Assembly (NCBI GenBank): GCA_022572465.1
Contig: JACZVV010000014.1
Coordinates: 1-42,401 of the forward strand
Length of the DNA stretch: 42,401 nucleotides
Reading direction: 5' to 3'
Origin: Chloroflexota bacterium
GTDB lineage: Bacteria > Chloroflexota > Dehalococcoidia > SHYB01
Shown: piece by piece, positions 1 through 42,401 of the stretch
Position numbering within the stretch: the first letter of the stretch is position 1
Layout: each line of letters starts with the position of its first letter
The notes under the pieces: model-generated
Database searches by the model: none
What the model was told of the DNA's origin: nothing
The model's input: only the letters and a program-made list of their open reading frames with translations
Program-made: the position numbers and the translations under genes

Positions 1-228
1 ACTCGGGGTCGGTGTGGCTCGCGGCCTCGCGGGGAGCGGCGTCACCGTCGGTGGCGCCACCGCGGGCTCGAGCGTGGCCGTGGGCGCCGGCGTGGCCGTG
101 GGGGCCGCCGTCGGCTGCACCCTGGGGGCGGACGTCGCTTCGCCGCCGCCGCAGGCTGCCACGATCAGTCCGAAGGTCACTAGGACGCCCGAAAGTCCAA
201 GCCAACGCCGCTTCATCTGGTTTCCCAT
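1..228 (-). CDS. Lipoprotein, N-terminal part (truncated by window edge)
   Basis: The reading frame opens at ATG 228 and is still open at base 1, so only the first 76 codons are present. The start is preceded by AAGGAG at 237-242, eight bases upstream, which favours it over the in-frame ATG at 216. The N-terminus (MGNQMKRRW, then a hydrophobic stretch ending VAAC-GGG) is a lipoprotein signal peptide with a lipobox, so the mature protein should be anchored through a lipidated Cys. A low-complexity linker follows, rich in Thr, Pro and Ala (PTAAPTATPAPTAT and similar), of the kind seen between the lipid anchor and the functional domain in many Chloroflexota lipoproteins. The functional domain lies outside the window, so no function can be given. 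Confidence 0.8.
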   Translation of the reverse strand, partial: MGNQMKRRWLGLSGVLVTFGLIVAACGGGEATSAPRVQPTAAPTATPAPTATLEPAVAPPTVTPLPARPRATPTPS

Positions 229-340
229 GTGTGGAACTCCTTACTTCGTGGATCGCTTGCTCGATCTCTCGGCCCTTTTTCGCCGCAACCGATCAAAGTC
301 AACATACCCCTGCGCCTATACCAGGCGGAAGGTTGCAGGA

Positions 341-369
341 ATGATATATACGCCATAAGCGAGTGTCAA
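341..369 (-). promoter_or_regulatory. Sigma70-type promoter for the left-edge lipoprotein
   Basis: On the minus strand a perfect TTGACA (369-364) is followed after 17 bp by TATCAT (346-341). The predicted transcript has a leader of about 105 bases before ATG 228. Both boxes and the spacing fit the housekeeping consensus closely. Confidence 0.7.
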
Positions 370-424
370 GTATTTCATTACGTTTCCAACTGATGCGATC
401 GCGATGCGCTGCCACACGGTGCGC

Positions 425-433
425 TGCTATAAT
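425..433 (+). promoter_or_regulatory. Extended -10 promoter of the 473/1064 gene pair
   Basis: TGCTATAAT is a perfect extended -10 element (TGn plus TATAAT), about 40 bases before the ATG at 473. No good -35 box is visible, which is usual for extended -10 promoters. It faces away from the minus-strand lipoprotein promoter at 341-369. Confidence 0.6.
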
Positions 434-472
434 AGGTCGGGCCTGAGCGTCTTCGGAGATTGAGGGGGCTTC

Positions 473-1057
473 ATGGGCGACATCAAGAGCGCTTACGAGA
501 AGGCGATGGAGAAGGTGGAGCAGCTTGCACCTCCAACGGCAGAGAAGCGTTTGGAATGGTCCGGCGTGCCCAAAGGCCAGAAGCTCGCGGCGGAGCTCCT
601 GAAGGGTGGTGTGAGCTCGGCCGATCTGTCGGTCTACGATGAAGGGGAGCGGCCCCACGTGATTCGCGGCGCACTTCGGGTCCTGGTCGCTAACTTACAG
701 CTTCCCCAGAAGCCGACGTCCGAGCAGTCGGGGAAGGAAGCCGTCGAGGCGATTCGCGTCCTGATGGGCGGTTCGAAGCAGGTCGACGAGATTCTGGGGC
801 GGGTGGAGTATGTGTCCGATCAGTTCAAGACCCATGGCGAGCAGCAACGCCAGCAGGCGCTTGCTCAGCTCAAACAGCAGTTTCAGGCCCAGGTGCAGCA
901 GCAGATGCAGCAGCAGGGCGTGGCCTCGTCGCAGCCGGTGAACGTGGAGATGATGCCGGAGTTCCAGCAAGAGGCCCTGCGGCTCAAGGCCCGTCTGGGC
1001 CAGCAGTATGAGCAGCACCTCGAGGGGTACCGGCAAGAGCTTCTGGCGTTGGTGTAG
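473..1057 (+). CDS. Unknown protein, 194 aa, Gln-rich predicted coiled coil
   Basis: The start ATG 473 has a GAGGGGG ribosome-binding site at 462-468. I do not recognise a named family with certainty. The N-terminus (MGDIKSAYEKAMEKVEQL) and the region from about residue 105 onward are strongly helical and charged. A Gln-rich stretch around residues 122-146 (repeated QQ with hydrophobic spacing) suggests a long coiled coil. There is no signal peptide, membrane segment or Cys cluster, so it is probably cytosolic. The next gene starts only six bases after its stop, so the two are very likely cotranscribed and may work together. Being soluble and coiled-coil, it may be a structural or scaffolding partner, but that is a guess. 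Confidence 0.75.
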   Translation: MGDIKSAYEKAMEKVEQLAPPTAEKRLEWSGVPKGQKLAAELLKGGVSSADLSVYDEGERPHVIRGALRVLVANLQLPQKPTSEQSGKEAVEAIRVLMGGSKQVDEILGRVEYVSDQFKTHGEQQRQQALAQLKQQFQAQVQQQMQQQGVASSQPVNVEMMPEFQQEALRLKARLGQQYEQHLEGYRQELLALV

Positions 1058-1063
1058 GGCGAC

Positions 1064-1777
1064 ATGGCGCAAGAACCGGGCGAGGAGAGGATCGCGGCGG
1101 CCCTGGCGGAGACGAGGGTCGTCAGGCCGCCCCAGCAGCACCTGGCGACTTTTGGCGTCACCAACCTGCGCTATTTCCTGGTGACTCACCCCTCCTACGA
1201 GGAGATCGCTCCCCATAAGCCCGAGACTGTGATCAGGGAAGGAAAGGTCATCGCCAAGCGCCCGGAGGTCGTCACGCCAACCTATATGATGAACCTGGAC
1301 GGCTTTGGCGAGGAGGCCCGCCGCTCCATGGAGATCCTGGCGATGAACTACGGGCCCAACTCTCCCGGCCTGCTCTACGCCTATCGCAACGAGGCCACGG
1401 GGCTGAACATCGTCAGCGGCGAGCCCGATGGCGTTGCCGACCGCATCAAGGGCGACCTCAATGGGAAAGGCGACAGCCTTGCGGTGGTGATTCGCGGCGC
1501 CGACGACCTGTGGGATGTCTCGCTGCTGAAGTTCATCTACGAGTACACCGCCGAGTCCGTCGCCGGGAACGTTGGAGACTTGGCGGGCCGTGGTCTGCTG
1601 GACCCGGACCCGGTGCACGGCGTCCCCCGCGCCGGGGTGGAACGCGTCGAGTCCTTGTTCTCGCAAGTCAAGGCCGGAAACCTCGATCCGTCCTTGCTCA
1701 AACAAGAGCTGGACCGCTGGGGCCTGTTTCAGCGCTATGAGGACCGATTCTTGAGCCTGTTCCGGCGGGGCCGATGA
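1064..1777 (+). CDS. Conserved-looking unknown protein, 237 aa, paired with the 473 gene
   Basis: It starts at ATG 1064, six bases behind the upstream stop, with only a weak GGGC as ribosome-binding site, which suggests translational coupling. The N-terminal third holds a compact segment (ATFGVTNLRYFLVTHP, residues about 27-42) and a following VVTPTYMMN stretch that look like conserved fold elements. The C-terminal third is helical and ends in basic residues (FRRGR). There are no catalytic motifs I can assign, no signal peptide and no membrane helix. The pair lies just upstream of ispH, but ispH has its own promoter, so a functional tie to isoprenoid synthesis is not shown. Confidence 0.75.
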   Translation: MAQEPGEERIAAALAETRVVRPPQQHLATFGVTNLRYFLVTHPSYEEIAPHKPETVIREGKVIAKRPEVVTPTYMMNLDGFGEEARRSMEILAMNYGPNSPGLLYAYRNEATGLNIVSGEPDGVADRIKGDLNGKGDSLAVVIRGADDLWDVSLLKFIYEYTAESVAGNVGDLAGRGLLDPDPVHGVPRAGVERVESLFSQVKAGNLDPSLLKQELDRWGLFQRYEDRFLSLFRRGR

Positions 1778-1871
1778 CGACCGGTCCAGGAGTTGCCTGG
1801 CTGGCATCCCGCGTCGGCCTCGGCGGCGGTGGGCGCGGGTCGCCGGGCCGGCTGCGCGGGAACGGCGCCCG

Positions 1872-1901
1872 TTGCGTCCGAAAATGGCGAGGTGCTACAC
1901 T
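1872..1901 (+). promoter_or_regulatory. Likely ispH promoter
   Basis: TTGCGT (1872-1877) and TACACT (1896-1901) stand 18 bp apart. The -10 is preceded by TGC, giving an extended -10. The resulting leader of about 115 bases contains the interspersed repeat at 1924-2003. Confidence 0.5.
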
Positions 1902-1923
1902 GGGCGGTCCCATTGCAGGAAGG

Positions 1924-2003
1924 CATCCCGAAAATGGGGCCGCCAGATTGGGATCGCCCTCACCCTAGCCCTCTGCCACAAAGGGAGAGGCGATATCGGG
2001 TAG
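1924..2003. repeat. MITE-like palindromic repeat, copy 1 (ispH leader)
   Basis: It begins CATCCCGAAAATGG and ends GATATCGGGTAG, which is an imperfect inverted copy of the beginning. The first 37 or so bases match the element at 41352-41420 at all but about four positions. The interior carries a CCCTCTgcc/aaagggAGAGG-like hairpin. It lies between the ispH promoter and start codon. Confidence 0.65.
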
Positions 2004-2023
2004 ATACCCCGCGGAGTGAGTCG

Positions 2024-2977
2024 ATGGTAGAGACAACGGAGAAGAGACAGCGGCTGTTGCTGGCGACCCCCAGAGGGTTCTGCGCCGGCGTCGAACGGGC
2101 CATCGAGGTGGTCGAGATCGCGCTCGATCTGTATGGGCCGCCGGTCTATGTGCGGAAAGAGATCGTCCACAACCCCCACGTGGTGGACGCCCTGCGGCGC
2201 AAAGGCGCTCGCTTCGTCGAGTCCGAGGAGGAGGTGCCTCACGGGAGCGTCGTGATTTTTAGCGCCCATGGCGTGGCCCCCGACGTCCGGGAGAGCGCCG
2301 CGGCGAGAGACCTCACCACCATCGACGCGACCTGCCCCCTGGTGACCAAGGTGCACGTGGAGGCCATCAAGTACGTCAAAGACGGCTATTCGATCCTCCT
2401 CATCGGCCACGCGGGCCACGATGAGATCATCGGCACGATGGGGGAGGCGCCCGACGCTATCCAGCTCATCGAGAACGTGCAAGGCGCCCGCCGCGTCGAG
2501 GTCCCCGACCCTAACCGGGTGGTCTGCCTGACGCAGACGACGCTCAGCGTCGAGGACACCCGGGATGTGGTCAGCGTTCTGCGGGAGCGGTTTCCATCGA
2601 TTCTCGTTCGCGCCGACATCTGCTATGCGACGGAGAACCGCCAGCAGGCCGTCAAGGCGATCGCCAGCGACGTCGACCTCATCCTGGTGGTGGGAGCGGC
2701 GAACAGCTCCAACTCGATTCGATTGATGGAGGTCGCCCGAGCTCAGGGCGTCACCTCGTATCGTATCGCCGACGTCGCGGAGATCGACGCAGGCTGGCTG
2801 ACCGGCGTCCGCTCCATCGGCGTCACCTCCGGCGCGTCGACGCCCGAGGTCAAGGTCTCCGAGGTCCTGGAATATCTCAACGCCATCGGGTTTCCAGCCT
2901 CGCGGGAGATCAAAGTCGTCGATGAGGACGTGACCTTCACTCTCCCGAAAGAGCTGCGCGCCTACCGCAAGGGCTAA
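2024..2977 (+). CDS. ispH: 4-hydroxy-3-methylbut-2-enyl diphosphate reductase (IspH/LytB)
   Basis: IspH is the last enzyme of the MEP pathway. It reduces HMBPP to IPP and DMAPP with a [4Fe-4S] cluster in the cytosol. The start ATG 2024 (MVETTEKRQRL) gives 317 aa, the usual length; an upstream in-frame start at 1793 would run through a repeat and is rejected. The three cluster cysteines are C20 (RGFCAGV), C104 (ATCPLVT) and C200 (DICYATENRQ). Substrate-pocket residues are H49 (VHNPHVV), H82 (SAHGV), H129/H132 (IGHAGHDE), the TQTT motif near 170-173, NSSNS near 229-233 and TSGAST near the C-terminus. No required residue is missing. It is transcribed alone, with a repeat in its leader. Confidence 0.96.
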   Translation: MVETTEKRQRLLLATPRGFCAGVERAIEVVEIALDLYGPPVYVRKEIVHNPHVVDALRRKGARFVESEEEVPHGSVVIFSAHGVAPDVRESAAARDLTTIDATCPLVTKVHVEAIKYVKDGYSILLIGHAGHDEIIGTMGEAPDAIQLIENVQGARRVEVPDPNRVVCLTQTTLSVEDTRDVVSVLRERFPSILVRADICYATENRQQAVKAIASDVDLILVVGAANSSNSIRLMEVARAQGVTSYRIADVAEIDAGWLTGVRSIGVTSGASTPEVKVSEVLEYLNAIGFPASREIKVVDEDVTFTLPKELRAYRKG

Positions 2978-3121
2978 CGTCTCGACGGGCGCCTCGTCAG
3001 GAAGCGGCGACGGTCCCCGCCATTCGACCGCTGGGCCGGCAACCACCGGCTCCAATCCATCCCTCGAACCGGCACGTAGCCTTCTGAGGGAGCATTGAAC
3101 GTCGCCGCTCCGGATCTTCCC

Positions 3122-4894
3122 ATGCAAACGCTGACCGCAATACCTCTGCGGACGTGGTTGAGCCTGTTCGTCTTGGCCGCTGCCGTGACGGTCGCGGGCT
3201 GCTCGTCCGGCTCTCTCACGCCGACCGAGAGCGTCGTCGAGCCGCCACCTCCTTCCCCGACGGCGGTGGCGGCGACCGCGCCAGACACCGCGATCCCCGA
3301 TACGCCCACGCCTCTTCCCGCGGCGACACCCACGCCACCGCCGACCGTCGCGCCCATCGAACCGGTGACGATCGTGAGAGCCTCGCCGATAGGCCCCGGA
3401 CCGACGACGCCACAGGCCTACGCCGGCACCGTCCTGACGTTCGCCGTGGCCGGCCTCGATCCGCTGGAGAGCGCCGCCGTATTCTACGTCGACCCTCGCG
3501 GGCGGGTCGCCGGCAGCCTATCGGTGCGCGCCGACGCTGGGGGCGAAGCAACGTGGCGGCGCGAGTCCCTGGGCGACTCCCCGGGCGACTGGTCCGTACA
3601 GCTACGGGGAGAGAACGGGACCCGCCTCACGATCGCCTACCGGCTGACGGAGCTGGAGCTCCCCCTGGAGGACGTGGTGTCCGAAGGGACCTCGTTCTCC
3701 CTCTACCGCACGCCCGAAGGGCGATTCTTCTTCGATCCGGCGGTCCCGGCAGCGACGGCCGTCCTGATCGCCCAGAACTTCAACGATGGCCTCAGCCAGG
3801 TGCAGATCGACCTCGACTACCAGCTCGATGGCGGGCTGGACTTTTATCTCCTGCCGGACAACGCGTCGTTGGTGCGGGAAGCCGAGGCGGGTGGAGCCGA
3901 GGAGATCGCCGGGTTCGAGGCTGGGCTGTCCCTCTACGCATTCCCGCGCTCGGGGATATACCTCGATGTCTCGGGGAGCCCACTCCTGGGGATGCCGCAC
4001 GTCGTGGCCCACGAGGTGGTGCACCAGATCGCGGCGCGCATCGAGGCGAACCGCAACGCTCCCTTGTGGTTCATCGAAGGGGTGGCCGACTTCGAAGGTT
4101 ACAAGGCCGGCTTGGCGAGATTTCCCGAGCAGGAACGCCAGTGGAGGCGGCAGGCGCGAAACATCGTGCGCGACGCGGTAGTCGCCGGCGATTGGATCGA
4201 CCTGACGACGCTGGGCGGGTATGAGGTCTGGCAGCGTGGCGGCCAGTTGGAGCGGCTGAACTTGATGTACTCCCAAGCCTTCGTGACCGTCGACTACGTC
4301 GCCCGAACCTACGGCGACCACACCCTGCGGCCGTTGCTGGAAGGCTTGGCGGACTCACCGACCGAGCTGGATGCGGTGTTCCAGCGGTTGTTCGCCATGT
4401 CCTTCGCCGAGTTCCAGCAGCGGGTCCGCAGCTCGGTCGTGGAGCTGGACACCTACGAGCGCGAGATCGCCGCCCTGATCGACTATGCGCGGCGCCTCTT
4501 TGCGGAGGAGCAGGTGACCCGCGACATCGGCCGCCGATGGAACGGTTATCTCACGCGCCGGCTCGTCCTTCCCAGGGACGAGCGGGTCGAGGCGATGCGC
4601 CGGTTCTCGGAGGAGTATCGGGCCATGGACGCCCGGGTCCAGGCCATCACGCCGCCAGAGAAGGCCGTCGACGTGCACGACGTCTTGCGGTCGGCATCGG
4701 CCGCGTTCGTTCGGGCGACGGACGCGTTCGTCGTGTTCGAAGCGTCGGGCGACGGGGCCGCGCGGGAGGCGGGAAACGAAGCCCTGCTGGAGGCGAACTT
4801 CCGCTTTAGCGCCGCGCAAGACCTTATCGTCAAGCTGCTGGAGCAGTCGGGGGTGGCCAGGGGCGAAGTGTTCGGAGCGTTCGGCTCGCCTTGA
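3122..4894 (+). CDS. Lipoprotein with gluzincin (peptidase MA-like) domain
   Basis: The N-terminus is a lipoprotein signal peptide (MQTLTAIPLRTW, hydrophobic core, lipobox TVAGC) followed by a Pro/Thr-rich linker, so the protein is exported and lipid-anchored. A beta-rich region follows (about residues 75-190). The peptidase domain carries HEVVH (H297-H301), then FIEGVADFEG with E319 as the third zinc ligand. This HExxH...EGxA layout is that of the peptidase MA-like gluzincins. The C-terminal 150 residues are mainly helical. Length is 590 aa from ATG 3122. A TTG at 3095 with a GAGGGAG site just upstream would add nine residues, and I cannot decide between them. The substrate is unknown; proteolysis is inferred from the motif. 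It converges on citrate synthase with one base between the stops. Confidence 0.85.
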   Translation: MQTLTAIPLRTWLSLFVLAAAVTVAGCSSGSLTPTESVVEPPPPSPTAVAATAPDTAIPDTPTPLPAATPTPPPTVAPIEPVTIVRASPIGPGPTTPQAYAGTVLTFAVAGLDPLESAAVFYVDPRGRVAGSLSVRADAGGEATWRRESLGDSPGDWSVQLRGENGTRLTIAYRLTELELPLEDVVSEGTSFSLYRTPEGRFFFDPAVPAATAVLIAQNFNDGLSQVQIDLDYQLDGGLDFYLLPDNASLVREAEAGGAEEIAGFEAGLSLYAFPRSGIYLDVSGSPLLGMPHVVAHEVVHQIAARIEANRNAPLWFIEGVADFEGYKAGLARFPEQERQWRRQARNIVRDAVVAGDWIDLTTLGGYEVWQRGGQLERLNLMYSQAFVTVDYVARTYGDHTLRPLLEGLADSPTELDAVFQRLFAMSFAEFQQRVRSSVVELDTYEREIAALIDYARRLFAEEQVTRDIGRRWNGYLTRRLVLPRDERVEAMRRFSEEYRAMDARVQAITPPEKAVDVHDVLRSASAAFVRATDAFVVFEASGDGAAREAGNEALLEANFRFSAAQDLIVKLLEQSGVARGEVFGAFGSP

Positions 4895-4895
4895 G

Positions 4896-6191
<1,296 letters not shown>

Positions 6192-6327
6192 CGATGCCTC
6201 CTCAGTTCTCGGGGCCGCTGGGCCGCTGGGCCGCCGAGCCCGGGGCCGGGTCTCTACGCGATGGGGAGTGCCTTCACCCGGCGGGCCCCACTCCGGTTCG
6301 CCCGATGCCCGCTCCCGCGACCGACAT

Positions 6328-6356
6328 AGCTTACCCCGCGTCCGCGTCGATGGCAA
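6328..6356 (-). promoter_or_regulatory. Probable gltA promoter
   Basis: On the minus strand TTGCCA (6356-6351) is followed after 17 bp by TAAGCT (6333-6328). It predicts a leader of about 130 bases. Box matches are moderate. Confidence 0.4.
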
Positions 6357-6397
6357 TGTTGGTCTGGCAACAGGCCGGACCCACCGAGACGGTGAGG

Positions 6398-6403
6398 TAT
6401 AAT
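6398..6403 (+). promoter_or_regulatory. -10 box of the 6451 operon
   Basis: A perfect TATAAT lies 47 bases before the GTG start of the phosphotriesterase-like gene. No matching -35 box was found at 16-18 bp spacing. Confidence 0.45.
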
Positions 6404-6450
6404 CGGGGCGCCGCCCGTCCTGAAACCCCGACGAGAGGAGCTATCCGAAC

Positions 6451-7434
6451 GTGGAGACCGCCGTCAACACCGTGCTGGGACCCATCTCCTCCGGCGAGCT
6501 GGGCGTGACGCTGATCCACGAACACCTCAAGGTCGCCTGGCTCGGTTGGGCGATGGACCCGTTTAACACCTATGACGTTAAGAGCGCGCTGAAGTCGGCC
6601 ATCGACAACATGAAAGAGGTCAAGGCGCTGGGCGTCTCCACCGTCGTCGACCCTTTGCCGATGGGTCTGGGGAGGGATCCCGACTTCCACGCCGAAGTCG
6701 CCCAGGCATCCGGCGTCAACATCATTATTTCTACCGGGCTCGACCACGAAGCCAGGGCGATGCCCCCGTATTTTCGCGTCCGCACCACCGACGAGATCGC
6801 GAAGGTGTTCATCCACGACCTCCAAGAGGGAATCGGCCACACGGGGATCAAAGCGGGCATCATCAAAGGTGCCACCGGCGAGGGCTTGATCACCAAAAAC
6901 GAGGGCCGGGCGCTGCGGGCCGCCGCCCGCGCCAGCCTGGCGACCGGGGTCCCCATCGTGACCCATACCACGCGAGGGACCATGGGTGTCGAGCAGGCCC
7001 AGATCTTCCTTAACGAGGGCGTGGCCCCGCGAAAGGTCATGATCGGCCACTGCTGTTTCTCAACCGACACGCCCTACCTCGTCAGCATCATGGATCTGGG
7101 CTGCTCCATCGGCTTCGACCAGATCGGCTTGCGCCATGCCCAGTCGGACGAGTTCCGGCTGGCGACCCTGACGGGCCTGCTGGCCCTGGGATATGCCGAT
7201 CGTATTTTGCTGTCCCAGGACCACACCTGCTGCATCGTCGGCGCCGCCTACGATCGTTTGACGGAGCAGGTAGAGCTGATGAAAGAGAACCGGCACAGCC
7301 ACATCTTTCGAAAGTTCCTGCCGCGTCTCAGCCAGGCGGGGGTCGACGACGTAACGATCCAAACGATGATGGTCGACAACCCGCGCAGGCTGTTCGAGAA
7401 CTCAGAGAAGGTCGAGGGACGCTCGCATGAGTAG
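6451..7434 (+). CDS. Phosphotriesterase-family metal-dependent hydrolase
   Basis: The protein (327 aa, GTG start with GAGAGGAG about ten bases upstream) belongs to the phosphotriesterase/PHP branch of the amidohydrolase superfamily, with a TIM barrel and a binuclear metal centre. The complete ligand set is visible: H23 and H25 (LIHEHL), K139 in GIIKGAT (the lysine that is carboxylated in this family), H172 (VTHTT), H200 (IGHC) and D257 (SQDH). Members hydrolyse phosphotriesters or, more often, lactones; the actual substrate cannot be read from sequence. The following SDR begins at 7427, eight bases before this stop, so the two are translationally coupled and probably act on one catabolic route. 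Confidence 0.88.
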   Translation: METAVNTVLGPISSGELGVTLIHEHLKVAWLGWAMDPFNTYDVKSALKSAIDNMKEVKALGVSTVVDPLPMGLGRDPDFHAEVAQASGVNIIISTGLDHEARAMPPYFRVRTTDEIAKVFIHDLQEGIGHTGIKAGIIKGATGEGLITKNEGRALRAAARASLATGVPIVTHTTRGTMGVEQAQIFLNEGVAPRKVMIGHCCFSTDTPYLVSIMDLGCSIGFDQIGLRHAQSDEFRLATLTGLLALGYADRILLSQDHTCCIVGAAYDRLTEQVELMKENRHSHIFRKFLPRLSQAGVDDVTIQTMMVDNPRRLFENSEKVEGRSHE

Positions 7435-8353
7435 CTATCTGGAAGGAAAGGCCGCAGTGGTTACCGGGGCCGGTGGCGGCATTGGGCGGGCCATCGCGCT
7501 GGCGCTGGCGGCGGAGGGCGCGAAGGTCGTGGTCAACGACCTCGGCGGCGGCCTCGACGGCTCGGGAGCGTCGAATGCTCCCGCCGACGCGGTGGTGGAG
7601 GAGATCGCCGAGGCCGGCGGGACGGCCGTGGCCAACTACGACGACGTGTCCCGGTTCGACGCCGCTGGGCGAATCATTCAAACGTCCGTCGACGCCTTCG
7701 GCGGCATCGACATCCTGGTGAACAACGCGGGAATCAGCCGCCCCGGTTGGTTCTACGAGATGGAAGAGGAGGACTTCGACGCCGTGGTGAACGTCCATCT
7801 CAAAGGCACGTTCAACTGCTCGCGCCACGCCTGCGGCCCCATGATGGAGCGACGATGGGGACGCATCGTCAACATCTCCTCGGGCGCGGGCATCATCGGC
7901 AGCGTGGAGCGGGTCAGCTACGCCGCGGCCAAGGCCGGCATCTTCGGCATGACCAACACCATGAGCCGCGACTTGGGCCCTTTCGGCATCACGGTCAACG
8001 CCGTCTGCCCCGGCCCCACCGACACTCGGATGCTCCAGAACTCGATCCGCCGGGCCAAGGAAGCGGAAGCGCGGGGCGACCCTTCGAGCGCGTTGGCCGG
8101 CTCCGGCCTGTTGCGGGTGCGGCCCTACGACCCCGAGGACCTGGCCCCCCTGGTCGCTCACCTGTGCACCGAAGCCGCAGGCAACGTCAACGGGCAGGTG
8201 TTCCACTCGTCGGGAAGCGAGTTCGGCTGGTTCCAACCGCTCCACGTTGCAAGGGCGATCTATACGAACGGGCGTTGGTCCCAGGACGAGCTGGCGCACA
8301 TCATGCCCCGCTCCCTCACTCGAGGCCTTCAAAATCCGGCGCCGCCGGCGTGA
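7427..8353 (+). CDS. Short-chain dehydrogenase/reductase (hydroxyacyl-CoA dehydrogenase-like)
   Basis: A classical SDR of 308 aa. The cofactor motif TGAGGGIG is at 13-20, followed by VVVNDLGGGLDG. An Asp-Leu-Gly-Gly in that place is common in the dehydrogenase domain of the multifunctional beta-oxidation enzymes and suggests NAD(H) use. NNAG is at 99-102 and the catalytic residues are S152, Y165 and K169 (YAAAK). The C-terminal 60 residues extend beyond the usual SDR core of about 250. Its start overlaps the end of the phosphotriesterase-like gene, and the MBL hydrolase follows 21 bases later, so the three form one operon. Oxidation of a hydroxyacyl-CoA or cyclic alcohol is a reasonable inference. 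Confidence 0.85.
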   Translation: MSSYLEGKAAVVTGAGGGIGRAIALALAAEGAKVVVNDLGGGLDGSGASNAPADAVVEEIAEAGGTAVANYDDVSRFDAAGRIIQTSVDAFGGIDILVNNAGISRPGWFYEMEEEDFDAVVNVHLKGTFNCSRHACGPMMERRWGRIVNISSGAGIIGSVERVSYAAAKAGIFGMTNTMSRDLGPFGITVNAVCPGPTDTRMLQNSIRRAKEAEARGDPSSALAGSGLLRVRPYDPEDLAPLVAHLCTEAAGNVNGQVFHSSGSEFGWFQPLHVARAIYTNGRWSQDELAHIMPRSLTRGLQNPAPPA

Positions 8354-8374
8354 CGCCAGGGAGAGCCTGCCCAG

Positions 8375-9214
8375 ATGCAGCTCGGCCGCTTCCAAATTGA
8401 TCTGCTGAACGACGGCGTCATGCGCTTCGATGGCGGCGCCTTCTTCGGCGTCGTGCCCAAGGCGCTGTGGGAGCGGCTGATGGCGCCCGACGAGCGCAAC
8501 CGCGTGACCGTCAACCTCAACTGTGCGCTCATCCGCGCCGGCGGCAAGACGATTCTGGTCGACACGGGAGTCGGGACGAAGCATCCAGAGAAGCGCCGGG
8601 GCATCTTCGCCATGGCCGCGGGCAACCTGCCCGATCAGCTCCGCCAGCGGGGGATCGAACCCGAGGAGATCGACTACGTGGTGCTCAGCCATCTGCACTT
8701 CGATCACGCCGGCGGGGCGACGCACTACACCGGCACGAAGGAGCTGCGGACGACGTTCCCTCGGGCCCAGCACCTGGTCCAGAGGGCCGACTGGGAGGAG
8801 GCGACCAGCCCCAACGAGCGCAACGCCGCGGGCTATTTCGAGGAGGACATCGAGCCGCTGCGGAGCAACCGGCAGCTCGAGCTGCTGGACGGCGATACCG
8901 AGGTCCTTCCCGGCGTGTGGTGCCGCCGAACCGGAGGCCACACCGCCGGCCATCAGATCGTCGTGCTGGAGGTCGACGGGCGGTCGGCGTGCTTCTTCGG
9001 CGACCTGATCCCCACGGTCCACCACCTGCCGCTGCCCTACTCCCAGGGCTACGATCTCTATCCCATCGAGCTGCTGGACCAGAAACGCCGGCTGCTGGAC
9101 CAGGCCGTCCGAGAGCAGTGGCTGGTCGTCTTTGACCACGAGACCGAGCACCCCGCGGGATACCTCGAACGGAGCGGCCAGGGGCGCCTCCAGCTGCGAC
9201 CCGTCGATCTGTGA
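8375..9214 (+). CDS. MBL-fold metallohydrolase (lactonase-like)
   Basis: A 279-aa metallo-beta-lactamase-fold protein. The binuclear zinc motif is HLHFDH at 106-111, with further ligands H189 (GGHTAGH), D210 (FFGDL) and H255 (FDHETEH). The overall layout, with Asp in the first half (VDTGVGTKHP) and no signal peptide, is closest to the AHL-lactonase/AttM-like group of cytosolic hydrolases. It is third in an operon with a phosphotriesterase-like protein and an SDR, which together fit opening and oxidation of a lactone or ester. Whether the substrate is a signal molecule or a carbon source is unknown. Confidence 0.87.
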   Translation: MQLGRFQIDLLNDGVMRFDGGAFFGVVPKALWERLMAPDERNRVTVNLNCALIRAGGKTILVDTGVGTKHPEKRRGIFAMAAGNLPDQLRQRGIEPEEIDYVVLSHLHFDHAGGATHYTGTKELRTTFPRAQHLVQRADWEEATSPNERNAAGYFEEDIEPLRSNRQLELLDGDTEVLPGVWCRRTGGHTAGHQIVVLEVDGRSACFFGDLIPTVHHLPLPYSQGYDLYPIELLDQKRRLLDQAVREQWLVVFDHETEHPAGYLERSGQGRLQLRPVDL

Positions 9215-9246
9215 CCACGGTCCGGCGTTGCCTCGGGGGCTGAGGC

Positions 9247-9281
9247 GGCTGAGCCGCATCGGCGTCTCCGGCCTACGTTGC
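9247..9281. repeat. 48-bp family repeat, left part only
   Basis: It starts GGCTGAGCCGCATCGGC and continues through the conserved CCGGCCTA core, but the right GGCTCAGCC arm is absent. A small CCCAT-TTAC-ATGGG hairpin follows at 9281-9294. It lies 33 bases after the MBL gene. Confidence 0.6.
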
Positions 9282-9329
9282 CCATTTACATGGGTTGTCC
9301 GCTTAAACTGGCATGCCTGAGTCCTCCGA

Positions 9330-9365
9330 CTGAGTCCCGATGAATCGGGATTCATCGGGACTCAG
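9330..9365. repeat. Perfect 17-bp-arm palindrome with 2-base loop
   Basis: Arms 9330-9346 and 9349-9365 are exact reverse complements (CTGAGTCCCGATGAATC and its complement) separated by GG. The right end continues into GGTGACA, as in other short dyads in this window. No T-run follows, so it is not a canonical terminator. Confidence 0.75.
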
Positions 9366-9462
9366 GGTGACAATTGAAAGGCCCTCGCTTTGGCGGCAGG
9401 GCCCTTTCCCACCGCGGGCGGCGGGCATACAATGGGGGAGAATCGGAGCATGGAGGGAGACG

Positions 9463-10551
9463 ATGGGCAGCTATTCGCTGATATCGGCCGACTCGCACAT
9501 CAACGAGCCGCCGGACACGTTCGTGGAGCGGGTCCCGGCCTCGCTTCGGGACCGGGCGCCTCACGTCGAGCGCATCGACGACGGCGACGTCTGGATCTTC
9601 GAGACCGGCGCTCCCCGGGCCATCGGGCTCGACTCCATGGCCGGAAGGAAATTCCAGGACTACAAACGGAGCGGGCATAGCTACGAGGAGATGAGGGCGG
9701 GAGCGTATGACCCCCGGGCGCGAGTCGAGGACATGGACCAGGACGGCGTCGACGCCGAGGTGATCTACCCCGGCACGGGGTTCCGTCTGGCTTCGATGGA
9801 GGAGCCGGAGCTGCGTCTCGCCTGCATGCGGGCCTACAACGACTGGCTGGCGGAGTTTTGCGCTGCGGCGCCCGGCCGTTTCGTCGGCCTCGGCCTGGTC
9901 CCCGTCCAGGACGTCGATGCGGCCGCCGCCGAGATTGAGCGCATCGCCGGTCTTGGCCTGCGTGGCGTCGTGCTGCCGGCCCAGCCGTCCCTTCAGTACT
10001 CAGACGCCTTCTACGAGCCCTTGTGGGCCGCCGCCGAGGAGCGGCAGTTCCCTATCAGCTTCCACATCGGCGGCCTCCGAGGGAGGACGATGACCGGCGA
10101 TCCCGGCGCTGTCCTCTCGTACATGGCCATGGGGAAACTGGCCCTGGCGGAGCCGGTCTCGATGCTGATCTTCGGCGGCGTCCTGGAACGTCATCCAGGC
10201 CTGCGGATGGTCCTGGTCGAGGGTGGCTTCGGCTGGCTGCCTTACTTCATCACCCAGATGGATGCCACCTTCGTTCGCCACCAGTACTGGAGCGGCGCCA
10301 AGCTGGCCGAAGTGCCGTCGTTCTACTTTCGGCGGCAGGTGCAGGCGACGTTCATCGAGGACCGGGCCGGAATGGCGGTCATCGACCTGGTGGGGGCCGG
10401 CAACATCATGTGGTCGTCCGACTACCCCCACAGCGACACCACGTGGCCCAACTCCCGCCAGTCCGTCGCCGACCAGTTCCAGGGCGTGGCCGACGACGAC
10501 CGGCATAAGATCGTCGCGGGCAACGCGGCGGCCCTGTACGGCCTGGGGTGA
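9463..10551 (+). CDS. Amidohydrolase 2 family metal-dependent hydrolase
   Basis: The start ATG 9463 has GGAGGGAG upstream and gives 362 aa. A longer frame back to 9340 would be translated from the palindromic repeat and is rejected. The fold is the TIM barrel of the amidohydrolase_2 (ACMSD-like) family. Visible elements are the N-terminal SADSHINEPP (DxH-type metal motif), the segment GVDAEVIYPG, the YNDWLAEF motif, the histidine in SFHIGG, EGGFGWLP and the C-terminal SSDYPHSDTTWP with its conserved Asp. These proteins hydrolyse or decarboxylate ring-derived acids; the substrate is not predictable. A second member is encoded at 38574-39797. A TACAAT (9428-9433) could be its -10. Confidence 0.87.
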   Translation: MGSYSLISADSHINEPPDTFVERVPASLRDRAPHVERIDDGDVWIFETGAPRAIGLDSMAGRKFQDYKRSGHSYEEMRAGAYDPRARVEDMDQDGVDAEVIYPGTGFRLASMEEPELRLACMRAYNDWLAEFCAAAPGRFVGLGLVPVQDVDAAAAEIERIAGLGLRGVVLPAQPSLQYSDAFYEPLWAAAEERQFPISFHIGGLRGRTMTGDPGAVLSYMAMGKLALAEPVSMLIFGGVLERHPGLRMVLVEGGFGWLPYFITQMDATFVRHQYWSGAKLAEVPSFYFRRQVQATFIEDRAGMAVIDLVGAGNIMWSSDYPHSDTTWPNSRQSVADQFQGVADDDRHKIVAGNAAALYGLG

Positions 10552-10565
10552 GGCTGTCCCGGCCC

Positions 10566-10613
10566 AGATGCTTCGTCGTCCTTCCCGCTCGGGAAGTAAT
10601 CCTCAGCATGACA
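10566..10613. repeat. Short interspersed repeat with CTTCCCG/CGGGAAG dyad
   Basis: It runs from AGATGCTTCGTCGTCC to CTCAGCATGACA. The inner dyad CTTCCCG-CT-CGGGAAG spans 10581-10596. Its ends resemble those of the element at 29903-29943 (TTTCGTCGTCC...CTCAGAGTGACA). It fills the space between two convergent genes. Confidence 0.5.
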
Positions 10614-10638
10614 GGGTGGGCACAGCTGGAACCGCCAT

Positions 10639-11385
10639 TCAGATCATGTAGTTGCCGCCGTTGACGTTGATGATGCCCCCGTTGATGCCCGAGGCCGCAT
10701 CGGAGCACAAGAAGAGGATAGCGGCGGCGATCTCCTCGGGCTCCATCCAACGGCCGGAGACCAGCTCGGCGGCGGCGGCGTCCAACTGCTCCTGCGTCAG
10801 ATTGGCGCGGATGCCGTCGGTGTCGGTGTTGCCGGGCGCCACGACGTTCACCCGAACGCCGGTGCGCGCCACCTCCAGCGCCAGGCCCCGGCTCAGGGAA
10901 ACGACGCCGCCCTTGGCCGCCGAGTACACGCTGAGACCTTCGATGCCACGAAAGGCCGCGCCCGAGGCGATGTTGACGATCACGCCGCTGCCCTGGGGGA
11001 GCATCACCCGCAACGTCTCCTGGCAGCAGAAGAAGACGGCGCGGAGGTTCAGGTCCATCATGCGGTCCCAGTACTCCTCCGTCACCTCCAACACCGTCGC
11101 TCTCGGATAGATGGCGGCCACGTTGGCCAGGGCGTCGACGCGGCCGTAGGTGTCCACCACGTGCTGGACCATCGCCTTGATCTCGGCGGGCTTTGTGAGG
11201 TCGGCCTGGTACGCCGTGGCGGCGCCGCCGGTGTCCTCGATCTGCGCGGCGACTCGCTTCGCGCCGGCGTCGTCGATGTCCACCGCCGCCACGTTGGCCC
11301 CGGCTTTGCCGAAGGCGACGGCCGTCGCACGCCCTATGCCGTTGGCGGCTCCGGTGACGATGGCAGTCTTCCCGGTGAATTCCAC
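10639..11385 (-). CDS. Short-chain dehydrogenase/reductase with NVAA in place of NNAG
   Basis: The start is GTG 11385, with GAGGAGG five bases upstream; upstream in-frame codons lie in a purine-rich repeat and are not used. The product is 248 aa. TGAANGIG is at 11-18, and D36 after the second strand suggests NAD preference. The catalytic residues are S141, Y154 and K158 (YSAAKGG). The usual NNAG stabilising motif reads NVAA (88-91), an unusual change in an otherwise complete active site. The C-terminus ends NVNGGNYMI. It stands alone between convergent and divergent neighbours, so the substrate is unknown. Confidence 0.86.
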   Translation of the reverse strand: MEFTGKTAIVTGAANGIGRATAVAFGKAGANVAAVDIDDAGAKRVAAQIEDTGGAATAYQADLTKPAEIKAMVQHVVDTYGRVDALANVAAIYPRATVLEVTEEYWDRMMDLNLRAVFFCCQETLRVMLPQGSGVIVNIASGAAFRGIEGLSVYSAAKGGVVSLSRGLALEVARTGVRVNVVAPGNTDTDGIRANLTQEQLDAAAAELVSGRWMEPEEIAAAILFLCSDAASGINGGIINVNGGNYMI

Positions 11386-11494
11386 GGCGACCTCCTCTTG
11401 CTTTCCAGCTCGTCGTTCCTCGTCCCTTGTCCCTTGCCCCCGCTCCAAACTGGCCCATTACAGCACGGGCGCCAGGGCGGGTCAACTCGGCTCG

Positions 11495-11522
11495 TTGACA
11501 CCCGTAAGGCAGCGGCTATCAT
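11495..11522 (+). promoter_or_regulatory. Promoter of the formyltransferase-like gene
   Basis: A perfect TTGACA (11495-11500) and TATCAT (11517-11522) stand 16 bp apart, 50 bases before ATG 11573. Confidence 0.7.
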
Positions 11523-11572
11523 GGTAGGACTGTTCGACGCACGGGCCTAAAAAAAGGATACGGTAACGAGCG

Positions 11573-12493
11573 ATGCGGGTTGTGGTGATCGGCCAGGCCG
11601 CCTTCGGTGAGGCGGTGCTCAAACGGCTGCTGGACGATGGAGAGGAGATCGTCGGCGTGTCCGCCCCGGCGACGCGCGAGGGGGGCAGGCCCGACCCGTT
11701 GCGGGCCCTGGCCGAGGCGCGAGACCTGCCCGTGTTCACCACCCGCGACCTCAAGAAGGCCGAGGCCTTTGCCGCCTACGCCGGCGTGAAACCCGACCTC
11801 AACGTCATGGCCTTCGTGACCGACATTCTGGCCGAGCAGGTCCTGTACGAGCCGGCCCTCGGCACGATCCAGTACCACCCATCGCTGCTGCCGCGCCATC
11901 GCGGCGCGAGCGCCATGAACTGGGCCATTATTCAGGGTGACACCCGCACGGGCCTCACGGTCTTTTGGCCCGACAAAGGGATCGACACCGGCCCGGTCCT
12001 GCTGCAAAAAGAAGTGGAAATCACCCCCGACGATACCCTGGGCTCGCTCTACTTCGGCAAGCTGTTCGACATGGGCGTCGAAGCCATGGCTGAATCGGTG
12101 GCGCTGGTCAAGGCGGGGGACGCGCCTCGTCTGCCGCAGGACGAAACGCAGGCTACCTACGAGCCCATCTGCGGCGACGAGCACGCCGCCATCGAGTGGA
12201 GCAGGCCGGCGTCCGACGTATACAACCTGGTGCGGGGGTGCAATCCTCAGCCCGCGGCTCACACGACGTACCAGGGGAAGCGGCTGAAGATCTTCGACTG
12301 CGCGCTCTCGAACGAAGCCGAGGAGGGCCGTCCGGGCGAGGTCATCGCCGTTGCCGGCGACGCCTTCGTGGTGGGTTTGAAGGGTGGCGCGCTGACGGTC
12401 CGCCGGGTGCAGCCGGAAGGGTCGGCCAAGCTCAAAGCTCCCGAGTTCGTCGAAGCGTCGGGCATGCGGGCCGGCGACCGGCTGGGGGAGTAG
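11573..12493 (+). CDS. Formyltransferase-family protein, 10-formyl-THF hydrolase-like
   Basis: A 306-aa protein with the two-domain layout of methionyl-tRNA formyltransferase. Its motifs are nearest to the N-terminal hydrolase domain of 10-formyltetrahydrofolate dehydrogenase: QYHPSLLPRHRGASAMNW at 100-117 and WPDKGIDTG at 132-140. The catalytic pair H102 and D138 has the same 36-residue spacing as in that domain. The C-terminal part (about 205-305) is the small beta domain. No aldehyde dehydrogenase domain is fused or adjacent. It could be a stand-alone deformylase, a formyltransferase for a sugar or amine, or an atypical fmt. It has its own strong promoter and no def gene next to it, which argues against the housekeeping fmt. 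Confidence 0.82.
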   Translation: MRVVVIGQAAFGEAVLKRLLDDGEEIVGVSAPATREGGRPDPLRALAEARDLPVFTTRDLKKAEAFAAYAGVKPDLNVMAFVTDILAEQVLYEPALGTIQYHPSLLPRHRGASAMNWAIIQGDTRTGLTVFWPDKGIDTGPVLLQKEVEITPDDTLGSLYFGKLFDMGVEAMAESVALVKAGDAPRLPQDETQATYEPICGDEHAAIEWSRPASDVYNLVRGCNPQPAAHTTYQGKRLKIFDCALSNEAEEGRPGEVIAVAGDAFVVGLKGGALTVRRVQPEGSAKLKAPEFVEASGMRAGDRLGE

Positions 12494-12535
12494 CCGGTGG
12501 CATGAAGAACGGGCGCCATCGCTGGCCGAGCCAGC

Positions 12536-12583
12536 GGCTGAGCCGCAGCAACATTAGGCCGGAAATGCTGATGTGGCTCAGCC
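12536..12583. repeat. 48-bp palindromic repeat, full copy (reverse orientation)
   Basis: Bounded by GGCTGAGCC and GGCTCAGCC. Read on the minus strand it matches the copy at 13717-13764 at 46 of 48 positions. It lies between the formyltransferase-like gene and the 12621 gene. Confidence 0.8.
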
Positions 12584-12620
12584 ACCAGGGGTTGCCGGAC
12601 GCCAGGTTCGCGGGGGCTTG

Positions 12621-12986
12621 ATGTCCATCAGCCGCAAGCGCGCGCTGGAGCGGGGGCAGGAGGCCATCGAGCTCCCCAAAGGCCAGATGGCGATCACCCT
12701 GTTCCACGGTAAAGGCGGCGTCACGCTGCGCTACCAGGGCAGAGTGGTGGCGCGGACCCATGCCTCCGTCGTGGGCCGGCGTCTGGCCCCGTTCCTGGCC
12801 CAGGCGTTGGGCGTCGAGCTGCCTCCGGCCGGCGGCAAGGCGACGGCCGTGGTCAGCTCGGGAATCCTGTATCGGGTGCTGTCGATGTCGACGCTCGACT
12901 TGCGCCAGGAAGAGGCCCGGATGCTGCTCGATTATCTCTTGCGCGAGGCGGAGGAGATGCGAAGGTTCCGCAGCGCCGAGGCGTAG
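12621..12986 (+). CDS. Unknown protein, 121 aa
   Basis: The start ATG 12621 (MSISRKRALERGQEAIEL) is preceded by CGGGGGC; a longer frame back to 12573 would run into the 48-bp repeat. I do not recognise the family. The N-terminus is basic, the middle is a run of likely beta strands (MAITLFHGKGGVTLRYQGRV), and the C-terminal 30 residues form a charged helix (EEARMLLDYLLREAEEMRRF). There is no signal peptide and no Cys. It sits 47 bases upstream of a nitroreductase on the same strand and could be cotranscribed with it. Confidence 0.6.
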   Translation: MSISRKRALERGQEAIELPKGQMAITLFHGKGGVTLRYQGRVVARTHASVVGRRLAPFLAQALGVELPPAGGKATAVVSSGILYRVLSMSTLDLRQEEARMLLDYLLREAEEMRRFRSAEA

Positions 12987-13033
12987 GCGCCGGGCGCGAA
13001 CGCCGGGACGCTCCGGCGCCGAGGAGAACAACC

Positions 13034-13681
13034 ATGGACGTGACCGAAGCGATCACCACGCTACGCTCGATGCGCCGCCTGAAGCCCGACCCGGTCTCCG
13101 ACGAGCTGGTGCAGAAGGTGCTTGAGGCTGCGATTCATGCCGCCAGCGGGGGCAATCAGCAGGCGTGGGCCTTCGTCGTGGTGCGTGACGCAGAGAAGAA
13201 ACGCAAGATCGCCGAGTGGTACCGCGACGGTCTGCGGCTTCTGTTCGAATCGGGCTACGGCGAGCCGCGACCCGGTGACCCGGCGCCGACTCCGGAGCAG
13301 GAGGCCGCTGGAGAGCGCACGCGGCGCTCCGCGCAGTACCTGGCGGACCATATGGCGGAGGCGCCGGTCCTGATCTTCGCCTGCCTCATAGGCGACCCCA
13401 GCGGCGAGACGAGGCATAACGCTCGCTCGGGCTCGTCGATCTATCCGGCGGTGCAGAACCTGATGCTGGCGGCCCGGGCCGAGGGTCTCGGCACGACGCT
13501 GACGACGATCCACTCCTTCCATGACGACGAGGTGAAGGAGCTGCTGGGCATCCCGTCCCACGTGCTTACCGCGGCGATGATTCCGATGGGATGGCCGATG
13601 GGCCGGTTCGGCGCCGGACCGCGCCGCCCGGTCCGCGAGGTCACGCACATCGACGAGTGGGGCCACCCTCCCAACTGGTGA
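13034..13681 (+). CDS. Nitroreductase-family flavoprotein
   Basis: A 215-aa member of the FMN-dependent nitroreductase family (start ATG 13034, GAGGAG upstream). The N-terminal RSMRRLKPDPV contains the FMN-phosphate-binding Arg cluster. AASGGNQQAWAFVVV (residues about 37-51) is the second flavin motif. SSIYPAVQNLMLAARAEGLGTTL (about 135-157, in two stretches) is the typical dimer helix and Gly-rich turn. Compared with the smaller enzyme at 40754 it carries an insertion (about residues 60-110) that may cover the active site. It is likely an NAD(P)H-dependent reductase; nitro reduction is only one of the family's activities. Its stop codon abuts a 48-bp-family repeat. Confidence 0.85.
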   Translation: MDVTEAITTLRSMRRLKPDPVSDELVQKVLEAAIHAASGGNQQAWAFVVVRDAEKKRKIAEWYRDGLRLLFESGYGEPRPGDPAPTPEQEAAGERTRRSAQYLADHMAEAPVLIFACLIGDPSGETRHNARSGSSIYPAVQNLMLAARAEGLGTTLTTIHSFHDDEVKELLGIPSHVLTAAMIPMGWPMGRFGAGPRRPVREVTHIDEWGHPPNW

Positions 13682-13684
13682 GGC

Positions 13685-13764
13685 GGCTGAGCCGCATCAA
13701 TATCCCGGACCACGGTGGCTGAGCCACATCGGCTTTTCCGGCCTAATGTTGCTGCGGCTCAGCC
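13685..13764. repeat. 48-bp palindromic repeat: partial plus full copy
   Basis: A left-half copy starts at 13685 (GGCTGAGCCGCATC) and a complete copy occupies 13717-13764. The full copy has 12-base terminal inverted repeats (GGCTGAGCCACA and, with one mismatch, TGCGGCTCAGCC). It separates two convergent genes. Confidence 0.8.
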
Positions 13765-13767
13765 ACC

Positions 13768-14988
13768 TCAGCCGCCCGGCTTCCAGCGGCCCTTCGCGGA
13801 CCACGAGAACCGGCTCCCCTCGCCCAGGTCGGCCACCGTCGTCGGAGCGAAGTACGGGAACTTGAACCGCACTGGGTCGCCCGCCCGCTTACCCTGCATC
13901 GGCATGAGCCGGGCCGTGAGGGGTTTGTCGAGGACCACCGAAAGAGCGCAAAGGTCGAGATAGACCGGCGCGATCTGATCGACCGTGGCGTCGCCGGGGA
14001 CCGGTATCGTATCCAGCCCGGTGCCGCACACCGCCGAGTAGAGCAGCAGGTGATCGATGCCGAACGCCCCCTCCGCGTGCCGCGCCGCCATGACGGCGTC
14101 TTCGAGGAGCGGGATCATCAGGCCGGAGAAGCCGGCCTTGGCCACCCGCGCTCGCTTGAGGATGTCCACGATGAACGCCGCGGCAAAGAGGGTCCCGTGG
14201 TCGCCGAACCGCCCCACGCCGAGCCGCTCCATCGCCTCGCCGATGCTGCGCGCCTTCTCGGGAAACGGGGCCGGCGAGATATCGATTCCGCGAAACGCGA
14301 CGCCATGCTGCCGCTCGAGACGCCCGGCGACCTCGGCCAGAGCGTGGCCGTGGCGCTCCAGCGACGCCACCAGCGCGTCGGCGGCCTCGTCCAGGTCCCG
14401 CGCGGCGCGAAACGCCTCCACCGCCAGGTCCGCCGCCTCGATGGCGATGGAGAAGCCGGGCCCGCGTCCGCGGTGATAGGCCGAAGGGAAAAAAGGCCCG
14501 TTGGGCCGCACGTTGGCTGTCAGAGCGAACCGGCGGGACGCGGCGCCTTCGGCATCCAGCTTGCCGATGCGGACCAGGGCCTCGGCGGCGGCGCGCACCG
14601 TCGCGAGGTTGACGCCGTCGCGGGTGGTTGCCGCCATGACGGACACGAACACGCCTTCGGTCGCGGCCAGGATATCGGGGATCTGGCCGATCAGCGAAGT
14701 GGCGTCCTCGCTGCCGGCGGCCAGCACCGGCCCCAGGGAGCAGTAGTCGACGCCCCCGGAGCCCGCGGCGGCCTCGACGTCGCGGGCGAGGTCCGGCGCA
14801 TCAGCAGGCGCTCTCCGGCGCAGGATGTCGCTGATGGGCTGGGTCGCCAGACGCAGGGACTGGACCTCGTAACCGGCCTCCTCGAACGCGGCCTTCGCCG
14901 CCGAGGCGAATCGGGCCGCGCGATGCACCGGGCCTGGGCGGAGCGGAAACGAGACTCGTTGCCCCACGGTTACGGCCCGGACCTGCAT
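13768..14988 (-). CDS. DUF711 (UPF0210-like) family protein
   Basis: A 406-aa protein (start ATG 14988, MQVRAVTVGQRVSF). The motifs are those of the DUF711 family: the central NVRPNGPFFPSAYH (about 178-191), FSIAIEAADL, the region GIDISPAPFPE, and the C-terminal AVCGTGLDTIPVPGD. The family has a glycyl-radical-enzyme-like barrel fold in structural databases, but no activity is established. The conserved Asn/Arg, Ser-Ala-Tyr-His and Cys-Gly-Thr-Gly segments suggest a buried active site. It is on its own on the minus strand, back to back with the PPOX gene. Function remains unknown. Confidence 0.85.
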   Translation of the reverse strand: MQVRAVTVGQRVSFPLRPGPVHRAARFASAAKAAFEEAGYEVQSLRLATQPISDILRRRAPADAPDLARDVEAAAGSGGVDYCSLGPVLAAGSEDATSLIGQIPDILAATEGVFVSVMAATTRDGVNLATVRAAAEALVRIGKLDAEGAASRRFALTANVRPNGPFFPSAYHRGRGPGFSIAIEAADLAVEAFRAARDLDEAADALVASLERHGHALAEVAGRLERQHGVAFRGIDISPAPFPEKARSIGEAMERLGVGRFGDHGTLFAAAFIVDILKRARVAKAGFSGLMIPLLEDAVMAARHAEGAFGIDHLLLYSAVCGTGLDTIPVPGDATVDQIAPVYLDLCALSVVLDKPLTARLMPMQGKRAGDPVRFKFPYFAPTTVADLGEGSRFSWSAKGRWKPGG

Positions 14989-15019
14989 GCCGTTGGCGCC
15001 CCCTGCCTGCGCGAGCCTG

Positions 15020-15028
15020 TGCTATCAT
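15020..15028 (+). promoter_or_regulatory. Extended -10 immediately before an ATG (leaderless start)
   Basis: TGCTATCAT is an extended -10. The ATG at 15036 begins eight bases after it, about where transcription should start. No Shine-Dalgarno sequence lies between. Confidence 0.5.
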
Positions 15029-15035
15029 CCCACCG

Positions 15036-15473
15036 ATGACGACGGTGGCCCAGTTTACACCATCGCAACTGCGGTTCCTAGCGGCGCACCGGGTCGCCCA
15101 CCTGGCAACTGCCGGGCCGGATGGACGGCCTCACGTCGTGCCAATCTGCTACGCCTTTCACGCCCGCCGGCTCTTCTCGCCCATCGACGAGAAGCCCAAA
15201 CGAGTCGGCGCGGCCCGACTCGAACGGCTGCGGAACATTCGAGCCAACCCGCAGGTGACCGTGGTGGTCGACGAATACTCCGACGATTGGTCGCGCCTCG
15301 GCTACCTGCTGGTCCGAGGCCGGGCGGAGATCGTCGATGAAGGCCGCCGCCAGCCGGCAGCGCTGCGCCGCTTGCGAGAGCGGTATCCGCAGTACCGGGC
15401 GATGGCTCTGGAGGAGCGCCCGCTGCTGGTCATCACGCTGGAGCGGGTGGTGAGCTGGGGCCGGGTGGAGTAG
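15036..15473 (+). CDS. PPOX-class F420-dependent oxidoreductase-like protein (TIGR03668-like)
   Basis: A 145-aa split-barrel flavin/deazaflavin-binding protein. The N-terminal FLAAHRVAHLATAGPDGRPHVVPICYAF (read as two stretches, about 14-41) and SPIDEKPKRV (48-57) are the marks of the PPOX F420 group rather than of pyridoxamine phosphate oxidase. NPQVTVVVDEYSDDWSRLGYLLVRGRAE continues the barrel. The use of F420 is a family inference; no F420 biosynthesis gene is present here. Transcription probably starts at or next to the ATG, giving a leaderless mRNA. The minus-strand neighbour ends 55 bases beyond. Confidence 0.85.
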   Translation: MTTVAQFTPSQLRFLAAHRVAHLATAGPDGRPHVVPICYAFHARRLFSPIDEKPKRVGAARLERLRNIRANPQVTVVVDEYSDDWSRLGYLLVRGRAEIVDEGRRQPAALRRLRERYPQYRAMALEERPLLVITLERVVSWGRVE

Positions 15474-15528
15474 CGGGCCGCCTTCGGGACGGTGATAGGG
15501 GGGCGCCGCTATCGGGGCGAGACGATCG

Positions 15529-15948
15529 TTACTCCGCGCGCCGGAAGTAGGGCATCGTCAGCTTTTCGTTGACCTTTTGGAAGACGACCTCCACCGGCAT
15601 CCCGATGTGGATATCCTCCACGGGACAGTCGAGGATGTTGGTGGTCATTCTGACGGTGGGGGCGTCGTCGAGCTCGACGAGGGCCACGGCGAAGGGCAGC
15701 TTGCCGGCGAAGTAGGGGTGGAGCCCGTGGCGCACCACGATCCACGAGTAGACGACGCCGCGTCCGCTGAGGGTCCGCCAGTGGACGTTCCACGAGTTGC
15801 ACTTTTCGCAGACGGTCTGGGGGTACCAGATGTCGGCGCCGCAGTCGCCGCATCGCTGGATCGTCAGCTCGCCCCGCTGGCACGCCTCCCAAAAGGGACG
15901 CGTCTCGGGACGGTCCAGGTCGGGCAGCGGCTGTTCGGCCTTGGCCAT
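15529..15948 (-). CDS. Zn-ribbon/OB-fold protein (DUF35, ChsH2-like)
   Basis: The start ATG 15948 (MAKAEQPLPDLDRPE) gives 139 aa. The N-terminal helix (TRPFWEACQRGELTIQRC) leads into a rubredoxin-like zinc ribbon with CGDCG and CEKC pairs, then an OB-fold (from about residue 65) that usually binds acyl-CoA or interacts with a thiolase or MaoC partner. Proteins of this type serve as accessory subunits for SCP2-type thiolases and for ChsH1-ChsH2 hydratases. No thiolase gene lies next to it here. The double-hot-dog MaoC protein at 30014 is a conceivable but distant partner. All four zinc cysteines are present. Confidence 0.85.
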   Translation of the reverse strand: MAKAEQPLPDLDRPETRPFWEACQRGELTIQRCGDCGADIWYPQTVCEKCNSWNVHWRTLSGRGVVYSWIVVRHGLHPYFAGKLPFAVALVELDDAPTVRMTTNILDCPVEDIHIGMPVEVVFQKVNEKLTMPYFRRAE

Positions 15949-16088
15949 GGCTGTTCCTTCCACAGATGCTGGAGAGACTATACCGTGACACGATGGCCGG
16001 TTCAACCGGCCGGAGACGGAGCCGGTACAGTGGCCGCGAGGCCCGATCTGCGGTAGTATGGGCTTCGAGCAGCGCTCCCGGAGGCCTC

Positions 16089-16553
16089 GTGTACAAGGAC
16101 GTACCAGATTCGATTCATGTGGCCGTGACTCTGGCCTGCGGCTCTGCCAAGGCTCGGGACCTGCTGGTTACCCCTCGGGGATTGACCTCCTGGCTGGCCA
16201 CCGAGGCGGAGTTCACCGCCCAGGTGGGCTCGTCTATTCGGCTGAAGCTGGCGGGCGGCGACGAGATCGAAGGCAGCATCGAGGGCTTCGACGCTGCGTA
16301 TGGCATCGCCTACAGCTTCGTTCACGAAGGCGTCCGCCGGGCCTTCGGCACCACCGTCGCGCGATGGTCCTGGGAGGGGCTGAGCCCGGATTATGCGTTG
16401 GTCACGCTGACACACACCGGGCACGGCCAGGGCGACGCATGGCAGCGAGCGTATCAGTATCACCTGGAGCTGTGGTCCAGCTCGCTGCGCAACCTGGCGT
16501 CGGTGGTCAACGAAGGCCGGGACCTGCGCCGCCTGCCGGCGGGTTCGCCCTAG
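16089..16553 (+). CDS. SRPBCC (AHSA1-like) domain protein
   Basis: The GTG start at 16089 has CGGAGG four bases upstream; an earlier frame from 15966 has no such site. The product is 154 aa. The beta-helix layout (HVAVTLACGSAKARDLLVTP, then GLTSWLATEAEF, GSSIRLKLAGG, GSIEGFD) matches the SRPBCC/AHSA1 fold, in which a deep cavity binds hydrophobic ligands or partner proteins. The long C-terminal helix (HLELWSSSLRNLASVVNEG) closes the cavity. Ligand unknown. A TAGTAT at 16053-16058 may be the -10. Confidence 0.75.
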   Translation: MYKDVPDSIHVAVTLACGSAKARDLLVTPRGLTSWLATEAEFTAQVGSSIRLKLAGGDEIEGSIEGFDAAYGIAYSFVHEGVRRAFGTTVARWSWEGLSPDYALVTLTHTGHGQGDAWQRAYQYHLELWSSSLRNLASVVNEGRDLRRLPAGSP

Positions 16554-16568
16554 ACGCCGCGAGCCGCC

Positions 16569-17828
16569 CTATCCAACTGGTTGCAGCTCTTCCTTAGGCG
16601 TTTCAGCCAGGCTCACGGGCGTGTTCGCCTCGAACGGACCGACCAGTCCCAGCTCCTTGGCATATTCGCGGATCGCCGGCAAGACCTCTTGTCCCATGAG
16701 ACGGATGCAGGTCTTGGAGTTTTCGTGGTCGATGCGGCCGTCGTTGGCCCAGAGGCACAGGATGCCCACCCGGTTGTTGTCCAGGACGACCTTGAGCTGC
16801 TCGACGACTCGATCGGGGGTGCCCCAGATGAAGGTCCGCTCGAGCCTGCGCTGGTTCATCGAAGGAGGGCGGTTCATGGGTCTGCGCCCCGCCGCGATCT
16901 CGATGTACGATTTCCGGTTCGATGGCGAGCCATACCCCGTGGGCGTGCCCCAGATGGGATGGTTGAGGCCGGTGAACTCGCCCGCCATCCACATGAACTC
17001 CTGGGCGTTTCGCTCGGCGCGCTCCTCCGTCTCGGCCACGTGGCACTGGAGAAGCTGGCCGAACTGCTCCGGCCCCGCCTCGTAGCCGACGCGGCGGGCG
17101 GCCTCTCGGTAGATATCCTTGATCTTCTGGCTCAAGTCGAAGTTGGTGCCGAGGCCGACGTAGGGATAGCGGTGCTCGGCGGCCCAGACGACCGTCTCCT
17201 TGCTGGCGACGCCGGGGATCCAGATTCTTGGGTGGGGCTTTTGCAGCGGCGCCGTCCATGGGTTGACCACCCGGAACTGGAAGTGCTTGCCCTCCCAACG
17301 GAACGGGCCGGGAGTGGTCCACGTCTTGATGACCAGATCGTGGGCCTCGTCGAAGCGCTCGCGGTTGAAGACCGGGTTCTGGTTGGCCTGGATGTTCTCC
17401 ACGCCCCCGCCCCGGACGAACCCCGAGACCAGACGCCCTTTGGAGATCATGTCGATCATCGACAGCTCCTCCGACAGGTGGACTGGACTATCCACCACCG
17501 GCAGCGGGTTGCCATGCATCACGATCTTCACCCGCTTGGTGATGGCGGCGAGGATCGACCCGAAGACGTTGATTCGCGGCGACATGCAGAAGGGCGCCGT
17601 GTGGTGCTCGTTGAGCATGATGCCGTCGAATCCTACCTCGTCGACCAGCACGTACTCTTCCAGACGCTCGTTGTACAGGCGGCTCCCCGAGACGGGGTCG
17701 AAATACTTGTTGGAGAGCATCAGCGACGTTACGCGCTGCGTCTTGCCTGGGCCGATGGGCACCTCCAGCTTCGCATCCTCCTCCGGGTAGGTGGCCATCG
17801 GCTGCTCGGTAAAGTAGATCAGTTCCAC
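16569..17828 (-). CDS. LLM-class flavin-dependent monooxygenase (luciferase-like)
   Basis: A 419-aa bacterial-luciferase-type TIM-barrel protein (GTG start 17828, weak GAGGG site). Typical elements are the N-terminal FTEQPM, VGFDGIMLNEHHTAPFCMSPR (residues about 66-86, in two stretches), ITKRVKIVMHGNPLPVVDSP, LSMIDMISKGRLVSGFVRGG and WIPGVASKET. Members use reduced FMN and O2, or F420, to oxidise carbonyls, amines, sulfonates or hydrocarbons. Expansion of this family is known in SAR202 Chloroflexota. It lies 134 bases downstream of the alpha/beta hydrolase on the same strand, with a 24-bp palindrome between, so cotranscription with the selenoprotein locus is possible but not certain. Confidence 0.88.
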   Translation of the reverse strand: MELIYFTEQPMATYPEEDAKLEVPIGPGKTQRVTSLMLSNKYFDPVSGSRLYNERLEEYVLVDEVGFDGIMLNEHHTAPFCMSPRINVFGSILAAITKRVKIVMHGNPLPVVDSPVHLSEELSMIDMISKGRLVSGFVRGGGVENIQANQNPVFNRERFDEAHDLVIKTWTTPGPFRWEGKHFQFRVVNPWTAPLQKPHPRIWIPGVASKETVVWAAEHRYPYVGLGTNFDLSQKIKDIYREAARRVGYEAGPEQFGQLLQCHVAETEERAERNAQEFMWMAGEFTGLNHPIWGTPTGYGSPSNRKSYIEIAAGRRPMNRPPSMNQRRLERTFIWGTPDRVVEQLKVVLDNNRVGILCLWANDGRIDHENSKTCIRLMGQEVLPAIREYAKELGLVGPFEANTPVSLAETPKEELQPVG

Positions 17829-17843
17829 GGTTGCTAACCCTCA

Positions 17844-17867
17844 GTCGTCCCGATGCATCGGGACGAC
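17844..17867. repeat. Perfect 24-bp palindrome
   Basis: GTCGTCCCGATG (17844-17855) is followed directly by its exact reverse complement. The TCCCGAT core is shared with the palindrome at 9330-9365. On the plus strand TTCTT follows; on the minus strand, the direction of both neighbouring genes, no T-run follows. Confidence 0.75.
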
Positions 17868-17962
17868 TTCTTACTGACACCGGTAAAGGCGCTACGCTCC
17901 TTCATTCCGTCACGGGTGAAACGCTGAGGGCGGCGAACGGCGGTGATGATGCGTTCCTCCCG

Positions 17963-18760
17963 TTAAAGTGTCTTCGCAAAGGTGAGGACGAGCTTCGCAA
18001 GCTCGTTGGGCTTTTCGATATCGACGGCGTGGCCGCAAGCCTCCAGCACTTCGAGCCGGGAATTGGGCAGGGCGTCGGCGTAGAGCCCGCCGCACTCCAG
18101 GGGGACGATTCGGTCCTGCCGTCCCCAGACGACCAACGTCGGCACGGAGACGCCGCCGAGGAGCCCGGGCAGCGTGCGGTTGTACATGTAGGGTTTCCAG
18201 CCGATCCGAGAGGTCATCTCCCGGTCGGACTCCCAGTTCTCCAGGTATTCGAACTCGGGTTCGGCGCCGTAGACGGCCTCGAAATTCGCTTCGTCGTGGT
18301 AACTCGCACGGGCGTAGGTCTCGGTGTTGACCAGGAACTGATCGAAGATCTCGCCCTCCGCCGGCTGGATGCCCATCGGCCCGACGAGCACCAGCGACTT
18401 GAACGGCCGCTCGTCCATCGTGGCCATCTCCGCGGCGAGCCATCCGCCGAATCCCAGGCCCACCAGGGTCACCGAGTCCAGACCGAGAGTCCGCAGGAGG
18501 CGCCGGTGGACGATGGCCAGGTCTCGCACGTTGGCCAACCAGCTCCAGGCGGGACCATCGGAGTTGTGGTAGCCGGGGTGCGAAGGGACGTAGACGGTGA
18601 AGCGCTCGGCGAGGATGCTGTGGAAAGGCTGCCAGCCGGGGTATCCGTTATCGCGGGGCAGGACGACCAACGGGTCGCCTTGGCCGCCTTTCAGGAGATG
18701 CAGCTGGCCTCCGAAAAGCTCGACGCGCTCCTCAGTCCATGCTTCTGCGGCCAGTGTCAT
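17963..18760 (-). CDS. Alpha/beta hydrolase-fold protein lacking the nucleophile Ser
   Basis: A 265-aa single-domain alpha/beta hydrolase. The core strands (PLVVLPRDNGYPGW, FTVYVPSHPGYHNSDG) and helix packing match the MhpC/epoxide-hydrolase-like branch. The acid and base positions are filled: D216 in VWGRQDRIVP and H244 in EACGHAVD. The nucleophile elbow, normally G-x-S-x-G, reads G101-L-G103-F-G105, so the Ser/Asp/Cys nucleophile is a Gly encoded by GGA. The reading frame is intact and otherwise well conserved, so this is not decay in progress. It may be a non-hydrolytic member (lyase, decarboxylating or cofactor-free dioxygenase-like) or a binding protein. It follows the selenoprotein gene by 93 bases. 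Confidence 0.83.
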   Translation of the reverse strand: MTLAAEAWTEERVELFGGQLHLLKGGQGDPLVVLPRDNGYPGWQPFHSILAERFTVYVPSHPGYHNSDGPAWSWLANVRDLAIVHRRLLRTLGLDSVTLVGLGFGGWLAAEMATMDERPFKSLVLVGPMGIQPAEGEIFDQFLVNTETYARASYHDEANFEAVYGAEPEFEYLENWESDREMTSRIGWKPYMYNRTLPGLLGGVSVPTLVVWGRQDRIVPLECGGLYADALPNSRLEVLEACGHAVDIEKPNELAKLVLTFAKTL

Positions 18761-18853
18761 CGAGCCCTCCCGGCAGGCGGCCTACCGATCTCGCTGCTTC
18801 GGAGACGGCTCGAATCGCCGTCTTCGCTCTCGTCACCACATGGGGTTCCGGCG

Positions 18854-19420
18854 TTAGCCGCGGTTCTTGACCAGCGCCGCGACCACCTTGGGCGCGACCT
18901 CTTTGGCGACCTCGCGCACCTCATCGTCGCTCCACACCGCGGTGGGGATGTGGGGGTAGTCCACGGTGATGAAGTCGTAGTCCGGCACGCCGCTGAGCCG
19001 CCTCATCGAGTTGGCCGACCCCCTCATCGCTTCGTGGATGATCGCCACGCTGGGAACGCCGGACCACTCCATCTCGATTGCGTCGCGCATACTGCGCGCA
19101 CTGCAGGAGCCTCAACCGCCGAATCCAGTGATGGCGACGGTGACCTCCGACGTCAGCCGCTCCCAATCGGCCGGTTCCGGCGGCACCGAGACGCTGCTTT
19201 TGAGCACCTTCACCGCGCCGATGAGCTCGGCCTCTTTCTCCAGTTCCTCATACAGGGCGTCCATCAGCTTCTCGGTGATGCCCAGCCCATTGGCAATGAG
19301 ACCGATCACCGCGCCGTCCAAAGTCTCGCGCCGCTCGGGGAATTTCCGCTGGTCTTTTCGGTCCAGGGGCCCGCTTGTCGGGTCCAGGGTCACGATCCGG
19401 TCGCTTCCGTTCCGCGCCAT
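18854..19420 (-). CDS. UGSC-family selenoprotein, Sec at in-frame UGA
   Basis: Two adjacent in-frame open stretches (19420-19112 and 19111-18854) are joined by a single TGA at 19114-19112. Reading it as selenocysteine gives 188 aa with Sec103 in the context TGFGG-U-GSC-SARSMRDA. This U-G-S-C motif defines the UGSC family, first noted in marine metagenomes. The start ATG 19420 has AGGAGG eight bases upstream. Downstream of the UGA a hairpin (UGCGC/GCGCG, loop GCAGUAU with a GU) fits a bacterial SECIS. The U-x-x-C pair resembles redox-active CxxC sites, so a thiol/selenol redox or reductase role is inferred; the substrate is unknown. It follows the 19454 gene by 33 bases. Confidence 0.92.
19084..19100 (-). 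promoter_or_regulatory. Candidate bacterial SECIS hairpin
   Basis: On the minus-strand RNA, UGCGC (19100-19096) pairs with GCGCG (19088-19084) around a 7-base loop GCAGUAU. The helix begins 11 bases after the UGA and the loop carries the G-U expected of SelB-bound SECIS elements. The stem is short, so the fold should be tested with covariation. Confidence 0.55.
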
Positions 19421-19453
19421 ACGCTACCTCCTGTCTACGCTGATCGAGCCACG

Positions 19454-20440
19454 CTAGGCCAGGTCGATTGGCTTGGTGATGGCCCAAGCCAGGTGTGGGT
19501 GCAGGACCCACGTCTCGGACATGCCGTGGCCGCCGGCGGCCACGATGAGGATGCCATCGTCTTTGCCCAAGCGCACCGGCGACTCGCCCTTGCCCGACGG
19601 CGCCGTGAGCTTGGGGAACAGGTATTCGCGCATCTGCTTCTTGGACCAGCCGGCTTCGGCGAAGTAGCGCATGTGCTCCATGCCCATGACCAGGACCACG
19701 TTGGTGTCCTTCCCCAGCCAACGGTCGCCGGTGACGCCCATGGCGCGGACCGTCCGGGAGATGCTGTCCAGGACGCCGGCCGGGTCGCGGCTGGCCGAGT
19801 CCCGCGCCGAGGTCATGTACATCACGGAGTGGAGGGTGACGGTGCTTTGCTCGGGCGCGAACCCGCGCTCGACGTGCAGCGGCGTCCACGGGCTGTCCTC
19901 TTCGTTCTCCCCGAAACAGAACGAGTATCGGGCCGGGGTAGAGTACGTCGCCCGGTCGAGGAAGCCGGGAATGGCCCGACAGACGTTGCGCGCCACCAGC
20001 CGCACGGCACGGCCGATGGTGGCGTTGGCCCGCCAGCCGGGGCCGAAGCACCCGGCCTTGCAGTTGATATCCAACTCGTTGCGAATCGGACCGTTGACGA
20101 TGACTGCGTGGGCCGCGCCGGAAAGGGTGCCGGTGGTGCTATGGCAGTTCGCCTTCTCCTCCAGCAGCGCCCGAGCAGCCGCCGCGACTACCGGCATGTA
20201 CTCGACCTTGCAGCCCGCCATGACGGCGTTGACGGCCACATGTTCGGCGTTGACGGTCACCTCTCGCGTGGGAACGTGGCCCAGGACCTCGTCGGCCGAC
20301 AGGCCGGCATAGTCCAGAAAAGCCGCCACCTTTTCCGGTGTGGGCGGCACGATAGGCAGCCCGTCGGTCCAGCCCCGGTCGAGGTAGGACTCGACGGCCT
20401 CGTCGTAGGTGTCGAACGTGAGCTCTTGAGCCAGCGACAT
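19454..20440 (-). CDS. Cys-rich protein, probable partner of the UGSC selenoprotein
   Basis: The start ATG 20440 (MSLAQELTFDTYDEAV) has AGAGGAA upstream and gives 328 aa. I cannot name a characterised family. An N-terminal signature YLDRGWTDGLPIVPPTPEKV (19-38) precedes a set of cysteines that look structural or metal-binding: C77 (MAGCKVEY), C99 (ANCHSTTG), C127 and C131 (INCKAGCFGPG), C154 (NVCRAIPG) and C176. The C-terminal half holds a GMEHMRYFAEAGWSKKQ helix and a Gly-rich IVAAGGHGMSE. There is no membrane segment. It is first in the operon, directly upstream of the selenoprotein, and the tight spacing suggests a two-subunit enzyme, with this as the large subunit. Confidence 0.8.
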   Translation of the reverse strand: MSLAQELTFDTYDEAVESYLDRGWTDGLPIVPPTPEKVAAFLDYAGLSADEVLGHVPTREVTVNAEHVAVNAVMAGCKVEYMPVVAAAARALLEEKANCHSTTGTLSGAAHAVIVNGPIRNELDINCKAGCFGPGWRANATIGRAVRLVARNVCRAIPGFLDRATYSTPARYSFCFGENEEDSPWTPLHVERGFAPEQSTVTLHSVMYMTSARDSASRDPAGVLDSISRTVRAMGVTGDRWLGKDTNVVLVMGMEHMRYFAEAGWSKKQMREYLFPKLTAPSGKGESPVRLGKDDGILIVAAGGHGMSETWVLHPHLAWAITKPIDLA

Positions 20441-20469
20441 GGGTTCCTCTTTGCGTTCTCTTCGATGCG

Positions 20470-20498
20470 AGTCTATCAACGGTGTGAAACGAGGTCAA
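20470..20498 (-). promoter_or_regulatory. Promoter of the UGSC selenoprotein operon
   Basis: On the minus strand TTGACC (20498-20493), 17 bp, TAGACT (20475-20470), with TGA before the -10 giving an extended element. It predicts a leader of about 23 bases before ATG 20440. Confidence 0.6.
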
Positions 20499-20578
20499 GG
20501 CGTTGCGTCGCCCTGCATGCTAGCATAGGCGCCTGACCGTTGCGATGCGTTTCGCATTCGAAACAAGAGGAGGCTGAC

Positions 20579-21070
20579 ATGGCTGCCGACGCCGACGCGA
20601 AGCTGGTGGAGCTGGAACAGCGGCTCCAGGCACTGGAGGATCGGGAGAAGATTCGAGAGACCCTGGCCCGCTATTCTTTCACCGCCGACATGGGCCGGTC
20701 CCGGGAGTACGTCGAGAACTATACGGACGATGGAACGATCGACCTGGGCCCCTCGACGAAGTGGAGCGGGCATGAGGAGCTGACCGATTTCATCACCGAT
20801 CCGGCGGGCGGGCACAAAGCCATCGAGGGCCGGTGCATGCACACCTCGGTCAATACGTTCATCAGGGTCGAAGGCGACGCCGCCTGGGCCGAGGGCTACT
20901 CCGTGGTGTATACCAAGGAAGGCGAGGGCTACGGGGTCTACACCCTTGGCTACAACCATTGGACGTTCAAGAAAAAAGACGGGCGCTGGCTCCTGGCGTA
21001 CCGCCACCGGAGGCCCGTCGGCGGCGACGAGTGGGGCGGCGACGTGATCAAGGAGTTCCTGGACGGCTGA
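20579..21070 (+). CDS. SnoaL-like/NTF2-fold protein
   Basis: The start ATG 20579 has GAGGAGG six bases upstream; the product is 163 aa. A short coiled segment (KLVELEQRLQALEDREKI, about 8-25) leads into the cone-shaped SnoaL/NTF2 fold, typical in its LARYSFTADMGRSREYVENY, DGTIDLGPSTKWSG, RCMHTSVNTFI and the C-terminal WTFKKKDGRWLLAYRHRRPV. Proteins of this group act as cyclases, isomerases, hydratases or ring-hydroxylating beta subunits. Catalytic residues are not diagnostic. Its stop codon lies inside the first 48-bp-family repeat (GGCTGA). It is divergent from the selenoprotein operon. Confidence 0.8.
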   Translation: MAADADAKLVELEQRLQALEDREKIRETLARYSFTADMGRSREYVENYTDDGTIDLGPSTKWSGHEELTDFITDPAGGHKAIEGRCMHTSVNTFIRVEGDAAWAEGYSVVYTKEGEGYGVYTLGYNHWTFKKKDGRWLLAYRHRRPVGGDEWGGDVIKEFLDG

Positions 21071-21214
21071 GCCGCATCGGCATTACCGGCCCACGTGGCC
21101 ACCAGCGGCTGCGGCTCAGCCGCCTGAGCCAGATCGGCATTTCGGGCCTGCGCAGTCACCACCCGCGCCTGAGCCAATTCAGCCAATGGGGCCGAATATT
21201 GCTGAGGCTCAGCC
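21065..21214. repeat. Cluster of three 48-bp-family palindromic repeats
   Basis: Copy 1 spans 21065-21121 (GGCTGAGCCGCATCGGC to GGCTCAGCC, with an insertion), copy 2 is a degenerate left half starting at about 21123, and copy 3 spans 21167-21214 (48 bases, GCCTGAGCC to GGCTCAGCC). This is most of the 337-base gene-free stretch from 21071 to 21407; the rest holds the UbiA-operon promoter and its leader. Confidence 0.75.
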
Positions 21215-21221
21215 GCCCCGG

Positions 21222-21251
21222 TTGACAGCGTCCATCCTGTGTTCCTAGACT
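21222..21251 (+). promoter_or_regulatory. Promoter of the ubiA-ubiX-ubiD-SDR operon
   Basis: TTGACA (21222-21227) and TAGACT (21246-21251) stand 18 bp apart just after the repeat cluster. The leader would be about 150 bases. Confidence 0.55.
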
Positions 21252-21407
21252 CGACCAGACCCATAATCGTATGCGCACGAATCCGAGCGTCCGGCGACGG
21301 TCGCGAATTATCTAAGAGACGCGCGCCGGTCGACGGTGTTGGCGAAGGACCATGGTGGACTCGATCGTTGTGAGCCGGTGCGGCGCAGACGCCGCGGAGC
21401 GTTGGGC

Positions 21408-22310
21408 GTGAGCGCCGCCGTGGCTTCATTGGCGCCGTGGTCCCGACTAAAGTCGGGATGGCGCAAGGCGGTCTTCTTCTCCCAGTCCATCAAGATCGAG
21501 CACAGTATCCTGGCGCTGCCCTTCGCCTATCTGACGCTTTTTTTGGTTGAGGATGGCTTGCCAAGAGCCTCGACCTTCGGCTGGATCACCCTGGCGATGG
21601 TCGGCGCCCGCACGGTGGGCATGGCCTCCAACCGCATCATCGACGCCGAAATCGACGCCAGGAATCCCAGGACGGCGGACCGCCATCTGCCGACCGGGCT
21701 GCTGCGCCACCGGGAAATGCTGCTCTTCACCGTGCTGGCGGCCGGACTGTTTCTCGGCGCGGTCTACCAGCTCAGCTCGTGGGCGCGGTACCTGTGGCCC
21801 GTGGCGCTGGCGGTCGTGGTCTTCTACCCCTACCTCAAGCGCTATACCTGGCTGTGTCACCTGGGCCTGGGCGTGGTCTACCTCCTGGTGCCGACCGGCA
21901 TCTGGATCGCGGTGGCCAACGAGCTCACGGTCGGCGCGGTGCTGCTCGGCATCGGGGCCGGGTTCTGGGTTGCCGGGTTTGACACCCTCTACGGCGTCCT
22001 CGACATCGACTTCGACCGGCGCGAGGGGATTCACTCCATTCCGGCCCGTTTCGGGCTGGCGACCAGCCTGCGGACGGCCCAGGCGTTTCACCTGATGACG
22101 GTCGGGTTCATCACCGCCGCGGGGATAGTGCTGGACGTGGGTTTCGTTTACTACCTGGGGACGGCGGCGTTTCTGGGGCTTATTATTTACGAGCACCGGC
22201 TGGTGTCGCCCCGGGACATATCCAGGGCCAACGTGGCGTTCTTCAACATGAACGGGATTATCAGCGTCATTTTTTTCCTTTTTGTCATGACCGACGTGCT
22301 GGTAAGGTGA
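21408..22310 (+). CDS. UbiA-family prenyltransferase (quinone biosynthesis)
   Basis: An integral membrane aromatic prenyltransferase with about eight hydrophobic helices. The first Asp-rich motif is NRIIDAEIDARNPRTADR and the second is DTLYGVLDIDFDRREGIHSIP; both bind the prenyl diphosphate through Mg. The N-terminal SIKIEHSILALPFAYL is the usual UbiA entry helix. The GTG at 21408 has GGAG eight bases upstream and gives 300 aa, but GTG 21420 is also possible, and the first 20 codons run across a TCCCGACT/AGTCGGGA dyad, so the start is uncertain. UbiX and UbiD follow immediately. In futalosine-pathway bacteria the corresponding genes are mqnP, mqnM and mqnL, so menaquinone synthesis is a reasonable inference. 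Confidence 0.9.
   Translation: MSAAVASLAPWSRLKSGWRKAVFFSQSIKIEHSILALPFAYLTLFLVEDGLPRASTFGWITLAMVGARTVGMASNRIIDAEIDARNPRTADRHLPTGLLRHREMLLFTVLAAGLFLGAVYQLSSWARYLWPVALAVVVFYPYLKRYTWLCHLGLGVVYLLVPTGIWIAVANELTVGAVLLGIGAGFWVAGFDTLYGVLDIDFDRREGIHSIPARFGLATSLRTAQAFHLMTVGFITAAGIVLDVGFVYYLGTAAFLGLIIYEHRLVSPRDISRANVAFFNMNGIISVIFFLFVMTDVLVR
21441..21458. repeat. TCCCGACT/AGTCGGGA dyad inside the ubiA 5' end
   Basis: Eight-base perfect arms with AA between them, coding for the SRLKSG stretch before the conserved UbiA domain. A left half of the same sequence (CTCCCGACTAAAG) appears at 31842-31854. Confidence 0.55.
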
Positions 22311-22320
22311 GGAGGCGGAG

Positions 22321-22953
22321 ATGAGCACCTATGTCATCGGCATCACGGGCGCCAGCGGCGCCCCCTACGCTCGGCGAGTGCTGCAAGCGCTGTTGGAGGA
22401 GGACCACCACGTCAAGCTCATCGTCTCGCCCGCCGGGGATCGCGTGCTGAATATCGAGCTGGGGCTGCGCTTCTCCGGCGCCCTGGCCGCCCGGCAGGAG
22501 CAGTGGGTCGAGTACCTGGGCGTCGATCGGGGCGGTCTCGAGCTTCTGGGGCATCGCGACTTCGCGGCCTCCATCGCCAGCGGGTCGTACGCGTTCGAGG
22601 CCATGGCCGTCGTGCCGTGCAGCATGGGCACGCTGGCGCGCATCGCCTCCGGGGTCTCCACCAATCTGATCGAGCGGGGCGCCGACGTGGCCCTCAAGGA
22701 GCGGCGCCCGCTGGTGCTGGTCCCGCGAGAGACGCCCCTCAACCGGATCCATCTGAAAAACATGCTGGCGGTCCACGAGGCCGGCGCCGAGGTGCTGCCG
22801 GCCATGCCTGGGTTCTATCACCATCCCAGGACGGTCGACGATCTGGTGGATACGGTGGCGGGTCGCATCCTCGATCGGCTCGGAGTGGAGAACGCGCTCT
22901 TCAAACGCTGGCAGGGCGACCCCCTGGCGGAGCTGGCGGGCCTGGAAGACTAG
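22321..22953 (+). CDS. ubiX: UbiX-family flavin prenyltransferase
   Basis: It makes prenylated FMN, the cofactor of UbiD decarboxylases, from FMN and dimethylallyl phosphate. The 210-aa protein begins MSTYVIGITGASGAPYARRV, where GITGASGAPYA (7-17) is the Rossmann-like FMN-binding loop. VVPCSMGTLARIASGVSTNLI (98-118, as two stretches) and LVLVPRETPLNRIHLKNM are the other conserved blocks. Start ATG 22321 has GGAGGCGG directly upstream. It is ten bases after ubiA and five before ubiD, so the product and its user are made together. Confidence 0.95.
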   Translation: MSTYVIGITGASGAPYARRVLQALLEEDHHVKLIVSPAGDRVLNIELGLRFSGALAARQEQWVEYLGVDRGGLELLGHRDFAASIASGSYAFEAMAVVPCSMGTLARIASGVSTNLIERGADVALKERRPLVLVPRETPLNRIHLKNMLAVHEAGAEVLPAMPGFYHHPRTVDDLVDTVAGRILDRLGVENALFKRWQGDPLAELAGLED

Positions 22954-22958
22954 GTCCG

Positions 22959-24731
22959 ATGCCCTTCTCCGACCTTCAGCATTTCATGGCCGTCCTGGAG
23001 CGGCGCGGGGAGCTGCGCCGGATTCGCGTGGAGGTCGACCCGGAGCTGGAGATTACCGAGATCGCCACGCGGGTGGTGAAAGATGAGGGCCCCGCGCTGC
23101 TGTTCGAGCGGGTGAAAGGCTCGGACTTTCCCCTGCTGATCAACGTTTTGGGGAGCCCGGGACGCATCGAGCTGGCCCTGGGCCGGCACCCGCAGGGCGT
23201 CGGCGAGGAGCTGATCGGCCTGCTCGAGCGGGCGAACCCGCCGTCGCTGAAGGCGCTTTGGCAGTCGCGAGGCACGGTCCGGAGGGTGCTGGCGGGCCGG
23301 TTGAAACCGGTCCGGCGCGGCATCAGCCAGCAGGTCGTCGAAGCTCCGGACCTCTCGACTCTGCCGGTCGTCAAGTGCTGGCCCCAGGACGCGGGTAAGT
23401 TCATCACCTTTCCACTGGTCATAACCCACCGCCCCGCCGACGGCCGCAGCAACATGGGCGTGTACCGGATGCAGCTCCATGACAATGTCTCGACGGGGAT
23501 GCATTGGCAGCTTCAAAAAGGCGGCGGATTCCACTATCAGGAGGCCGAGGCCCAGGGCCGTCCGCTGGAGGTGGCGGCCTGTTTGGGCGGCGATCCTGTG
23601 CTCTTGCTGGCGGCGGTGCTGCCGCTGCCCGAGAGCCTGGAGGAGCTGGTCTTCGCCGGCATTCTCCGGGGCAAGCCGACGCCGATGGTGCGAGCCAAGT
23701 CGCTGGACATGCGCGTACCGGCCAACGCCGAGTTCGTGCTGGAGGGAAGGGTCGAGCCGGGCGAGCGGTTGCCCGAAGGCCCCTTCGGCGATCACCTGGG
23801 CCACTACTCGGACGAGTCGCCGTTTCCGGTGTTCCGCATCCAGACGGTCACCCGGCGGAAGCATCCCGTTTACCTGGCGGCGGTGGTTGGCAAACCGCCC
23901 CAGGAGGACCGGTACCTGGGCGACGCGGCGCAGCAGTTCCTCAATCCGTTCGTCAAGCTGATCCAGCCCGAGGTCGAGGACATGTGGGCCTACTACGAGG
24001 CCGGGTTCCATAACCTGGTGGTCGTCTCCGTTCGAAGCCGGTACGCCAAGGAGCCGATGAAGACGGCTCTGGGCCTGTTCGGCAACGGCCAGCTCTCGCT
24101 GACCAAGTGCATCGTGCTGGTGGGCTCGGGCGTCGACCCCCGCGACTTCGACGCAGTGCTGGGGGAGATCCAACGCCACTACCGCTCCGAGTCCGATTTC
24201 TTGCTGCTCCCCAAGGTGCCGCTGGACACGTTGGACTTCACCAGCTTCCAGATGCACCTCGGGAGCAAGATGGCCATCGACGCCACGCCGAAGCAGGACC
24301 GTCCGCCGGACAGGCCGGACCGCCCGATGACCGCGGACCTATCGCGTCTCGCGCCGGAGGCCAAGGGGTGGCGTTTGGTCCGCGAGACGCTGCTGGCGGT
24401 GACCGTCGCCACCGAAGACGCCCGCAGTGTGTTGACGCGGCTGTGCCGGGACGACGGTCTGGCCGGCGTCAAGCTGATAGCGGCCGTCAGTCCCGACGTG
24501 GACCTCGACGACCGCACCAGCTTGCTGTGGGGCATCTTCACGCGGTTCGACCCGGCCCGGGACGTTATCTTCCGCGAGATGCGCATGGAGGGCGCCGCGC
24601 CGGTCTATCGGGGACCGTTGGGCATCGACGCGACGTTCAAGCCGGGCTACCCCGCGACGCTGGAGATGGATGCGGAGACGGTAGCCAAGGTCGACCGGCG
24701 ATGGAATGATTACTGGCAAGGAGAGGGTTGA
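22959..24731 (+). CDS. UbiD-family decarboxylase (menaquinone-type)
   Basis: A prFMN-dependent aromatic acid decarboxylase of 590 aa. It starts at ATG 22959 (MPFSDLQHFMAVLERRG); an open frame reaching back through ubiX is antisense-like noise and is rejected. Conserved elements are EIATRVVKDEGPALLFERV near 34-52, NMGVYRMQLHD with R170, and LPEGPFGDHLGHYSDE with E273, the region of the catalytic Arg-Glu-Glu network. QDRYLGDAA and the Lys-Met-containing HLGSKMAIDATPKQ are also typical. The C-terminal extension of about 130 residues beyond E. coli UbiD length resembles the MqnL/menaquinone-type decarboxylases. With UbiA and UbiX it likely carries out the late decarboxylation in quinone synthesis. 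Confidence 0.9.
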   Translation: MPFSDLQHFMAVLERRGELRRIRVEVDPELEITEIATRVVKDEGPALLFERVKGSDFPLLINVLGSPGRIELALGRHPQGVGEELIGLLERANPPSLKALWQSRGTVRRVLAGRLKPVRRGISQQVVEAPDLSTLPVVKCWPQDAGKFITFPLVITHRPADGRSNMGVYRMQLHDNVSTGMHWQLQKGGGFHYQEAEAQGRPLEVAACLGGDPVLLLAAVLPLPESLEELVFAGILRGKPTPMVRAKSLDMRVPANAEFVLEGRVEPGERLPEGPFGDHLGHYSDESPFPVFRIQTVTRRKHPVYLAAVVGKPPQEDRYLGDAAQQFLNPFVKLIQPEVEDMWAYYEAGFHNLVVVSVRSRYAKEPMKTALGLFGNGQLSLTKCIVLVGSGVDPRDFDAVLGEIQRHYRSESDFLLLPKVPLDTLDFTSFQMHLGSKMAIDATPKQDRPPDRPDRPMTADLSRLAPEAKGWRLVRETLLAVTVATEDARSVLTRLCRDDGLAGVKLIAAVSPDVDLDDRTSLLWGIFTRFDPARDVIFREMRMEGAAPVYRGPLGIDATFKPGYPATLEMDAETVAKVDRRWNDYWQGEG

Positions 24732-24734
24732 CCA

Positions 24735-25574
24735 ATGGCCAAGGAAAATCAGGTGATCCTCATCACCGGCGCAACCCGGGGGATCGGGCGGGCGACGGCC
24801 CTGCACCTGGCCGGCAAGGGCCATCGCGTGGTGGCCACGGGCCGGAACGCCGAGCTGCTGGAGTCGCTGGAGCGCGAGGCGCGGGATGCCTCGTTGCCCC
24901 TCTCCGTGGAGGCGATGGACGTCACCGACGACGGGGCGGTCCAACGGGTCGTTGCCAAGACCGTCGAAGAGTCGGTCCGCATCGACGCGCTGGTGAACAA
25001 CGCCGGCTACGGCCTGTGGGGCGCTCTGGAAGACCTGACGATGAGCGAGTTGCGAGAGCAGTTCGAGACCAACGTGTTCGCCGTCTGGCGACTGAGCCAG
25101 GCGGTCCTGCCAATCATGCGCCGCAACGGTTTCGGCACCATCGTCAACGTCGGCTCGGTCTCGGGACGGATCGGCAACCCCGCGGGTGGGGCCTACGCCG
25201 CCTCGAAGGCGGCCCTGTCCGCTATGAGCCGGGTGATGCGGATGGAAGTGGCGGCCTTCGGCGTGCGGGTGGTGCTCATCGAGCCTGGGCTGTTCCGCAC
25301 CGATTTTCAAGAGAACCAGGTGAACGCCCAGCGGGTCTCGGACCCCGAGTCTCCTTACGCGGAAGCCATCGGCAAAGCGCGGAAGAGGCGGACCGGGCCC
25401 TTCGCCGGCGCCGACCCGCACAAGGTGGCAGTTCGCATCGGGCAGGTCATCGAAGGGAAGCGGCCCAAGGCGCGCTATTCGGTGGGATTGGATGCTCTTG
25501 CCGGCACCATCGCCACGCGGCTCTTACCCGACGGGGCGCTGGACGCCGCAGTGCGGCGCGCGGTTGGGTGGTAG
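24735..25574 (+). CDS. Short-chain dehydrogenase/reductase
   Basis: A 279-aa classical SDR starting three bases after the ubiD stop. TGATRGIG is at 11-18 and GRN (36-38) follows the second strand; an Arg there suggests NADP(H). NNAG is at 88-91 and S141, Y154 and K158 (YAASK) form the active site. The long C-terminal part (FRTDFQENQV onward, with a tail after residue 225) is that of the retinol/17-beta-type SDRs. Its position at the end of the quinone operon could mean a role in that pathway or in an unrelated reduction. It converges on the 25576 gene with one base between the stops. Confidence 0.85.
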   Translation: MAKENQVILITGATRGIGRATALHLAGKGHRVVATGRNAELLESLEREARDASLPLSVEAMDVTDDGAVQRVVAKTVEESVRIDALVNNAGYGLWGALEDLTMSELREQFETNVFAVWRLSQAVLPIMRRNGFGTIVNVGSVSGRIGNPAGGAYAASKAALSAMSRVMRMEVAAFGVRVVLIEPGLFRTDFQENQVNAQRVSDPESPYAEAIGKARKRRTGPFAGADPHKVAVRIGQVIEGKRPKARYSVGLDALAGTIATRLLPDGALDAAVRRAVGW

Positions 25575-25575
25575 G

Positions 25576-26076
25576 TCAGTCGACGGATGCCGGGACGGCG
25601 CTTCGGTCGTTGGCGAGCTTCAGGAACTCGCGTCGGACCTCGCCGGTCTTGATTCGGACCACGACGTAGCCTTGTTTGTCTTCGTCGAACGACGATTCGA
25701 CGTGGAACAGCTCCGCCAGCGAGGACGTGACCGCTTCGATCGTCTCCGGCGGTAGCGAGTCCAGCGCGCGTTGGACCGCCGCCGAAGGCCGCCGGCGCAA
25801 GGCCCGGTCGATCGCTTGCAGGAGCAAGGACCGCTCCACGCCGCGCCGGTGGATCGCGCCGATGTCGTTCATATGGTTCTGGATGTAGCAGCCGCCGAAG
25901 TACATCACCCGCCAGGCGGTCCCCTCGAGCTCCTCGTCCCGCTCCCACTTGGGCGCCAGGCCATGGTCCGTCAGGTAGGCTTTGACCTGGTCGTCCTCCA
26001 GGTCCGGCCGCTCCTTGTTGAACGTGAAGAAGACCGAGAACATCAGGAAGTCTTTCGGCTCGACTCGGATGAACAT
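25576..26076 (-). CDS. Unknown protein, 166 aa, last gene of the acyl-CoA cluster
   Basis: I do not recognise this family. The N-terminus (MFIRVEPKDFLMFSVFFTFN) is short and hydrophobic but has no cleavage site or long helix typical of a signal peptide. A compact aromatic segment (GTAWRVMYFGGCYIQNHMND, residues about 53-72) contains the only Cys and a His, and could be an active or cofactor site. The C-terminal half is helical, then ends in likely strands (GYVVVRIKTGEVRREFL). It starts 31 bases after the acyl-CoA dehydrogenase stop and is probably cotranscribed with it, suggesting a role in the same substrate pathway. Confidence 0.75.
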   Translation of the reverse strand: MFIRVEPKDFLMFSVFFTFNKERPDLEDDQVKAYLTDHGLAPKWERDEELEGTAWRVMYFGGCYIQNHMNDIGAIHRRGVERSLLLQAIDRALRRRPSAAVQRALDSLPPETIEAVTSSLAELFHVESSFDEDKQGYVVVRIKTGEVRREFLKLANDRSAVPASVD

Positions 26077-26107
26077 CGGCTGTGCTCCTGCCTCTGGACT
26101 GCCCCGC

Positions 26108-27301
26108 CTAGCCGCCCAACCCCAGGCCGCGGCGCGCGATCAAGCTGCGCTGGATCTCCGACGTTCCGCCGCCGATGGTGATGCCGCGCTGCGTCAGGTA
26201 GATCTGCTGAGCCTTGCCTCGCAGCACGGCGAACTTGGAATCTTTTTTCACCTGGCCGTATTGGCCCAACGTCTCCATCACGATCTGCGCCAGCCGCTGG
26301 GCCATCTCGCCACAGTAGAGCTTGGACACCGACGACTCGTAGCTCGGCGGGTCGCCCTGGCTCTGGAGCCACGCGACGCGATAGGCCAGGAGGCGAGCGA
26401 CGCGCAGGTCGACGGCGATATCGGCGAGCTTGTGCCGCAGGGCCGGGTTGCGATCGAGCATGTTGTGGCCATCGGCGCCGTCCCGGAGCACGGTCAGGAC
26501 CTCGTCGAAGTAGAGCTGGCTGATGATTGCGTGCCGAATAAAGGAGCGCTCCAGGTTGAGCGTGGTGGTGCCGCTGTACCAGCCGCGGTTCTGCTCGCCG
26601 ATGAGGTTCGATTTTGGGACACGGACGTCGTCCAGGAACACCTGGTTGAAGGAGTAGACGTCGCAGATGTTGATGATAGGAGCGAAGGTGATCCCCGGAC
26701 TGGTCATGTCGACGATGAGGTAGCTGATGCCGCGATGCTTGGGGGCGTCGGGATCGGTCCGGCACAGCAGCGCGCCCCACTTGGCCTTGTGAGCTCCGGA
26801 GCTCCAGATCTTGACGCCATTGACGACGAAGACATCGCCGTCGTCTCGCGCGGTGGTCTGAAGACTCGCCAGATCGGAGCCTGCATTGGGCTCGCTGAAG
26901 AGCTGGCACCATCGCTCCTTGGCGCCGGCGATGCCGGGCAACCAGCTCGCCTTCTGCTCATCGGTCCCGTGCACGGCGATGGTGGGGCCGACGTTGGAGA
27001 CGCCGGCGTCGGTGATGTAGGTCCGGGGGACCTTGTGGCGAGTCATCTCTTCGGAGAAGATGACCTGCTCCAGGGGCGTCCAGCCCAGGCCGCCGTACTC
27101 TATGGGCCACCGGGCGGTGATCCACCCACGCGTCGCCATCTTTTGGGCCAGGGTTTGAGCGAAGGCGTCCTTGGCGTCATCCCCGCCATCCTCGTCGAGG
27201 TCCAGTCCGCCCTCGGACCACCCGGGGGGCAGCTCCGCCTTCAGAAAGTCCTGGACCTCTTTGCGGAAACGCTCCTGCTGTTCCGTAAACCGAAATTCCA
27301 C
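26108..27301 (-). CDS. Acyl-CoA dehydrogenase family protein (first paralogue)
   Basis: A 397-aa FAD enzyme (GTG start 27301, GAGGAGC upstream). The N-terminal helical domain (MEFRFTEQQERFRKEVQDFL) is followed by the beta domain with FSEPNAGSDLASLQTTA (acyl/FAD contact) and WSSGAHKAKWGALL. The C-terminal helices end with TIGGGTSEIQRSLIARRGLGLGG, the FAD-binding signature, here quoted in two parts (TIGGGTSEIQ, RSLIARRGLGL). The catalytic Glu cannot be assigned by motif alone. Alpha,beta-desaturation of an acyl-CoA is expected. A second dehydrogenase lies 156 bases upstream; such pairs often form heteromers in steroid and branched-chain degradation. Confidence 0.9.
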   Translation of the reverse strand: MEFRFTEQQERFRKEVQDFLKAELPPGWSEGGLDLDEDGGDDAKDAFAQTLAQKMATRGWITARWPIEYGGLGWTPLEQVIFSEEMTRHKVPRTYITDAGVSNVGPTIAVHGTDEQKASWLPGIAGAKERWCQLFSEPNAGSDLASLQTTARDDGDVFVVNGVKIWSSGAHKAKWGALLCRTDPDAPKHRGISYLIVDMTSPGITFAPIINICDVYSFNQVFLDDVRVPKSNLIGEQNRGWYSGTTTLNLERSFIRHAIISQLYFDEVLTVLRDGADGHNMLDRNPALRHKLADIAVDLRVARLLAYRVAWLQSQGDPPSYESSVSKLYCGEMAQRLAQIVMETLGQYGQVKKDSKFAVLRGKAQQIYLTQRGITIGGGTSEIQRSLIARRGLGLGG

Positions 27302-27457
27302 GTGGGACGCTCCTCGTTCCGCGGCTGCAAGACGTGCCGGCGCTCTAGCTTACCGCACGGGACGGTCTGGATGAAGGGCCGGCGGCGATCACGAGATCGT
27401 TCCACGGCCCTTGGTCAAAGTGGAAGGAGGACAATCAAAGGCCCCTGTGGAGCAGGT

Positions 27458-28633
27458 CTATCGGGGCATGTTGAGGCCGCGCTGGGCGAGGATATTGCGC
27501 TGGGTCTCGTTGGCCCCTATGGACACGGTGCTGCGCAACGTCTCCAGGTAGCCGTAAGCGAGTTGGCCCTGGCGGAAGACGTAGGGGCTGGATGGCATCA
27601 GCGTCCCCGCGAGCCCCATGATCTCCGTGCCGAACCGGCAGATGCGTTGCAGCATGTCCGTGGCCCAGACCTTGTTGACCGACGCTTCGACGCTGGGGAC
27701 CTCTCCCCGGCTCTGCATCCAGATGATGCGCTTGACCATGCGCAGGCCGGTGTCCATTTCGATGCGCAGCCGGGCCAGCTTCTGCCGCACCCGCGGGTCC
27801 CGCGAGAGGGGCCGGCCATCGCGCCAGGTGATTCGGCAGTAGTCCAGCAGCTCGTCCAGGAGGCGCTGCGCCTCGCCGTAGTACAAAAAACCGCTGCGCT
27901 CGAAGTCCAACGCGGTCATCAGGTGGTACCAGCCGTGGTCTCGCTCGCCGACCAGCGCCGACTTGGGCACGCGAACCCGGTCGAAGAAGACCTCGTTGTG
28001 CTGCCAGCCGGGGACGGTCCACATCGGCCGGACGGTCACGCCGGGGGCGTCCATGGGAACGATGAACAGGCTCACGCCTTTGTGCTTGGGCACGTCGGGA
28101 TTGGTGCGGGCCACCATCCAGCAGTACTCGACCCGGTGCGCCGCCGTGGTGAAGGATTTCTGGCCGGTGATGACGAAGTCATCGCCGTCGGCGGTCGCGC
28201 GGGTCTCCAGGTTGGCCAGGTCGCTGCCGGCGCCAGGCTCCGAGTAGCCCAGGCAGAACTCCACCTCGCCCCGAGCGATGCGGGGGAGAAAGTGGCGCCG
28301 CTGGTCTTCGCTGCCGAAGGCCATCAACGACGGACCGATGATGTAGACGCTGTGGTACACGCCGGGCGCCCGGGCCCGCGCCATCTCGTAGGAGAGGATG
28401 GCGTTGTAGGCCCCGGGCTTCCCGCGGCCGCCGTACTCCACCGGCAGCGAGTAGCCCATCAGGCCCGACTGGGTGAGGGCCTGGCGAAACTCCCGGTCCA
28501 ACGTCTCGTCGGACCACGACTGGTCGTTGTAGTCCAGGCGCTCGCGGCGGCGCTCGGGGGTCAGCTCCCGCTCGAGGAAGGCCCTGACCTCGGCCTGGTA
28601 GGCTTGCTCGTCAGCGCTGAAAGAGAAGTCCAT
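27458..28633 (-). CDS. Acyl-CoA dehydrogenase family protein (second paralogue)
   Basis: A 391-aa paralogue of the next gene (start ATG 28633, MDFSFSADEQAYQAEV). GYSEPGAGSDLANLETRA and the W/T-rich strand SFTTAAHRVEYCWM are in place. The C-terminal signature is changed to SIGANETQRNILAQRGLN, with Ala-Asn replacing the usual Gly-Gly-Thr-Ser. Such changes occur in subunits of alpha2beta2 ACADs that keep only part of the FAD or catalytic site. The pairing with the downstream dehydrogenase, together with a MaoC hydratase and an SDR, gives a near-complete beta-oxidation set. The thiolase is missing from the window. Confidence 0.9.
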   Translation of the reverse strand: MDFSFSADEQAYQAEVRAFLERELTPERRRERLDYNDQSWSDETLDREFRQALTQSGLMGYSLPVEYGGRGKPGAYNAILSYEMARARAPGVYHSVYIIGPSLMAFGSEDQRRHFLPRIARGEVEFCLGYSEPGAGSDLANLETRATADGDDFVITGQKSFTTAAHRVEYCWMVARTNPDVPKHKGVSLFIVPMDAPGVTVRPMWTVPGWQHNEVFFDRVRVPKSALVGERDHGWYHLMTALDFERSGFLYYGEAQRLLDELLDYCRITWRDGRPLSRDPRVRQKLARLRIEMDTGLRMVKRIIWMQSRGEVPSVEASVNKVWATDMLQRICRFGTEIMGLAGTLMPSSPYVFRQGQLAYGYLETLRSTVSIGANETQRNILAQRGLNMPR

Positions 28634-28757
28634 GGTCGTTATTCCGTCTCGGATTTATGGCGAGCACGGCCATTCGCATGGGGCTGTGGAATGGGAATTC
28701 TAGCCCACCGGCTTGGACGGTGCAAACCCAGCTCGGTCGCTGGGGCGGCGGAGCCGG

Positions 28758-29516
28758 TCACGGCATGTAGCTGCCGCCGTTGACGTGAATGGTCGTGCCG
28801 GTGACGTGGCTGGTGTGAGGGCCGACCAAGTAAAGGATGGCCGCCGCTTGCTCGTCGGGCCGCGCCAGGCGCAAGGGTGTCGTGATCACGCCGGAGGTGC
28901 GGGCCTCCTCTTGCAAGTTCTCCTCGCCGATGACCCTGCGCACGAGAGGCGTTTCCGTGGTGCCAGGCGCGATGGCATTGACGGTGATGCCGTGAGGCGC
29001 GGACTCGACGGCCAGGACCCGGGTGAGGGCGATCATCGCGCCCTTGGCGGCGGAATAGGGCCCGGTCCCGGCACGGCCCTTGAACGCTGCCCGCGACGCG
29101 ATGCTCACGATCCTTCCGTAGCCGGCGTCCATCATGGGGCGTAGCACCGCCTGCGAGCAGAGGAACATGCCCTTGATATGCACGTCCATCACCCAGTCCC
29201 ACTTGTCCTCGGGGAAGTCGACCACCAGCGAGCGGTGGGCGACGCCGGCGCAGTTGACCAGGATGTCGATCTTACCGAAGGTGTCGAGGGTCTGCTGGAC
29301 GAGCGCCTCGACCTGGGCCTTGTCGGTCGTATCGGTGTTAAGGGAGATTGCGCGCCGGTCCAGGGCCTCGATCTCGCTGGCGGTCTCGGCGGCCATATCG
29401 GCGTTTATGTCGGCGATGGCGATGTGGGCGCCCTCCTGAGCGAACATGAGGCCGGTGGCGCGGCCCAAGCCGCTGGCGCCTCCGGTGATGATGGCTACTT
29501 GGTCGGCAAGCTGCAT
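28758..29516 (-). CDS. Short-chain dehydrogenase/reductase (3-oxoacyl-type)
   Basis: A 252-aa SDR of FabG-like length. TGGASGLG is at 11-18 and D36 (IADIN) suggests NAD(H). The NNAG motif is NCAG (88-91). S141, Y154 and K158 (YSAAKGAM) form the active site, and the C-terminus TTIHVNGGSYMP matches the common VDGG-type end. Start ATG 29516. It lies between the acyl-CoA dehydrogenases and the MaoC-like gene on one strand, so 3-hydroxyacyl-CoA oxidation is the natural guess. Confidence 0.86.
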   Translation of the reverse strand: MQLADQVAIITGGASGLGRATGLMFAQEGAHIAIADINADMAAETASEIEALDRRAISLNTDTTDKAQVEALVQQTLDTFGKIDILVNCAGVAHRSLVVDFPEDKWDWVMDVHIKGMFLCSQAVLRPMMDAGYGRIVSIASRAAFKGRAGTGPYSAAKGAMIALTRVLAVESAPHGITVNAIAPGTTETPLVRRVIGEENLQEEARTSGVITTPLRLARPDEQAAAILYLVGPHTSHVTGTTIHVNGGSYMP

Positions 29517-29659
29517 GGCACGCTCCTAGTGTTCGGCCCGCTGACCAGCCCGGACCCGGGGCTCTCTCCATGGCAGTGGCCGCAGAAACTGGTCTCGCTC
29601 AGGTCCCTCGCTCCTTGTTCCTTGTCCCAGGCGCCTGGTTCCTCGCCCCTGACTCCCGC

Positions 29660-29848
29660 CTACCAAACGCAGCCTGGGCCGTCAACGGCGTAGTCGCTCT
29701 TCATCGGCGTGGGCTTGGCGTCGTTGGCCGGGATGGCCCCGGGCCCGCGGTGCCGCGACGGGAGCAGCACGCCGATGCGGTTGCGCATCACCTTATCGCC
29801 TTCGGGGGTGAGCTGTCCCTTCATCTCGGTGTCGTCGTCGGTGGTCAT
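29660..29848 (-). pseudogene. Deletion remnant of a MaoC-like paralogue (62 aa)
   Basis: This short frame (ATG 29848, AGGAG nearby) reads MTTDDDTEMKGQLTPEGDKV, then MRNRIG, then VLLPSRHRGPGAIP and a C-terminal SDYAVDGPG. Its first 26 codons match the N-terminus of the neighbouring MaoC-like protein (EMQGKITPDGIQRMRNRIG). The remainder matches that protein's last 35 residues (IILPSRDHGPVVLP...TDYSVVVEE). About 350 central codons, including both hot-dog domains, are missing. The simplest reading is a tandem duplicate that lost its middle in frame. It keeps a ribosome-binding site and may still be translated, but cannot be an enzyme. Confidence 0.7.
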
Positions 29849-29902
29849 CGGGGGTCTCCTGGAGTTTGTGGGCTGGTTCGGCAATCAGGCGCTCAGCCGT
29901 TT

Positions 29903-29943
29903 GCGAGTTTCGTCGTCCCGTCAGGTGGGGGCTCAGAGTGACA
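29903..29943. repeat. Short interspersed repeat related to 10566-10613
   Basis: GAGTTTCGTCGTCCC at one end and GGCTCAGAGTGACA at the other echo the element at 10566-10613, with a different centre. It lies between the remnant gene and the intact MaoC-like gene. Confidence 0.4.
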
Positions 29944-30013
29944 AAAAAGAGGTCAAGCCGTCAGCCGTGGTCTTGGGTGGCCGCGTGTTACGGAAGGAGT
30001 TCTCGATGCAACC

Positions 30014-31264
30014 TCACTCCTCCACGACCACCGAGTAGTCCGTGTTCTGCACCGAGGGCTTGAACTCGCCGGCCTCGCCTGGGAGGACGACGGGGCCATG
30101 ATCCCGTGATGGCAGGATGATGGTCGCCTCGCCGGGCGCGGTGATCTCGCCTCGCTGGTTCTCGGCCCACAGCTCCAGGTCCACCATGTGGCGCTTGCCC
30201 TCAGCGTATTTGCGCACGATCTTGCCGTGGACCCAGGAGGTGTCGCCCATGAAGTTGAACCGTCGGATCTGGTCGGACTGCTTCAGCAGCCAGCCGTCGT
30301 CGCCCATCCAGTTGGTGAGGAAGTTGGTGATCCAGTGGGTCCGCATGCTCCCGTAGTCGTAGGCCCGGGGGTTGCCGACCCGCTGGGCGCGGGCGTTGTC
30401 CCAATGGACTCGCTGGGCGACGTCCCAAGCGTTGTACTCGTTCCTGGTGTAGAACGCCGGGACCTTCTGGCGGTTCTCGTAGCCCATCTTGAGCGCGGCC
30501 ACGCCGAACATGGCGCCGAAGCCGCGGCCCGAGTGCCACAGGAGGATGTCGGTGACGCACAGGGGGCCGCGGACCATGGTGGGCAACGTCTCGCCCTCCT
30601 TGACGTCCTCCCAATAGCGGGGCTCGGCTCCGCGGACGATCTCGGAGGCGTAGGCCTCATCGATGCGCGCCAGCTCGTCTTCGTCGTACCGCGGCTGCTC
30701 GATCTCGGCGTACTTGCCGGTCTTCTCCGAGGCCTCGCGCTCGACGTGGAAGAAGTAGTTGCGCATGATGGCCACCACTTCGTTGCGGCTGTTGGTGAAC
30801 TCGTGCTTGTGGTGGACGACCACCGCCTTGCCGCCGCCGAACTCGCTGCGCTTCTCCTCGACCTTGGCGATGTAGTAGCGCTTGAAGACCCTGTCCCCCG
30901 GGTAGACCGGCCGGACCCAGGTCCAGGACGAGCCGGAGAGGTAGTTGGGCACGCCGCGCAGGGCGCCGGCCCCTTTGGCCCGGACCTCCGGCGGGATGGG
31001 CGACGCCACCGAGATGCCCATGGTGCCGACGTAGCCCGGCGCGCCGATGACGCCGCCCCATCGGGCCTTGGCCCCGTACTCGGCGTCGCACCACAGGGGG
31101 TTGTCGTCGCCGTAGGAGAAGGCGTGGTGCCGGATCGAGTCTTCCGACGCCTCGGTGTTGAAGGGTTTGGGCTGGGGGATCAGGTTGCCGATGCGGTTGC
31201 GCATCCGCTGGATGCCATCGGGCGTGATCTTGCCTTGCATCTCGTCGGACTGTCGTTCGGCCAT
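30014..31264 (-). CDS. MaoC-like acyl dehydratase, double hot-dog
   Basis: A 416-aa protein (start ATG 31264) with two hot-dog halves. The N-terminal half (about 15-200) resembles the FAS1-type dehydratase domain, with WGGVIGAPGYVGTMGI and GSSWTWVRPVYPGDRV. The second half (from about 215) carries MVRGPLCVTDILLWHSGRGF and a helix with HWDNARAQRVG. Such proteins hydrate enoyl-CoA substrates. The conserved D/H pair of MaoC is not clearly placed in the usual D-x(4)-H form, so the catalytic residues need a structural check. It heads the minus-strand cluster of SDR and acyl-CoA dehydrogenases; a TATAAT lies just upstream. Confidence 0.83.
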   Translation of the reverse strand: MAERQSDEMQGKITPDGIQRMRNRIGNLIPQPKPFNTEASEDSIRHHAFSYGDDNPLWCDAEYGAKARWGGVIGAPGYVGTMGISVASPIPPEVRAKGAGALRGVPNYLSGSSWTWVRPVYPGDRVFKRYYIAKVEEKRSEFGGGKAVVVHHKHEFTNSRNEVVAIMRNYFFHVEREASEKTGKYAEIEQPRYDEDELARIDEAYASEIVRGAEPRYWEDVKEGETLPTMVRGPLCVTDILLWHSGRGFGAMFGVAALKMGYENRQKVPAFYTRNEYNAWDVAQRVHWDNARAQRVGNPRAYDYGSMRTHWITNFLTNWMGDDGWLLKQSDQIRRFNFMGDTSWVHGKIVRKYAEGKRHMVDLELWAENQRGEITAPGEATIILPSRDHGPVVLPGEAGEFKPSVQNTDYSVVVEE

Positions 31265-31295
31265 GGGTTGCCTCGGTTCCTACGGGTTCGGCGTC

Positions 31296-31301
31296 ATTAT
31301 A
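31296..31301 (-). promoter_or_regulatory. -10 box of the MaoC/ACAD cluster
   Basis: A perfect TATAAT on the minus strand about 32 bases before ATG 31264. No clear -35 box. Confidence 0.5.
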
Positions 31302-31376
31302 GGCGAACCCACGGGCGCAGGGAACGAGGAGCGGCGCCCGGCGGCTGGCGGGGTCAGGGGCCGCCGTGGAAGCCCT

Positions 31377-31385
31377 TGCTATAAT
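31377..31385 (+). promoter_or_regulatory. Extended -10 promoter of the 31511 gene
   Basis: TGCTATAAT is identical to the element at 425-433, with a leader of about 120 bases before ATG 31511. Confidence 0.55.
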
Positions 31386-31510
31386 CGCCTCGGGGATAGA
31401 CCACTGGATAGCATCATGGCGCGCTGCGCTGCTGTCCTTGACTCACCTTGGCAGCGGCCAGGAGCATTCCCGCTTGCTCGGTGCATACTCACTTATCAGG
31501 AGGCAAGGCT

Positions 31511-31831
31511 ATGTACGTTATTCGGAGAGTCGCCAGGACACAGCCAGGAAAGGCCTGGAACGTGGCCAGCTATCTGGCCAAGATCTGCGAGGCCTATGAG
31601 GAAAAGGGCCGGAGCAAAGCTCAGATTTTCGTCGGCCACGGCCTGCCTGGAGACCAACACGTGGCCTATGCCCAGTGGACGCAAGAACGCATCGAGCCCA
31701 ATTTTCCTGCGGGTATCCCCAAAGCAGTCCTGGAGCTTCATAAAGCGATGATGGAGATGGTGACGGATTACACCATCGAGTTCTACCAGCTTGTCACTCC
31801 GGAGGAGCTCAAGGTGCGTAGCGGACGATAG
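31511..31831 (+). CDS. Small protein, probable dimeric alpha-beta barrel, 106 aa
   Basis: The start ATG 31511 has a strong CAGGAGG at 31497-31503, seven bases away. The predicted order of strands and helices (MYVIRRVARTQPGKAWNVAS, KAQIFVGHGLPGDQHVAYA, YTIEFYQLVTP) and the short length suggest a ferredoxin-like dimeric barrel of the ABM/NIPSNAP type. Such proteins degrade haem, act as monooxygenases or bind small molecules. There is no diagnostic active-site motif, so a function cannot be assigned. It has its own promoter and converges on the radical SAM gene. Confidence 0.7.
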   Translation: MYVIRRVARTQPGKAWNVASYLAKICEAYEEKGRSKAQIFVGHGLPGDQHVAYAQWTQERIEPNFPAGIPKAVLELHKAMMEMVTDYTIEFYQLVTPEELKVRSGR

Positions 31832-31883
31832 CCTGGGCTTGCTCCCGACTAAAGCGCATGGATATCGCGGGTGGTGATCCGTG

Positions 31884-32783
31884 TCACAGCGCCATGGCCA
31901 GTTGACGGGCAGGCGGGGGAGCCTCGGCGGGCGCAGGCAGCCTGCTCTTGGGCAGGTCGTATCGTTGGCGAAGGCCGTCGATGGCCAGCGACAGACGGTG
32001 GGCGTACTGTTGAGGCGCGCTCACCCCAGGGAACATTCGCCGGTAGCCGTCGAGCAGCTGGGGATAGTGCTCGTGGAGAAACCGGGTGAAGTGCTCCTTG
32101 ACCAGCGGGTTGAGCCGCAGCACCGTGTGGGACAGGAACCGGGCGCCGTGGCCGGCTGCCCTCCTGGCGACCTCGTCGAGGCTGGTCATCGAGTCGGTGA
32201 TGCCGGGCGCGACCGGCGCTAGCATCACGCCGGCGTTGACGCCGGCCCGGACCAGGCGCTCCATGGCCCGCAAGCGCTGAAGAGGCGGCGGCGTGCCGGG
32301 CTCCAGCCGGCGCCACACGTCCTCGTCCAGCGTGGTGATGCTGAAGCAGACGGTGCAGCCGGCGCGCTCGGTGAGGGACGCCAGCACGTCGATATCGCGC
32401 ACGATCATGCTGCCCTTGGTCACGATGGTCGCCGGCGTTCGATAGTCCCGCAGCGCTTCCAGGATGCCTCGCGTTACCCGGTAGCGTCCCTCGATGGGCT
32501 GGTAGGGGTCGGTGGCCGTGCCCAGGGCCACCATCTCACGCTTCCAGGATGGGCGGGCCAGCTCGCGGCGCAGCACCTCGGCCGCGTTGACCTTGACGAA
32601 GACGATGCTGGAGAAATCGTCTCCGGCGTCCAGGTCGAGGAAGCTATGGTAGCGCCGGGCGAAGCAGTAGTGGCAGCTGTGGACGCAGCCGCGATAGGGG
32701 TTGATGGACCAGGCGAAGTCCATGCCCCGCACGCGGTTGAGCAGGCTCTTGCAGCGGACCTCTTCGTACCTGGGCTTGGCCAT
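31884..32783 (-). CDS. Radical SAM protein, Rv2578c/SplB-like
   Basis: A 299-aa radical SAM enzyme. The start ATG 32783 has GGAGG six bases upstream. The [4Fe-4S] motif is C33-V-H-S-C37-H-Y-C40 in NPYRGCVHSCHYCFARRYH. ATDPYQPIEGRYRVTRG (about 93-109) and IVTKGSMIVRDIDVL follow in the barrel. These match the COG1533 group, which contains spore photoproduct lyase and the mycobacterial Rv2578c family. SplB repairs thymine dimers; the role of the short Rv2578c-like branch is not established. A SOS-box-like operator overlaps its promoter, in the same arrangement as at recA, so a DNA-damage role is a supported inference. Confidence 0.9.
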   Translation of the reverse strand: MAKPRYEEVRCKSLLNRVRGMDFAWSINPYRGCVHSCHYCFARRYHSFLDLDAGDDFSSIVFVKVNAAEVLRRELARPSWKREMVALGTATDPYQPIEGRYRVTRGILEALRDYRTPATIVTKGSMIVRDIDVLASLTERAGCTVCFSITTLDEDVWRRLEPGTPPPLQRLRAMERLVRAGVNAGVMLAPVAPGITDSMTSLDEVARRAAGHGARFLSHTVLRLNPLVKEHFTRFLHEHYPQLLDGYRRMFPGVSAPQQYAHRLSLAIDGLRQRYDLPKSRLPAPAEAPPPARQLAMAL

Positions 32784-32808
32784 GACCGCCTCCGCATAGG
32801 GTGGCGGC

Positions 32809-32837
32809 AAGGTAATACAGAACAAACGTGCTGTCAA
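32809..32837 (-). promoter_or_regulatory. Promoter of the radical SAM gene
   Basis: On the minus strand TTGACA (32837-32832), 17 bp, TACCTT (32814-32809). The -10 is the same hexamer as at recA. The SOS-like box 32820-32831 lies in the spacer. The leader is about 20 bases. Confidence 0.65.
32820..32831. promoter_or_regulatory. SOS-box-like operator (radical SAM gene)
   Basis: GAACAAACGTGC fits the Bacillus-type LexA consensus GAACRNRYGTTC with a single mismatch. Flanks included, CAGAACAAAYGTGCT is shared with the recA promoter over 15 bases. Confidence 0.65.
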
Positions 32838-32928
32838 TGGGAGTGTGTCGCCGAACCGCGATGCGTCGCGAGGGCAATCGTCGAGAGGTCCGGGGCGTCG
32901 AAGGCACCGGCATGCCTGTCCCCCCGCG

Positions 32929-32957
32929 TTGACATCGGCCAGGCGCTTACCTATGCT
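32929..32957 (+). promoter_or_regulatory. Promoter of the ferritin-like gene
   Basis: TTGACA (32929-32934), 17 bp, TATGCT (32952-32957), about 65 bases before ATG 33024. Confidence 0.6.
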
Positions 32958-33023
32958 CGTGGCAGCAGGCGTCTCGAAGACTCGGGTCGCAACGGGCACG
33001 CGGGACGCTGCGGAGGACGAGCC

Positions 33024-34160
33024 ATGACCAGCGGCGTCAGGCGGTCGAAAAGCGAGCTCTACGAGGAGCTAAAAGGGCGGCCCCACATTCGCCGATACCG
33101 GGAGGGCGACTATCGGCCGGGGGCGTGGTTCGACGCCGACCCCGGGACCGAGGACTGGGGAACCTGGGGGACCCGAGCCAAGCCCGGCAAGCGCGGCCTC
33201 ACGCTGATGGACATCAACGCCGCCGACGGCGTGCCGGTGCCCGATGTCGGCCCGCCGGTGATGGTCACCCGAGGCGGCGCCTGGCGCAGCGACGCCCCGC
33301 CGCGCCAGTGGGAGGTCAACGACAAGTACCTTATCTGGTCCGACAACGTCGTCAGCCTCTACGAGGAGGGCGCGTCGCGCCAGTGGTCGGCCACCCGGGA
33401 CATCCCGTGGGAATCGCTGACGCCCCTGCCGCCGGCGCTGGAGCGGGCCTACTGCCAGTTCATGACCCATCTGGCCTCGGTCGAGTACACCGCCAACGAC
33501 AGCCTGGCCCCGTGGGCCGCCAGGATCAACACCACCTTCCACGAGGTCAAGTTCTTCCTCTATCAGCAGATGGTCGACGAGGCGCGGCACTCGGAGGTCT
33601 TTCGCAAGCGCGCGCTGGCCGGCGGCGGAGGGCTCGGCGTCTCCAACGCCTACATCCCCGGCCTGCCGCTCTCCGGCCAGGCCAACCCCTTCCGCCAGAA
33701 GCTGAACGACGACTTCAACGCCCTGTCCTACTTCATTCAGTTCCTCTCCGAAGGAATCTTTCTGGACAACTTCCGGTTCTGCGAATTTCTGGCGCAGACC
33801 GATGTCGACCGCATCATCTTCGGCCGGGTCATGCAGGACGAGGCGCGGCACGTCTCCTACGGCGTGATGCGGTTGAAGTACTACCTCGAGCACGCCCCCG
33901 ACCGGCAAGCGGCGCTCGACGAGATGCACGCCATCGCCGACGAGGCCGAAATACTGAAGCAGTCCGTCGACATGGTGAACCCGCAGATCCTGGAGCCCCT
34001 GGCCATCATGGCCGGCGGCGGCGTGGACCGGATGGAGCAGGGGATGGACGTCTATCGCCAAGTCTGGACCAAGGTCGTCGAGGAGTACCTGCGGCGTTGC
34101 GACGTGGCCGGGTTCCCGCGCCGGGACCGCACGTACCTGTTCCACGAGCCGCCGTTCTGA
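33024..34160 (+). CDS. Ferritin-like diiron oxygenase/R2-like protein
   Basis: The start ATG 33024 has CGGAGG upstream and gives 378 aa; the frame runs back to 32646 without support. A four-helix diiron core carries a full ligand set: E154 (SVEYTAND), E186 and H189 (VDEARHSEVF), E243 (SEGIFLDN), E273 and H276 (QDEARHVSYG). This E-n-ExxH-n-E-n-ExxH pattern is that of R2-like ribonucleotide reductase subunits and of diiron N- or C-oxygenases. The N-terminal 130 residues form an extra domain. No class I RNR alpha subunit is nearby, so an oxygenase or desaturase role seems likelier. It sits between two SOS-box-like promoters, but its own promoter has no such box. Confidence 0.83.
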   Translation: MTSGVRRSKSELYEELKGRPHIRRYREGDYRPGAWFDADPGTEDWGTWGTRAKPGKRGLTLMDINAADGVPVPDVGPPVMVTRGGAWRSDAPPRQWEVNDKYLIWSDNVVSLYEEGASRQWSATRDIPWESLTPLPPALERAYCQFMTHLASVEYTANDSLAPWAARINTTFHEVKFFLYQQMVDEARHSEVFRKRALAGGGGLGVSNAYIPGLPLSGQANPFRQKLNDDFNALSYFIQFLSEGIFLDNFRFCEFLAQTDVDRIIFGRVMQDEARHVSYGVMRLKYYLEHAPDRQAALDEMHAIADEAEILKQSVDMVNPQILEPLAIMAGGGVDRMEQGMDVYRQVWTKVVEEYLRRCDVAGFPRRDRTYLFHEPPF

Positions 34161-34244
34161 GGTGCGGTCATCGATTATGGGATGCGACGTGACGCCACAC
34201 GTGACCGCCCCGAGGGCCGCGTCGGGGAGCGTGCCATGGGCCTA

Positions 34245-34273
34245 TTGTCGACTCAGAACAAATGTGCTACCTT
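34245..34273 (+). promoter_or_regulatory. recA promoter
   Basis: TTGTCG (34245-34250), 17 bp, TACCTT (34268-34273), preceded by TGC. The SOS-like box is in the spacer and reaches the -10. The leader is about 70 bases. Confidence 0.65.
34256..34267. promoter_or_regulatory. SOS-box-like operator at recA
   Basis: GAACAAATGTGC matches GAACRNRYGTTC with one mismatch. LexA bound here would cover the spacer and -10 of the recA promoter. A site at recA is the expected target and supports reading the twin at 32820-32831 the same way. Confidence 0.75.
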
Positions 34274-34347
34274 CCTCCAGACCCAGGCTAGCTGCAACCT
34301 CGACTGGCCTGTGAACCGACGGTAAGCGCAGAGAGGAGCGACGGGTG

Positions 34348-35427
34348 ATGCAGAGCGATAAGGAAAAGGCGCTGGAGATTGCCCTTGCGCAGATCGAAAA
34401 GCAGTACGGACGGGGCGCGGTCATGCGTCTGGGCGAGATCTCGCACCGGCTGACCACCGAGGCGATCCCCACGGGATCGCTCTCGTTGGACCTCGCCCTG
34501 GGCATCGGCGGCGTTCCCCGAGGCCGCATCATCGACATCTTCGGGACCGAGTCGTCGGGCAAGTCCACGTTGGGGCTGCACATTATCGCGGAGGCCCAGC
34601 GCATGGGAGGGCTGGCGGCCTATATCGACGTGGAGCACGCCATGGACCCGGCCTACGCCGCCCGGCTCGGCGTCGACATCGAGGGGCTGTACATCGCTCA
34701 GCCCGATTTTGCCGAGCAGGCGTTGGAGATCACCGAGGCGCTCGTCCGCAGCGGCGCCATCGACGTCATCGTGATCGACAGCGTTGCGGCCCTGGTGCCA
34801 CGGGCGGAGCTGGAAGGAGAAATGGGCGACCCACAGATGGGTCTCCAGGCCCGCCTGATGTCCCAGGCTCTCCGCAAGCTGACGGCGGCGATCAGCCGCT
34901 CCAAAACGTGCGCCGTATTCATCAACCAGCTCCGCGAGAAGGTCGGCGTTGTCTTCGGCAACCCCGAGGTGACGCCCGGCGGCAGGGCGTTGAAGTTCTA
35001 CTCCTCCGTCCGGATCGATCTGCGACGCATCGAGACGCTCAAGCAAGGCCAGGAAGCGATCGGAACGCGGGTCCGCGCCAAGGTCGTCAAGAACAAGGTG
35101 GCGCCTCCGTTCCGCGTCGCCGAGTTCGACATCATGTTCACCCATGGCATCAGCAAAGAGGGCGACCTGGTGGACCTGGGTATCCAGATGAATATCGTGA
35201 AGAAGTCGGGCTCATTCTTTACGTTCGGCGAGGCGAAGCTTGGCCAGGGCCGGGAGAACGCCAAGCAGTTCCTGAGGGAGCATGCTGAAATCGCCGGCGT
35301 CATCGAGCGCAAGATCCGGGCCGCCAGCGAGGCCGCGGGACCGCAGATCAAGCCGGCGCCCAAAGCTGATGACGGGCCCAAAGCTGATGACGTGAGGGAA
35401 GCTGCACCGCCAACCGCGATCTCCTGA
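34348..35427 (+). CDS. recA: Recombinase RecA
   Basis: RecA forms filaments on single-stranded DNA, drives strand exchange and triggers LexA self-cleavage. The 359-aa product (ATG 34348; a GTG three bases earlier is also possible, with AGGAG at 34334-34338) has the Walker [10 protein letters not shown] at 66-74, the catalytic E96 (DVEHAMDP), Walker [13 protein letters not shown], loop L1 [12 protein letters not shown] and loop L2 [16 protein letters not shown]. The C-terminal tail is variable and contains an 18-base direct repeat ([11 protein letters not shown]). Promoter and SOS box are described separately. No recX follows; a minus-strand cheA converges 86 bases on. Confidence 0.97.
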
Positions 35428-35461
35428 CCCGCGAACGATTCCCGGGTATCCCAGACCCTTC

Positions 35462-35477
35462 GCGCCTTGGCGCCTTT
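35462..35477 (+). terminator. Weak candidate terminator after recA
   Basis: GCGCC-TT-GGCGC (35462-35473) then CTTT. The stem is five pairs and the T-run is short, so this is a tentative call. A run of ten C lies just beyond at 35489-35498. Confidence 0.3.
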
Positions 35478-35513
35478 GTGGTCGACTGCCCCCCCCCCGA
35501 GACGAGACGAAGT

Positions 35514-37721
35514 CTAGGCGGCCAGCTGCTTCTCGGAAGTCGCCGCGGCTCGGGTTACCAGGTTGACCATGCTGGGAACGTCGACGATCAGCACGACCCG
35601 GCCGTCGGCCAGGATGCTGGCCCCGGAGATGCTTTTGACGTCGCCGACGTACTTGCTCAACGACTTGACGGTGAAGTCTTGCTGCGAGAGCACGGAGTCG
35701 ACTACCAGGCCCACCAATCGATCGCCCGCCCGCATGACGACGACGCAGGCCGCCGCGCCATCATTCCGTTCGGGCGTGGCCGCGGCGCTGAAGACTGCCG
35801 AGGCGTGAAGCAACGGGATGATCCGGTCCCGCAGGCGCATGACCTTCTGCCCTCCGACGGTATTGACCTTAGCCTGGTCCAGTCGGACGAGCTCCAGCAC
35901 GTAGACGACGGGGATCGCAAAGTGCGACGGGCCAAGAGTTACCAGGACGGCCTGGAGCGTGGCCAGCGTCAGGGGCAGCCGCAGCCTGATGGTGGTGCCG
36001 GCTCCAACCTTCGTCTCCACGCTGACGAAGCCGTGGATGGCCTCGATGTTGGTCTTGACGATATCCATCCCGACGCCGCGGCCTGAGATCTCGGTGGTGT
36101 TGGCCGAGGTGGAGTTTCCGGCCAAAAAGATGAGATCGAGGGCATCGGCCTCGGTGAGGCGATCGGCGGCCTCCGTGGTGATGAGGCCCTTTTCCACTGC
36201 GGAATCGCGCACTTTGTTGGCGTCGATCCCCCGCCCGTCATCTTCCACCGTAATGAAGATGTGGCCCTGCTCCTGGTAGGCGTTGAGCCGGATCCTCGCC
36301 GTCGCCGCCTTGCCAGAAGCGGCACGCTCCTCGGCGGACTCGACTCCATGGTCGATGCTGTTGCGGAGCAAGTGGACCAGGGGATCGCGGATGCGCTCGA
36401 TGACCGTTCGGTCGATCTCCGTATCCTGCCCTTCGACCACGAACTCGACCTGCTTGTTCATCTTGTGGGCCAGGTCGCGCATCATCCTGGGGAACGCGTT
36501 GAACACCGTCCCAATCGGGAGCATGCGGATCTTCATGATTTCTTCTTGTAGCTGGTCGACCACTTTGATGATGTGGGACGATGTCTGGGCCAGAGACGTG
36601 ACGTCTCGATCGTCGCGGTGGCTGACCTCCAACGACCTTGAGATCTCGGCGATCCGGGTGCGATCGATCACCAGTTCGCCGATGAGATTCATGAGACTGT
36701 CCAGCCGCTCGACGTCGATGCGCACGGTCTGGGATGAGCCCGATTTCAGGGCTCCAGCTGCCGGAGGGGTTGCGTCGGCCTCCGCGCGGGCGCCGGGCTG
36801 GTTTTGCGTGGACGGACGGTTTGGCGGTGGTTGGTCCGCTGCCGCCACGGCGTCGTCGACGAGAGCAGGCGACTGTGCGGCCTTCGGCGTCGGTTGCGGC
36901 GCCTGGGCCGCTTCCGCCGGCGGGCCTTCGTCATGGCGATAGGGAGTGATCTTGACGTGCTTTATCTCGGCGACCGTGCCGATGGCCTCGGCTATTCGGT
37001 CCGCCGACACGCCGGTCAGGAGGATCAGCTCCAGGTCCGGGTCGTTGGTCGTCCCTTCGAGAATTTGTTCGATGGACTGGCTCGAGCCCAGGATCTCGCT
37101 CAGATCGGTGACTTCGTTGATTACCTGGAACAACCGGGCCGCTGGGAAGGTGGCCTCCTCGTGCACCGTGAGCTCGACTCGGAAGGCGGACTTCAGCGCC
37201 GAGAGGCCGGTTTGCAGCATGTCCACGGCGGCTGCGTCGAGCGTCGCGCCGTCGGGGGCAGCCGCGGGCGCTGTTTCCCGGCTTTTCTTTCCCTTTTTTT
37301 GCGGAGGTGATTCGGAAACATCAGCGCCGGGGTCGACCACCGCTTCGAGCCGAATCACGGCTGCTCTGATGTCCGGCTCTGGTGTTTCCGCGTCGACCAG
37401 GGCCTGTTTGAGCAACCGGAGCACGTCGAGACCCTGGAGCAGGGCATCGATCACCTCAGTGGTGATGGGAAGAGAGGCTTTCCGGACCAGGTCCAGGACA
37501 CTCTCCATGGCATGGCCCACCTCGGCCATGTGACCGTATCCCAACATGCCCGACGAGCCTTTGAGCGTGTGGGCTGCGCGAAAGATCTCCTGGAGGAGAT
37601 CGGGATCCTCACCTTGCTGCTCCAGCTTGAGGATCGAATCGTCCAGGAGCTGGAGCTGTTCGTCGGCCTCTTCGAGGAAGACCTTGAGGTCTTCAGGCGT
37701 GATGTCTGAGGCTAGTTCCAC
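35514..37721 (-). CDS. cheA: CheA-type histidine kinase
   Basis: A 735-aa hybrid of the CheA family (GTG start 37721). The Hpt/P1 domain holds the phosphorylated H51 in FRAAHTLKGSSGMLG. A second domain at about 170-260 (VELTVHEEATFPAARLF) resembles a degenerate P2. A Pro/Ala/Gln-rich linker covers about 262-328. Dimerisation P3 is at about 330-395, with the N box HLLRNSIDHG (450-459), G1 DDGRGID (494-500) and G2 GRGVGMD (547-553), then a CheW-like domain from about 585. It would relay a receptor signal to CheY. No cheW, cheY, mcp or flagellar gene is present nearby, so the signal and output are unknown. It may serve surface motility or another response. Confidence 0.94.
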   Translation of the reverse strand: MELASDITPEDLKVFLEEADEQLQLLDDSILKLEQQGEDPDLLQEIFRAAHTLKGSSGMLGYGHMAEVGHAMESVLDLVRKASLPITTEVIDALLQGLDVLRLLKQALVDAETPEPDIRAAVIRLEAVVDPGADVSESPPQKKGKKSRETAPAAAPDGATLDAAAVDMLQTGLSALKSAFRVELTVHEEATFPAARLFQVINEVTDLSEILGSSQSIEQILEGTTNDPDLELILLTGVSADRIAEAIGTVAEIKHVKITPYRHDEGPPAEAAQAPQPTPKAAQSPALVDDAVAAADQPPPNRPSTQNQPGARAEADATPPAAGALKSGSSQTVRIDVERLDSLMNLIGELVIDRTRIAEISRSLEVSHRDDRDVTSLAQTSSHIIKVVDQLQEEIMKIRMLPIGTVFNAFPRMMRDLAHKMNKQVEFVVEGQDTEIDRTVIERIRDPLVHLLRNSIDHGVESAEERAASGKAATARIRLNAYQEQGHIFITVEDDGRGIDANKVRDSAVEKGLITTEAADRLTEADALDLIFLAGNSTSANTTEISGRGVGMDIVKTNIEAIHGFVSVETKVGAGTTIRLRLPLTLATLQAVLVTLGPSHFAIPVVYVLELVRLDQAKVNTVGGQKVMRLRDRIIPLLHASAVFSAAATPERNDGAAACVVVMRAGDRLVGLVVDSVLSQQDFTVKSLSKYVGDVKSISGASILADGRVVLIVDVPSMVNLVTRAAATSEKQLAA

Positions 37722-37867
37722 GGCGTGGTCCTGGTCGAGTTGACGTTTAGAGCGAGGCAGATGACGGGCCCATCTCGCTTCGGATGCGCGCTCACATATG
37801 AACGCTAACGGGAACCGACATGGAAGAGGACTGGGTGGGCCACCAATTCGGCTACAGGAAAACCCAC

Positions 37868-37897
37868 AAGATAGATTTGCAATGTCAAATCTGATAA
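37868..37897 (-). promoter_or_regulatory. Possible cheA promoter with an operator-like dyad
   Basis: On the minus strand TTATCA (37897-37892), 18 bp, TATCTT (37873-37868). The spacer holds an inverted repeat AGATTTG-CAATGT-CAAATCT (37873-37892, overlapping the hexamers by one base at each end). A dimeric regulator could bind there. This is in the 401-base gene-free stretch 37722-38122, which otherwise holds the plus-strand promoter at 37992-38020 and no gene. Confidence 0.4.
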
Positions 37898-37991
37898 CGA
37901 ACTTCCCAAAGGCAGGATCGAGCGGTCGAGGGCCAACGGCGCCGCTGGTGGCGCGCACCGTTTCGCTGGAGGTATGCCCCCAATCGCCGCG

Positions 37992-38020
37992 TTGACAGCT
38001 CTCTGAGGCGCCGTTACGCT
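37992..38020 (+). promoter_or_regulatory. Promoter of the CMD-like gene
   Basis: TTGACA (37992-37997), 17 bp, TACGCT (38015-38020), about 105 bases before ATG 38123. Confidence 0.5.
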
Positions 38021-38122
38021 ACCGTACGCTGCGGCGAGACCTTGTGAAAGGCGGGCCGCGGCAAGAATAAATCGAGGCGGCTGCTCCGGGATCCGCGGGC
38101 GGCGCCTCGGGAGGTAAACACC

Positions 38123-38437
38123 ATGACCACGCAGCCACCACGCCCGGCGTTCGAGGAGCTCATGCCGCGATTCGGCGAGCTCACCCGCGACGTTCTGTTC
38201 GGCGACATTTGGGAGCGGCCGGGCCTCTCGAAACGCGATCGAAGTCTGATCGTCGTCGCCGCGCTGACGGTCCTGTATCGCACCGACCAGCTCCGCGGGC
38301 ATATCCGCCGGGCACTGGAAAACGGCCTGACCAAGGATGAGCTGAGCGAGGTGTTCCAGCACCTGGCCTTTTACGGCGGTTGGCCCGTGGCCGTCAACGC
38401 CTTCACCGTGGCCAAAGAGGTCTTCGACAGCCAGTAG
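38123..38437 (+). CDS. Carboxymuconolactone decarboxylase-family protein
   Basis: A 104-aa all-helical CMD protein. LSKRDRSLIVVAALTVLYR, then DQLRGHIRRALENGLTKDELSEVFQHLAFYGGWP, matches the CMD core (quoted in two parts, about 45-88). The conserved H64-type histidine lies in GHIRRALENG. The CxxC of the AhpD peroxidase branch is absent, so this is closer to the decarboxylase branch. Members act in beta-ketoadipate-type aromatic breakdown, but the short stand-alone forms are often uncharacterised. It may open the plus-strand run that continues with an amidohydrolase. Confidence 0.85.
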   Translation: MTTQPPRPAFEELMPRFGELTRDVLFGDIWERPGLSKRDRSLIVVAALTVLYRTDQLRGHIRRALENGLTKDELSEVFQHLAFYGGWPVAVNAFTVAKEVFDSQ

Positions 38438-38573
38438 GGCCGGCGGTCCGGCTCTGATGAGACGGCGGCGTCTTCTTCTTGACTGGCCCTGAAACCAGGT
38501 GTACGATGCCACAAATCTCATTGGATGCTGGTGCCGTCGCGACCTTGCGGCGGTCGAGAGGAGGAGGCCCAGA

Positions 38574-39797
38574 ATGTCCGGAAACGGTGCTTTTCGGTTC
38601 GTCGATGCCGATGGTCATGTTCTCGAGCACCCCACGCGCTACGTCGATCTGGCGCCCGAGGGGTTCAAGGAGCGGATCTGGCATATCGAGACCAAGAACG
38701 ACGGCTCTGAGTGGCTCCATTACAACGGCGACGTAGGGACCGCCAACGGCATGGCGGCCGCGGGCGTCGCCGGCATGTCGGCGGAGAGGCGCGAAGCTGC
38801 CTTTCGAGGCGAGCTCCTGTACACGAAAGTGGCGCCCGCGGCCTTCGAGCCAGGCCCCCGCCTGGAGGACATGGCCAACGATGGCATCGACCAGTCGGTC
38901 CTCTATCCCACGATGCTGTTGGCTCTGGCGTCCCTCAAGGACGCTGAGTTTGCCGCGGTCCAGGCCCGGGTCTACAACGATTGGCTGGCGGAGTATTGCA
39001 GCGCCGATCGCAACCGGCTCTTCGGTGTGGCGGCGGTGCCTCAACAGGACTTGAAGAGGGCGATCGAGGAGGTCTACCGGGCCAAGAAGCAGGGTCACGT
39101 TGCCATCTTCCTTCGGCCGAACCCCATGGTCGACGGGCAGTACTTCGACGACCCGGTCTACGAGCCTTTGTGGAAGGCCTGCGAGGAGACGGATATGGCC
39201 ATCGGGTTCCATCCGTTCCTGGCGCCCGACCTGCCCGGGGCCTGCCGGGCGCTTCATCTCGGCAATCGCAGCACGACCGGCGACCTCCAGGGCGGCTCGC
39301 AGCCCGGCGGCATCGCGCCCTTCGGCAACGTCTACTTCACGCAGGCCATCGCGAACCCCTTCGACATGATGCTCACGATCTCCTACCTGTTGGCGGGAGG
39401 CGTCTGCGAGAGGCATCCGAGCCTGAAGTGCATCTTCCTGGAGGCCAACGGCGGCTGGATCGTCCCGTGGCTGGAGCGTCTCGACCACCACGCCGAGATC
39501 TTTAGCTGGGACGTGCCCGACCTGAAGATGCTGCCGTCGGAGTACTTCAAGCGGCAGTGCTGGATCAGCTTCGATACCGACGAGAGCACCCTGGCGTTCA
39601 CGGCCAACAGTCCCCTGGTCGGCGCGGACCGGATCATTTGGGCCAGCGACTATCCCCACCCGGATGCCAAGTATCCCGGCACGACCGAAGAGCTCAAGAA
39701 GTCCGTCGCTCCACTGAGCGATGATCAGAAGGCAAGGGTGTATGGCGAGAACGCCGCGGACCTGTATGGGCTGCCTTCGCTGAAGAAGGCGGCCTAG
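38574..39797 (+). CDS. Amidohydrolase 2 family metal-dependent hydrolase (second)
   Basis: The start ATG 38574 has a strong GAGGAGGAG upstream, which overrides earlier in-frame codons; the product is 407 aa. VDADGHVLEHPTRYVD opens the barrel with the DxH motif. YNDWLAEYCSAD, the histidine in IGFHPFLAP, FLEANGGWIVPWLERLDHH and the terminal ASDYPHPDAKYPG (metal Asp) complete the site. It is 45 residues longer than the 9463 paralogue, with insertions around residues 50-75 and 225-250. It is expected to hydrolyse or decarboxylate an aromatic-derived acid; the substrate is unknown. The CMD-like gene lies upstream and a tandem dimeric-barrel protein downstream. Confidence 0.87.
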   Translation: MSGNGAFRFVDADGHVLEHPTRYVDLAPEGFKERIWHIETKNDGSEWLHYNGDVGTANGMAAAGVAGMSAERREAAFRGELLYTKVAPAAFEPGPRLEDMANDGIDQSVLYPTMLLALASLKDAEFAAVQARVYNDWLAEYCSADRNRLFGVAAVPQQDLKRAIEEVYRAKKQGHVAIFLRPNPMVDGQYFDDPVYEPLWKACEETDMAIGFHPFLAPDLPGACRALHLGNRSTTGDLQGGSQPGGIAPFGNVYFTQAIANPFDMMLTISYLLAGGVCERHPSLKCIFLEANGGWIVPWLERLDHHAEIFSWDVPDLKMLPSEYFKRQCWISFDTDESTLAFTANSPLVGADRIIWASDYPHPDAKYPGTTEELKKSVAPLSDDQKARVYGENAADLYGLPSLKKAA

Positions 39798-39944
39798 CGG
39801 GAGCCTGCCGCGCGCCTCGGACGTGCTCGCCGCGAAACCCCGGTCCGCCAGGATGAGCGCCGGTCGTCGCGGCGTCGGGCGGATTGGGCGAACCGCCGCC
39901 TCTCGGCATCAGCCTGGAGGCGGCGCTGTTTTCAGGAGCGTCCT

Positions 39945-40718
39945 ATGAACAAAGTGAAGGTTGGCTTCTTCAGCTTTACCGAGGTCACCGACCCCAAGGA
40001 GCACCGGGCGTACAACGATTGGCACCTGATGGACCATGTCGTGGAGAACATCGCCCTCCCAGGGATCGTTCGAGGGGAACGCTGGGTCTCGACGCCGGCG
40101 TGCACCAAAGCGCGGCTTCTGGCCGACCCGATGCTGGCCCCGATCCATTATGTGACCTGCTATCTGATGAGCGAGCCTATCGGCCGGACGATGGAGACGT
40201 TCCTCGACCTCGGCGCGCAGCTCAACGCCGTGGGCCGCTTCCATCGTCACCGCAAGTCCCACCTCGGCGGCCCGTTCCTGCTGGTCAAAGCCTACGCCGC
40301 CCAGCGGGCCTTGGTCTCCCCCGAGTCCGTCCCCTACCGGCCCACCAGGGGGATTTTCGTCACGGTGTCGGACGTCTTGGACCCGGCCCAACAGGATGCC
40401 GTGGCTCGCTGGTACGACGAGGTCCACATCCCCGACATGCTGACGGTGAAGGGCGTGGCCGGCGCGTGGTGGTTTGCCAATCAGTCCGAATCTACGTCGC
40501 CGGCTTTCGGCTACGACAACCCTCCTGGACGCACCGTTCGGGTCTACTATCTCGACGAGGACCCGCTCGAAATGGTGGCCGATCTCCACGATAAGCTGCC
40601 GCAGTGGCAGGCCGCGGGCCGAATGTATGACCTGTCGAAAGCCATCAACACCCTGTTCGCCGGCCCGTTCCAGACCATCGTCCCATTCTCCGGCGACCCG
40701 TTCGAAACCGAGTCCTAG
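39945..40718 (+). CDS. Tandem dimeric alpha-beta barrel protein (EthD-like)
   Basis: A 257-aa protein (start ATG 39945, CAGGAG upstream) made of two similar halves. The first has EHRAYNDWHLMDHVVENIALPG (as HRAYNDWHLMDH and VVENIALPG, about 20-41). The second has VARWYDEVHIPDMLTVKGVAG (about 145-165). Both show the W-Y-x-x-x-H...V-x-G-V pattern of EthD-type ferredoxin-like domains, so one chain probably forms the barrel that two chains form elsewhere. The histidines of both halves may meet at one site. EthD-type proteins aid cytochrome P450 or ring-cleavage systems. None is adjacent, so the substrate is unknown. Confidence 0.75.
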   Translation: MNKVKVGFFSFTEVTDPKEHRAYNDWHLMDHVVENIALPGIVRGERWVSTPACTKARLLADPMLAPIHYVTCYLMSEPIGRTMETFLDLGAQLNAVGRFHRHRKSHLGGPFLLVKAYAAQRALVSPESVPYRPTRGIFVTVSDVLDPAQQDAVARWYDEVHIPDMLTVKGVAGAWWFANQSESTSPAFGYDNPPGRTVRVYYLDEDPLEMVADLHDKLPQWQAAGRMYDLSKAINTLFAGPFQTIVPFSGDPFETES

Positions 40719-40753
40719 AGCGAAGCGGAGCCTGGGACCAGAGAGGCAGTCCG

Positions 40754-41260
40754 ATGGAGGTCTACGAGGCGATTCGCCGGCGCGTCGCCGTCCGGGAGTT
40801 CAAGCCCGAGCCGGTGCCCGAGCCGATCGTCCGCAAGATTCTGCTGGCGGCGCGCTGGGCGCCCAGCCAGCGCAACCGGCAGCCCTGGCGATTGGTCGTC
40901 GTTCAGGACAAGGACACGTTGGCGAAGATCGGCGCCCTCGCATCCACCGGCGGCTTCATCGCCCAGGCGCCGTTGGCGATCGCCGTCGTCATGGACACCA
41001 CGCGGATGGTCCAGTTCGACGCCGCCCGCGCCATCGAGAACATGATTCTGACAGCGTGGGCGGAGGGGGTGGGGACCTGCTACGTCGGCGGGATCGACCG
41101 GGACGCCGTCAAAGAGCTGCTGGGCGTCCCGGAGGAGATGGAGCTCATCACTGTCATGCCCTTCGGCTTCCCGACCGATGACGCTCTCGCCGGAGGCAAA
41201 CGCCGCAAGCCGCTGGAAGAGATCGCGTTCCGCGAGCGTTTCGGCCAGCCGTACGTCTGA
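40754..41260 (+). CDS. Nitroreductase-family flavoprotein (small)
   Basis: A 168-aa compact nitroreductase, 35 bases after the previous gene. MEVYEAIRRRVAVREFKPEPV gives the FMN-phosphate Arg cluster, in which the usual RRS-V reads RRRVAVR. AARWAPSQRNRQPWRLVVVQ is the flavin-binding loop and AIENMILTAWAEGVGTCYVGG the dimer helix (each split here under 21 residues). PFGFPTDDALAGGKRRKPLEE is the C-terminal FMN contact. It is shorter than the 13034 paralogue, lacking the lid insertion. Probably an NAD(P)H- or F420-linked reductase. Confidence 0.86.
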   Translation: MEVYEAIRRRVAVREFKPEPVPEPIVRKILLAARWAPSQRNRQPWRLVVVQDKDTLAKIGALASTGGFIAQAPLAIAVVMDTTRMVQFDAARAIENMILTAWAEGVGTCYVGGIDRDAVKELLGVPEEMELITVMPFGFPTDDALAGGKRRKPLEEIAFRERFGQPYV

Positions 41261-41351
41261 CCGCCCAGCGGTCGGGTGCCGGCGAGCCAGGCGCTTCATG
41301 AGGATAGCCTCTTCTGTTCGATCGACCTGCCGGGCGCCGCTTGCCGGAACA

Positions 41352-41420
41352 CATCCCGAAAATGGAGCTGCCAGATTGAGATCACCCTCTCCCTCGAGGG
41401 GCGAGGGGATTTCGGGGTGG
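41352..41420. repeat. MITE-like palindromic repeat, copy 2
   Basis: It begins CATCCCGAAAATGG and ends GATTTCGGGGTGG, which mirror each other imperfectly. The centre is a CCCTC/GAGGG hairpin. It is 11 bases shorter than copy 1 at 1924-2003 and lies just upstream of the S49 peptidase start. Confidence 0.65.
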
Positions 41421-41462
41421 CTTCAGGGCTTGGTTGAATGACGGAGAAGGAGAGTGCCGATC

Positions 41463-42245
41463 ATGGCGTTCCCTCGCGGCAAACGAATAGGCATTATCGA
41501 AATCCAGGGTACCATCGGGCGCGGGGTCCGGCCGGAGACCCACTTGCCGCTGCTCGAGCGTGCGCGAGAGAGCCGGCGCATCGCCGCGCTGGTCCTGGCG
41601 GTGGACTCGCCGGGCGGCTCCGCTGCGGCCTCCGAGGAGCTCTATCTGGCCGTGGCCAAGGTCGCCGCCGTCAAGCCGGTCGTCGCCTACATCAGAAACC
41701 TTGGCGCTTCGGGCGCGCTGTATATCAGCGTCGCCGCGCGGAAGATCGTGGCCGTGCGCAACGCCCTCATCGGCTCCATCGGCGTCGTTTCGGCTCGGCT
41801 CACGGCCAAAGAACTGCTGGACAAGGTGGGCATTTCGTTCTCCGTCCGGAAGACGGGTGAGCACAAGGATATGTTCAGCCCGTGGCGGGAGCCCACGCCG
41901 GAGGAAGAGGAGAAGGTCCAGGCCTTGATCGACGAGGTGTACGAGCGGTTCATCCAGGTGGTGTCCGAGGAACGGAGCATGGACCGAGAGGCCGTCGAGA
42001 AGCTGGCCACCGGAGAGGTGTACACCGCCCAGCGGGCCTTGACGTTGGGCCTGATCGATGAGCTGGGCGATCTGGACACGGCGCTGGACATGGCGGCTGA
42101 GATGGCCGGGATCCGCCGCCGCGTCGTCTACCTGCGGCCCAAGCGGCGTTTCGTCCCGATGGTCCGCGCCGGGTTCGGGCAGGAGATGCTCCACGCCGTC
42201 CTGGACGAGCTGGACCAGGGTTTGGCTCGGCGGGTGTGGCTGTAG
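41463..42245 (+). CDS. S49 family peptidase (SppA-like), no membrane anchor
   Basis: The ATG 41463 lies ten bases after AAGGAG (41447-41452); the GTG at 41454 is too close to it. The 260-aa product matches the SppA/S49 core. LAVDSPGGSAAASEELYLAV (about 47-66) forms the substrate strand, NLGASGALYIS holds the nucleophile Ser, and TGEHKDMFSP holds the general-base Lys of the Ser-Lys dyad. Unlike Bacillus or E. coli SppA it has no N-terminal transmembrane helix or signal sequence, so it may be cytosolic or peripheral. It likely degrades cleaved signal peptides or other membrane-released peptides. Confidence 0.88.
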   Translation: MAFPRGKRIGIIEIQGTIGRGVRPETHLPLLERARESRRIAALVLAVDSPGGSAAASEELYLAVAKVAAVKPVVAYIRNLGASGALYISVAARKIVAVRNALIGSIGVVSARLTAKELLDKVGISFSVRKTGEHKDMFSPWREPTPEEEEKVQALIDEVYERFIQVVSEERSMDREAVEKLATGEVYTAQRALTLGLIDELGDLDTALDMAAEMAGIRRRVVYLRPKRRFVPMVRAGFGQEMLHAVLDELDQGLARRVWL

Positions 42246-42254
42246 ACCGATTCA

Positions 42255-42283
42255 TTGCAGCGGCGGCGGCGCTTGGGTATCAT
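42255..42283 (+). promoter_or_regulatory. Promoter of the right-edge CoA-transferase gene
   Basis: TTGCAG (42255-42260), 17 bp, TATCAT (42278-42283), followed by AGGAG at 42323-42327 and GTG 42337. Confidence 0.5.
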
Positions 42284-42336
42284 GAGCGCGCCTCCCTGAA
42301 GCGTGAGGCCAGCCGAGACCCTCAGGAGACAGAAGC

Positions 42337-42401
42337 GTGCTGGACGGATTTCGCATCCTGGACCTCGCCGACGAGAAGGGACAGCTCTGCGCGCGGCTCC
42401 T
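42337..42401 (+). CDS. CaiB/BaiF-type CoA-transferase, N-terminal fragment
   Basis: Only the first 21 codons are in the window. The GTG start at 42337 has AGGAG nine bases upstream. The visible N-terminus (MLDGFRILDLADEKGQLC) matches the family III CoA-transferase start, which reads LxGxRVLDLAD. Members move CoA between carboxylic acids. The catalytic Asp lies beyond the edge. Confident as a gene; moderately so as to family. Confidence 0.65.
   Translation, partial: MLDGFRILDLADEKGQLCARL

Follow-up and report, generated by a model that had tools for sequence, protein, structure and literature searches.

Here, we present a computational analysis of a UGSC-family gene and of the gene directly upstream from it, both located in a 42,401-nt stretch of Chloroflexota DNA (contig JACZVV010000014.1; referred to as the window). 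Our data support that an in-frame UGA codon in the UGSC gene is read as selenocysteine (Sec), that UGSC genes are regularly paired with or fused to a gene for the same partner protein, and that the UGSC protein is related to the Sec-bearing domain of GrdB/PrdB. Based on these findings, we consider it probable that the Sec-containing UGSC protein is the catalytic subunit of a two-protein enzyme, formed with the partner, that performs small-molecule chemistry similar to that of D-proline reductase. The 188-aa protein is a further copy of a known selenoprotein family, and UGSC as such is not new; in an ocean survey, UGSC was among the commonest selenoprotein families and was the most frequent family in the nonmarine samples of that survey (PMC2398784). 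What is new beyond the known family is the partner, the relationship to GrdB/PrdB, a correction of the fold, and an eight-fold expansion in the source genome, by which the role of UGSC becomes testable. The preliminary description of this locus arrived at the selenoprotein interpretation, which is supported here; it overlooked that the neighboring gene belongs to the system, that UGSC is present eight times in the genome, and that GrdB/PrdB are relatives of the catalytic domain. The features of the locus are listed in Table 1.

Table 1. Features of the UGSC locus in the window, in the direction of transcription
Feature	Coordinates	Strand	Description
Partner protein	19454..20440	−	328 aa; separated from the downstream UGSC gene by 33 nt; without a family in Pfam or NCBIfam
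Shine-Dalgarno-like AGGAGG of the UGSC gene	19427..19432	−	Assigned from sequence; 6 nt upstream of ATG 19420
UGSC-family selenoprotein CDS	18854..19420	−	188 aa; Sec at residue 103 (UGSC motif); stop codon TAA; Pfam PF24696
UGA codon read as Sec (U103)	19112..19114	−	UGA in 8/8 paralogues of the source genome and in 80/82 matches elsewhere; Cys (TGC) in 6 actinobacterial homologues
bSECIS-like hairpin	19083..19099	−	7-column stem; loop G-U-A at 19092-19090; covariation on 77 sequences and fit to the bSECIS model
Alpha/beta hydrolase	17963..18760	−	Next gene downstream of UGSC; PF00561, E = 1e-20; possible operon member
Luciferase-like (LLM) flavin monooxygenase	16569..17828	−	PF00296, E = 2.6e-37; possible operon member

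Translation with UGA as Sec confirmed the previously described minus-strand frame, which starts at the ATG, is interrupted by one UGA, and continues in phase to the end of the gene; apart from this UGA, the frame is fully open, and U103 lies in the described GFGG-U-GSC context. The U-G-S-C motif (residues 103-106) sits at a conserved place in an alignment of 75 sequences. The preliminary description had also assigned the protein to the described UGSC family. Consistently, the joined 188-aa sequence matches PF24696 over nearly the full length of the model (E = 3.1e-42; model positions 3-171 of 172) with 145 bits, i.e., above the gathering cut-off of 25 bits. In contrast, it scored 95.3 bits against the NCBIfam equivalog NF041046, for which the cut-off is 125 bits. 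The protein is, therefore, a UGSC member at the Pfam level that is left unnamed by the NCBI equivalog rule; with the described family (PF24696; NF041046; PMC2398784), it shares the UGSC motif, the length, the place of Sec, and a downstream bacterial SECIS (bSECIS). The expectation that standard gene calling would report two small hypothetical genes here held for the first half, which corresponds to a 102-aa ORF, but not for the second half, which has no in-frame ORF of at least 80 aa.

The hairpin with a GU-bearing loop noted previously is real, but its stem starts at ∼19099/19098, i.e., 12-13 nt past the UGA and not 11; it has 6-7 bp, and the 24-nt core has a minimum free energy (MFE) of −12.8 kcal/mol. 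A published bSECIS model (PMC13188914) specifies a loop of 3-9 nt, a stem of at least 4 bp, a distance of 16-37 nt from the UGA, an MFE of at most −7.5, and a G in the first two loop positions that is often followed by G/U. With its 3-nt GUA loop located 19 nt from the UGA, the hairpin falls within all of these constraints. Rfam gave no match in the window at the gathering threshold, and the folding energy of the single hairpin is ordinary for its composition (z = −0.39). Accordingly, the energy of this lone hairpin could not establish it; rather, covariation does. Among 77 distinct sequences, 93.5% of the cells in stem columns 16-22 and 26-32 after the UGA are paired compared with only 16-57% in slid registers, two-sided changes in the stem occurred 58 times versus 17 times in shuffles, and the covariation score was 0.347 versus 0.112. 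Both positions of the column pair 21/27 are third codon positions; 48 of these sequences have C-G there and the other 29 have G-C, with zero exceptions, which is hard to explain by selection at the protein level. The loop G-U is invariant in the same set. At the codon of this G-U (codon 8, with UGA as codon 1), 70 of 86 Sec genes have AGT, while six Cys forms have ACC, TCG, TCG, TCC, GCG, and ACA and lack the GU loop. In the Sec genes, which are otherwise GC-rich, Ser at this codon is nearly always encoded by AGT and never by AGC; this is an RNA-level signature that can be used to separate Sec from Cys forms.

The source genome (2.9 Mb in 160 contigs; 83% complete) carries selA, selB, and selD as well as the gene for tRNA-Sec (anticodon TCA in the gene and UCA in the tRNA). 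UGSC genes number eight in this genome, and every one of them has a single TGA, always in the same aligned column; UGSC was found in 32 of 301 sampled genomes of the phylum. Homologous loci in other bacterial genomes were gathered via the partner gene, a query that does not choose between Sec and Cys forms; UGSC was present in 68 of the 80 loci obtained. In the Sec column of the 82 UGSC matches from other genomes, TGA occurred 80 times, TGC once, and CAG once, with one of the TGA rows being a spurious second match to the domain in L089, and the alignment runs across the UGA among the paralogues of the source genome as well as in the other genomes. The CAG derives from a degenerate fused copy. 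This UGSC-partner fusion (L081:5075-6709) has Gln in place of Sec (IALCD-Q-GVTQNC), lacks a UGA, is located beside two Sec copies, and is possibly a non-catalytic paralogue. SelA is encoded in 20 of the 21 sampled genomes from the partner route, the exception being a 1.3-Mb MAG. In the order of Nocardioides halotolerans, six UGSC genes score above the Pfam cut-off and have TGC at the Sec place; SelA was not found in N. halotolerans, which has the Cys form.

There are ten copies of the partner gene in the source genome. Of the eight UGSC genes, six have such a copy next to them and one is fused to a partner (7/8 in total), while the remaining one is without a partner beside it. In other genomes, we found the order partner-UGSC 44 times, UGSC-partner 23 times, and a UGSC-partner fusion six times; all six Cys-UGSC genes also adjoin a partner gene. 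The evolutionary distances of UGSC and partner correlate over 70 pairs (0.79, compared with a permutation maximum of 0.12), indicating that the two genes travel together, with part of this correlation being shared species history. A natural fusion (L057:11312-12928) gave a confident AF2 model (pLDDT 93.4; pTM 0.92), which, as judged from the pTM only, suggests that the UGSC and partner domains have a defined arrangement. In the numbering of this fusion, the invariant residues of the partner are D219-G-L-P, N264, R337, N345, E371, and W378. A fusion of UGSC with a domain called 'Unknown_1' was reported in 2008 (PMC2398784), and 'Unknown_1' may or may not be the partner domain; the systematic two-gene pairing of UGSC and partner is an addition beyond the literature examined. 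A sequence search of the PDB gave no relative of the partner, Pfam gave no meaningful match for 65 partner homologues, including none to the pyruvoyl proproteins PrdA/GrdE, and among the 50 matches shown for a Foldseek search with the fusion model, nothing reached E ≤ 0.001 and nothing could be assigned to the partner part. We also asked whether the partner could carry a pyruvoyl site, but such a mechanism is not supported: its one highly conserved Cys is replaced by Ala or Gly in three fused forms, and no relation to PrdA/GrdE was detectable. Some partner homologues have no UGSC gene nearby, and the partner may also work alone. For instance, the poribacterial partners L068 and L112 (about 7920-8920), as well as L072, L079, and L093, are in loci without a UGSC gene and, from a reading of the translations, are upstream of CBS-domain-like proteins and a 2-oxoacid oxidoreductase-like gene.

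The AF2 model of the window UGSC protein (mean pLDDT 91.4) alternates between strands and helices, and Sec sits where helix 104-119 begins, right after strand 95-101. Its best structural matches in the PDB are flavodoxin-like domains with TM scores below 0.5, and thioredoxin (Trx) is absent among the 50 best PDB matches shown. In the literature, UGSC is listed as a Trx-like-fold/thiol-oxidoreductase selenoprotein; by contrast, the fold is predicted to be flavodoxin-like, and the assumed thioredoxin-like fold is not supported by the model. A PDB sequence search with UGSC gave only weak partial matches, mostly to helical segments. Using hhalign, UGSC aligned with profile A7, which represents the C-terminal, Sec-bearing part of GrdB/PrdB-type proteins, with E = 3.8e-6 and a probability of 87%, placing Sec on Sec and UxxC on UxxC; the controls gave 0.3% (column-reversed) and 0.1% (partner profile). 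HMM searches were reciprocal, with E values down to 6.6e-7 for the GrdB profile against UGSC and of 2.9e-6 for the UGSC profile against GrdB. Among 8784 segments, 8/8 matches of the GrdB profile at E ≤ 0.001 were UGSC, and there were none in the reversed database. Based on these profile alignments, UGSC and the C-terminal domain of GrdB/PrdB that bears Sec are homologous, a link that is an addition beyond the literature examined and ties UGSC to enzymes of studied mechanism in the breakdown of D-proline and glycine. UGSC and PrdB/GrdB (PF07355) have in common the Sec-aligned UxxC after a hydrophobic strand, an E-x2-G-(I/V)-P segment past the helix, and a second subunit, which for UGSC would be the partner. 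Unlike PrdB/GrdB, UGSC lacks the upstream GRDB region, and no match to PF07355 was listed for any of 75 UGSC proteins, for which the best non-UGSC families matched 1-3 members. Similarly, the partner differs from the pyruvoyl proproteins of the PrdB/GrdB systems, to which it shows no relation, and a partner homologue was not found in the GRDB-type loci fetched.

The genes for the partner, UGSC, the alpha/beta hydrolase, and the LLM monooxygenase are in a row on one strand, and there is no minus-strand terminator-like site in 16300-20800, making it plausible from gene order that the four genes form one operon. Neighbors of the UGSC genes in the source genome encode LLM flavin monooxygenases, amidohydrolases, an aldo/keto reductase, a sugar-isomerase-like TIM barrel protein, ABC transporters, and a CoA-transferase; in other genomes, they encode MFS and TctC transport proteins, amidohydrolases, gluconolactonases, and AsnC regulators. 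No single third gene was constant among the neighbors of UGSC and partner, and these varied catabolic neighbors fit a module that is reused for several substrates. LLM genes (16569-17828 in the window, L029:426-1430, and L031:4569-6800) are located near three of the eight UGSC copies of the source genome. Divergent from the UGSC cluster, the plus strand of the window at 21429-24731 encodes a UbiA prenyltransferase, a UbiX-like flavoprotein, and a UbiD decarboxylase in a row.

In the mechanism proposed for D-proline reductase (PMC3091704), PrdA holds the substrate through its pyruvoyl group, and PrdB attacks the alpha carbon with its Sec, upon which the C-N bond is broken; the selenoether is then resolved by a PrdB Cys, and the selenide-sulfide is finally reduced again. 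Because UGSC combines a PrdB-like catalytic domain with a constant second protein that is not PrdA/GrdE-like, we infer that PrdB-like Sec chemistry on a differently held substrate is most likely. According to this model, SelB and tRNA-Sec would decode the UGA as Sec, aided by the hairpin directly downstream, and the UGSC protein and the protein encoded upstream would be the Sec-bearing catalytic subunit and the other subunit, respectively, of a complex in the cell. By analogy to D-proline reductase (PMC3091704), a small substrate would most likely be bound and activated by the partner. It would then be attacked by the Sec selenolate, located at the helix N-terminus, so that a bond is broken reductively, Cys106 of the UxxC motif would resolve the product as a selenide-sulfide, and an external thiol reductant would regenerate the enzyme. 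The repeated occurrence of UGSC probably reflects different substrates that the copies act on within catabolic gene clusters.

We considered three alternatives to this model. If the UGA were a true stop codon, the locus would be a pseudogene or two separate small ORFs, and a gene caller without Sec support would indeed end the protein at 102 aa. However, in-frame homology carries on past the UGA, the codon recurs at the same site in the paralogues and in nearly all matches elsewhere, the SECIS covaries, and the genome has the full Sec machinery; this reading is, therefore, refuted computationally, and we give it next to no credence. Alternatively, UGSC could be a general thiol-redox protein of the thioredoxin or peroxiredoxin type that reduces disulfides or peroxides with the partner as its client or reductant. 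The UxxC motif and the placement of UGSC in the literature agree with this idea; however, the high-confidence AF2 model is flavodoxin-like, the 50 best PDB matches shown include no thioredoxin, the homology goes to GrdB/PrdB, and eight diverged copies, of which seven are tied to a partner and have catabolic or transport neighbors, are unlike a housekeeping redox protein, making this function unlikely.

Another possibility, to which we assign slightly less weight than to the thiol-redox function, is that the bonds cleaved by the pair are carbon-sulfur, carbon-halogen, or similar ones; Sec would attack sulfur or halide instead of a C-N bond, in substrates that the nearby flavin monooxygenases and hydrolases have prepared. 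The LLM genes near the window copy and two other copies in the source genome argue for this, as does the weak resemblance of the window LLM protein to alkanesulfonate and dimethylsulfone monooxygenases. However, this similarity is far below the NCBI cut-offs, and LLM genes are rare among the immediate neighbors in other genomes (2/93). Returning to the D-proline-reductase-like enzyme, we consider it nearly as likely as not that UGSC and the partner represent a widespread class of Sec-dependent two-component reductases/lyases, in which the D-proline/glycine-reductase catalytic domain has been combined anew with a different substrate-binding protein and has multiplied into many copies for different substrates, largely in uncultured bacteria. 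With a constant partner, the homology to GrdB/PrdB, a corrected fold, and a cultured organism that has the Cys form (Nocardioides halotolerans DSM 19273), 'function unknown' becomes a defined experiment.

The source genome appears to encode further selenoproteins. The selD gene (G000:C128:11186-12112; L022) has an in-frame TGA near its start in the context CGG-U-GSK, and SelD thus appears to be a selenoprotein itself. In G000:C130:17130-17486 (L123:1345-2100), a GRDB-type half-length protein reads '...VVVLTPV' up to a TGA and then in frame '-U-PMCTRVV...', apparently a further PrdB/GrdB-like selenoprotein. Such half-length proteins of the phylum have a U-x-x-C Sec motif and, as in this example from the same genome, the same C-terminal domain as UGSC; unlike UGSC, they belong to PF07355.
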